The notes under the pieces are model-generated. The model had not been told where the DNA came from, ran no database searches, and saw nothing but the letters and a program-made list of their open reading frames with translations. This document shows, piece by piece, positions 1 to 46,474 of a stretch of 46,474 bases of DNA (positions are counted from its first letter, which is position 1; the number at the start of each line of letters is the position of its first letter). The stretch is taken from the NCBI GenBank assembly GCA_021847925.1, contig JAJZNI010000052.1, positions 1 to 46,474 of the forward strand, written 5' to 3'. Source of the stretch: a bacterium (GTDB lineage Bacteria; Chloroflexota; Dormibacteria; Aeolococcales; Aeolococcaceae). The position numbers were made by a program, and so were the translations under genes.

Positions 1-1
1 T

Positions 2-577
2 CACCCCGAGACCCTGGTGATCGAGGACGACCATGCCGAGGCGGTGGGGGGTGGGAGCGTGATCGGCGTGGCGCCCCCGGGGTGGCCCTCCTGGGCCGTG
101 ATCCGGTCGGTTTCCAAGAGCCTGGGGCCCGACCTCCGTGTCGCCGCCGTCTGCGGCGACGCGACCACCGTGGCCCGGGTCGAGGGCCGGATGGCGGTGG
201 GACCGGGGTGGGTGAGCCACCTGCTGCAGAGGCTGGTCGCCGGGCTCTGGTCGCGCCCCGGGATCGACGCCGTGCTGGCCGGCGCCGCCGACGTCTACGC
301 ACGGCGGCGCCGGGCCCTGATCGGGGCGCTGGAGCGGCGCGGGGTGACGGCGCACGGCCGCACGGGCTTCAACGTGTGGGTGCCGGTGCCCGAGGAGACG
401 GCGGCGTTCGTCGCCCTGTGGGAGGCCGGCTACGACGTGCAGGCGGGGGAGCGCTTCCGCCTCCTCGCCCCACCCGCCATCCGGATCACCTGCGCACGCC
501 TCGACGTCTCCGAGGCGGACGCCGTCGCCGAGGCGGTGGCTCGCACCGCGGAGTACGCGGGCCGCGTCGCGTATTGA
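2..577 (+). CDS. PLP-dependent aminotransferase domain of a GntR/MocR-like regulator, 5'-truncated by window edge
   Basis: Frame is open from base 2 (HPETLVIEDDHAEAV...); RSVSKSLGPDLR PLP-lysine region; aminotransferase class I/II C-terminal pattern. Confidence 0.75.
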   Translation, partial: HPETLVIEDDHAEAVGGGSVIGVAPPGWPSWAVIRSVSKSLGPDLRVAAVCGDATTVARVEGRMAVGPGWVSHLLQRLVAGLWSRPGIDAVLAGAADVYARRRRALIGALERRGVTAHGRTGFNVWVPVPEETAAFVALWEAGYDVQAGERFRLLAPPAIRITCARLDVSEADAVAEAVARTAEYAGRVAY

Positions 578-601
578 GCGGGCGCGCCTACCATAGCCGC
601 G

Positions 602-1981
602 ATGGGAGCCCGCGGCGACGAGATCGTCACCGTCGACCCGGCCACCGAGGAGGAGACGGGTCGCTACCCGTTCATGACGGGGGCGGAGGTCGAGGCCACC
701 CTGGGTGCGGTCGCCCGCGCCTTCCGCGGGTGGCGCGAGCTGCCCGTCGAGCGCCGCGGTGAGCTGATGCACGCCGCCGCCCAGATCCTGCGCGGCCGCA
801 TCCCGGAACTGGCCGCGCTGATCACCCGGGAGATGGGCAAGCCCGCCGGCGAGGCCCGCGCCGAGGTGGAGAAGTGCGCCGTGACCATGGAGCACTTCGC
901 GGACGGCGCCCCGGGCTACCTCGCCGCCCAGCCGGCCCCCTCGGACTCGGAGCGCAGCTTCATCGCCCTCGAGCCGCTCGGAACGGTGCTCGCCGTGATG
1001 CCCTGGAACTTCCCCCTCTGGCAGGTGGTGCGCGCCGCCGCTCCCGCGCTCATGGCGGGCAACACCATCCTCCTCAAGCACGCCGAGAACACGACCGGCT
1101 GCGCCCTGGCCCTGGCGGCCGTCCTGCGCGATGCCGGCCTGCCCGAGGGTGTCTTCGGCGTCCTGATGGTCCCGGAGGACCGCGTCGCCGGGGTCATCCG
1201 GGACCCGCGCGTGGCCGGCGTCACGCTCACCGGGAGCGCCGCCGCCGGCGCCGCGGTCGCCTCGGCCGCCGGGGGGGCGCTCAAGAAGACGGTCCTGGAG
1301 CTCGGCGGCTCCGACGCCTTCGTGGTGCTGGACGACGCCGACGTGGAGGCCGCGGCGGCGACGGCGGTGCGCTCGCGATTCCAGAACTGCGGCCAGAGCT
1401 GCATCGCCGCCAAGCGCCTCATCGCCGTCGACACCGTCGCCGATGCCTTCGAGGAGGCGCTGGTCGCCCGGGTTCTGACGCTCGCGGTCGGCGATCCCAC
1501 CGACCCCGCGACGCAGGTCGGGCCGATGGCTCGGGCCGACCTCCGCGACGCCCTGGAAGGGCAGCTCCGCAGGTCGGTCGAGCGCGGGGCGCGGGTGCTG
1601 GCGGGGGGAGGCCGTCCGCGGCGAAGCGGCTGGTTCCTGGAGCCCACCGTGCTTGCCGGCTGCGCTCCCGGGATGCCCGCCTTCGACGAGGAGACCTTCG
1701 GTCCGCTGGCCGCGCTGACCCGCGTCTCCGGCGAGGAGGAGGCGCTGGCCGCGGCCAACCGCTCCGCCTACGGGTTGGGGGGCAACGTGTGGACGCGCGA
1801 CGTCGAGAGGGGTCTGCGCTTCGCCCGCCGCATGGAGACGGGCGGGGTCTTCATCAACGGCATGACCCACTCCGACGCGCGCCTGCCCTTCGGTGGGATC
1901 AAGCGCAGCGGCTACGGCCGGGAGCTGCACGCCTTCGGGATCCGCGAGTTCGTCAACGTCAAGACGGTCTGGCTCCCGTAG
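602..1981 (+). CDS. NAD(P)-dependent aldehyde (succinate-semialdehyde-like) dehydrogenase
   Basis: MPWNFPLWQVVR, ELGGSDAFVVLDDAD, NCGQSC catalytic Cys, PFGGIKRSGYGRE. Confidence 0.93.
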   Translation: MGARGDEIVTVDPATEEETGRYPFMTGAEVEATLGAVARAFRGWRELPVERRGELMHAAAQILRGRIPELAALITREMGKPAGEARAEVEKCAVTMEHFADGAPGYLAAQPAPSDSERSFIALEPLGTVLAVMPWNFPLWQVVRAAAPALMAGNTILLKHAENTTGCALALAAVLRDAGLPEGVFGVLMVPEDRVAGVIRDPRVAGVTLTGSAAAGAAVASAAGGALKKTVLELGGSDAFVVLDDADVEAAAATAVRSRFQNCGQSCIAAKRLIAVDTVADAFEEALVARVLTLAVGDPTDPATQVGPMARADLRDALEGQLRRSVERGARVLAGGGRPRRSGWFLEPTVLAGCAPGMPAFDEETFGPLAALTRVSGEEEALAAANRSAYGLGGNVWTRDVERGLRFARRMETGGVFINGMTHSDARLPFGGIKRSGYGRELHAFGIREFVNVKTVWLP

Positions 1982-2009
1982 CGCCTCGCGCGATCGCGTG
2001 GCGGGCCCG

Positions 2010-2774
2010 TCAGGGGGCCGGGCGCGGGCCGGCCTGCAGCCCGGCGAAGGCGACGGCGCGGCCGTCCGCCCGCCACCGCGCCCTGCGGTGGAATCGCCAT
2101 TCGCGCCAGCCCCGCTGCCGCGCCGCGGAGCGCAGACGCCGGTCCGGGTTGACCGCGGTGGGATGCCCGACCAGGGAGAGCATCGGCACGTCGCCGACCG
2201 CGTCGCCGTACGCGTACGACCGTCCCAGGTCGATGCCGTGGTCCTCGGCCAGGCGGCGGACCGCCTCGGCCTTCGCGGTTCCGTGGCAGAGGGAGACCCG
2301 GCCCGTGTAGTGGCCGCCGGCGATCTCGGCCTCGGACGCCACCACCCCATCCGTCTCCAGCAGGTCGCCGAGCGCGTCGATCAGCTCGTGGCTGGCCGCC
2401 GACACCAGGAAGACCAGGTGACCCCGCCGCCTGTGCCACGCCATGAGACGCAGCGCCTCGTCGAAGACGCGGGGCGCGAGCACCCGCGGGATCGCCACCT
2501 CCGCGGCGTGGCGCAGCGCCCGCGCGTCCATGCCGCGGACGACCGATCCCATCGCCCGCACCGCGTCCCTCACCTCCTCCTCCGAGAAGCCGCGGGCGCT
2601 GAAGAGAAGGCCGCGCAGGGTCGCGGCGACGACGACCCAGGGGGAGAGCAGCCCGGAGCGGCGCAGCGGACCGGCGAGGGCCAGCATCGAGGAGCCGCGC
2701 ACCACGGTCCGGTCGACGTCGAAGAAGGCGGCGGGCCGTCCGGCCGTGCCACGCGTGCCATCCACGGCTACCAT
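2010..2774 (-). CDS. HAD-IB family hydrolase (phosphoserine phosphatase-like)
   Basis: AAFFDVDRTVVRGSS motif I, VSAASHELI, YGDAVGDVPML motif IV; start placed at MVAVDGTRG. Confidence 0.85.
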   Translation of the reverse strand: MVAVDGTRGTAGRPAAFFDVDRTVVRGSSMLALAGPLRRSGLLSPWVVVAATLRGLLFSARGFSEEEVRDAVRAMGSVVRGMDARALRHAAEVAIPRVLAPRVFDEALRLMAWHRRRGHLVFLVSAASHELIDALGDLLETDGVVASEAEIAGGHYTGRVSLCHGTAKAEAVRRLAEDHGIDLGRSYAYGDAVGDVPMLSLVGHPTAVNPDRRLRSAARQRGWREWRFHRRARWRADGRAVAFAGLQAGPRPAP

Positions 2775-2783
2775 GACCGGCTC

Positions 2784-3674
2784 ATGCAACCACGAACGCG
2801 GGGCGAACACGCGAGCGCAGGTTCGCTTCTCGCCTGGGGGCGGGACCGCCTCCGGGCCTCGCCGGCGATCGACCACTGGCACTCGGCGATCGCGCGTGAG
2901 GACGCCGAGGACCTGCTGGCCCTGGCTCTCGGCGTCGCCGTCGAGGAGCTGGAGCGCGACGGCACGGTCACGCCGCGGGTCGAGCGACGCTTTCGCGAGA
3001 GCGTGGAGCGGCGGGCTCGGGGCGAGCCCGTCGCCCTCATCCGCGGCTCTGTGGACTTCGCCGGGCTCAGGTTGCGCGTGCGCCCGGGGGTGTTCGTGCC
3101 CCGCGGTTCGACCGAGCTCCTGGCCCAGCAGGCGGTCGCGGCCCTGCGCCGCCGCCGCTCCCCCCTGCTGGTCGACGTCGCCTGCGGCGCCGCCCCCGTG
3201 GCCTGCGCGGTCGCCGCCGCGCTCCCCGCCGCCGAGGTCTGGGGCGTGGACATCGATCCCGCCGCCGTGCGCCTCGCTCGGGCCAACGCCCGGCTCCACC
3301 ACCTCGCCAACCTCCACCTCCGCGTCTCCGACCTGCTCTCGGCCCTGCCATCGCGGCTGCGAGGTGAGGTGGCCGCCTTCACCCTCCACCCACCGTACGT
3401 CGGCCGGGAGGAGATCCGCGGCCTGCCCCGGGAGATCCGGCGCTACGAGCCCCGCCACACCCTGACCGACGGCTCGGCGGATGGGCTCGACCTTGTCCGC
3501 GCCCTCCTCGGCGAGGCTCCGGGGTGGCTCCGTCGCGGTGGCTCCGTGCTGATCGAGGTGGCCCCCTACCTGAGCCGTTCCGTCCAGTCGCTGATGCGCC
3601 GCGGCGGTTTCGAGGTCGGCGTCGCCGCCGACCCCGGCGGGCTCACCCGGGTGATCCGCGGCCGGTTCGGCTGA
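2784..3674 (+). CDS. HemK/PrmC-like protein N5-glutamine methyltransferase paralog with HPPY instead of NPPY
   Basis: VDVACGAAPVACAVA SAM motif, LHPPYVGREEIRGLPREIRRYEPRHTLTDGSADGLDLVR. Confidence 0.82.
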   Translation: MQPRTRGEHASAGSLLAWGRDRLRASPAIDHWHSAIAREDAEDLLALALGVAVEELERDGTVTPRVERRFRESVERRARGEPVALIRGSVDFAGLRLRVRPGVFVPRGSTELLAQQAVAALRRRRSPLLVDVACGAAPVACAVAAALPAAEVWGVDIDPAAVRLARANARLHHLANLHLRVSDLLSALPSRLRGEVAAFTLHPPYVGREEIRGLPREIRRYEPRHTLTDGSADGLDLVRALLGEAPGWLRRGGSVLIEVAPYLSRSVQSLMRRGGFEVGVAADPGGLTRVIRGRFG

Positions 3675-3753
3675 TCCGGGCCCGGCCCGCGGCCGCAGGG
3701 GGGCGCCTCGCAGCCTCGCCGGAGGTGCCCCCTATACTGGGTGAGCACGACGT

Positions 3754-3829
<76 letters not shown>

Positions 3830-3877
3830 CGCGTGCGGGTGGCCTCGAGCCACTCGCCGCGCCGGCCCGCGAGGCGG

Positions 3878-4759
3878 CTACCACCACTCGAAGGGCCGGC
3901 CGTCCCAGTCGTCGAGGCGCGGGTACCAGGGGTGCTCCGCCAGCTCATCGAGCCTCCCCTCGAACGCGTCGACCTCGACGCGGCTCAGCAGCCGGCGCAG
4001 CGACGCTCGCAGCGCACCGCGCACGGCGCCGTCGCGCAGGCGCCGAACCCGTCCCTCCTCGTCCGGTCCGAGGGTGCCACCCCCCAGCGCGATCAGCACC
4101 GTCCGCTGTCTGGGGTAGGGGAGGAAGGTGAGCGCGTTGTCGATCCCCCAGAGATGCGCGTCGCGATCGAGGAGGAGGTGGGCGCGCTTGCGGTCGGCGT
4201 TGTTGGCGAGGACGTCGAACGCGGCCACGCGGCGGAGCTGGCGCTCCAGGTCCCGGGTGGCCGCACCGTCCAGGGGCCCCTCGGCGCCATGGACGTAGAG
4301 CTGGACGCTTCCGGGCCCGTGCGGCCCATCCCGGAGCGCGGTCGGCGGCACCACCTCCGCGCCCAGCGCCGCGCTCAGGAGGTAGGCGGCGCGCTCGCGC
4401 AGGTGGAGCGTGTGACGTGGGAAGTCCCAGAGCGGCCGCTCCCCGCGCGCGGGCTTGTACACGGCGCGCATCGGCTGGCCCGCCACGGCCGGGTCCGGAG
4501 CGTCCAGCTCCAGCAGGAACACCGCGTTGCTCGCGTACAGGAGGCGCCCCAGCGATCGCACCGGGGCGGTGGCGAGCTGCTGGAGGATCGCGGCGTCGGC
4601 CGCCGGCACGAAGGGTGCGGGGTCGGCGGCCGCCTCGTGGAACCGCCGGACCGCGAGCTGCGACCTCTCCGCCTGCTCTCCGCCGCCGGCGCGGAGCCTG
4701 ACCGTCCCCGCGGGATCGAGGTGGGGCCGGTGCCCGACCCTCCGCTCCTCCGCCGTCAT
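3878..4759 (-). CDS. SCO1664-family / phosphatidylinositol kinase-like protein
   Basis: YKPARGERPLWDFP, RVAAFDVLANNADRKRAHLLLD, WGIDNALTF. Confidence 0.78.
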   Translation of the reverse strand: MTAEERRVGHRPHLDPAGTVRLRAGGGEQAERSQLAVRRFHEAAADPAPFVPAADAAILQQLATAPVRSLGRLLYASNAVFLLELDAPDPAVAGQPMRAVYKPARGERPLWDFPRHTLHLRERAAYLLSAALGAEVVPPTALRDGPHGPGSVQLYVHGAEGPLDGAATRDLERQLRRVAAFDVLANNADRKRAHLLLDRDAHLWGIDNALTFLPYPRQRTVLIALGGGTLGPDEEGRVRRLRDGAVRGALRASLRRLLSRVEVDAFEGRLDELAEHPWYPRLDDWDGRPFEWW

Positions 4760-4806
4760 GACACGCGACGCGGGGCGGAGCCTGCGCCCACGGGGCAGGC
4801 TCCCGG

Positions 4807-5190
4807 CTACCAGCGCCGGCGGCCGGTCAGGCGCGCTACCTGGATGCCCAGCAGGACCAGCAGCGCCAGCACCACGCAGCCGAGGAGCACCGCGGTCAGC
4901 CCGTGGGGTGTCGCGTATCCGAATCCGACCACGATCAGGGCCACGACCACCGCGAGGAGGGCCAGGTCGGCGATCAGCATCCGGGCCCGAGGACCGGCGA
5001 CGGCGAAGCGCCGCGGCCGGGCGTGGCCCCGCGGTCTCCTGCGTGCCCAGCGCCGGCCGGCGACCGCGCCCAGATCCGCCTGCCCCTGGGGGAGATCGTC
5101 GCGCACGAGCAGCGACCACCAGTCAGGCGGCACATTGGTGCGCGAGTCCGGCGGGAGCCCGTGGGTAGGACGGAAGTTTTCGTCAGGCAT
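4807..5190 (-). CDS. small protein with two predicted TM segments, unknown function
   Basis: MPDENFRPTHGLPPDSRTNVPPDWWSLLV... then LIADLALLAVVVALIVVGFGYA and LTAVLLGCVVLALLVLLGIQVA; precedes the SCO1664-like gene. Confidence 0.6.
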   Translation of the reverse strand: MPDENFRPTHGLPPDSRTNVPPDWWSLLVRDDLPQGQADLGAVAGRRWARRRPRGHARPRRFAVAGPRARMLIADLALLAVVVALIVVGFGYATPHGLTAVLLGCVVLALLVLLGIQVARLTGRRRW

Positions 5191-5339
5191 CGCGACCCAC
5201 TGCGCACATTTCCGGTCCGCCGGGCTGGAGCGTGGGGACGATCGGCGGCTTGCCTCTGGATGATACGCCGTGAGGACGTGGCGGTCGAGGGCGATGTGTG
5301 CCCGGATGCGCGACGGAGCGGCTGCTACACTCCGGCGCC

Positions 5340-5987
5340 GTGGAGAGCGCGTCGCGGGCATCTGCGCTCGCGGCCCTGCAGCGGGCTCACCGCGCCTGCA
5401 CCCGCTGCGTGGACGCGGGCCTGCTCGAGGCGGCCCGCCCCGTGTTCAGCGGCAATCCCGGCCAGCGTGTCCTGCTCGTCGGCCAGGCCCCCGGCCGGGT
5501 CGAACGCGAGGTCTCCCGCCCCTTCGCCGGTCGCGCCGGCCGCCAGTTGATGCGCTGGCTGGAACGCGGCGGCTTCGCGGACGGCGAGGACGCCCGGCGC
5601 CGCATCTACATGACGGCGATGACCACGTGCTTCCCCGGGCCCAGCCGCCACGGCGGCGGTGATCGCCGTCCCAGCGCCCGCGAGGTGTCGCTCTGCGCCC
5701 CCTGGCTCGACTCCCTGCTGGTGCTGCTGCGACCTCGGTTGATCCTGCCGGTGGGCAGCCTCGCGCTCCAGCGGTTCCTCCCCGGGCTGCGCCTGGATGA
5801 CGCCGTCGGGCGGCTCTTCGACGTCTCCCAGGCCGACCCGGGCGACACGCGCACGCCCCCGCTGCACCTCCCTCTCCCCCATCCCTCGGGACAGAGCCGG
5901 TGGCTCAACGATCCTCGCCGCGCCCGTCTCCTGGACCGAGCCCTGGCCATGCTCCCCGACCTGGTGGCGTGGGCGGAGGCCGGTTGA
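5340..5987 (+). CDS. uracil-DNA glycosylase superfamily protein (Fe-S type, family 4/5-like)
   Basis: VLLVGQAPGRVEREVSRPFAGRAG, four Cys (CTRC, TTCFPG, SLCAPWL), LPHPSGQSRW; GTG start 8 nt after TACACT. Confidence 0.85.
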   Translation: MESASRASALAALQRAHRACTRCVDAGLLEAARPVFSGNPGQRVLLVGQAPGRVEREVSRPFAGRAGRQLMRWLERGGFADGEDARRRIYMTAMTTCFPGPSRHGGGDRRPSAREVSLCAPWLDSLLVLLRPRLILPVGSLALQRFLPGLRLDDAVGRLFDVSQADPGDTRTPPLHLPLPHPSGQSRWLNDPRRARLLDRALAMLPDLVAWAEAG

Positions 5988-6080
5988 GCGTCGCGGTCGA
6001 TGGTATGATCGGTCGCTGTTTTTGTGCTCGCACAGGGGCCGGGGCCCGTGCGAGATCGCCCGCAGACATAAGGCGCTGGA

Positions 6081-6548
6081 GTGCCTCAGACAGAGCGGAC
6101 ACCGACGGTGAGCGGGGGCGCCAAGAATGCGGAGGAGATCCTGGAGAGGATCTTCACCCCGCGTCCCAAGGCGAGCCCGGCGGAGCAGGCCGAGCGAGTC
6201 CTGCGCCGGCCCAAGCGCGTCGTCTACTGCGCCATCAGCAACCGCAACTTCTACTGGCGCCAGCACATCTCCAAGTTCGTCCTCGACGAGGGGGCGGTGC
6301 CGATCGTCCCCTTCATGCTCTTTGACTACTACCTCCTCCACACCGTCCCCAAGGAGACCGTGCGGGAGGCCTTCAACAACCTCATCGTCAAGTCCGACGA
6401 GATGTGGGTCTTCGGGACGATCTCGCTGGGCGTGAAGGTGCAGATCGGCATCGCCAAGCGGCTGCACAAGCCGGTCCGCTACTACGACATCACCGACCTG
6501 CCCTACCGCGTCGTCTCCGTCCCGGAGGCCCTGGTCCGCGAGGAATGA
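6081..6548 (+). CDS. hypothetical protein, nucleoside deoxyribosyltransferase/DUF4406-like Rossmann pattern
   Basis: RVVYCAISNRNFYWRQHISKFVLDEGAVPIVPF ... SDEMWVFGTISLGVKVQIGIAKRLHKPVRYYDIT. Confidence 0.6.
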   Translation: MPQTERTPTVSGGAKNAEEILERIFTPRPKASPAEQAERVLRRPKRVVYCAISNRNFYWRQHISKFVLDEGAVPIVPFMLFDYYLLHTVPKETVREAFNNLIVKSDEMWVFGTISLGVKVQIGIAKRLHKPVRYYDITDLPYRVVSVPEALVREE

Positions 6549-7240
6549 TCAGCGGGGATGCTCGGGGGACGTCACCGCCTCTCCTCGTGGTCGTGGAGCA
6601 CGCGGAGGATGAGGGCCCCGGTCTCATCGCCGACGTCGCGATCGACCAGGGCATGAACGTGTGGCGCGTCGGCGGCGCCGACCCTCTCCCCACGGCGCTC
6701 GACCGGATGACGGCCCTGGTGGTGATGGGCGGGCCGCAGTCCGTGTACGCGGGGGACGCGCGCCTGCGAGCCGAGGTCTCCCTGCTCCACGAGGCGGTGA
6801 CCCGGGCCGTGCCCGTCCTCGGCATCTGCCTGGGCGCACAGCTCCTCGCCGCCGCCTGCGGCTCCGCGATCCGTCCCGGCGAGCACGGCCACGAGCTCGG
6901 GCTCGGGCACGTCACCCTCACCGCCCCCGGCCGGGACGACCCCGTCTTCGCAGGGTGCGCCGACACCGTCCCGGTGCTGCACTGGCACGGCGACACGTTT
7001 GACCTGCCGCCCGGGTCCTGCCATCTCGCCAGCAGCCCCCTCTACGCGAGCCAGGCCTTCCGTCTGGGCAGGGCCCACGGTTTCCAGTTCCACGTCGAGG
7101 TCGACGCCGTGCTGCTCTCCGCCTGGTCGGCGCGGCTCGGTCTTCCGCGCGGAGCGCCGGACTGGCTGCGGGAGACGGAGGCGCTGCGCCGCCGGGTGAT
7201 CGCCAACTGGATCGCCACGGCGCTCGACGCCGCTCCCTGA
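6545..7240 (+). CDS. class I glutamine amidotransferase-like protein
   Basis: VLGICLGAQLLAAACG nucleophile elbow, FQFHVE His-x-Glu; ATGA overlap with the upstream gene. Confidence 0.85.
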   Translation: MISGDARGTSPPLLVVVEHAEDEGPGLIADVAIDQGMNVWRVGGADPLPTALDRMTALVVMGGPQSVYAGDARLRAEVSLLHEAVTRAVPVLGICLGAQLLAAACGSAIRPGEHGHELGLGHVTLTAPGRDDPVFAGCADTVPVLHWHGDTFDLPPGSCHLASSPLYASQAFRLGRAHGFQFHVEVDAVLLSAWSARLGLPRGAPDWLRETEALRRRVIANWIATALDAAP

Positions 7241-7288
7241 CGCGCGCGTGCCGGCCCGGCGCCGCGAGGGATGGCGCTCTCGGGGCGG

Positions 7289-7576
7289 CTATGGCGCCGG
7301 GCGCGAGCCCGCGGCGAAGCGCCGCCGCATCTCCGAGCGCCACCCGGGGAAGTACCGCTCGATCACGCCGAGGTCGAAGCGGGGCAGGATCGAGCCGGCG
7401 GGCTCGCGCTCGAGCAGGAACTGGAATGCCGCCCTGACCAGGGACGGGGCATCCGGTGCTCCCAGCTCGGCGACCAGGGCGCCGGCCACGGTCACCTCGA
7501 ACCGGTGACCGGCGGCGCGCACCAGGAAGCCCCGCCCCCCCTCCGAGGAGACCTCGATCACCGACGCCTGGCCCAT
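7289..7576 (-). CDS. 95-aa hypothetical protein
   Basis: MGQASVIEVSSEGGRGFLVRAAGHRFEVTVAG...IERYFPGWRSEMRRRF; immediately downstream of the propeller-like gene. Confidence 0.55.
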   Translation of the reverse strand: MGQASVIEVSSEGGRGFLVRAAGHRFEVTVAGALVAELGAPDAPSLVRAAFQFLLEREPAGSILPRFDLGVIERYFPGWRSEMRRRFAAGSRPAP

Positions 7577-7602
7577 GCGCGTCCGTCTCCCGCCGGCCCG
7601 GC

Positions 7603-8943
7603 CTACGTGCCCTGGGCCACCCAGCCGCCCCCGGCCGCCAGGATCCACGTCTGCGCCGCCGGCTGGCCCGCGCAGGCGGCGCACGTGCCCCCGAAGAGGA
7701 CGACCTGCTGAGTGGCGGCGTCGTACGCGAGCGCGGCATCCCCCACCTGCCCGGGGCTCGATGCCACGCCCCTCCACGTCCCGGTGGCCCCGCCGGTCCA
7801 CAGGAAGGTGCCGTGGGTGGTGACCAGGAGCTCCCCGGTGGACGACGTGGTCATCTCCCAGGCGCCGGTGAGCTGGGTGCCGACCGTCGCCGGGTCAGAG
7901 CCCCAGGCTCCGCCCCGCCACGACCACACCGCGGCGGTCGCGGTGTTCGTGGACCCCGCACAGTAGCCGGCGCCGCGGAACAGGTCGAGCCCCGCGATGG
8001 CGGGATCGTAGGCGAGGCCGTAGACCGCGGCCGGCGGGGGCGAGACGTGCGTGGGGAGGGCCACCCACCGCCCCGCGCCGCCGCTCCCGCCGGCGCTCCA
8101 TGCCCAGGTCTCGAGGCCGAGGCAGCCGGGGCCGGTCCCGACCAGCACCAGCTGACCCGACGCAGGGTCGGTGGCGAGGGCGCTGGGCCAGTCCCCCGGG
8201 GGGAGCGTCGCCGCCGGGTCGGACGACCAGGTGCTGCCGTCCCACGTCCAGGTGGTGAAGTTGGGCACCAGCCCTCGGGCGTCGGACGTCTCCCCACCCG
8301 TCAGCACGAGAGTCTCGCTGCGGGGGTCGTAGCCGAGCAGGGCCCCGGTCAGGGGCGGCGGAGAGACCCTCGGTCTCTCCCGGTTCCAGCGCCGCCCAGT
8401 CCAGCTCCACGTGTCGGAGAGCGCGCTCTCCTGCGGGTTGCCGCGGAAGACCAGACCTCCGTAGAGGAGCACGGTGCGGGTGGCCGGGTCGTACGCGAGG
8501 GAGGCGTCCAGGCGAGCCGAGGGGGCGCTGTAGGCGGCCTCGGCCGGCGCGGGTGGCGAGCTCGGCGCCGCACGCGGGACGGGCGGTGCGGGCGCGGCCG
8601 CCCTGGTGCCCTGGGTCAGCACGTGGGCGGCGGCGGCGACCAGCGCCACGCTCGCGGCTCCCGCCAGCAGGGTCCGCGCCCGCACGTGCCGCAGCACCCC
8701 CTGCGAGCGCGCGCCGCGGTCCCCGGCTCCCGGGGCGTCCTCCTCCTCGAAGACGGTGTCCCACCCGGCGCCGCAGGGCTCTGCGTCGCGCCCCTGGGGC
8801 GTGTTCCCGTGAGCGCCCCCGATGACCTCCTCCGCACCCGGCACCCCCGGCTCGCCGGCGTGCGACGGCTCGAGCTCGGGGCTGAGCTCGGTCAGGAGGC
8901 GGCGCAGGCGGCGCGCGGGGTGGCGGGCGTCGCGGTCCTCCAC
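7603..8943 (-). CDS. single-pass membrane protein with Kelch/galactose-oxidase-like beta-propeller repeats
   Basis: Cytoplasmic N-terminus, TM TLLAGAASVALVAAAAHVL, repeated LAYDPATRTVLLYGG...DTWSWTGRRW blocks; GTG start inferred. Confidence 0.7.
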   Translation of the reverse strand: MEDRDARHPARRLRRLLTELSPELEPSHAGEPGVPGAEEVIGGAHGNTPQGRDAEPCGAGWDTVFEEEDAPGAGDRGARSQGVLRHVRARTLLAGAASVALVAAAAHVLTQGTRAAAPAPPVPRAAPSSPPAPAEAAYSAPSARLDASLAYDPATRTVLLYGGLVFRGNPQESALSDTWSWTGRRWNRERPRVSPPPLTGALLGYDPRSETLVLTGGETSDARGLVPNFTTWTWDGSTWSSDPAATLPPGDWPSALATDPASGQLVLVGTGPGCLGLETWAWSAGGSGGAGRWVALPTHVSPPPAAVYGLAYDPAIAGLDLFRGAGYCAGSTNTATAAVWSWRGGAWGSDPATVGTQLTGAWEMTTSSTGELLVTTHGTFLWTGGATGTWRGVASSPGQVGDAALAYDAATQQVVLFGGTCAACAGQPAAQTWILAAGGGWVAQGT

Positions 8944-9020
8944 GGATCCGAGCGTACCCCAGTCGCGCCCGCGGCGCGACGCCGGCGGGGGGGCGTCCGG
9001 GCGGGCCGGCGCCGCCCGCC

Positions 9021-11450
9021 TCAGATGCGGAGGATCAGATCGCGCTCGATCGAGGCGCGGGCGCGGCGGACCAGCGCCAGCAGCGGATGGTCGCGCAGCG
9101 CCTGCTCCATCTGGCGGAGCAGCGAGTAGAGGTTCTTCACCGCCTTGACCAGGTCTCCGAGGTCGGCGCCGGGCGGCACCTCGATGTCCGCGAGCGGCGC
9201 TCCCGAGGCCCACTGGTGGGCGCCGGTCACGAAGTCCAGCGAGAGCGGGCGCAGCGTCGCCAGGCCGTGCCGCTCCTCGATGGAGCCGAGACGCTGCAGG
9301 TCGGAGCGGAGCCGCCGGTATCCCTGCTCGACCGCCCGGGTCGGCCAGTGGCGGCGCGCCGGCTGCCCGCGCTCGCGGCCGCGGTCCTCGGCGACCAGCA
9401 TGGTCAGCACCGCGACGAGCTCCGCCGGCGCGAGCCCCGCCAGCCATCCCTCCTGGATCGCGTCCGCGACCACCAGCGCGCTCTCGCCGAAGAGACCCTC
9501 GGCGAGGAGACCCAGCTCCGTGGGCCGGTCGCCCTGCAGGAAGCCGGCCTCGTGGAGCACCGCGCGCAGCGCCCGGAGCTCGCGCCGGTAGCGGCCCCGG
9601 GCCGAGCGGAGCTCCTCCTCCCCCCTCTCCAGCGTGTCCGCGACCTCCTCGGTCTGCCGGCGGTGAGCGCGGTGCTCGCCGAGCAGGGGGCAGCTCCGGC
9701 AGGGGCTCTGCTCGAGGCGCGCGCGCGCCGCCCTGACGGTGCGGCGCATCGCCTCCAGGCGCCCTCCGGGATCGGCGGAGCGGCCCCCGTAGCGTCCCGA
9801 ACGGCCATCGCGCCACTGCTGGCGCCGGGCCCGGCGGAGCTCGCCATCCAGAGCCTCGACCTGCGCTGCCAGGGTGAGATGCCGGCTCAGCGTCGCCTCG
9901 GTGCATGCCTGCCGGGGGTGCCGGAACCTGCGCCGGAGCAGATCGTCACGCAGCTCTTCGAGGTTGGTCCGCCGCTGCACCCAGTGCTCGCTGCGGCGCA
10001 CCGCCTGGTACTGCCCGAAGGAACGATCCAGGAGCGCTTCCGCGTGCTCCAGGCTGCGGGTGGTCAGCAGCGCCAGCACCATGCCGTAGGTCGGGGCGAA
10101 CTTGGAGTCCACGCTCATCTCGCCGCCGATGGCGGCGTCGTAGATGTCGCGGACGTCAACGTCCGCCTCCTTCAGGATGATGCCGTGCCCCACGCTGTCG
10201 ATCCCACGCCGGCCGGCCCGGCCCATCAGCTGGGTGAGCTCGGCGGAGGTCAGCGGATGGAAGCCGGTGCCGTCGAACTTGGTGAACGACGACACGACGC
10301 ACGCGCGTGCCGGCATGTTGAGCCCCAGGGAGAGGGTCTCGGTGGCGAACACCACCTTGACGAGCCCCCGCTGGAAGAGGGCTTCCACGGTCTCCTTCGC
10401 CGACGGCAGCATCCCCGCGTGGTGCATGGCGACCCCCCGGCGCAGCAGCCGGGTGTCCACGGCCTCGAGAAACACGCTGCGTTCGTCCGGGTCGGCGATG
10501 GAGTCGATGCGGCGGTCGATCTCGGCGTCCACCTCCGCCTTCTCATCGGGGCCGGTGAGGTCGATGCCGTGGACGGCGCATCGGGACAGCGCCTCCCTGC
10601 AGCCGCGCCGCGAGAAGATGAAGTAGATCGCGGGGAGCATCCGCCGTGAACGGAGGAGCTCGATGACCGTGAGGAGATCGTTCTCCGGAGCGCGACGCGC
10701 GTAGCGGAGCCTCAGGTCCGCGACGCTCAGGTTCTGCGCCTGCTCGAGGGTCCTTCGCTCCACCCGCCCGGCCTCATCGAAGAGTGGATGGAGCTGCTGG
10801 CCGAAGCAGAGCCACAGCTCGAGCGCCACCGGCCGCTCGGTCCGTGTCACCACGGCGATCTCGCCGCGGAGGCCGCTCATCCAATCGGCCACCTCGTCAA
10901 CGTTGCTGATGGTCGCCGACAGTCCCGTGATGCGGACGTGCGGGGGCGTCTCGATGATCACCTCCTCCCAGACCGTGCCCCGCGGGTGATCGTCGATGTA
11001 GTGGATCTCGTCGAGGATCACGTCGCCCACGCGATCCATCCGCCCCGGATCGTCGTAGAGGATGTCGCGGAGGATCTCCGTGGTCATGACCACCACCGGA
11101 GCGCCGTCGTTGACGGTGTGCTCGCCGGTGACGAGTCCGACGCCGGCCGCACCGTAGCGCAGGCCGAGGTCGCGGAACTTCTGATTCGAGAGCGCCTTGA
11201 GCGGGGTGGTGTAGATGACGGCGTCCGGGGTCCCGGCCGGGCGGCGCAGCGGGGGCGGGGCGGCCAGGCATCGCCAGATCGCATACTCCGCGATGAGGGT
11301 CTTCCCGCTGGACGTGGGCGCGCTCACCAGCACTCCGCGCGAGCGCTCCAGCTTGTCGATGGCCTCCACCTGGAACGGGTCCAGGGTGAGCCCGGCGTGC
11401 TCCGCGAACGCGGCGATGAGGCTCGCCGTGCCGGCCCCCGACGGCCTCAC
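9021..11450 (-). CDS. DEAD/DEAH-box RNA helicase, Ski2/Mtr4/HelY-like
   Basis: VSAPTSSGKTLIAEYA, DEIHYIDD, GLSATISN, FATETLSLGLNMPAR, QLMGRAGRRGID; GTG start overlaps the MFS stop. Confidence 0.92.
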   Translation of the reverse strand: MRPSGAGTASLIAAFAEHAGLTLDPFQVEAIDKLERSRGVLVSAPTSSGKTLIAEYAIWRCLAAPPPLRRPAGTPDAVIYTTPLKALSNQKFRDLGLRYGAAGVGLVTGEHTVNDGAPVVVMTTEILRDILYDDPGRMDRVGDVILDEIHYIDDHPRGTVWEEVIIETPPHVRITGLSATISNVDEVADWMSGLRGEIAVVTRTERPVALELWLCFGQQLHPLFDEAGRVERRTLEQAQNLSVADLRLRYARRAPENDLLTVIELLRSRRMLPAIYFIFSRRGCREALSRCAVHGIDLTGPDEKAEVDAEIDRRIDSIADPDERSVFLEAVDTRLLRRGVAMHHAGMLPSAKETVEALFQRGLVKVVFATETLSLGLNMPARACVVSSFTKFDGTGFHPLTSAELTQLMGRAGRRGIDSVGHGIILKEADVDVRDIYDAAIGGEMSVDSKFAPTYGMVLALLTTRSLEHAEALLDRSFGQYQAVRRSEHWVQRRTNLEELRDDLLRRRFRHPRQACTEATLSRHLTLAAQVEALDGELRRARRQQWRDGRSGRYGGRSADPGGRLEAMRRTVRAARARLEQSPCRSCPLLGEHRAHRRQTEEVADTLERGEEELRSARGRYRRELRALRAVLHEAGFLQGDRPTELGLLAEGLFGESALVVADAIQEGWLAGLAPAELVAVLTMLVAEDRGRERGQPARRHWPTRAVEQGYRRLRSDLQRLGSIEERHGLATLRPLSLDFVTGAHQWASGAPLADIEVPPGADLGDLVKAVKNLYSLLRQMEQALRDHPLLALVRRARASIERDLILRI

Positions 11451-12871
11451 GCCGCGGCCCCGTCGCCGGGGCTGGAGCGCAAGCCCAGGAGCGCCACCGC
11501 CGCCGCGGCGACGCAGAGCACCGCCGCCACCACCATGGCGCGGTGAAAGCCGGAGGTGAAGGCGGCACCGCCGGCGGGCCGGGCGCCGAGCCCGGCGGCG
11601 ACGGGGATCGCCGCCACCCCGGCGAGCCCGGCGAGCCTCGCCACCATGCTGTTCACCTCGGAGGCCACCCCGGCCCGGACCGAGGGGACGGACCCCAGCA
11701 CCGTCGAGGTGAGCGGCGCCACCGTGACGGCGAGGCCGAGGCCCAGGACCACGCACGCGGGGAGCACCGCCCCGAAGTAGGAGGCGCCCGCCGACACCCG
11801 CACCAGGAGGAGGGCGCCGAGCGCGGCCAGCAGCGCTCCGGTCACCATGAGGCGGCGCGGCTCCGCCCACGCGAGGGCGCGGGCGATCCGGGGGGAGAGC
11901 AGGATCAGAAGCGTCACCGGGACCAGGGCGGCCCCGGAGCCCAGCGCGGTGTATCCGGCGACCTCCTGGAGCTCGAGGACGGCGAGGAGCAGGGCCGCGG
12001 TCAGGGCCGCGTAGACGAGGAGAGTGGTCAGGCTGGCGACCGCGAACTCCCGGATGCGGAAGAGGTGAAGGGGGAGCATGGGATGCTCCCGGCGGGCCTC
12101 CAGCACCGTGAACGCCACCAGGAGGAGGACGCCGGCGGCCAGCGATCCGAGCACCCGCAGACGGTGGAACCCGAGCGATGGACCCTCGATCACGCCGTAC
12201 GCGAGGAGCCCGAGCCCGAGCAGGCACGTTCCGGCACCGCCCAGGTCCAGGCTCTCCCCGAGCGGCTTCCGCCGCACCTGGCGGGCCGGGACGAAGCGGA
12301 TCCCGGCGATCACCGCGGCGAGGGCCAGGGGCACGTTGATCCAGAACACCCAGCTCCAGCCGGCGTGATCGACGAGGATGCCCCCGACCAGGGGGCCGGC
12401 CACCGTGGCGGCACCCGCGACGCCGGCCCAGAGGGCCACCGCCCGGCCGCGATCCTCGGGGGCGAAGGCGGACGCGACCACGGCGAAGGACGCGGGGGCC
12501 AGCAGGCTCGCGGAGGCCCCCTGGAGCAGGCGTGCCACCACCAGCACGCCCGCCGCCGGGGCCGCGGCGCAGAGGGCCGAGGTGGCCCCGAAGGCCGCGG
12601 CCCCGATGAGGAAGGCCCGATCGCCACCGATGGCGCCGGCGAGCGCCCTTCCCGTCAGCACCAGGGCGCCGAACGCGAGGAGGTACCCGGCGATGACCCA
12701 CTGCAGGAGCGCCAGCCCGCCGCCCAGCTGGCGGCCGATGGCGGGGAGCGCGACGGTCACCGTCGTGGAGTCGAGGAAGGCCATGCCGGATCCGAGCACG
12801 GCCGCCGCCAGGGTCCACCGTCCGGCGGCCGCGTCCAGGCTCACGGTCCGGACGTGCGGCTCCGCGCTCAC
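11447..12871 (-). CDS. MFS transporter, DHA2 (EmrB/QacA-like) family
   Basis: FLDSTTVTVALPAIG, LLQWVIAGYLLAFGAL, RGRAVALWAGVAGAATVAGPLVGG; many TM helices. Confidence 0.9.
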   Translation of the reverse strand: MSAEPHVRTVSLDAAAGRWTLAAAVLGSGMAFLDSTTVTVALPAIGRQLGGGLALLQWVIAGYLLAFGALVLTGRALAGAIGGDRAFLIGAAAFGATSALCAAAPAAGVLVVARLLQGASASLLAPASFAVVASAFAPEDRGRAVALWAGVAGAATVAGPLVGGILVDHAGWSWVFWINVPLALAAVIAGIRFVPARQVRRKPLGESLDLGGAGTCLLGLGLLAYGVIEGPSLGFHRLRVLGSLAAGVLLLVAFTVLEARREHPMLPLHLFRIREFAVASLTTLLVYAALTAALLLAVLELQEVAGYTALGSGAALVPVTLLILLSPRIARALAWAEPRRLMVTGALLAALGALLLVRVSAGASYFGAVLPACVVLGLGLAVTVAPLTSTVLGSVPSVRAGVASEVNSMVARLAGLAGVAAIPVAAGLGARPAGGAAFTSGFHRAMVVAAVLCVAAAAVALLGLRSSPGDGAAA

Positions 12872-13155
12872 AGGTGGAGTATCTCGAAGGTGGACCGGGT
12901 CAGGATGGCCTCGGTCTCGCCCGCGACGAAGCTCAGCACCTTCTGGCACATCTCGTCGGCGTGGCGGCTGTCCGTCGAGACGCAGACCACGCCCAGCCGC
13001 GCAGCCTGCCAGAGATCCAGGTCACCCACCTCGGCCACCGCGACGTTGAAGGTGCGGCGCAGACGCGCCGCCAGGGAGCGGACGACCTGGCGCTTGGCCT
13101 TGAGCGACTCGCTCTCCGGCACCTGAAGCTGGAGGACGAGAGCGCCGATCACCAT
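12868..13155 (-). CDS. DUF503 family protein
   Basis: LQLQVPESESLKAKRQVVRSLAARLRRTFNVAVAEVG. Confidence 0.9.
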   Translation of the reverse strand: MVIGALVLQLQVPESESLKAKRQVVRSLAARLRRTFNVAVAEVGDLDLWQAARLGVVCVSTDSRHADEMCQKVLSFVAGETEAILTRSTFEILHL

Positions 13156-13195
13156 CGCCCGCGAACCTAGCAGAAGCGGGAGCCGGGGTCGCGGG

Positions 13196-13480
13196 TCAGA
13201 GGGAGCCGAGGAGCTTCTGGCGCAGCGCCTCCAGGCGCTCGAAGTCGCCGATCGAGGGCCGCGCCGGCGTCTTGCCCGGAAACTTCAGGTGCTGCACGGC
13301 GTCGGCCAGCAGCTCCACCTCCTCGGTGGTGAGCCGGACCGAGCGCAGCTCGTGCCCCGGCGCGGCCGGGACCGGATGCACCGCCGGAGCGGGGAGATCG
13401 GCCTCCTTGCCGGCGGCCTCGTCGGTGCTCCGGAAGAGCTCGTCCGAGCCGCGCAGCTGGACGCGGCGAAATCCCGGCAT
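13196..13480 (-). CDS. 94-aa hypothetical protein coupled to ParA
   Basis: MPGFRRVQLRGSDELFR...TTEEVELLADAVQHLKFPGKTPARPSIGDFERLEALRQKLLGSL; its ATG overlaps the parA stop (ATGA). Confidence 0.65.
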   Translation of the reverse strand: MPGFRRVQLRGSDELFRSTDEAAGKEADLPAPAVHPVPAAPGHELRSVRLTTEEVELLADAVQHLKFPGKTPARPSIGDFERLEALRQKLLGSL

Positions 13481-14310
13481 CACGGCTTCCCGCCGGGCAC
13501 CCCGGCCGTCGCCGTCTCGCCCGACGGCTCGCCGCCGCCCTCGCCGCCCGCCGCCATCACGGTGCGGGCCAGGGTGCGGTAGGCGCGCGCGCCCGCGGAG
13601 TCCGGCGCGTACTGGAGGATGGAGAGGCCGGCCAGCGGCGTCTCCGCGAAGCGGATGGACGAATCGATGCGCAGGTCGTAGACCTGGGCTCCGTAGCGCT
13701 CCTTGACCAGCTCCAGCACCTCCTGGCTGTGCAGGGTGCGGGGCTTGTAGATGGTGGGGAGGATCCCCGCGATGGTGAGGTGGGGGTTGAGCTTGGCTCG
13801 GACGCGGTCGATCGTGTGCTGCAGCTGCTGCATCCCCTTCATGCCGAAGTACTCGCACTGGAGGGGGATGATCACCTCGGTGGCCGCCACCAGGGCGTTG
13901 ACGCACAGCAGGCCGAGCGAGGGTGGGCAGTCGATCACGGCGAAGTCGTAGTCGGGAAGGAGCGGGGCGAGCTTCTCCTGCAGCACCGACTCGCGCCCGA
14001 ACTCCGTGACGAGCTGGAGCTCGGCGCCGGACAGCTCGATGTTGGCGGGGAGGAAGTCCAGGCCGATGGGATCGGAGTGCAACCGCGCCTCGGAGGCCTC
14101 CGTCGCCGGCTCGGTCAGGATGTTGTACACGGTGACCTCGAGCTCGTCGGGTCTCCGCACACCCATGTTGATGGTCAGGTGGCCCTGGGGATCGAGGTCG
14201 ATCGCGAGCACCCGCGCCCCGGCGTCGGCGAGGCCCGCGGCCAGGCTGACGGCGGTGGTGGTCTTGCCGACGCCCCCCTTCTGGTTGGCGATGGCGATGA
14301 CCCGGGTCAC
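13480..14310 (-). CDS. parA: ParA/Soj-family chromosome/cargo partitioning ATPase
   Basis: NQKGGVGKTTTAVSLAAGLA deviant Walker A, DLDPQGHLT, VIDCPPSLGLL. Confidence 0.93.
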   Translation of the reverse strand: MTRVIAIANQKGGVGKTTTAVSLAAGLADAGARVLAIDLDPQGHLTINMGVRRPDELEVTVYNILTEPATEASEARLHSDPIGLDFLPANIELSGAELQLVTEFGRESVLQEKLAPLLPDYDFAVIDCPPSLGLLCVNALVAATEVIIPLQCEYFGMKGMQQLQHTIDRVRAKLNPHLTIAGILPTIYKPRTLHSQEVLELVKERYGAQVYDLRIDSSIRFAETPLAGLSILQYAPDSAGARAYRTLARTVMAAGGEGGGEPSGETATAGVPGGKP

Positions 14311-14394
14311 CGAGCGTCCTGGGCCCGTGGAAAGCCTGTCGAACAGATGCGCCGCACTGAGCCGGTATCATAGCGGACCCCGAGCGCTGCCAAG

Positions 14395-15306
14395 ATGCTC
14401 CGGAGGAGCGCGCCGGGAGACGTGTCCACGCTGATCGGGAGTTCGTCGGTGGCCGAAGCCGAACGTGTCAAGCCGCGCAGCATGTATGCCGAGGAGGCGA
14501 TCCAGGCCGCCCTGGAGAGCCGGTGGCAGGATGCCCTGGCGATCAACCGCTCTCTCGTCGAGCGCCACGGTGACGACGAGGACTCCTGGAATCGCATCGG
14601 CAAGGCCCTGGTCGAGCTGGGCGACCCCCAGCAGGCCCTGGAGGCCTACGGCCGCGCCCTCGAGCTCAACGCCATGAACCTGATCGCCCAGAAGAACGTG
14701 CGCAAGCTCGAGGCTCTCCTGAGCAGCCGGGAGAGGCTGGCCGGGACCGGGGCGGCCATCGACGTCGACCTGTTCGCCGAGGAGCCCGGCAAGAGTGCCA
14801 TCACGGTGCTCCACACGCCAAGGTCGGGCGTGGTGGCGTCGGTCGTGCCCGGGGACACCGTCGAGCTCCACCTCCAGGACGGGGGGCTGCAGGCGCAGAC
14901 CGCCCGCGGAGTGGTGCTCGGCGAGGTCGACAGCAAGATCGCGCGGCGCCTGGTCCCCCTCATCTCCACCGGCAACCGCTACACGGCGGCGATCACGCGG
15001 GTGGACGAGAAGCAGATCGAGATCATCATCCGCGAGATCTTCCAGTCCGCGGAGAACGCCCGCCGCTCGTCCTTCCCGGTGAGCCGGCAGCGGCGGGAGG
15101 AGTTCCGCCCGTACGCCAAGGAGTCGCTGCTCGCCGAGCGGGACCTCGGGGGTGAGGAGGGCGAGGAGGACGGCCAGGACGAGGCCGCGGCCCCCGAGGA
15201 GGCGGAGGCCCTCGCCGCCGATGACGACTTCGACGAGGCCGCCTCGCTCGACGCCGTCGAGCGCGAGGACCTCGACGACGACGAACGCCCGGAGGATCAG
15301 TACTGA
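14395..15306 (+). CDS. TPR-containing protein with acidic C-terminal tail
   Basis: AIQAALESRWQDALAINRSLVERHGDDEDSWNRIGKALVELGDPQQALEAYGRALELN; C-terminal 70 aa very D/E-rich. Confidence 0.75.
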   Translation: MLRRSAPGDVSTLIGSSSVAEAERVKPRSMYAEEAIQAALESRWQDALAINRSLVERHGDDEDSWNRIGKALVELGDPQQALEAYGRALELNAMNLIAQKNVRKLEALLSSRERLAGTGAAIDVDLFAEEPGKSAITVLHTPRSGVVASVVPGDTVELHLQDGGLQAQTARGVVLGEVDSKIARRLVPLISTGNRYTAAITRVDEKQIEIIIREIFQSAENARRSSFPVSRQRREEFRPYAKESLLAERDLGGEEGEEDGQDEAAAPEEAEALAADDDFDEAASLDAVEREDLDDDERPEDQY

Positions 15307-15404
15307 GGCCGCAGGGTCGCGCGGCCGGCCGCGCGGGGGGCGAGCCTCGGCGGGATCGGCGCCGAGGCGGCGGCCCCCGGGCCCGCCGCTAGACTCCGCG
15401 CACG

Positions 15405-16727
15405 ATGAGCGTGCTCCAGGGGCCGACACGAGGCCGCGCCGGCGGCTTCAGCGACTGGGTCGGCCCCGCCGCTGAGCGGCGGCGCGAGGTCACCGACGCC
15501 TTCCTCGACACGTTCGCCGCCTGGGGATACGAGTACATCGCGACGCCGCTCGTGGAGCCGCTGGAGACCGTCGCGGCCGGCATCGGCGGCGGACGCCAGG
15601 CCGACCTCTTTCGGTTCATGGACGGCGACGGCTCCCTGCTCGCCCTGGTCGGGGAGCGGACGGTCAGCGTCGCCCGGGTGGTCGCCGGCCAGCTCCAGGG
15701 GGGCCGCTTCCCGCTCCGCCTCTCCTATGCGGGCCCGGTCCTCTTCAACCGCCCGCCGCTGGGGGGCAGGCGGCGGGAGGCGATGCAGGCCGGCTGCGAG
15801 CTGATCGGTCACGCCGGCCTGGAGGCCGACGCGGAGTGTGTGGCGGTGGCGGCCGCCGCGCTCGAGGCGGGGGGCCTCCCCGGGGTGCAGATCGACGTGG
15901 GTCACGCCGACTTCATCCCCTCGCTCCTCGCCGCCGCCCGCCTCGACGCGGGGTCCCGGGCGCGCGTCGCCGCCGCCCTGCGCCACCGCGACCTGGTGGC
16001 GGTCGAGGAGGCGCTCGAGGGCTCGGAGGCGGGCGCCGCCGAGAAGGAGCTCCTGCTCGCGTTCCCCACGCTGAGGGGCGATCGCGACCTGCTCGACCGA
16101 GCGGGCGCGCAGCTCACCGACCCGGAGCCCCACCGCGTCCTCGCCGAGCTGGGCCGGCTCTGGGACCTGCTCGCGGCGCACGGGATCACCGAGCGGGTGC
16201 ACCTCGACCTGGGGGCGGTCCGCGACTGGGACTACTACACGGGACCGACCTTCGAGCTGTTCAGTGCCGACCTCGGCTTCCCCCTGGGCAGCGGGGGTCG
16301 CTACGACCGCCTGCTGGGCGCCTTCGGCCTCGAGGCCCCGGCCACCGGGGTCGTGCTCCACGTGGATCGCTGCTGCGACGCACTCCTCCGGTCCTCGGGG
16401 GAGAACGGTCGCCGTCCCCTCCTCCGTCTCGGCCACGCGCCGGGCCGGGAGCGGGAGGCGCTGGCCGCCGCGGCACGCCTGCGCGCGGCGGGTGTCGCGG
16501 TGGCCAGCGAGCTGACGCCGACTCCCGACGGGGGCGGGGCGGAGGGTGCCGCCGAGGCGCCACCCCCCACGTCACCGGGCGGCTCGGCGCACGCGGTGGG
16601 GCCGGGGGCCGCGTCGCGCTCCGCCCGCGTCGACAGCACCGGCACCCTGCGCTGGCGCTGGCACCCCCACTCCGGGACCGGCCTCGAGGGCCTGCTCGCG
16701 GCGGCCGCCGGCGAGGGCGGGCGGTGA
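15405..16727 (+). CDS. hisZ: ATP phosphoribosyltransferase regulatory subunit
   Basis: HisRS-like core (GYEYIATPLVEPLE, LRLSYAGPVLF, DWDYYTGPTFELF, LGSGGRYDRLLGAFG) next to hisG. Confidence 0.9.
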   Translation: MSVLQGPTRGRAGGFSDWVGPAAERRREVTDAFLDTFAAWGYEYIATPLVEPLETVAAGIGGGRQADLFRFMDGDGSLLALVGERTVSVARVVAGQLQGGRFPLRLSYAGPVLFNRPPLGGRRREAMQAGCELIGHAGLEADAECVAVAAAALEAGGLPGVQIDVGHADFIPSLLAAARLDAGSRARVAAALRHRDLVAVEEALEGSEAGAAEKELLLAFPTLRGDRDLLDRAGAQLTDPEPHRVLAELGRLWDLLAAHGITERVHLDLGAVRDWDYYTGPTFELFSADLGFPLGSGGRYDRLLGAFGLEAPATGVVLHVDRCCDALLRSSGENGRRPLLRLGHAPGREREALAAAARLRAAGVAVASELTPTPDGGGAEGAAEAPPPTSPGGSAHAVGPGAASRSARVDSTGTLRWRWHPHSGTGLEGLLAAAAGEGGR

Positions 16728-17404
16728 GCGGCGCGACCGCGGCCCGGCACACCCTGCGCATCGCGCTCCCGGCCGGGGCTCTCTTCGAGGAGGCCTGCTC
16801 GCTGCTCGCCGCCGCCGGGGTCGCTCGGGTCGATCCCCGCCGGCTCGACCGTCACCTCCTCGCCGTCGACGGCGACACCACCCTGGTGCGGGTGCGTCCC
16901 ACCGACGTCCCGGTCTACGTGGAGATGGGCGCGTGCGACGCGGGGATCGTCGGCAAGGACGTCCTCTGGGAGTCGTCGCGCGACTGCTACGAGCTGCTCG
17001 ACCTCGACTTCGGCGGCTGCAGGCTGGTGCTGGCGGCACCCGAGGGCTCTCCCCTCGCCGAGGGGCGCTGGCCGCAGCCGCTGCGCGCCGCCACCAAGTA
17101 CCCGGTCTCGGCCCGGCGCTTCTTCGACTCCGTGGGTGTCGCGGCCGAGCTGATCAAGCTTCACGGCTCGGTGGAGCTGGCCCCCGCCGTGGGGCTCGCC
17201 GACGCCGTGGTCGACATCACCGCGACCGGCGCCACTCTGCGCGCCAACCACCTGGTCGAGATCGCCGAGGCGGGTCGCTCCACGGCCCGGCTGATCGTCA
17301 ACCAGGCCTCGCTCAAGACCCGGAGCGCGGCCGTCACCCGCCTGGCCGCCGCCCTGCGCGGTGTGGTGGCGGGGGGGGCGGCCCGGCAGCCGCTCGGCGC
17401 ATGA
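16724..17404 (+). CDS. hisG: ATP phosphoribosyltransferase, short form
   Basis: LRIALPAGALFEEA, VPVYVEMGACDAGIVGKDVL, DAVVDITATGATLRANHLVEI. Confidence 0.96.
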   Translation: MSGATAARHTLRIALPAGALFEEACSLLAAAGVARVDPRRLDRHLLAVDGDTTLVRVRPTDVPVYVEMGACDAGIVGKDVLWESSRDCYELLDLDFGGCRLVLAAPEGSPLAEGRWPQPLRAATKYPVSARRFFDSVGVAAELIKLHGSVELAPAVGLADAVVDITATGATLRANHLVEIAEAGRSTARLIVNQASLKTRSAAVTRLAAALRGVVAGGAARQPLGA

Positions 17405-18738
17405 CGCCTCCCATCCGTCTCAGCTCGCCCGGCCCGGAGCAGTGGTGGGAGCAGGTGCGCCGGGAGCGGCGCCGGGGGGAGGTGGTGCTCGACGCCGAGA
17501 CCGCCGGGCCGCTCGGGCGGTGGTTCGACCTCCCGGTCGCCGCCGAGCGCGTGGTCGCGACCATCCTCGCCGACGTCCGCGGGGAGGGGGACGCCGCGGT
17601 GCGGCGCTGGACCGCACGCCTCGACCGTGTCGAGGTCGCCGCCACCCGGGTGGACGCGAGCCGGCTGAGCCACGCGTGGGAGACGGCGGCGGCGCCGGTT
17701 CGCGAGGCCCTGATCGCCGCCGCCGCGCGCATCCGCGAGGTCCACCGGCACCAGCTCGACACCGCCCTCCGCGGCACCCCCGGCGCCCACATCCGGCCGT
17801 TCCCCCTGAACCGCGCGGGCTGCTACGTGCCGGGGGGGCGCGCCGCCTATCCCAGCACCGTGCTGATGAACGTCATCCCCGCCCAGGTGGCCGGGGTCGC
17901 CGAGATCGCCATCTGCTCCCCGCCGGGGCCCGACGGCGAGGTCCACCCGCTGGTGCTGGCGGCGGCCCACCACCTGGGGGTGGCCGAGGTGCACGCGGTG
18001 GGGGGCGCCCAGGCGATCGGAGCCCTCGCCTACGGGACGGCGTCGATCGCGGCCGCCGACAAGATCACCGGTCCCGGCAACCTCTTCGTGACGCTCGCCA
18101 AGCGAGCGGTCTATGGCGAGGTGGGCATCGACGGAGTGGCGGGCCCGAGCGAGATCGTGGTGATCGCGTCGCACGGAGCGGACCCGCTGCTGATCGCCGC
18201 CGACCTCGTCTCCCAGCTGGAGCACGATCCGCTGGCCTGGGCGGTCTGCCTCACCGACGACGGCGCGCTCGCCAAGGACGTCGCCGACGCCTTCTCCTCG
18301 GAGGCGGCGAACGCCGCCCGCCAGGGCATCATCGCCGCCGCCGCGGGGCGCCACGGGGCGGTGGTCGTGACCCCGTCGCTGGAGGACGCCTACCTCCTCG
18401 CCAACCGGTTCGCCGCCGAGCACCTCTCGCTGCAGGGGGAGGCGGCCGAGGCGCTCCGCGACCGCCCCCACACCGCATCCGCCGTCTTCGTCGGGCGGCG
18501 CTCACCGGTGTCGATGGGCGACTACATCGCCGGTCCCAACCACACCCTGCCCACCGGGGGGGCGGCACGGCACCGGGGACCGCTCTCGGTCATGGACTTC
18601 CAGCGCTGGCCGTCGCTCGTGGACCTGTCCGTCGAGGAGCTCGACGCCCTGGCTCCGTCTGCGTGCATCCTTGCCGAGGCCGAGGGGCTGCGCGGTCATG
18701 AGCGCGCGATCCGGCTGCGCATGGAGGCGAGCGGGTGA
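17401..18738 (+). CDS. hisD: histidinol dehydrogenase
   Basis: GCYVPGGRAAYPSTVLMNVIPA, GGAQAIGALAYGT, GVAGPSEIVVIA, GPNHTLPTGGAAR. Confidence 0.97.
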   Translation: MTPPIRLSSPGPEQWWEQVRRERRRGEVVLDAETAGPLGRWFDLPVAAERVVATILADVRGEGDAAVRRWTARLDRVEVAATRVDASRLSHAWETAAAPVREALIAAAARIREVHRHQLDTALRGTPGAHIRPFPLNRAGCYVPGGRAAYPSTVLMNVIPAQVAGVAEIAICSPPGPDGEVHPLVLAAAHHLGVAEVHAVGGAQAIGALAYGTASIAAADKITGPGNLFVTLAKRAVYGEVGIDGVAGPSEIVVIASHGADPLLIAADLVSQLEHDPLAWAVCLTDDGALAKDVADAFSSEAANAARQGIIAAAAGRHGAVVVTPSLEDAYLLANRFAAEHLSLQGEAAEALRDRPHTASAVFVGRRSPVSMGDYIAGPNHTLPTGGAARHRGPLSVMDFQRWPSLVDLSVEELDALAPSACILAEAEGLRGHERAIRLRMEASG

Positions 18739-19316
18739 GCAGGACGGGCAGCGAGGAGCGGGTGACCCGGGAGACGCAGATCTCCGCCACCGTGGAGCTG
18801 GACGGGCGCGGCAGGGCCGACATCGAGGTGCCGCTCCCCTTCTTCCGCCACATGCTCGAATCGCTGGTCCGCCACAGCGGCATGGACGTGACCCTGCGCG
18901 GCGCCGGCGACACCGAGGTGGACTCCCACCACCTGGTCGAGGACTGCGGGCTCGCCCTGGGCGCCGCGGTCAGCCGGGCGCTCGGCGATCGCACCGGGAT
19001 CCGCCGCTTCGGCCACGCCTACGCGCCCCTCGACGAGTCCCTGGTGCGCTGCGCCCTCGATCTCTCCAACCGTCCCCACCTCGAGTGGGAGATGGCCTCG
19101 CTCGAGGGCCGCATCAACGACTTCGAGGTCCAGGTGCTGCACGAGTTCGTCGCCGGCCTGGTGCAGGCGGGTGGGATCTCCCTGCACCTCGACCTGCTGC
19201 GCGGCGTGAACCTGCACCACATGGCGGAGGCGGCCTTCAAGGCGCTGGGACTCGCCCTTCGCGACGCCCTCCAGGTGGTGGGCGGTGATGTGCCCTCCAC
19301 CAAGGGGGTGCTGTGA
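18735..19316 (+). CDS. hisB: imidazoleglycerol-phosphate dehydratase
   Basis: FFRHMLESLVRHSGMD, DSHHLVEDCGLALG, LHHMAEAAFKALGLAL. Confidence 0.97.
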   Translation: MSRTGSEERVTRETQISATVELDGRGRADIEVPLPFFRHMLESLVRHSGMDVTLRGAGDTEVDSHHLVEDCGLALGAAVSRALGDRTGIRRFGHAYAPLDESLVRCALDLSNRPHLEWEMASLEGRINDFEVQVLHEFVAGLVQAGGISLHLDLLRGVNLHHMAEAAFKALGLALRDALQVVGGDVPSTKGVL

Positions 19317-19990
19317 GCGGAGCGCGACCCGGAGACGGCGCGCGCGTGGCGGTCGTCGACTACGGGGTGGGCAACCTGCGCAGCGTGGAGCGGGCGCTGG
19401 AGCGGGCGGGGGCGACGGCCGTCATCACCCCGGACCCGGACGAGGTCGCGGGCTGCGACGGGGTGGTGCTCCCGGGGGTGGGAGCGTTCGCTCCCGCCGC
19501 GGCCCTGCTGCGGTCCACCGGGCTCGGGGAGGCGGTGAGCGAGGCGGCGCGGCGGGCCCGCCCCGTGCTCGGCGTCTGCCTCGGCTTTCAGCTCCTCTTC
19601 GAGGAAAGTGACGAGGGTGAGGGCGGCAGCGGCCTGGGGCTGCTTCCCGGGCGCGTGACCCGGATCGCCGCGCCCGGGCTCAAGGTCCCCCACATGGGCT
19701 GGAACCGGCTGCACATCCTCCGTCCCGATCCCCTGCTCCAGGGGGTGGAGGAGGGGGCGTGGTGCTACTTCGTCCACTCGTACGCGGCGGACGCGGGCAC
19801 CGAGGCCGTCGTGGCGACGGTCGATCACGGCGGCGAGCTCGCGGCGGTCTGCCGGACCGGCAGCGTCGCCGGCACCCAGTTCCACCCGGAGAAGAGCGGT
19901 GCGGCCGGACTGGGCATCTACGCCAGGCTGGTGGCGGCGTGCGCTGCGGGCTCCGCGCTCGCACCGGCCGCGCCCGAGAGCGCGCGCTGA
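19313..19990 (+). CDS. hisH: imidazole glycerol phosphate synthase subunit HisH
   Basis: VVDYGVGNLRSVERAL, GVCLGFQLLFEESDE, HMGWNRLH, GTQFHPEKSG. Confidence 0.97.
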   Translation: MSGARPGDGARVAVVDYGVGNLRSVERALERAGATAVITPDPDEVAGCDGVVLPGVGAFAPAAALLRSTGLGEAVSEAARRARPVLGVCLGFQLLFEESDEGEGGSGLGLLPGRVTRIAAPGLKVPHMGWNRLHILRPDPLLQGVEEGAWCYFVHSYAADAGTEAVVATVDHGGELAAVCRTGSVAGTQFHPEKSGAAGLGIYARLVAACAAGSALAPAAPESAR

Positions 19991-20003
19991 GCCGGGCCGG
20001 CCG

Positions 20004-20720
20004 ATGCTCGTCATCCCCGCCATCGACGTCCGACGGGGTCGCTGTGTCCGCCTCCTCCAGGGCGACTACGCGCGCGAGCGCGTGTACGAGGAGGACCCCG
20101 CCCGCGTCGCGGAGCGGCTCCTCCAGGCCGGCGCTCGCCGGCTTCACGTGGTCGACCTGGACGCGGCCCGCGGCGCGCCGGACCCCGCCTCCGGGGCCGC
20201 GGTGCGGCGGGTGCTGGCGGTGGCCGCCGGCATCGAGGTCGAGGTGGGGGGCGGCGTGCGCACCCGGGAGGCGTCCGAGGCCTGGCTCGCGGCGGGCGCG
20301 GCCTACGTGGTCCTCGGAAGCGTGGCGCTGCGCGAGCCGGAGCTGGGCGGCGCCATCTGCCAGGCGCTGCCCCGGCGCTGCCTGGTCTCCCTCGACGTCC
20401 GTGGCGGGGTGGCCCAGGCCCAGGGCTGGACGGAGCCGGCGGGGAGCGAGAGGGAGCACGTCGCCATCTGGCGGGAGTGGCCGGTGGCCGGGCTCATCCG
20501 GACGAGCGTCGCCCACGACGGGATGCTCGAGGGCCCCGACCTGGAGGGCATCGCCGCCGCGGCGCGCGCCTTCCCGGGTCCGGTCATCGCCAGCGGCGGC
20601 GTGACCAGCGTGGACGACGCCGCGCGCCTCGACGGGGCGGGGGCCGCCGGCTGCATCGTCGGCCGGGCGATCTACGAGGGCAGCTTCGATCTTCGGGCTG
20701 CGCTCCTCAGGTTCGGATGA
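20004..20720 (+). CDS. hisA: ProFAR isomerase HisA
   Basis: [51 protein letters not shown]. Confidence 0.96.
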
Positions 20721-20748
20721 CCGTGCCGCGGACGGGGGGAGCGGCGGG

Positions 20749-21507
20749 ATGAGCGTGGCGAAGCGGGTGATCCCCTGCCTCGACGTGGATCATGGGCGGG
20801 TGGTCAAGGGCGTCCACTTCGTGGACCTCCGCGACGCGGGCGACCCCGCCGAGCTCGCCGCCTCCTACGATCGCGATGGGGCCGACGAGCTGGTCTTCCT
20901 CGACATCACGGCGAGCAGCGAGGGGCGTGAGATCCTCCTTGACGCGGTGCGCCGCACCGCCGATTCGGTGTTCATCCCCCTCACGGTGGGGGGGGGCCTG
21001 CGCGGCCTCGATGACATCGACCGGATGCTGCGCAGCGGCGCCGACAAGGTGTCGCTCAACACCGCGGCGCTGGAGAGGCCCGCGCTGATCGGGGAGGCGG
21101 CGGAACGGTTCGGCGCGCAGTGCGTGGTGGTGGCCGTGGATGCCCGCCGCGACGCGGCCGGGTGGCACGTCTTCTCCCACGGAGGGCGGCGCGACACCGG
21201 ACGGGACGCGCTGGCCTGGGTCGCGGAGGCGGCCGGCCGCGGCGCCGGCGAGATCCTCCTGACCAGCATGGACCGCGACGGGACCCGGGACGGATACGAC
21301 CTCGCCCTCACCCGGGCGGTGAGCGCCGCCGTCGGCGTGCCCGTGATCGCGAGCGGGGGGGCCGGCGAGCCCGAGCACCTCCGCGCCGTGCTGGCGGAGG
21401 CTGGGGCCGACGCGGCCCTGGCCGCCTCGATCTTCCACGATGGCATCCATCCGATCCCCGAGACCAAGCGCTACCTGCGCGCCCACGGTGTCGAGGTCCG
21501 CCTCTGA
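20749..21507 (+). CDS. hisF: imidazole glycerol phosphate synthase subunit HisF
   Basis: [58 protein letters not shown]. Confidence 0.98.
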
Positions 21508-21723
21508 GGGCACCCGGGGCGGCGCCCCCCGCCACGGCATCGGGCTCGCCGCGACCGGACCCGCGCCCGCGCGCGGCGACGGGGCGCCTGGCTGGGGTAA
21601 CCTCACCCGGTCCGGCAGCGACACTGGGAGAGCATGGACGGGTGGAGGTGCGAGTGACGTCGCCCGGCGGCATGGTCAGCCTCGGGGCCGGGCTGCGACG
21701 CGCCCCGCGGAGGGGGGAGGCCG

Positions 21724-22092
21724 ATGCCGGCTGAGGGGTCGGTCGCCGTGCCCGTCGCCCCGGCGGGACGCCACCCGGACTGGAGCCGGGGCCTCGTCAC
21801 CGCGGTGGTCCAGGATGCGGCGAGCTCCGCGGTGCTGATGGTGGCGCACATGGACCGCGAGGCCTGGGAGGCCACCCTCACCACCGGGCGAGCCACCTTC
21901 CACAGCCGCAGCCGCGGCCGTCTCTGGGTCAAGGGAGAGGAGAGCGGCAACGCCATGGAGGTGCTCGAGGTGCGGGTCGACTGCGACGGTGACGCCCTCC
22001 TTCTCCGGGTGCGGCCCACCGGCCCCGCGTGCCACACGGGCGCCCGGACCTGCTTCGAGCTGCCCCCCGACGACACGGCCGCCGCCGGATGA
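21724..22092 (+). CDS. hisI: phosphoribosyl-AMP cyclohydrolase
   Basis: [66 protein letters not shown]. Confidence 0.95.
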
Positions 22093-23981
22093 TCGCGGGA
22101 GCCGAGCGCGCCGGGGGATACCTCCCCCTCTCCGCCTACTCCCTGATCGGGGACTGCCGCAGCGCCGCGCTGGTGGGGGTGGACGGGAGCATCGACTGGT
22201 GCTGCCTGCCCCGCTTCGACTCGCCGTCCCTCTTCGGGCGCGTGCTCGACGCGCGCCGCGGCGGGTACTGGCAGCTCCGCCCGCGGGGCACCTTCCGCGC
22301 CCATCAGCGCTACGAGGATCGCAGCAACGTCCTGCGCACCCTCTTCCAGACGCCCACCGGACTGGTCCAGGTCAGTGATTTCATGCCCATCGACGAGGGG
22401 ACCCTCGAGCACCACGCCCGCCCCCACCGCCGGGCGCGCCTCGTGCGCATCGTCGACTGCCTGGCGGGACGGGTGACCATGGAGCAGCACCTGCTGCCCC
22501 AGCCCGATTACGGGCGCTCCGCCGCCGATTTCCGCGCCGAGGGGCGGCGCTTCCACGCTGACCACGACGGCCTGCACTTCTGCGTCGTCTCCACCGCCGA
22601 CATGGCCGGGCCCCGATCCACGTTCACGCTGCGCACCGGGGACGCGGTCGCCCTCTCGCTGCGCTGCCAGCACGCCAATGCCGGCTGCACCACCTCGGAG
22701 AGCACCTGGACGGTGGAGCGGGCCCGGCACCTTCTCCGCGAGACGGTCGCCTTCTGGTGGCGGTGGATCGGGAGGGTGCGCTACACGGGCGCGTATCCCG
22801 AGCCGGTCTGGCGCTCGGCGCTCGCCCTCAAGCTCATGACCTACGCGCCCACCGGGGCCATCGTGGCCGCTCCCACCACCTCACTCCCGGAGGCGATCGG
22901 CGGCAGGCGCAACTGGGACTACCGGTTCACCTGGCTCCGCGACGCCTCCTTCACCCTCTTTGCCCTCTTCCAGCTCGGGTTGGGCGAGGAGGCGCACGGA
23001 TTCTTCCAGTGGCTGCGCCGCACCGGCATCGGCAGTGGTGCGGCGGTGCAGAACCTCTACCGCGTGGACGGTGGCCGGCGCGCCACCGAGGAGACGCTCG
23101 ATCACTGGGCCGGCTACCGGGGCTCACGGCCCGTGCGCATCGGCAACGGCGCGGTCGACCAGCTCCAGCTCGACGTCTACGGGGAGCTTCTCGACAGCGC
23201 GTACCTCTACGCGCGCTTCGGCGGCGAGGTGGGGCAGGCGCTGTGGCGGGAGCTGCGCGACGTCGTCGATCTCGCCATCGCCGGCTGGGAACGGCCCGAC
23301 GCCTCCATCTGGGAGAGCCGTGGCCAGGAGCTCCAGTACACGTACAGCAAGATGATGTGCTGGGTGGCCGTCGACCGCGGCCTGCGCATCGCGGAGAGGT
23401 TCGACCTGCGCTGCGACCGGGAGAGGTGGGAGGAGGCGCGCCGGGCCATCCACCGTCGCGTCACGGAGGAGGGATACCACCGCCGCCTCGGCGCTTTCAC
23501 CCAGACGCTCGGTGGCAGGACGATCGACGCCGCCCTGCTGCGGGCGAGCCAGGTGCGCTTCCTCGCCGATCGCGACCCCCGCATCGTCTCCACGGTCAGG
23601 ACCGTGGACCGCCTCCTCGGCCACGGCTCGCTGGTGAGCCGGTACCGTCCCGACCAGATGGACGACGGCGTCGACCACGGGGAGGAGGGAGCCTTCCTGC
23701 TCTGCTCCTTCTGGCTGGTGGACGCCCTGGCCCACATCGGCGACGTGGAGAGGGCCGAGCGCCGCTTCGAGCAGCTGCTGGGATTCGGCTCGGGGGTGGG
23801 GCTGATGTCGGAGGAGGTCGACACGCAGACGGGGGAGCTGCTCGGGAACTATCCGCAGGCGTTCACCCACCTGGCGCTGATCGGCGCCGCGGTCAACATC
23901 GAGAGGGCGCGGCACCGCCACATCGCGGTGCGAGGCCTGCGCCCCGCCGAACGGGTCCGGGCCGGTGCCCGAGGCGCCTGA
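22089..23981 (+). CDS. glycoside hydrolase family 15 protein (glucoamylase/trehalase-like)
   Basis: [57 protein letters not shown] overlap with the hisI stop. Confidence 0.92.
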
Positions 23982-25107
23982 CGGGCCCCGGGGGCCGGAG
24001 GACGCGGCGCGCACGGCCCTCGAGGCGGCGCTGGGCCCCGGCGACCAGGCATCGGTCGGAGCGTCCCCCGGCCGGGTGACGCTGATCGGCGATCACATCG
24101 ACTACGTCGGCGGGCGGGTCGCCTGCATGGCGATCGACCTGGGGCTCGCCGTGAGCGTGCGGCGCTCGCGAGACGGGCACTGGCGTGCCGCCGGTCTGGG
24201 GACCTGCGTGCAGCGCGACGCGCCGGAGATGGCGGGCGACGTCGGCGACCGGCTGTTCGCGGCCGCGGTGGCGCTCCAGCGCCGGGGCGTGGAGGTCCCG
24301 CCGCTGGAGATGGCCGTCACCGGTGATCTCCCCGCCTCCGCGGGCCTCAGCTCATCGGCCGCGGTGGTGACCGCCGCCGTGGTCGCGATCCTGCGCCTGC
24401 AGCACCTGTGGGTGACGGCGGAGGACCTCGTCGGCGTCGCGCTCGCCGCCGAGCGCGACGTGGCCGGCGTCCCCTGCGGCGAGCTGGACCAGCGCGCCCT
24501 GGTGCACAGCCGCGGAGGCTCGGTGCTGATCCTCGACTGCGCGGCGCACGATCGCTGGAGGGTGGTGTGGCCCTGGCCGCGGATCTCGCTCCTCGTGGTC
24601 GCGAGCGGGGAGAGGCACGATGTCGGCGGCGGCGAGTACCGATCGCTGCGCCGGGCGGCGGAGGGCGCGTGCACCGCCCTCGGGGTGGCCGCGTGCCAGG
24701 AGATCGGCGATCGCTGGGAGGAGCTGAGCCCCGACCTGCGGCCGGCGGGCCGGCACATCGCCACCGAGACCCGCCGCACCGACCAGGCGGTGGGCGCTCT
24801 GCGTGCGGCGGACCCCGCGGCCCTGGGGCGGCTCATGAACGAGAGCCACCTCTCGCTGCGCCGCGACTGCGGCGCGAGCACGCGCCTGCTCGACTCCATG
24901 GTCGCGGCCGCTCGTGGAGTGCGCGGCTGCCACGGGGCTCGGCTCACCGGGGCCGGCTTCGGCGGGAGCATCATCGCGCTGGTCGAGCGGCCCGCGGCCG
25001 CGGCCTGCGCCGCCGCGGTGGCCGCGGCGGGGGCGACGGGTGGGGCCTGGCTGGTGCACCCCTCCGACGGGCTGGAGGTCACCGCCCCTGACGCGGTGCA
25101 CCAGTGA
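23965..25107 (+). CDS. GHMP kinase, galactokinase-like (divergent)
   Basis: GRVTLIGDHIDYVGGRVACMAIDLG, LPASAGLSSSAAVV, GVPCGELDQ, GARLTGAGFGGSIIAL. Confidence 0.82.
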   Translation: MPEAPDGPRGPEDAARTALEAALGPGDQASVGASPGRVTLIGDHIDYVGGRVACMAIDLGLAVSVRRSRDGHWRAAGLGTCVQRDAPEMAGDVGDRLFAAAVALQRRGVEVPPLEMAVTGDLPASAGLSSSAAVVTAAVVAILRLQHLWVTAEDLVGVALAAERDVAGVPCGELDQRALVHSRGGSVLILDCAAHDRWRVVWPWPRISLLVVASGERHDVGGGEYRSLRRAAEGACTALGVAACQEIGDRWEELSPDLRPAGRHIATETRRTDQAVGALRAADPAALGRLMNESHLSLRRDCGASTRLLDSMVAAARGVRGCHGARLTGAGFGGSIIALVERPAAAACAAAVAAAGATGGAWLVHPSDGLEVTAPDAVHQ

Positions 25108-25170
25108 GCCGCGGAGTGGCGGTCATCGACCCGGCCGCGCCGGGTCGCACGGTGAGGGGGACCGCGGAGG

Positions 25171-26454
25171 GTGAGCGCCATGGACCGCGAGCCCGCCACG
25201 TCCCCGGCTGACGCGGCGCCCGCGGAGGTGCGCCGGCGCCGGCTCCCGCCCGCGCTCGGCGTGCGGAGCTTCCGCTGGCTCTGGATGTCCCAATGGCCCG
25301 TCCTGCTCGCCACCTGGATGCAGACGGTCGCGCTCGGCTACTTCGTCTACACGCAGACGCGCAGCGTGACCGCGGTGGCCGTCGTCTCCGCCGCCGACGG
25401 GATCCCCTCGGTGGCGCTCTCGCTGGTGGGCGGCGCGCTCGCCGACCGCCATCCGCGCCGCCGGATTCTCCTCATCACCCAATCGGTGCTGGGGGCGAGC
25501 GCCGGCACCCTCGCGGTGCTGGCCTCCACCGGTCACGCGACGCTGGGCGCGATCGTCGCCGTGGCGGTCGTCTTCGGCAGCAGCTCCGCGGTCGACCTGC
25601 CCACCGGCCAGGCGCTGGTGGCCGACCTGGTCGAGCGCGACCTCGTCCTCAACGCCATGGCGCTCACCGCGTCGGCGCTGAGCGTCTGCCGCCTCGCCGG
25701 CCCGTCCCTCGCCGGGGTGCTCTACGCGGTCGCGGGCCCCGGAGCCTGCTTCGCCGCCCTCGCCATCGCCTACCTGGCCCCCATCACCGTCCTCTGGCTC
25801 GTGATCCCCGACGTCGCGCCCCCGGGTGGCCCGGTGCGGCGCCGGCTGCTCTCCGACATCCGCTTCGGCTTCGGCGCCGCGCTGCACGAGCCCCTGCTGC
25901 GCGCGGTGATGGCGGCGGGAGGCGTGCTCGCCCTGCTCGGCGTCTCCTACATGCCGTTCCTGCCCGTCCTGGCCCGAAGCCACCTGCACGTGGGCACGGC
26001 CGGGCTGGGGGTGATGTACAGCGTGGGGGGGATCGGTGGGCTCGCCGGCGGCCTGCTGCTGAGCGGGATGGGCAGGGGGAGGGGGCGCCGCCGGCTCCTC
26101 GTGGGCGGCGGGGCCCTCTACGCGCTGAGCCTCGCGACCGTGGCCCGCTCCACCTGGTTGGGATGGACGCTGCCCGCGCTGGTCGGGGTGAGCCTCGCCT
26201 TCGTGGCCATCAACACCACCCTCACGACCGTGCTCCAGACCGACGCCCCGGCGGCCCTCCGAGGCCGGCTGCTCGGTCTCTACGCGACCCTCGCGGCGGG
26301 GCTGCAGCCTCTCGGGACGCTTCTCTACAGCGCTCTCGGCGCCGCCCACCTCTTCGACGGCGTCGCCGTGGGTGCGGTGCTGGTGGGCCTGGCCGCCATC
26401 GGGGTGGGGGCCCGCGCCAACCTCTCCCCGGTGGTCGCGACCCCCCCGGCCTGA
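25171..26454 (+). CDS. MFS transporter (MFS_3/EntS-like)
   Basis: FRWLWMSQWPVLLATWMQTVALGYFVYTQTRS, GGALADRHPRRRILLITQ, multiple TM segments. Confidence 0.88.
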   Translation: MSAMDREPATSPADAAPAEVRRRRLPPALGVRSFRWLWMSQWPVLLATWMQTVALGYFVYTQTRSVTAVAVVSAADGIPSVALSLVGGALADRHPRRRILLITQSVLGASAGTLAVLASTGHATLGAIVAVAVVFGSSSAVDLPTGQALVADLVERDLVLNAMALTASALSVCRLAGPSLAGVLYAVAGPGACFAALAIAYLAPITVLWLVIPDVAPPGGPVRRRLLSDIRFGFGAALHEPLLRAVMAAGGVLALLGVSYMPFLPVLARSHLHVGTAGLGVMYSVGGIGGLAGGLLLSGMGRGRGRRRLLVGGGALYALSLATVARSTWLGWTLPALVGVSLAFVAINTTLTTVLQTDAPAALRGRLLGLYATLAAGLQPLGTLLYSALGAAHLFDGVAVGAVLVGLAAIGVGARANLSPVVATPPA

Positions 26455-26473
26455 CCCCGGGAGCGGGCGGCGT

Positions 26474-26502
26474 TGCATAAAAATGCAGGATTCGTGTATA
26501 GT
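26474..26502 (+). promoter_or_regulatory. argC promoter: ArgR box over the -35, -10 TATAGT
   Basis: TGCATAAAAATGCA palindrome 26474-26487; TTGCAT-N18-TATAGT; -10 at 26497-26502, 8 nt before argC ATG. Confidence 0.82.
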
Positions 26503-26510
26503 CCATCGCC

Positions 26511-27533
26511 ATGGCACCCGCCACCGTCCGCGCCGCCGTCTGCGGGGCCACCGGCTACCTCGGGGCCCAGTGTGTCGAGATCCTCGATCGCCACCCCGGC
26601 ATCGAGCTCACCCGGGTGCTGGGCCGCGGCGCCGCGGGCCGCCGCTTCTCCGACGCGGTGCCGGGCAGCCGGGTCACACTCGAGGTCGACGCCGGGGTCG
26701 ACCCCGGCGACGCCGACGTCGTCTTCGCCGCCCTGCCCCACACCGTCGCCGCCTCCCACGTCCGGGAGTGGCTGAGCGCCGGCAGGGTGGTGGTGGACAT
26801 GAGCGCCGACTTCCGGCTCCGCGACCCCCTCGCGTACGCCCGCTGGTACGGGGTGGAGCACCCCGCGCCCGATCTCTGCGAGGAGGCCGTGTACTCGCTG
26901 GTCGAGCTGCACCGCGATGCCATCGCCGGCGCGGATCTCCTCGCCATCCCCGGGTGCTACCCGACCGCGAGCCTCCTGGCGACGGTCCCCGCTCTGCGCG
27001 CGGGCCTGGTGGAGACCGAGATCACGATCGACGCCAAGAGCGGCGTGAGCGGCGCCGGACGGTCGCCCGCCCTCGCCTACCACTTCGCCGAGGTCAACGA
27101 GTCGGTGAGCGCCTACGGCGTGTCCGGGCACCGTCACAAGAGCGAGATGCTGCAGGAGCTCGCGGCGGCAGCGGGTCGCGAGGTGCGGCTCACCTTCGTG
27201 CCCCACCTGATCCCCGTCACGCGCGGCATCCTGGCGACCGTGTACCTGCGCCCGGTGGCCGGGCGCGGCCCCGCCGACGTCACCGAGCTGATGCGCGAGC
27301 TCTGTGACGGCAACCCGTTTCTCCGCTATGCGGACCGGCCGCCCGCCACCAAGTCGGTGACGGGGAGCAACGTCGCCGCCATCAACGTCACCGACCAGGA
27401 CGGGGTCGCCGTGGTCACCGTCGTCGCGGACAACCTGGTGAAGGGTGGGGCGGGGCAGGCGGTCCAGGCGGCCAACCTCCGGCTCGGGTTCGAGGAGACC
27501 GCGGGCCTGCTGGGGGCCTCGCCGTGGCCGTGA
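26511..27533 (+). CDS. argC: N-acetyl-gamma-glutamyl-phosphate reductase
   Basis: CGATGYLGAQCVEIL, IPGCYPTASLLA, KSGVSGAGR, VSGHRHKSEM. Confidence 0.97.
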   Translation: MAPATVRAAVCGATGYLGAQCVEILDRHPGIELTRVLGRGAAGRRFSDAVPGSRVTLEVDAGVDPGDADVVFAALPHTVAASHVREWLSAGRVVVDMSADFRLRDPLAYARWYGVEHPAPDLCEEAVYSLVELHRDAIAGADLLAIPGCYPTASLLATVPALRAGLVETEITIDAKSGVSGAGRSPALAYHFAEVNESVSAYGVSGHRHKSEMLQELAAAAGREVRLTFVPHLIPVTRGILATVYLRPVAGRGPADVTELMRELCDGNPFLRYADRPPATKSVTGSNVAAINVTDQDGVAVVTVVADNLVKGGAGQAVQAANLRLGFEETAGLLGASPWP

Positions 27534-27619
27534 GCTCGATCCCGGGGAGACGGCCTGTGCCGGAAGGCCGGGGGCTCGCCGCCGGCGTGGCCCGCTTCCG
27601 GGGGAGACGCGCCGCATGA
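27530..27619 (+). CDS. putative 29-aa Arg-rich mini-ORF bridging argC and argJ
   Basis: GTG overlaps argC TGA (GTGA), TGA overlaps argJ ATG (ATGA); VSSIPGRRPVPEGRGLAAGVARFRGRRAA. Confidence 0.3.
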   Translation: MSSIPGRRPVPEGRGLAAGVARFRGRRAA

Positions 27620-28857
27620 CGCTGGCCGAGGCCGCCGCGCCCTCGGAGAGCCCGGCTCCGGTGGGCGTGTGCGCTCCCCTGGGCTTCTCGTCCGGAGCCG
27701 CCGCCGCCGATATTCGCGGTGACGGCGGCCGGCGTCACGACATCGCCGTCATCGCCAGCGACCGGCCGTGCGCCGCGGCCGGCGTCTTCACCCGCAACCG
27801 GGTGAGGGCCGCCCCGGTGGTGATCTCGCACCTCACCCTGAAGCGCGGCACGCCCATCCGCGCGGTGGTGATGAACGCCGGCAACGCCAACGCCTGCACG
27901 GGCGCCCAGGGCCTCCGTGACGCGCTCCGGATGTGCGCGCTGACCGCCGGAGCTCTGGGACGCGACCCGGCGGAGGTGCTCGTGTGCAGCACCGGGGTGA
28001 TCGGGCGGCCGCTGCCGATGGAGCGGGTGAGCGAGGGGATCCGCTCCGCCGCGCACGCGCTGGCGCGGAGCGGAGGTGACGCGGCGGCCCGTGCCATCAT
28101 GACCACCGACACGCGTCCCAAGGTCGCCGGCACCGCCTTCAGCGTCGACGGCGCCGAGCACCGGGTGGGGGGCATGGCCAAGGGAGCCGGGATGATCCAC
28201 CCGGACATGGCGACGATGCTCGCGCTGGTCACGACCGACGCCCGCGTGGAGGGTCGGGACCTGCAGGCGCTGCTGGGAGAGGTCGCGACCTCCAGCTTCA
28301 ACAGCATCACGGTGGACGGTGACACCTCCACCAACGACACGCTGCTGGCGCTGGCCAACGGCGCCGCCGGAGGCCCCCCGCTCACCCCGGGGACCCCCGG
28401 GTTCGACCGGCTGCGCCGGGCGCTGCTCCAGGTCTGTGAGGACCTCGCCGAGCAGATCGTCGCCGACGCCGAGGGTGCCACCAAGCACTTCCGAGTCCGC
28501 GTGAGCGGAGCGGCCAGCGAGGAGGACGCCCGCCTCGCCGCCCGCACCGTGGCGGTGTCGCCACTGGTGAAGACCGCCGTTCACGGCTGTGACCCCAACT
28601 GGGGCCGCATCGTCATGGCGCTGGGGCGCAGCGGCGCCAGCTTCACCCTGGACCGCTGCAGGGTCAGCATCGCCGGGACCGCGGTGTTTGAGCGCGGGGC
28701 ACCGACCGATGCCGACCTCTCGATGGTGAGCGCGGCACTCGCCGAGCCGCGCATCGAGATTGACGTCGATCTCGGAGCGGGGTCCGCCACGGGCCACGCC
28801 TGGGGCTGTGACCTGACCGCCGACTACGTGCGGATCAATGCGGAGTACACGACATGA
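27616..28857 (+). CDS. argJ: bifunctional glutamate N-acetyltransferase/ornithine acetyltransferase
   Basis: NAGNANACTGAQG, GMAKGAGMIHPDMATMLALVTTDA, NDTLLALANG. Confidence 0.97.
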   Translation: MTLAEAAAPSESPAPVGVCAPLGFSSGAAAADIRGDGGRRHDIAVIASDRPCAAAGVFTRNRVRAAPVVISHLTLKRGTPIRAVVMNAGNANACTGAQGLRDALRMCALTAGALGRDPAEVLVCSTGVIGRPLPMERVSEGIRSAAHALARSGGDAAARAIMTTDTRPKVAGTAFSVDGAEHRVGGMAKGAGMIHPDMATMLALVTTDARVEGRDLQALLGEVATSSFNSITVDGDTSTNDTLLALANGAAGGPPLTPGTPGFDRLRRALLQVCEDLAEQIVADAEGATKHFRVRVSGAASEEDARLAARTVAVSPLVKTAVHGCDPNWGRIVMALGRSGASFTLDRCRVSIAGTAVFERGAPTDADLSMVSAALAEPRIEIDVDLGAGSATGHAWGCDLTADYVRINAEYTT

Positions 28858-29720
28858 GCGCCCACCTCGAGACCATGGAAGAGCGGATCCGCCGAGCCGA
28901 GGTGCTCGTGGAGGCGCTTCCCTACATCAAGCGGTTCTCCGGTCACACCCTGGTCATCAAGCTGGGTGGGGCCGCCATGGGAGAGGATGTCGACGCCTTC
29001 CTCCAGGACGTCGTGCTGCTCCGCTTCGTGGGGATGCGCCCGGTGCTGGTCCACGGCGGCGGTCCCGAGATCACCGCCTGGCAGAAGCGCCTCGGCATCG
29101 AGCCCGCCTTCGTCAACGGTCTGAGGGTGACCGACGCCCCCACCATGGAGGTGGTGAAGATGGTGCTCACGGGCAAGATCGGTCCCAACCTGGTGAGCCG
29201 CATCCACCGGCTCGGCGGCCAGGCGGTGGGGATGAGCGGCGAGGATGGTCCGACCCTCCTGGTCCGCCCCCGCGGCAGCGAGGACGGCCGCGACCTCGGC
29301 TACGTGGGCGAGGTGGACCAGGTGAATCCCGAACCCATCGAGGCGGTGCTGGAGCAGGGCCGGATCCCCGTGATCGCCTCCGTGGGCCTGGGCGTGGATG
29401 GAGAGGCGTACAACGTCAACGCCGACACGGTGGCCGCCGAGCTCACCGTGGCGCTCGGCGCGAGCAAGCTGATCATGCTCACCGACGTCGAGGGGGTGCG
29501 GGGTGCGGACGGGGCCCTGGTCAGCTCGGTGGACCGCGCTGCCGCGCAGCACCTCCTGGAGAGTGGAGCCGTCAGCGGCGGGATGATCCCCAAGTTGCGC
29601 GCGGCGCTGCGAGCCCTGGAGGCGGCGGACGCCGCGCACATCATCGACGGCCGCGTCTCCCACTCGCTGCTCCTGGAGCTGCTGACCGAGCGAGGCGTCG
29701 GCACGATGGTGACGCGGTGA
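28854..29720 (+). CDS. argB: acetylglutamate kinase
   Basis: HTLVIKLGGAAM, VLVHGGGPEITAW, YNVNADTVAAELTVALGASKLIMLTDVEGV. Confidence 0.97.
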   Translation: MSAHLETMEERIRRAEVLVEALPYIKRFSGHTLVIKLGGAAMGEDVDAFLQDVVLLRFVGMRPVLVHGGGPEITAWQKRLGIEPAFVNGLRVTDAPTMEVVKMVLTGKIGPNLVSRIHRLGGQAVGMSGEDGPTLLVRPRGSEDGRDLGYVGEVDQVNPEPIEAVLEQGRIPVIASVGLGVDGEAYNVNADTVAAELTVALGASKLIMLTDVEGVRGADGALVSSVDRAAAQHLLESGAVSGGMIPKLRAALRALEAADAAHIIDGRVSHSLLLELLTERGVGTMVTR

Positions 29721-30934
29721 GGGTGGATCCGCCCCCGGCGAGCGCAGCGTTCTCGGCCATCGAGGAGCGCGCCCTCGGCGTGCTGATGCCCACCTACACG
29801 CGCCAGCCCGTGGCTCTGCGGGAGGGGAGGGGCTGCGTGGTGCGCGACGTCGATGGCCGCGAGTACCTGGACATGGTCGCCGGCATCGCCGTCAACGTGC
29901 TGGGGCACGGGCACCCCGCGGTGCTGCGGGCGATCGAGGAGCAGTCGCGTCGGCTGGTCCACGTGAGCAACCTGTACTACTCCGAGCCCCAGCTGGAGGC
30001 CGCCGAGAAGCTGGTCGCCACCGCGTTCCCGAGCCGGGTCTTCCTTGCCAACAGCGGCACCGAGGCGGTCGAGGGCGCCATCAAGCTCGCCCGGAAGTGG
30101 GGCCGGCTGCACCGCAACGGCGCCAGCACGATCGTGTGCGCCCGCGGTGCCTTCCACGGACGCACCATGGGTGCCCTGGCGGCCACGGCCAACCGCCGCT
30201 ATCGCGAACCGTTCGAGCCGCTGCCGCGCGGATTCGTGCATGTCGCGTACGACGACGTCGCCGCCGTGGAGGCGGCCATCGATCCCGGCACCGTGGCGAT
30301 CCTCATGGAGCCGATCGAGGGCGAGTCGGGAGTGACCCCGATGCGCGACGAGACCCTGCGCGGGCTGCGGCGCCTCTGCGACGAGCACGGTCTGCTGCTG
30401 CTGCTCGACGAGGTGCAGACGGGGATGGGGCGCACCGGCCGGTGGTGGGCCCACCAGCACGCGGGCGTGGTGCCCGACGTCATGAGCGTGGCCAAGGGGA
30501 TCGCCGGCGGGCTGCCGATGGGAGCGGTCCTGGCCGGCCCGCGGGCCGACTGCCTGGAGGTGGGTGACCACGGCTCGACCTTCGGCGGTGGACCCCTGGC
30601 CTGCGCGGTGGCGGCGGCGGTCCTCGACACCATCCGCGCGGACGACCTCGTTCTCAACGCCCACCGAACCGGGGAGCGGCTCCGCGACGCCCTGCTCGGA
30701 CTGGCCCGGGGAGGCGCTCCGATCGCCGAGGTGAGGGGCCGCGGACTGATGCTCGGGGTGGTGCTCCGCGACGAGATCGCGCCGCAGGTCGCGGCCGCCG
30801 CCCTGGGACGCGGGCTGATCGTCAACGCGATCGGCCGGTCCGTGCTCCGCCTGGTCCCGCCACTGATCCTCACCGCCGGCGAGGCCGACGAGGCGGTGCG
30901 CCGCCTCGGTCTGGCCCTGGAGGACGTGGCGTGA
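29717..30934 (+). CDS. argD: acetylornithine aminotransferase
   Basis: YLDMVAGIAVNVLGHGHP, FLANSGTEAVEGAIKLARKW, LLLLDEVQTGMGRTG, VAKGIAGGLPMGAV. Confidence 0.96.
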   Translation: MRVDPPPASAAFSAIEERALGVLMPTYTRQPVALREGRGCVVRDVDGREYLDMVAGIAVNVLGHGHPAVLRAIEEQSRRLVHVSNLYYSEPQLEAAEKLVATAFPSRVFLANSGTEAVEGAIKLARKWGRLHRNGASTIVCARGAFHGRTMGALAATANRRYREPFEPLPRGFVHVAYDDVAAVEAAIDPGTVAILMEPIEGESGVTPMRDETLRGLRRLCDEHGLLLLLDEVQTGMGRTGRWWAHQHAGVVPDVMSVAKGIAGGLPMGAVLAGPRADCLEVGDHGSTFGGGPLACAVAAAVLDTIRADDLVLNAHRTGERLRDALLGLARGGAPIAEVRGRGLMLGVVLRDEIAPQVAAAALGRGLIVNAIGRSVLRLVPPLILTAGEADEAVRRLGLALEDVA

Positions 30935-31428
30935 GCGTGGGCGCGGCTCCCCACCCCACCGGCAAGGCGGAGCGGCAGCGGGCCATCCTCGACCTGGTTC
31001 GCTCTCGGGCGGTGCGCACCCAGGAGGAGATCGTCGCCTCCCTGCATCAGAGGGGCCTCGAGGCGACCCAGGCGACGGTGTCGCGGGACATGCGCGAGCT
31101 GGGCCTGGCTCGGGTCCACGATCCCGAGGGCGTCCGCTACGTCGCCACGGGTGGCGGGCCGGACGAGCCATCACCCACGACGGCGCGCCTGCGCACCGTG
31201 ATGCGCGAGCATGTGCGTTCCATGGAGTTCGTCGAGCACCTCGGGGTGGTGCACACCCGGCCGAGCAGCGCGCCGCTCGTGGCCCTCGTGATCGACGCCG
31301 CCCACTTCGAGGAGGTCGCGGGCACCGTGGCCGGTGACGACACCGTGCTCGTGGTCGCACGCACCCGGCCCGCCGCCCGCCGCCTCGCCGACCGCCTTCG
31401 CACCGTGTTCCAGGGGACAGCGCGATGA
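30931..31428 (+). CDS. argR: arginine repressor
   Basis: RAVRTQEEIVASLHQRGLEATQATVSRDMRELGLARV winged helix; C-terminal GDDTVLVVARTRPAARRL. Confidence 0.95.
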   Translation: MSVGAAPHPTGKAERQRAILDLVRSRAVRTQEEIVASLHQRGLEATQATVSRDMRELGLARVHDPEGVRYVATGGGPDEPSPTTARLRTVMREHVRSMEFVEHLGVVHTRPSSAPLVALVIDAAHFEEVAGTVAGDDTVLVVARTRPAARRLADRLRTVFQGTAR

Positions 31429-32675
31429 CCCGTACCCGCCGCTGCGTGCTCGCCTACTCGGGCGGCCTCGACACCTCCGTCTCCATCCGCTGGCTCCAGG
31501 AGGAGCTCGGCTACGAGGTCGTGACCTGCACCGCCGACATCGGCGAGGCCAAGGACGTCGACGAGGTCACCGAGCGGGCGCTGCGCAACGGCGCCGCCGC
31601 CGCCTACGCCGTCGATGCCCGCCGTCTCTTCGTCGAGGAGTTCTGCTTTCCCACGCTCGCCGCCTCGGCGATGTATGAGGGCGCCTACCCGCTCGCCACC
31701 GCCCTGGCCCGGCCCCTGATCGCCAAGATCCTGGTCGACGTGGCTCGCGACGAGGGTGCCGAGGCGGTGGCCCACGGCTGCACCGGCAAGGGCAACGACC
31801 AGGTCCGCTTCGATGTGGCGACCGCCGCCCTGGCGCCGGACCTCCAGGTGGTCGCTCCGGTCCGCGACTGGGAGATGGGACGGCCCCAGGAGATCGACTA
31901 CGCCCGTGAGCACGGCATCGAGATCCCCGTGACCCAGGAGTCCCCCTACTCGGTCGACGCGAACATCTGGGGCCGCAGCATCGAGGCGGGCCCGCTCGAG
32001 GACCCGTGGCGGGAGCCGCCCGCGGAGGTGTACGCGTGGACCGCCGATCCCGCCACGGCGCCCGGGGACGGCGGGCTCCTGAGCCTCACGTTCGAGCACG
32101 GCGTCCCGGTCGCGCTGGACGGCGAGAGGCTTGCCGGCGACCTCCTGGTGACCCGCCTCAACGCGCTCGCCGGCGCCCATGGGGTGGGCAGGATCGACCA
32201 TCTGGAGAACCGCCTGGTCGGGATCAAGTCGCGGGAGATCTACGAGGCTCCCGCGGCGATCGTCCTGCATGCGGCGCACACCGCCCTGGAGACCCTCACC
32301 CTCGGCCGCGACGTCTTCCAGCTCAAGCGCCAGCTCGCCGACGACTGGGCCCGGCTCGTCTACGACGGGCTCTGGTTCGGGCAGCTCCGCAGCGCGCTCG
32401 CGGCCTTCGTCGCGGTCACCCAGGAGCCGGTGTCGGGGGAGGTGCGCGTGCGCCTGCGCCGCGGCACGGTGGCGGTGGTGGGCCGCCGGGCTCCGGGCTC
32501 CCTCTACCGCGAGGAGCTCGCCACGTACGACCGGCGCCAGGACGTCTTTGATCACTCCGCGGCTCGGGGGTTCATCGAGCTGTTCGGTCTGCCCCTGCGC
32601 ACCCAGGCCCGCATCCAGGGCGCTCTGGAGGACACCGGTCCCCTCCCGCTGGAGCGCCGGGTCAAGCGCCGCTGA
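31425..32675 (+). CDS. argG: argininosuccinate synthase
   Basis: VLAYSGGLDTSVSIRWL, AHGCTGKGNDQVRF, NIWGRSIEAG. Confidence 0.98.
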   Translation: MTRTRRCVLAYSGGLDTSVSIRWLQEELGYEVVTCTADIGEAKDVDEVTERALRNGAAAAYAVDARRLFVEEFCFPTLAASAMYEGAYPLATALARPLIAKILVDVARDEGAEAVAHGCTGKGNDQVRFDVATAALAPDLQVVAPVRDWEMGRPQEIDYAREHGIEIPVTQESPYSVDANIWGRSIEAGPLEDPWREPPAEVYAWTADPATAPGDGGLLSLTFEHGVPVALDGERLAGDLLVTRLNALAGAHGVGRIDHLENRLVGIKSREIYEAPAAIVLHAAHTALETLTLGRDVFQLKRQLADDWARLVYDGLWFGQLRSALAAFVAVTQEPVSGEVRVRLRRGTVAVVGRRAPGSLYREELATYDRRQDVFDHSAARGFIELFGLPLRTQARIQGALEDTGPLPLERRVKRR

Positions 32676-34141
32676 TGCCGCGCCGAGCCCGGCGGCCGTC
32701 GGGGGCCGGCACCGGGGATCCCATCCGCCGCGCTCCCACCAAGGTGTGGGAGGGCCGCCTGGGAGCCGCGACCGCGCGGCGGGTGGAGGAGTACACCGAG
32801 AGCCTCTCCTTCGACCGGCGGCTCTTCGCCGACGACATCGAGGGATCCCTGGCCCATGCGCGCATGCTTCGCGAGACCGGCCTGCTCACCGCCGGCCAGC
32901 ACCGGGCCATCGCCGCGGGGCTGCGCGCCGTGCGCCGCGAGCTGGAGCTCGGCGAGTTCGCCGACGCGCCGGCCGACGAGGACATCCACACCGCGGTGGA
33001 GCGCCGCCTGCACGAGCTGATCGGCCCCGACGCCGGGCGCCTCCACACCGCGCGCAGTCGCAACGACCAGGTCGCGACCGACCTCCGCCTCTGGTGCCGC
33101 CGCCGCGTCATGGACCTGGCCCTGGGCTGCGCCGGCCTTCAGGAGGCGCTGATCGCCCGCGCCCGCGACCACCGCCTCACGCCCCTTCCCGGCTACACGC
33201 ACACGCAGAGGGCGCAGGTGGTCTCCCTCGCGCACCACCTGCTCGCCTACGTGGAGATGCTGGAGCGAGACGTCGAACGGCTGCTGGAGACGCACCGTCG
33301 CTGCGATGTGCTCCCCCTCGGGAGTGGGGCCCTGGCCGGGACCACGCTGCCCATCGACCGCGACCTGACGCGGCGAGCGCTGCGCTTCGCCGCCCTCAGC
33401 GCCAACAGCCTGGACGCCGTCTCGGATCGCGACTTCGCCGTCGAGCTGACCTTCGCCTGCGCTCTGCTCATGGTCCACCTCTCGCGCCTCGCCGAGGAGC
33501 TGGTGCTCTGGACGACGGCGGAGTTCGGGTTCGCCGAGCTGCCCGACGCCTACGCCACCGGCTCGTCGCTCATGCCCCAGAAGAAGAACGCCGACGTCTG
33601 CGAGCTGGCTCGCGCCCGGGCCGGCCGGGTGACCGGGGACCTGGTGACCCTGCTGAGCGTGCTCAAGGGGTTGCCCCTGGCCTACGACCGCGACCTGCAG
33701 GAGGACAAGCAGCCCCTCTTCGACGCCGTGGACACCGCCGAGGCGAGCCTCGCCGTCCTCACCGAGGTGGTCGCCCAGGTCAGCTTCGACACCCGGGCCA
33801 TGCGCCGGGCCGCCTCGGACCCGATGCTCCTGGCGACCGATGTGGCCGAGCACCTGGTGACCCGCGGCCTCCCCTTTCGCGAGGCCCACCTCCTGGTGGG
33901 CAGGGTGGTGCGCGAGTGCGTCGCGTCGCGTCGCACCCTGGCCGACCTCAGCCTGGCGGAGTGGCGCCGCCATTCCCGCCTCTTCGACGAGGAGGTCCTC
34001 GGTCTCTTTGAGCTGGACGGCGCGCTGCGGCGGCGGGAGCTTCCCGGCGGGCCGGGACCGCGGGCGGTCTCCCGCGCCCTCGCGCGGGCGGCGCGCCGGG
34101 CGGCGCGCACCCGCGAGCACGTGGCGTCGCTGGGCGCCTGA
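32675..34141 (+). CDS. argH: argininosuccinate lyase
   Basis: HTARSRNDQVATDLRLW, GYTHTQRAQVVSLAHHLLAY, GSSLMPQKKNADVCELARAR. Confidence 0.98.
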   Translation: MPRRARRPSGAGTGDPIRRAPTKVWEGRLGAATARRVEEYTESLSFDRRLFADDIEGSLAHARMLRETGLLTAGQHRAIAAGLRAVRRELELGEFADAPADEDIHTAVERRLHELIGPDAGRLHTARSRNDQVATDLRLWCRRRVMDLALGCAGLQEALIARARDHRLTPLPGYTHTQRAQVVSLAHHLLAYVEMLERDVERLLETHRRCDVLPLGSGALAGTTLPIDRDLTRRALRFAALSANSLDAVSDRDFAVELTFACALLMVHLSRLAEELVLWTTAEFGFAELPDAYATGSSLMPQKKNADVCELARARAGRVTGDLVTLLSVLKGLPLAYDRDLQEDKQPLFDAVDTAEASLAVLTEVVAQVSFDTRAMRRAASDPMLLATDVAEHLVTRGLPFREAHLLVGRVVRECVASRRTLADLSLAEWRRHSRLFDEEVLGLFELDGALRRRELPGGPGPRAVSRALARAARRAARTREHVASLGA

Positions 34142-34201
34142 CCCGGCCCGGGGTGCCCCCGCCCGCCGGCCGTCCGCGGCGCGGGGCTACCCTGAGCCTC
34201 C

Positions 34202-34999
34202 ATGCCCACGCCGCTTCCCGTGCTCGTCGTCGGCGACGTGCAGGGCGACCACGAGCGTCTCTCCGCCGCCCTCGCCGCCTACCCGGAGGACGAGGTCCAG
34301 ACCGTCTTTCTCGGCGACTTCTTCACCGGTGGACGCCCGGGTGACGCGGGAGGTCACCGGTCCGCCCGCATCGCCCTGGAGAGGCGGAACCGCCTCGCCA
34401 TCCTCGGCAACCACGATCTCCTGGTGATGGCCCTTCTCGACGAGCGGCGTGAGGGTGGCGAGCGCCTGCGCGCCGGCGATGGAGAGCTGCTGGAGGCGGT
34501 CTGGATGCGCCGCCGCGGCGACCCCGCCGATCTCGACGCCCTGGCCGCCGACCCCGAGCTCGAGGCCTGGCTCCGGGGCCTGCCGGTGATGCTCCTCCTC
34601 GACGACGCCACGCTCGTCCAGCACACCGACGACGACGAGGGGTATCGGGGCCTGGGCCCGAGCGTCGACCAGGCGAACCGGGTGGCCGCGGACCTCCTGC
34701 GCAACGGCTCCCGGGGCACGGTCCGGCTCCTCCGCCATGTGATCGGGCGGCGCGCCTTCGACGACCCGTCGCGGTTGCGCGCCCACCTGCGTCGCTATGG
34801 GGCTCTGCGGGTCGTCCACGGCCACACCCCGCACTGGGGCAGCGGTCCCGACGCACGCCACGAGGGCAGGGTGATCGGCTTCGACGGCCGCTTCAGCCGC
34901 TTCTGGGGTCGGGAGCCCGGAGAGGAGCCCGGCCCCATCGGTGCAACCATCGCGCTCCTGCCTCCCCTCCCCGGCGCGGGTCCGCCGCCGCAGGACTAG
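34202..34999 (+). CDS. metallophosphoesterase (Ser/Thr phosphatase-like)
   Basis: VLVVGDVQGDHERL, TVFLGDFFTGG, LAILGNHDLL, VVHGHTPHWG. Confidence 0.85.
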   Translation: MPTPLPVLVVGDVQGDHERLSAALAAYPEDEVQTVFLGDFFTGGRPGDAGGHRSARIALERRNRLAILGNHDLLVMALLDERREGGERLRAGDGELLEAVWMRRRGDPADLDALAADPELEAWLRGLPVMLLLDDATLVQHTDDDEGYRGLGPSVDQANRVAADLLRNGSRGTVRLLRHVIGRRAFDDPSRLRAHLRRYGALRVVHGHTPHWGSGPDARHEGRVIGFDGRFSRFWGREPGEEPGPIGATIALLPPLPGAGPPPQD

Positions 35000-35000
35000 C

Positions 35001-35510
35001 TCATGGGGTGTGGCTGCCCGGAAGCCAGGCGCGGGTGGTGACCCCGATGCGGTTCCACGCGTTCACCGTCACGACCACGCCGATCAGCGCGGCGAGCTCC
35101 GTCGGGTCGAATTGCTCCACCGCGCCCGCCCAGACCGCCTCCGGGACCTGTCCGTCGGCGCAGAGCGTGATCGCCTCGGCCAGCTGAAGCGCCGCTCGTT
35201 CTGCCTCGGTGTAGAAGGGCGCTTCGCGCCAGACGGCCAGGGCGTCAACCCGCTGATCATCGTCGCCGGCGGCTCTGGCGTCCTTGGCGTGCATGTCCAC
35301 GCAGTAGGCGCACCCGTTGAGCTGTGAGGCGCGCAGCCGCACCAGCTCGCAGAGGGAGGTGGTCAATCCTGCCTGCTGTGCCTGGGCGGCGGCGGCACGG
35401 TCGAGGGCGGCCATGGCCTTGGCGAACCCGGGAGCGTGGGAATCGAAGTCGAGCCGCGGCTCCCACGGGCGCCGTCCGGTGTTGGTCTGGTGGCTGGTGA
35501 GCGTCGTCAT
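35001..35510 (-). CDS. carboxymuconolactone decarboxylase/AhpD-like protein
   Basis: LCELVRLRASQLNGCAYCVDMHAKDARAAG; AhpD Cys-x-x-Cys. Confidence 0.92.
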   Translation of the reverse strand: MTTLTSHQTNTGRRPWEPRLDFDSHAPGFAKAMAALDRAAAAQAQQAGLTTSLCELVRLRASQLNGCAYCVDMHAKDARAAGDDDQRVDALAVWREAPFYTEAERAALQLAEAITLCADGQVPEAVWAGAVEQFDPTELAALIGVVVTVNAWNRIGVTTRAWLPGSHTP

Positions 35511-35511
35511 G

Positions 35512-35553
35512 TGGACCACCATACGGCCCCATAGTGGCCCATGGTAAGGTCCA
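35512..35553. promoter_or_regulatory. candidate MocR/PdxR operator and overlapping divergent promoter
   Basis: Inverted TGGACC (35512-35517) and GGTCCA (35548-35553); minus -10 TATGGT (35523-35518) 7 nt from the CMD ATG. Confidence 0.55.
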
Positions 35554-36950
35554 ATTTGGTGGAAGATTCCTGGACCACTTTCGGGATCGATCTCCACGTC
35601 GAGCTGCGCGGACCGCTCCGGAGGCGGGCCCTCGAAGGGGCGCTGCGGGCAGCCATCGCCGATGGCCGCCTGCCTGCCGGCACCAGCCTGCCCTCCACCC
35701 GCAGCCTGGCCGCCGACCTGGGCATGGCCCGCAACACCGTGGTGGACGCCTACGAGCAGCTCACCGCCGAGGGCTGGCTGGAAGCCCGGCGGGGCTCGGG
35801 GACCACGGTGGCGGACCGCCCGCGCGCAGCCGCCGGGGTTGCCGCCATGGCGTCCGAGCGTCCTCCCCAATGGCGCCATGATCTGCGTCCCGGCGGGCCC
35901 GACCTCTCGTCCTTTCCTCGCAGTGCCTGGCTCGCCGCCGGCCGGCGAGCGCTGTCGTACGCCCCCAACGCCGACCTCGGTTACGGTGACCCGCGCGGAA
36001 CCCGCCGGCTGCGGGAGGCGCTCGCCGAGTACCTCGGCCGCGCCCGAGGCGTGCGCACCCATCCCTCGAGGATCGTGATCTGCTCCGGATTCACCCAGGC
36101 GTTCGGGTTGCTATGCCAGGTCCTGGGGGAGCGCGGGGCAACCCGCCTCGCCGTCGAGTGCTACGCGCTTCCCCAGCTTCGACAGATCGCCACGCGCGCG
36201 GACCTCGACGTCGTCACCGTGAGCGTGGACGAGCAGGGCGCCGACGTCGCCTCGGCCGGTCGCAGCGCCGCAGCAGCCGTGATCACTCCGGCCCACCAGT
36301 TCCCACTCGGCACGGTGCTGTCCCCGACCCGGCGCCGAGCGGCGCTGGCCTGGGCTCGGAGGGAAGGGGCCGTCATCGTCGAGGATGACTACGACGGCGA
36401 GTTCCGCTACGACCGCGAACCGCTCGGCGCTCTCCAGGGATTGGACCCGGAGCGTGTCATCTATGCCGGCACGGCCAGCAAGACCCTGGCCCCAGCCCTC
36501 CGTCTCGCCTGGTTGGCCCTCCCCGCCGAGCTGGTGCAGCCCGTCGCCGAGGCCAAGCTCCGGGCCGATCGGCATACCGCGGTCATTGAGCAGCTGACGC
36601 TCGCCGAGTTCATCCGTTCAGGCGCCTATGACCGGCACATCCGCCGGCGTCGGCTGGCCTACCGCCAGCGACGGGACCATCTGGTCGATGCGCTCGGCAG
36701 CAGGCGGGTGGAGGGCATCTCCGCAGGTCTCCACGTGGTTGTCAACCTGCCTCACGGCCTGTCTGAGGCTGGCGCCGTGACCGCGGCCGGCGGACGGGGC
36801 CTTGCCCTGCAGGGTCTCGACGCCTATCGGGCCGGCCTGGCGACTCGCCCCCCCGCCCTTGTCGTCGGTTACGCCGCCCCGCCCGACCACGGCTACCGAG
36901 CCGCGATCACACTGCTGCGCCATGTCGTCGACACGAGCGGCGCCTCCTGA
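35541..36950 (+). CDS. PdxR/MocR-family transcriptional regulator (GntR HTH + aminotransferase domain)
   Basis: LPAGTSLPSTRSLAADLGMARNTVVDAYEQLTAEGWLEARRGSGT; IVEDDYDGEFRYDREPLGALQG; GTASKTLAPALRLAW. Confidence 0.95.
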   Translation: MVRSNLVEDSWTTFGIDLHVELRGPLRRRALEGALRAAIADGRLPAGTSLPSTRSLAADLGMARNTVVDAYEQLTAEGWLEARRGSGTTVADRPRAAAGVAAMASERPPQWRHDLRPGGPDLSSFPRSAWLAAGRRALSYAPNADLGYGDPRGTRRLREALAEYLGRARGVRTHPSRIVICSGFTQAFGLLCQVLGERGATRLAVECYALPQLRQIATRADLDVVTVSVDEQGADVASAGRSAAAAVITPAHQFPLGTVLSPTRRRAALAWARREGAVIVEDDYDGEFRYDREPLGALQGLDPERVIYAGTASKTLAPALRLAWLALPAELVQPVAEAKLRADRHTAVIEQLTLAEFIRSGAYDRHIRRRRLAYRQRRDHLVDALGSRRVEGISAGLHVVVNLPHGLSEAGAVTAAGGRGLALQGLDAYRAGLATRPPALVVGYAAPPDHGYRAAITLLRHVVDTSGAS

Positions 36951-37026
36951 TGAACCAGGCGTCGCTCGTATCGGTGGACAGGTCGCTCGGATCGACGTCG
37001 GCGACGTGCTGGAGGCGCACCCGCGA

Positions 37027-37401
37027 ATGGGCGTGACGATGAGGTCGGACGAGATCATCACCGCGTACTACGCGATCCTGCAGAGCCGGGGTGCCGAATG
37101 GGACCGAGACCGAATGCGCGCACTGCTCGCCGAGGACCTCGACTTCGACGGGCCAATCGCCGGGCGCGTGCAGGGACGGGAGCGCTTCCTCAGGGGCGTC
37201 TCGGGCTTCATCGAGACCCAGCGCGGGATCCGTTTCCTCCAGAGGCTGGTGACCGGGGCCCAGGCTGGGGTTCTCTATGACGCGGGCCTGCCGGGTGGGA
37301 CGATGCGGTTCGCCGAGTTCTTTGAGCTCGAGGGCGAGGCCATCCGGTCCATCCGGCTGCTCTACGATCCCAACGCATACCGGGAGCTGGGCGGGCGCTG
37401 A
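37027..37401 (+). CDS. SnoaL-like/NTF2-fold protein
   Basis: AYYAILQSRGAEWDRDRMRALLAEDLDFDGPIAGRVQGRERFLRGV...FFELEGEAIRSIRLLYDP. Confidence 0.7.
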   Translation: MGVTMRSDEIITAYYAILQSRGAEWDRDRMRALLAEDLDFDGPIAGRVQGRERFLRGVSGFIETQRGIRFLQRLVTGAQAGVLYDAGLPGGTMRFAEFFELEGEAIRSIRLLYDPNAYRELGGR

Positions 37402-37519
37402 CCCGCTTCCTCGTTCGTCGGGCTGCGTGCCTGGTGAGGCGCGGTGCGTTCCCAGACGCGCTCAAGCGGCGCACCCACGCCTTGTCCCGCCGATCGCGTG
37501 CCCATGGGAGGGCCTCTGG

Positions 37520-37972
37520 CTACTCGCGATCCCCGCCGCCGCCCCCGCCTCCGTGCAGCCAGCGCATCCCCTCCTCGACCGCGAAGCGCGTCTCGCAGAT
37601 GGGGCACTCCACATGGGGGGCGAGCTCGTCGTCGAGGGGCGGCAGCATCTCCGCCCCGCAGTGCGGGCAGACCAGCGTGAGCGGCTCGGCCTCCGCGTCG
37701 CGGCGCATCGCGACGGCCACCTGGGCGAGATCCACCGCAACCGCCCCGCACTCGGCGCAGACGAAGGTGGCGTGGCTGTCGTCGTGGTCCAGGTAGCGGC
37801 GCCGGCGATCCACGTGGAGCGGGGCGTTGAGCGCCTCGAAGCGCTCCCCCGCGCAGCCGTGGGGGCAGGCGAGGTCGGCCGCGCGCGCGGCCCGCGGGAT
37901 CACGGGGCGGACGCCGCGCCGGGGCGCTGGGCGGGCTCCGGAGGCTGGCCGGTCACGGCCCAACCGTACCAT
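37520..37972 (-). CDS. zinc-ribbon-like protein of unknown function
   Basis: CPHGC, FVCAECGAV, LVCPHCGAEM, VECPICETRF; start uncertain. Confidence 0.6.
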   Translation of the reverse strand: MVRLGRDRPASGARPAPRRGVRPVIPRAARAADLACPHGCAGERFEALNAPLHVDRRRRYLDHDDSHATFVCAECGAVAVDLAQVAVAMRRDAEAEPLTLVCPHCGAEMLPPLDDELAPHVECPICETRFAVEEGMRWLHGGGGGGGDRE

Positions 37973-38173
37973 CGGCCCGTCGCCGCACCTCCGTGAGCGA
38001 CCTGTGACCCCGTGTGCGAGCCCACCTGCGCATCGGGCCCCATGCTGCACCCGAGGCCCCGCTCCCGGTGGGGCCCGGCTGGTGAGTGCGGGGACATGGG
38101 CTGGACGGGAGAGATGCGGGGGCGAAGCGACTCACCGGACCGTGCGGGCCTGCGGCCGCGGTCCGGTGGATCG

Positions 38174-39178
38174 ATGCTGCCCTCCGAGGAGTGGTTCGGC
38201 GAGGGCACGGCCTTCGACAGCACGGGGCGCCTCGCGGCGGCTCTGCTGGAGATGGCCGCGGACGCCCTCCCCGGTCCCCCGCGGCGCCGTGCCGAGGAGC
38301 CGGTCTCCGCCCTGCGGCGGATCGCCGGCGCCCTGGCCCCGGGCCCGCTCCGCCCGATGCCGGGTGCTCCGGTCGACGTCCTCGAGAGCTTCCGCCGCCT
38401 CGAGGAGCTGCTCGCCTCCGATGACCGCGACGCGCTGCGCCGCCGGCGCATGAGCGAGCGCCTCCGTGAGGCCATGGAGCGCGGGATCGGAGCCATGTAC
38501 CAGCCCATCGTGGAGCTCGGCAGCGGGCGCATCGCGGGCGTCGAGGCGCTGGCGCGCTTCCGGGAGGGAAGCCCGCGCCAGTGGTTCCACGACGCCGCCG
38601 CGGTGGGGCTGCGCGAGCTCCTGGAGGTGGCCGCGGCGCGCGAGGCGATGGCCGGGCTGCCCCGCCTCCCGCCGGGGGGCTACATCTCGGTCAACATCTC
38701 GCCGGCGACCCTGCTGCGCCGCGACATCGTCGCCCTCCTCACGGCACCAGCGCCGGGGCGGGTCATCGTGGAGATGACCGAGGACGACCTCGCCGACGCG
38801 TACACGTGGCTCATCCCCGCGCTCCAGCCCCTGCGCGAGGCGGGGATCCGGATCGCCATCGACGACGCGGGGGCCGGCCCCACCAGCCTCCGGCATCTCA
38901 TCCTCTTCCACCCCGACGTCATCAAGCTCGACACCTCGCTCACCCGGGGGATCGACCACGGTCCGGCGCGGCGGGCCCTCTCCGGGGCGCTCGTCGCGCT
39001 GGCCCGGGAGCTGGGTGCCACCGTGGTCGCCGAGGGGATCGAGACCGCCGCCGAGCTCAGGGCGCTACGCGATCTCGGCGTCACCCACGGGCAGGGTTAC
39101 CTGGTCGCCCCGCCGCTGCGTCCGCCGATCGACCAGCGGGCGATCCTCATCGCCGTCGCCGAGGCGGTGGCCGCATGA
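38174..39178 (+). CDS. EAL-domain protein (putative c-di-GMP phosphodiesterase)
   Basis: GVEALARF, VNISPATLL, VEMTEDD, IAIDDAGAG, VIKLDTSL, VVAEGIET, GQGYLVAPPL; start uncertain. Confidence 0.88.
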   Translation: MLPSEEWFGEGTAFDSTGRLAAALLEMAADALPGPPRRRAEEPVSALRRIAGALAPGPLRPMPGAPVDVLESFRRLEELLASDDRDALRRRRMSERLREAMERGIGAMYQPIVELGSGRIAGVEALARFREGSPRQWFHDAAAVGLRELLEVAAAREAMAGLPRLPPGGYISVNISPATLLRRDIVALLTAPAPGRVIVEMTEDDLADAYTWLIPALQPLREAGIRIAIDDAGAGPTSLRHLILFHPDVIKLDTSLTRGIDHGPARRALSGALVALARELGATVVAEGIETAAELRALRDLGVTHGQGYLVAPPLRPPIDQRAILIAVAEAVAA

Positions 39179-40854
39179 CCGCGCTGCGCCATCTTCCCCG
39201 TCGGCCGCACCCTTCCACGCCGCGCGCGCGCGCCGGGGCGCCGGCGCCGCGGCTCGCCTCGACCGAGGAGAACCGCCTGGGACAGGAGATCCTCCTCCTC
39301 AGGCTCACCGGGGCGATCGTCCCGGTGACCCTGCTCGCCTGGCTTCTGGGCACGGCCCGCGACCCGGGGCTCGCCCTCGGGTCGCAGCTCATCATCCCGG
39401 TCTACGTCGCCCTGGCCGGAGGCGCCGCCTGGCGCCGGCGGCGGCTCCTCGCCAATCCGTGGTTCCGAGCCCTCCTCTTCGCCCTCCAGATCATGCTCGT
39501 CGGCCTTCAGGTGGGCGCGTACGACGGTGCGGGCACCCCCATCTGGCTGGCCTTCGCGCCGGTGCTCCTGGTCGGGGCCCTGCGCTGGCAGCTCCGCGGG
39601 GCCCTGATCGCCCTGGGCCTCTTCGCTGCCGACCGCCTGGCCACCATCGCCACCCTGTCCCACATCACCGGGGCGCGGGCCGCCGACGAGCTGACCCTGG
39701 AGCTGTCCGTCATGGCACTCCTGGGGGTGAGCTTCGGCGTGGTGTTCCGCGAGCTGGAGAGCAGCCGTCGCCACCTCTGGCGATCGCTCGCGCGCCTGGC
39801 GACGTCGACGGGCGTCCTCTCCGCCGTGCTGGACAACGTCGGGGAGGCGATCCTCACCGTCGACGACGCCGGCCTGGTCAGCTCCGCCAACGGGGCCGCG
39901 GGCGATCTCTTCGCCAGCGAGTCGGGCCGGCTGGTCGGCGGGCCGCTCGAGGGGCTGATCGATGCCCCCGGCCTGGGCATCGACGATCTGATGCGCGGGG
40001 GCAGCCGATCACGGCGGCACGAGGCGACGGGGCGACGCCCCGATGGCAGCGGCTTCACCGCCGAGGTCATGGCGACCCTGCTGCTCGGCGATGGCGGGAC
40101 CACCCGCATCCTCGTCGTGAGGGACGTGAGCGAGCTTCGCGCCCGCACGGCGGCCCTCTCCTACGAGGCCCGCCACGACGGCCTGACCGGCCTGCCCAAC
40201 CGGGCTCACCTGAGGGAGCGGCTGCGCGACCGGCTCGCGCAGGCGCGCGCCACCGGCTCGCCGTTCAGCCTGCTCTTCGTGGACCTCGACGGATTCAAGA
40301 CGGTCAACGACACCCACGGACACCACGCCGGCGACCTTCTCCTCCAGGCCGCCGCGGAGCGGCTGCGGGATCGGCTGCGGGAGTCGGACCTGGTCGCGCG
40401 CCTGGGCGGGGACGAGTTCGCCGTGCTCCCGGGGCCCGCGTCCGCGCCGGCCGCCCCGCAGCGCATCGCGGAGAAGGTGGTCGACGCCCTGCGCCAGCCC
40501 TTCGTGGTGGAGGGGTACCACATCCAGATCGGTGCGAGCGTTGGGATCGCCGTGTTCCCGGAGCACGGCGCGGACGCGGAGGAGCTGCTCCGCGTGGCCG
40601 ATGCCGCCATGTACGCGGCGAAGCGGAGCGCGCGGGGGTGGAGCGTTGCCCCGGCTGCGCCCCCCGGCGGGCGACGCTCCGCCACCGCGGGGTGCGCCGG
40701 CCTCCATCCCGGGGCCGGCGGCGGCACGGCCCGTCCGGGAGGGCTCGCCGCCCCGCCCCCGGACCAGGCCGCCCGGACCGCGATCAGCGCGGCCGGACCA
40801 GCTCGCCAAGCCGGCTCAGGGGCGCCTCCCGGCCGGCTGCGAGGTGAGCGCTGA
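39175..40854 (+). CDS. membrane PAS-GGDEF diguanylate cyclase
   Basis: Multiple N-terminal TM helices, PAS-like NVGEAILTVDDAGLVSSAN, HDGLTGLPNR, RESDLVARLGGDEF (I-site RxxD retained). Confidence 0.92.
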   Translation: MTALRHLPRRPHPSTPRARAGAPAPRLASTEENRLGQEILLLRLTGAIVPVTLLAWLLGTARDPGLALGSQLIIPVYVALAGGAAWRRRRLLANPWFRALLFALQIMLVGLQVGAYDGAGTPIWLAFAPVLLVGALRWQLRGALIALGLFAADRLATIATLSHITGARAADELTLELSVMALLGVSFGVVFRELESSRRHLWRSLARLATSTGVLSAVLDNVGEAILTVDDAGLVSSANGAAGDLFASESGRLVGGPLEGLIDAPGLGIDDLMRGGSRSRRHEATGRRPDGSGFTAEVMATLLLGDGGTTRILVVRDVSELRARTAALSYEARHDGLTGLPNRAHLRERLRDRLAQARATGSPFSLLFVDLDGFKTVNDTHGHHAGDLLLQAAAERLRDRLRESDLVARLGGDEFAVLPGPASAPAAPQRIAEKVVDALRQPFVVEGYHIQIGASVGIAVFPEHGADAEELLRVADAAMYAAKRSARGWSVAPAAPPGGRRSATAGCAGLHPGAGGGTARPGGLAAPPPDQAARTAISAAGPARQAGSGAPPGRLRGER

Positions 40855-41482
40855 CCACCAGGGAGAGCAGCATCACCTTGAGCGCGCGGAGGTGAGCTGA
40901 GGGGTCGCGGCCCTCGACCAGGGCGGCCAGGGAGATTCCCTCCAGGGAGGCGGTGACCGCCGCGGCCAGGTCGACCGGCGGGACCAGCGTGTACGCGGGG
41001 AGGACGCCGAGGAGCCGCCGGACCTCCGTCTCCACGCCCGCCACGAAGTGCCCGCGCAGGGCCCGGCAGCGGTCGCGGACGGCCGGCTCCGCGAGGCCCG
41101 CGACGTAGACCTCGACGAGCAGCCGCCGCAGCTCGGGGCGGCGCGCCCACCCGCTCTCCATGGCGTCCAGCGCGACCGGGATGCGCTCCAGGGGGTCCTC
41201 GACGCCCTCGAGAGCCCGCCGCCAGCTCTCCGCGAGGTCGCGGTCCAGCTCCTCCACCACGGCGGAGAGGAGGTCCTCCTTGGAGGTGAAGTAGTAATGG
41301 AGGAGGCCCGGTGCCACGCCCGCCTCGCGCGCGACGTCCTTCAGCGACGATGCGAAGTACCCGCACCGCCCCCACACCGCCACCGCGGCCTGGACGATCC
41401 GATCGCGCCGCGGCCGCGCGCCGGCGGCCGGCCGGCCGCGCAGCTCCACCTCGGCGCGTCGCTGCGGGGCGGGGTGGTCCAT
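40784..41482 (-). CDS. TetR-family transcriptional regulator
   Basis: RDRIVQAAVAVWGRCGYFASSLKDVAREAGVAPGLLHYYFTSKEDLLSAVVEE. Confidence 0.93.
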   Translation of the reverse strand: MDHPAPQRRAEVELRGRPAAGARPRRDRIVQAAVAVWGRCGYFASSLKDVAREAGVAPGLLHYYFTSKEDLLSAVVEELDRDLAESWRRALEGVEDPLERIPVALDAMESGWARRPELRRLLVEVYVAGLAEPAVRDRCRALRGHFVAGVETEVRRLLGVLPAYTLVPPVDLAAAVTASLEGISLAALVEGRDPSAHLRALKVMLLSLVVSAHLAAGREAPLSRLGELVRPR

Positions 41483-41542
41483 GGCGCCACATCATGCACC
41501 CGCCACCCGGGCCGTGACATGGCCGGGAGAGGGGCGGCCGCC

Positions 41543-42397
41543 TCAGCCCTCCAGGAGGTCCGGATGCATGGCGATGCCGAACGCCCCCGGTCCGGCATGG
41601 CAGCCGAGGACCGCCCCCACCTGGAGGATGGGGGGCATCCTCCCCGTGACGTCGGCGACGCGGCTCGCGATGGCGGCGGCCTGGGCCGGGTTGGCCGCGT
41701 GTGCGGTGATGGCCACGGTCGGGCCCCACTCTCGGGAGGCGGCGGCGACCTCCCCGACCAGGCGGTCCAGGGCTCGCTGGTAGGTGCGCACCCGGTCCAC
41801 GGCCTCCACCCGCCCCTCGCGCAGCTCGAGGATCGGCTTGATGTTGAGGACCGTCCCGAGAAGCGCCCGGGCGGTGCCGATGCGACCGCCCCGGCGAAGG
41901 TACTCGAGCGTCTCGACCGTGAACACCAGGCGCTGCCGCTCCTGGAGGCGCTGGAGCACGGCCACGACGGCGTCGGCGTCGCCCCCCCGGTCACGCACCG
42001 CCGCCGCCAGCGCCACCGCGGCGAAGTGACCGGGCCCCACCGTCCTGGTGTCGACCACCCGGATGTCGCGGTCGGGGAGCGCGGCCCGCGCCTGCTCCGC
42101 CGACGCGTGGGTTCCGCTGAGCTCCGCGGCGATGGTCGTGCAGACGATCGGGCCCCCGTCGGCTCCCAGGCGCCGGAACACCGCCTCGAACTCAGCGGGC
42201 GTCGGCTGCGAGGTGCGCGGATGATGGGGATCGTCGCGCATCCGGCGGTAGAAGTCCTCCGTGGAGATGTCGACCCGGTCGCGGAGCTCCTCCTCGCCGA
42301 AGATCACGCGGAGGGGGACCACGGTCACGTCTCGCTCCGCCCACTCGTCGGGCTCGATGTCGGAGGTGCTGTCGCACACGAGGTGCACGTGGCTCAC
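41543..42397 (-). CDS. DegV-family fatty-acid-binding protein
   Basis: VHLVCDSTSDIEPD, VVPLRVIFGEE, TSQPTPAEFEAVF, TLEYLRRGGRIG; GTG start. Confidence 0.93.
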   Translation of the reverse strand: MSHVHLVCDSTSDIEPDEWAERDVTVVPLRVIFGEEELRDRVDISTEDFYRRMRDDPHHPRTSQPTPAEFEAVFRRLGADGGPIVCTTIAAELSGTHASAEQARAALPDRDIRVVDTRTVGPGHFAAVALAAAVRDRGGDADAVVAVLQRLQERQRLVFTVETLEYLRRGGRIGTARALLGTVLNIKPILELREGRVEAVDRVRTYQRALDRLVGEVAAASREWGPTVAITAHAANPAQAAAIASRVADVTGRMPPILQVGAVLGCHAGPGAFGIAMHPDLLEG

Positions 42398-42501
42398 TGC
42401 GGCGGGATCGTACCCGGTTGGCCCGCCGTGCGCCCACCGGCCGCGCCCGCGCGCGTCTCGAGGGCGGCGAGGACCCCGCCGGCGTGCCAGACTCCCCGCC
42501 G

Positions 42502-43269
42502 ATGCTCCTCGCCATCGACGCCGGCAACACCGACATCGCCCTCGGGGTCTTCGACGGCGACCGCCTGGTCGCCGACTTCCGGGTCCACACCGAGCGGAGG
42601 GCCACCTCGGCCGAGCTGGGGCTCCTCGTGACGGCGCTCCTGCGCGGCTCCGGGGTGGAGCCGGAGGCGATCTCGGGCGTCGCCGTGAGCAACGTCGTGC
42701 CGGCGCTCTCGCGAAGCCTCGAGGAGGTGGCGCGGCGTCAGTTCCATGTCGTGCCCCTCGTGGTCGGCCCCGGGGTGCGCACCGGCATCCGCATCCACTA
42801 CGACGATCCGTCGCAGGTGGGAGGAGACCGCATCGCCAACGCCATCGCGGTGCACCACCTGCACGGTGGCCCGGCCATCATCTGCGACTTCGGCACCGCC
42901 ACGACCGTGGACGCGATCGACGCCGCCGGGGACTACCTGGGCGGCGCCGTGGCCCCGGGGATCATGGTGAGCCACGACGCGCTGGTGGAGCGGGCCGCCC
43001 GCCTGGCCCGCGTGGAGCTCGCCGCCCCGGAGAGCGTCCTCGGCCACAACAGCCGCGCCTCGATGCAGGCCGGTCTCGTGTTCGGCTACGCGGGCCTCGT
43101 CGAGGGGCTCGTCGGACGGATGCGCCGGGAGGTGGGCGGCAACGCCAAGCTGATCGTGACCGGGGGCCTGGCGCCGCTCATGGCCGGGCTCATCGCCGGG
43201 GTGGACGCGGTGGACGAGCGCCTCACCCTGGTGGGGTTGCGGCTCCTGCACGAGCTCAACGCCGGCTGA
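42502..43269 (+). CDS. coaX: type III pantothenate kinase
   Basis: LLAIDAGNTDIALGVF, GGDRIANAIA, CDFGTATTVDAID, GGAVAPGIMVS. Confidence 0.95.
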   Translation: MLLAIDAGNTDIALGVFDGDRLVADFRVHTERRATSAELGLLVTALLRGSGVEPEAISGVAVSNVVPALSRSLEEVARRQFHVVPLVVGPGVRTGIRIHYDDPSQVGGDRIANAIAVHHLHGGPAIICDFGTATTVDAIDAAGDYLGGAVAPGIMVSHDALVERAARLARVELAAPESVLGHNSRASMQAGLVFGYAGLVEGLVGRMRREVGGNAKLIVTGGLAPLMAGLIAGVDAVDERLTLVGLRLLHELNAG

Positions 43270-43314
43270 CGGCCGGCGCCTCCGGGCGCTCGCGCCCCCT
43301 GTAGGCTTGAGGGC

Positions 43315-44403
43315 GTGCCCACGTCCATCCCGCCGCCGCCGCCCTGCCTCGCGGCGGCCCCGGAACGCCCCGCCCGGCGCGCCCCCGGCCCCCTGCGGAT
43401 CGGCGGCGTGGAGCTCGCGTCCCCGGTCCTGGTCGCTCCCATGGTGGGCATCACCGACGCCCCCTTTCGCCGGCTCGCGCGGGAGATGGGCGCCGGGCTG
43501 GTCTCGGCGGAGATGGCGGCCGCCGAGGCGGTGGTGCGCCGCATCCCGCGGACCCTGGAGCTGCTGACCTTCGACCCCGAGGTGACCCCCGCCGCGGCCC
43601 AGCTGGTGGGCAACGATCCCGCCGTGATGGCCGAGGCCGCGGCCATCTGCGCGGAGCGGGGGGCGTCGGTCGTGGACGTCAACCTCGGCTGCCCCGTCCC
43701 CCGGGTGACGGCGCGGGGCTCAGGGGCCGCTCTGGCACGGGACGTGACCGCCACCTGGCGGGTGGTCCGCGCCATGGTGGACGCGGTGGGCGTCCCCGTG
43801 ACCGCGAAGATGCGGCTGGGCTGGGACAACGCCTCGATCAACGCACCCGAGCTGTCGCGGGCCCTCCAGGATGCCGGCTGCGCCATGGTCACCGTCCATG
43901 GCCGGACCCGGGTGCAGCGCTACCTGGGGCGGGCGGATTGGGCCGAGATCGCGCGGGTCAAGCGGGCGGTCGGGATCCCCGTGGTGGGCAGTGGCGACGT
44001 CACCGACCCCTCCGAGGTCCGGCGCAGGGTTCTCGCCGGGGAGGTGGATGGCGTGGTCGTGGCTCGGGGGGCGCTCGGCAACCTCTGGCTCATACGCCAG
44101 GCGAGCCACGAGGTGGCCACGGGCGAGCCGCTTCCCGACCTGGGCTTCGCGGAGCGGATCGCCCTGACGCGGCGCCACCTCGACCTCCTGATCGACCACT
44201 ACGGGGAGCGCCGGGCCCTGATCGTGGGCCGGAAATACGTGGCGTGGGCGATCCGCGGCTGCGGCGGGGCCGCCCGGCTGCGGGCCATGGTGCAGAGCCT
44301 GGCGACCCGGGCGGACCTGGACTCCCTGCTCGGCCTCGCCCTGGCCGCGGGCCCCGGGCCGCAGGGCTGGTACGCGCCGGTGTTCACCTCGGGCGACGGC
44401 TAG
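43315..44403 (+). CDS. dusB: tRNA-dihydrouridine synthase
   Basis: LVAPMVGITDAPFRRLAREMGAGLVSAEM, NLGCPVPRVTARGSGAAL, VHGRTRVQRYLGRADW, GSGDVTDP. Confidence 0.94.
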   Translation: MPTSIPPPPPCLAAAPERPARRAPGPLRIGGVELASPVLVAPMVGITDAPFRRLAREMGAGLVSAEMAAAEAVVRRIPRTLELLTFDPEVTPAAAQLVGNDPAVMAEAAAICAERGASVVDVNLGCPVPRVTARGSGAALARDVTATWRVVRAMVDAVGVPVTAKMRLGWDNASINAPELSRALQDAGCAMVTVHGRTRVQRYLGRADWAEIARVKRAVGIPVVGSGDVTDPSEVRRRVLAGEVDGVVVARGALGNLWLIRQASHEVATGEPLPDLGFAERIALTRRHLDLLIDHYGERRALIVGRKYVAWAIRGCGGAARLRAMVQSLATRADLDSLLGLALAAGPGPQGWYAPVFTSGDG

Positions 44404-44508
44404 CCAGGGGGCGCGGATCTCACCCTGGGGCGACGGGCCGCCGGCACCGGGAACGGGGGGCGCGCGGCGCCGGCCCCGCCGCCGCCGGGGGCCGGACGCC
44501 TCGCCGGC

Positions 44509-44545
44509 AAAAAAAGAGGGCGCCCCTGGAAGACCAGAGACGCCC
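44509..44545 (-). terminator. intrinsic terminator, minus strand
   Basis: Stem GGGCG/CGCCC and CTGG/CCAG around a 3x3 internal loop; on the minus strand followed by UC then U7 (plus-strand A7 44509-44515). Confidence 0.75.
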
Positions 44546-44584
44546 CGAGAGGGGGGGCTGTGGAAGGTGCGGTCCCCGACCGCT
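44509..44584 (-). ncRNA. candidate small RNA, ~76 nt, with 5' hairpin, C-rich linker and terminator hairpin
   Basis: 5'-A-GCGGUC-GGG-GACCGC-ACCUUCCACAGCCCCCCCUCUC-terminator stem-UCU7; promoter at 44591-44620 places the TSS at about 44584. Confidence 0.62.
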
Positions 44585-44590
44585 GCTGTG

Positions 44591-44620
44591 ATGATAGGAA
44601 GGATATCAGATCGGGGTCAA
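44591..44620 (-). promoter_or_regulatory. sigma70-type promoter for the candidate small RNA
   Basis: Minus strand TTGACC (44620-44615) - N18 - TATCAT (44596-44591). Confidence 0.68.
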
Positions 44621-44756
44621 CCCGGTGGGGTAGCTTTGTTACCGCGACGTCGCCACCATCGTTTCATGCCGAGCGCCTATACTCCGCTGCTCTCGCACCT
44701 CCCACAGGAGCCCGGGAGGCGGTGGGGGGATTGCATCAGGGCACTGAAGGGCAGCC

Positions 44757-45218
44757 ATGGACAAGCCAGTTCTGCTCACCAAAGAGGGTCTCGACAAGCT
44801 CCAGAGCGAGCTCGAGGAGCTGTTGACCGTTCGCCGGGGTGAGATAGCCGAAAGGATCAAATACGCCAAGGACTTCGGGGACATCACCGAGAACGCCGAG
44901 TACGAGGATGCCAAGAACGAGCAGGGGATGCTCGAGGGAAGGATCCTGACCCTGGAGGCCATGATCCGCAACGCCGTGATCATCGAGCAGGACGCCCAGG
45001 CGGGGGTGGTCCAGGTCGGGTCGACGGTCGAGGTGAAGGACGACGACGGGGTCCAGGCCTTCACGATCGTCGGCCCCGCCGAGGTGGATGTCACGGCCGG
45101 CAAGATCTCGATGGAGTCCCCGGTCGGCAAGGCCCTCCTGGGCCGCCGGGTGGGAGATAGGGTGGACGTCCAGAGCCCCGGGGGTGCCCGGCAGCTCCGC
45201 GTCGTCTCCGTCCACTAG
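44757..45218 (+). CDS. greA: transcription elongation factor GreA
   Basis: LTKEGLDKLQSELEEL, AKDFGDITENAEYEDAKNEQ, SPVGKALLGRRVGDRV. Confidence 0.96.
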   Translation: MDKPVLLTKEGLDKLQSELEELLTVRRGEIAERIKYAKDFGDITENAEYEDAKNEQGMLEGRILTLEAMIRNAVIIEQDAQAGVVQVGSTVEVKDDDGVQAFTIVGPAEVDVTAGKISMESPVGKALLGRRVGDRVDVQSPGGARQLRVVSVH

Positions 45219-45259
45219 GGGGCCCGCCCACGTCCCGCGCTGGCACCATGTAGCGACAC

Positions 45260-46474
45260 ATGCCCAGCGACGATCACCTGACCGCCGAGCGGCGCCGCAA
45301 GGCGGACGCCCTCTCCGCCCTCGGCCTGCCCGTCTACAACGTCGACTTCCGGCCGGATCGCAGCCTCGACGAGGCGCGCCGCCTCCTCGAGGCCTGGGAG
45401 GCAGGGGGCGGCGGCGCCGACGAGGACGGCCCGCCGGTCGCGGTGGCGGGCCGGCTGAGACTCCACCGGCTCCAGGGGAAGAGCTGCTTCTGCCACCTGG
45501 AGGACGACAGCGGCCGCCTCCAGGTCTGGTTCCGGCTCGACCGCCTCGGCGAGGGGCCCTTCGAGGCCGTGAAGCTGCTCGACCTCGGTGACATCCTCGG
45601 GGTCGAGGGGACGCTGATGCGGACCAAGCGCGGCGAGCCGACCATCCTGGCCTCCCGCGTCCGCCCCCTGGTGAAGGCCCTCCGCCAGCCCCCCGAGAAG
45701 TACCACGGTCTCCAGGACCAGGAGCTGCGCTACCGCAAGCGCTACTACGACCTCATGTCCAGCCCCGCCCAGCGCCGGCACTTCCGGGCGCGCACCGAGG
45801 TGCTGCGCTCGGTGCGGCGAACCCTCGACGCGCGGGGCTTCCTCGAGGTGGAGACACCCATCCTTCAGCTCATCCCGGGCGGAGGCCACGCCGTTCCGTT
45901 CCGCACCCACTGGAATGCCCTGCACGCCGACGTGTACCTGCGCATCGCCATCGAGCTGCACCTGAAGCGGCTCCTCGTGGGCGGCTACTCGCGCGTCTAT
46001 GAGATCGGGCGCGTGTTCCGCAACGAGGGTCTCTCCCCGCGCCACAATCCCGAGTTCACGATGCTCGAGGTCTATCAGGCCTACTCGGACTACGTCGGAA
46101 TGCGCGAGCTGACCGAGGCGATCGTCGTCGATGCCGCCCGCGCGACCGCGGGCTGGGGGGACGCCGGCCCCGGCCCCTCGCCCCCCCCCGCCGCGGCCGA
46201 CCCGCCCGACCGCGACCCCCTGCGCCGCCGCTACGCAGAGCGCGAGCTGGACCTCACCCCTCCCTTCGCCGCGCGGACCATGGCCGAGCTGATCGCCGAC
46301 CGCTGTGGCTTCGATCCCGTCCAGGCGTGGGACGAGGGCACCCTGGCCGAGCGGGCTCGGGCGGCCGGAGTGGAGCTGACGTCGGGGATGGGGCCGGGCA
46401 CGATCTTCAACGAGATCTACGAGCAGGTGGTGGAGCGCACGCTGTTCGACCCCGTGTTCGTCCTCGACTACCCG
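45260..46474 (+). CDS. lysS: lysyl-tRNA synthetase (class II), 3'-truncated by window edge
   Basis: KSCFCHLEDDSGRLQVWF, RYRKRYYDLM, RVYEIGRVFRNEGLSPRHNPEFTMLEVYQAY; open to the last base. Confidence 0.95.
   Translation, partial: MPSDDHLTAERRRKADALSALGLPVYNVDFRPDRSLDEARRLLEAWEAGGGGADEDGPPVAVAGRLRLHRLQGKSCFCHLEDDSGRLQVWFRLDRLGEGPFEAVKLLDLGDILGVEGTLMRTKRGEPTILASRVRPLVKALRQPPEKYHGLQDQELRYRKRYYDLMSSPAQRRHFRARTEVLRSVRRTLDARGFLEVETPILQLIPGGGHAVPFRTHWNALHADVYLRIAIELHLKRLLVGGYSRVYEIGRVFRNEGLSPRHNPEFTMLEVYQAYSDYVGMRELTEAIVVDAARATAGWGDAGPGPSPPPAAADPPDRDPLRRRYAERELDLTPPFAARTMAELIADRCGFDPVQAWDEGTLAERARAAGVELTSGMGPGTIFNEIYEQVVERTLFDPVFVLDYP

Follow-up and report, generated by a model that had tools for sequence, protein, structure and literature searches.

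A conserved small RNA gene with an invariant C-rich tract, divergent from greA, in one order of Candidatus Dormibacterota

The mycobacterial 6C-type small RNA (sRNA) B11 is reported to use C-rich loops to repress a target carrying a six-G tract in its 5' UTR (PMC10470900), and in Rhizobiales the SmelA075 and SmelA099 RNAs present CCUCCUCCC anti-Shine-Dalgarno loops on stems that vary across paralogues (PMC3927594). In E. coli, the greA leader encodes an sRNA of its own, GraL (PMC6829880). Here we describe an sRNA gene lying opposite greA in the window, that is, the whole stretch of 46,474 nucleotides analysed, which derives from a Ca. Dormibacterota MAG (2.4-Mb assembly) and has a GC content of 74%. 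The earlier note had read a complete minus-strand sRNA gene at 44620-44509, between dus and greA, and both its sequence and its coordinates proved correct base for base. The locus comprises the following features:

44615..44620, minus strand: -35 element, TTGACC (TTGACC or TTGACG in nearly all genera of family f1)
44591..44596, minus strand: -10 element, TATCAT (TATCAT or TATGAT in most f1 genera and in genus g17)
44509..44584, minus strand: sRNA, predicted transcript of 76 nt with a predicted start, present in 42 of the order's 50 genomes
44569..44583, minus strand: 5' hairpin GCGGUC-GGG-GACCGC of the predicted fold (in many genera a hairpin of unrelated sequence is found here)
44547..44557, minus strand: C7-UCUC tract, putative seed, complement GAGAGGGGGGG (the last six C and UCUC are invariant)
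44517..44546, minus strand: intrinsic terminator stem-loop GGGGCGUCUCUGG-UCUU-CCAGGGGCGCCCU, from the fold and a terminator scan
44509..44515, minus strand: U7 tail, read from the sequence
44757..45218, plus strand: greA (Pfam PF03449 and PF01272), divergent from the sRNA, a neighbour kept in both families
43315..44403, plus strand: dus (Pfam PF01207), the downstream neighbour in most members of family f1; coaX takes its place in family f2

Pfam identified the flanking genes as dus and greA, both of which lie on the plus strand. Elsewhere in the window, a tRNA-Arg (CCG) at 3754-3829 is the sole Rfam or ARAGORN match.

The predicted promoter has an 18-nt spacer between TTGACC and TATCAT, followed by 6 nt and then by A44584, and in a consensus scan of the last 12 kb it was the only sigma70-like site, with 0.3 expected. 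In most f1 genera, and also in g17, the best promoter match of each genus exceeded what shuffled sequence gave (10 of 12 in most), and the combined matches gave P ~4e-20 if the relatedness of the genera is ignored; in three f2 genera the match was no better than in shuffles. In the predicted fold (MFE -35.5 kcal/mol, z = -2.8), a 6-bp hairpin at the 5' end is followed by the open C7-UCUC tract and a 13-bp terminator stem. This reproduces the arrangement described earlier, with its single-stranded C7 and its U7, and the window indeed has no A/T homopolymer of at least seven besides the A7 at 44509. Taken alone, C7/G7 runs are common (14 in this 74% GC window) and the 5' hairpin is marginal against shuffles (0.08), so that it is by its conservation that the feature stands far above chance. 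Hairpins of unrelated sequence occupy the 5' end in many genera, e.g. g1/g13, g5, g10, g3, g8, g14 and g16, and are weak or absent in g7, g9 and g12. A small protein was rejected as the product, given that no ATG, GTG or TTG lies 5' of the core in the window's transcript. Several hallmarks of a trans-acting intergenic sRNA are present in the sequence, namely a predicted promoter of its own, an intrinsic terminator, no ORF and a conserved seed tract that stays unpaired when the RNA is folded in silico.

A search of 61 relatives at the DNA level showed the element to occur throughout families f1 and f2. In an alignment of 29 copies (A1), from which a covariance model was built, CCCCCC-UCUC-GGGGCGUC and GGCGCCC-U are invariant and the loops are variable. 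The model matched 44 of the 110 genomes of the class, and 42 of these matches were judged genuine, all within one order; those in G101 (family f4, 22 bits) and G027, in the range of 22-32 bits, were judged to be chance terminators. Hence the sRNA is present in 42 of the 50 genomes of the order, spanning two families and 17 genera. Its absence from the other eight is explained by assembly or by a missing canonical greA locus: five (G003, G018, G027, G038 and G043) have no greA match at all, G006 and G021 have only a greA paralogue of 43-49%, and in G031 an N gap lies inside the site. Among the sampled members of the order, G013 has a GC content of 56.5% in the fetched stretches, compared with 66-74% for the others. 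The string CCCCCCUCUCGGGGCGUC is identical across all 17 genera compared, and with ungapped anchoring C6UCUCGGGGCGUC is 100% identical in these genera, whereas the bases upstream agree at 0.25-0.28, the chance level. Because similarity to the core was how the copies were gathered, its invariance is partly ascertained and the figure of 100% somewhat flattered, and the 42 of 50 genomes found by the covariance model are the safer measure of conservation.

When 85,462 species genomes were searched for the exact pattern, the 39 stretches returned all came from apparent Dormibacterota records, with no clear case of a foreign organism; the relatives that bear a name are Ca. Dormibacterota MAGs, among them Ca. 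Changshengia and Ca. Aeolococcus gillhamiae, and some records carry just the label 'bacterium' or 'Chloroflexi'. Among 400 genomes drawn from across the phylum, matches were confined to members of the order, and in class-level outgroups the element was not found upstream of greA. The earlier note had named a lack of conservation in relatives as what would speak against the gene; instead, 17 genera across the two families keep the C-tract, stem and U-tract, most of them together with the promoter, which supports the reading as a complete sRNA gene.

Among the 13 pairs of the terminator stem, eight never vary, four show one-sided changes and one a two-sided change, with 99.4% of the cells of the alignment paired; since eight pairs never vary, covariation says little. 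More informative are lineage-specific paralogues that keep CCCCCCUCUCGGG on unrelated terminator stems which are still paired. Genome G008 carries three further copies of this kind, with the stem GGGGCCGGCC/GGCCGGCCCC, and genomes of genus g6 carry copies with the stem GGCGCUCC/GGAGCGCC. The search pattern was CCCCCCTCTCGGG-N12-40-TTTT, and its reversed version, used as a control, had no match in the 50 genomes. As these paralogues keep CCCCCCUCUCGGG with wholly different terminators, it is the C-rich tract itself, and not just the terminator, that selection maintains. In genus g12 (L093, L022 and L026) there is a second full-length copy away from greA, and the copy at greA has a diverged terminator.

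As judged from its sequence, the RNA gene itself is genuine and conserved, with predicted transcription from its own promoter to its own terminator. We further propose, with a probability of roughly 0.6, that this free-standing gene, with a sigma70-type promoter opposite greA and an intrinsic terminator, specifies a trans-acting base-pairing regulator with a CCCCCCUCUC seed. Transcription would start at this promoter and end at the terminator, leaving the invariant CCCCCCUCUC single-stranded as a seed, most likely trans-acting, whose presumed partners are G-rich stretches (GAGAGGGG-like) at or close to Shine-Dalgarno sequences; such pairing may block translation or alter mRNA stability, presumably with no need for Hfq. 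The 5' and 3' ends of the RNA would be shielded by the 5' hairpin and the terminator stem, respectively. During synthesis, the predicted folds suggest a transient GCCCC-CCCUCUC-GGGGC hairpin whose loop holds the seed and which the terminator would then open. Hfq (PF17209) was not found in the 50 genomes of the order by a search that was positive in five of 14 controls, including E. coli and B. subtilis, so that the RNA does not have the mark of an Hfq-dependent sRNA.

The idea, already put forward in the earlier note, that the C-tract pairs with ribosome-binding sites is still plausible, but the genome-wide target test gave it no statistical support. Across 1,252 called genes (~1.58 Mb, four genomes), the complement of the seed was not enriched at gene starts, since 27 starts carried 7 nt or more of it where shuffled sites gave 41.5 +/- 14, and exported or secreted proteins were not in excess among the complement-bearing genes. 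A search of 25 genomes for GAGAGGGGG-N3-13-ATG yielded, at the loci retrieved, 15 coding-like genes downstream, of which six begin with a signal or TM segment, compared with one of 12 for a control Shine-Dalgarno sequence, a comparison that is post hoc and includes orthologues. This excess is suggestive as a lead only, and possibly just phylogenetic. In three g6 genomes (L137, L254 and L265) a gene for a pro-kumamolisin (S53-type) peptidase has a 10-nt complement, GAGAGGGGGG, 5 nt before its ATG, and a fourth genome has a near-identical sequence match; the mRNA of this peptidase is a possible target, among candidates that are few and weak.

The position of the gene raises the question of whether it acts in cis, i.e. 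whether a divergent promoter or RNA controls greA-lysS-serS by promoter competition or by pairing with the greA leader. The sRNA is upstream of and divergent from greA at nearly every greA locus of both families, in many of which lysS or serS lies beyond greA, and greA of E. coli is autoregulated through its leader sRNA GraL (PMC6829880). However, the other flank changes, being dus in f1 and coaX, itself adjoining dus, in f2, while the strand of the gene and its orientation away from greA stay the same, which argues against a cis leader. Pairing with the greA leader, tried as a target, is not conserved, with few loci near the 5% level and most at chance; moreover, about 1.3 kb separate the sRNA gene from greA in genus g15, the paralogues adjoin regulators rather than greA, and competition between promoters could do without an invariant C-tract. 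We therefore regard control in cis as improbable. It is far less probable still that the locus is a conserved intrinsic terminator or transcription boundary alone, with no functional RNA: the terminator is strong, but in the window and the related loci there is no minus-strand gene upstream from which read-through would have to be terminated, the element has a conserved promoter of its own, and the invariant C-tract lies outside the stem, which the paralogues alter while leaving the tract intact. We reject this explanation because of the missing upstream gene and because the C-tract outlives changes of the terminator.

Binding of a protein is a more serious competitor, though an unlikely one. 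Here C6-UCUC-GGGGCGUC would be the site of an RNA-binding protein, in a sponge or in 6S-like or CsrB-like titration, instead of an antisense seed. Consistent with this, the invariant block covers 18 contiguous bases including part of the stem, one U-G pair in it is never replaced, and complementary sites are not enriched at gene starts. On the other hand, there is one short site per RNA, unlike RNAs of the CsrB type, which have multiple binding sites, and the paralogues keep CCCCCCUCUCGGG but not GGGGCGUC, from which it follows that the requirement is mostly for the C-rich tract. As to whether the RNA belongs to a catalogued C-rich family, the run of at least six C and weak matches at the locus to mmgR (RF00519, 16.1 bits) and CcsR1 (RF02791, 14.7 bits) speak for it, but these scores are below the gathering cut-offs of 41 and 65.3 bits, respectively, and CcsR1 was also rejected for the absence of CCUCCUCCC loops. 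The question of membership in actinobacterial 6C (RF01066), which the earlier note could not decide, is answered in the negative by the covariance model, which found no match at the locus, either at the gathering threshold or at E<=10, and only 20.8 bits elsewhere in the genome against a cut-off of 47; in addition, the two C-loop stem-loops are absent, and the single C-tract per RNA is unpaired in the predicted fold. No Rfam family matched at the locus or in 16 related loci, and membership in any of these families is the least credible of the explanations.

Within the preferred reading, in which a C-rich seed regulates in trans, the neighbourhoods of the paralogues are suggestive of how copies may be controlled. 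Each of the three G008 copies (L066, L067 and L068) is divergent from a gene for a Crp/cNMP-type regulator (PF13545, PF00027), and a palindrome, CGTACGGTASCGTACG / CGTACGGTA(G/C)CGTACG, overlaps the -10 element and looks like a candidate operator. The g6 paralogues (L069, L072 and L073) are divergent from an XRE-type HTH gene (PF01381/PF13560), with ATACTGCC direct repeats between the sRNA copy and this gene. The Crp-type and XRE-type proteins may control the adjoining paralogues. It is tempting, but tentative, to see here a multi-copy, Hfq-independent, order-specific family in which the C6-UCUC seed is given new promoters and terminators beside different regulators (greA operon, Crp-type, XRE-type), each copy bringing a different signal to one shared set of G-rich targets.

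In the collection of papers searched, none dealt with sRNAs in Dormibacterota or Dormibacter, and by its sequence the element constitutes a new, previously uncatalogued, order-specific sRNA family of a known functional kind. An uncultured soil phylum thereby gains a conserved family of regulatory RNAs whose exact motif is directly searchable in soil metatranscriptomes, and the occurrence of paralogues next to regulator genes suggests how a fixed seed gets rewired to new control signals without Hfq.

Compared with the systems described so far, the Dormibacterota sRNA shares with GraL its linkage to greA but lies on the strand opposite the greA leader, with its own promoter, and a GraL-like leader RNA was rejected on that account. 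The alphaproteobacterial family mmgR (named suhB in Rfam) has a similar layout of 5' element, C-rich tract, GGGC-type terminator and U tail. With SmelA075/SmelA099 and CcsR1 the Dormibacterota sRNA has in common a C/U-rich anti-Shine-Dalgarno motif kept in paralogues whose stems diverge, but the motif is CCCCCCUCUC instead of CCUCCUCCC and occurs once per RNA, directly before the terminator. Like 6C and B11, it is small, belongs to high-GC hosts and has C runs of at least six; whereas these RNAs consist of two stem-loops with C-rich loops, it has a single C7-UCUC between a 5' hairpin and a terminator, and it differs further by its phylum, by the lack of a covariance-model match and by its fixed UCUC-GGGG. 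By analogy, it is most likely functionally similar to 6C/B11, although not a member of that family.
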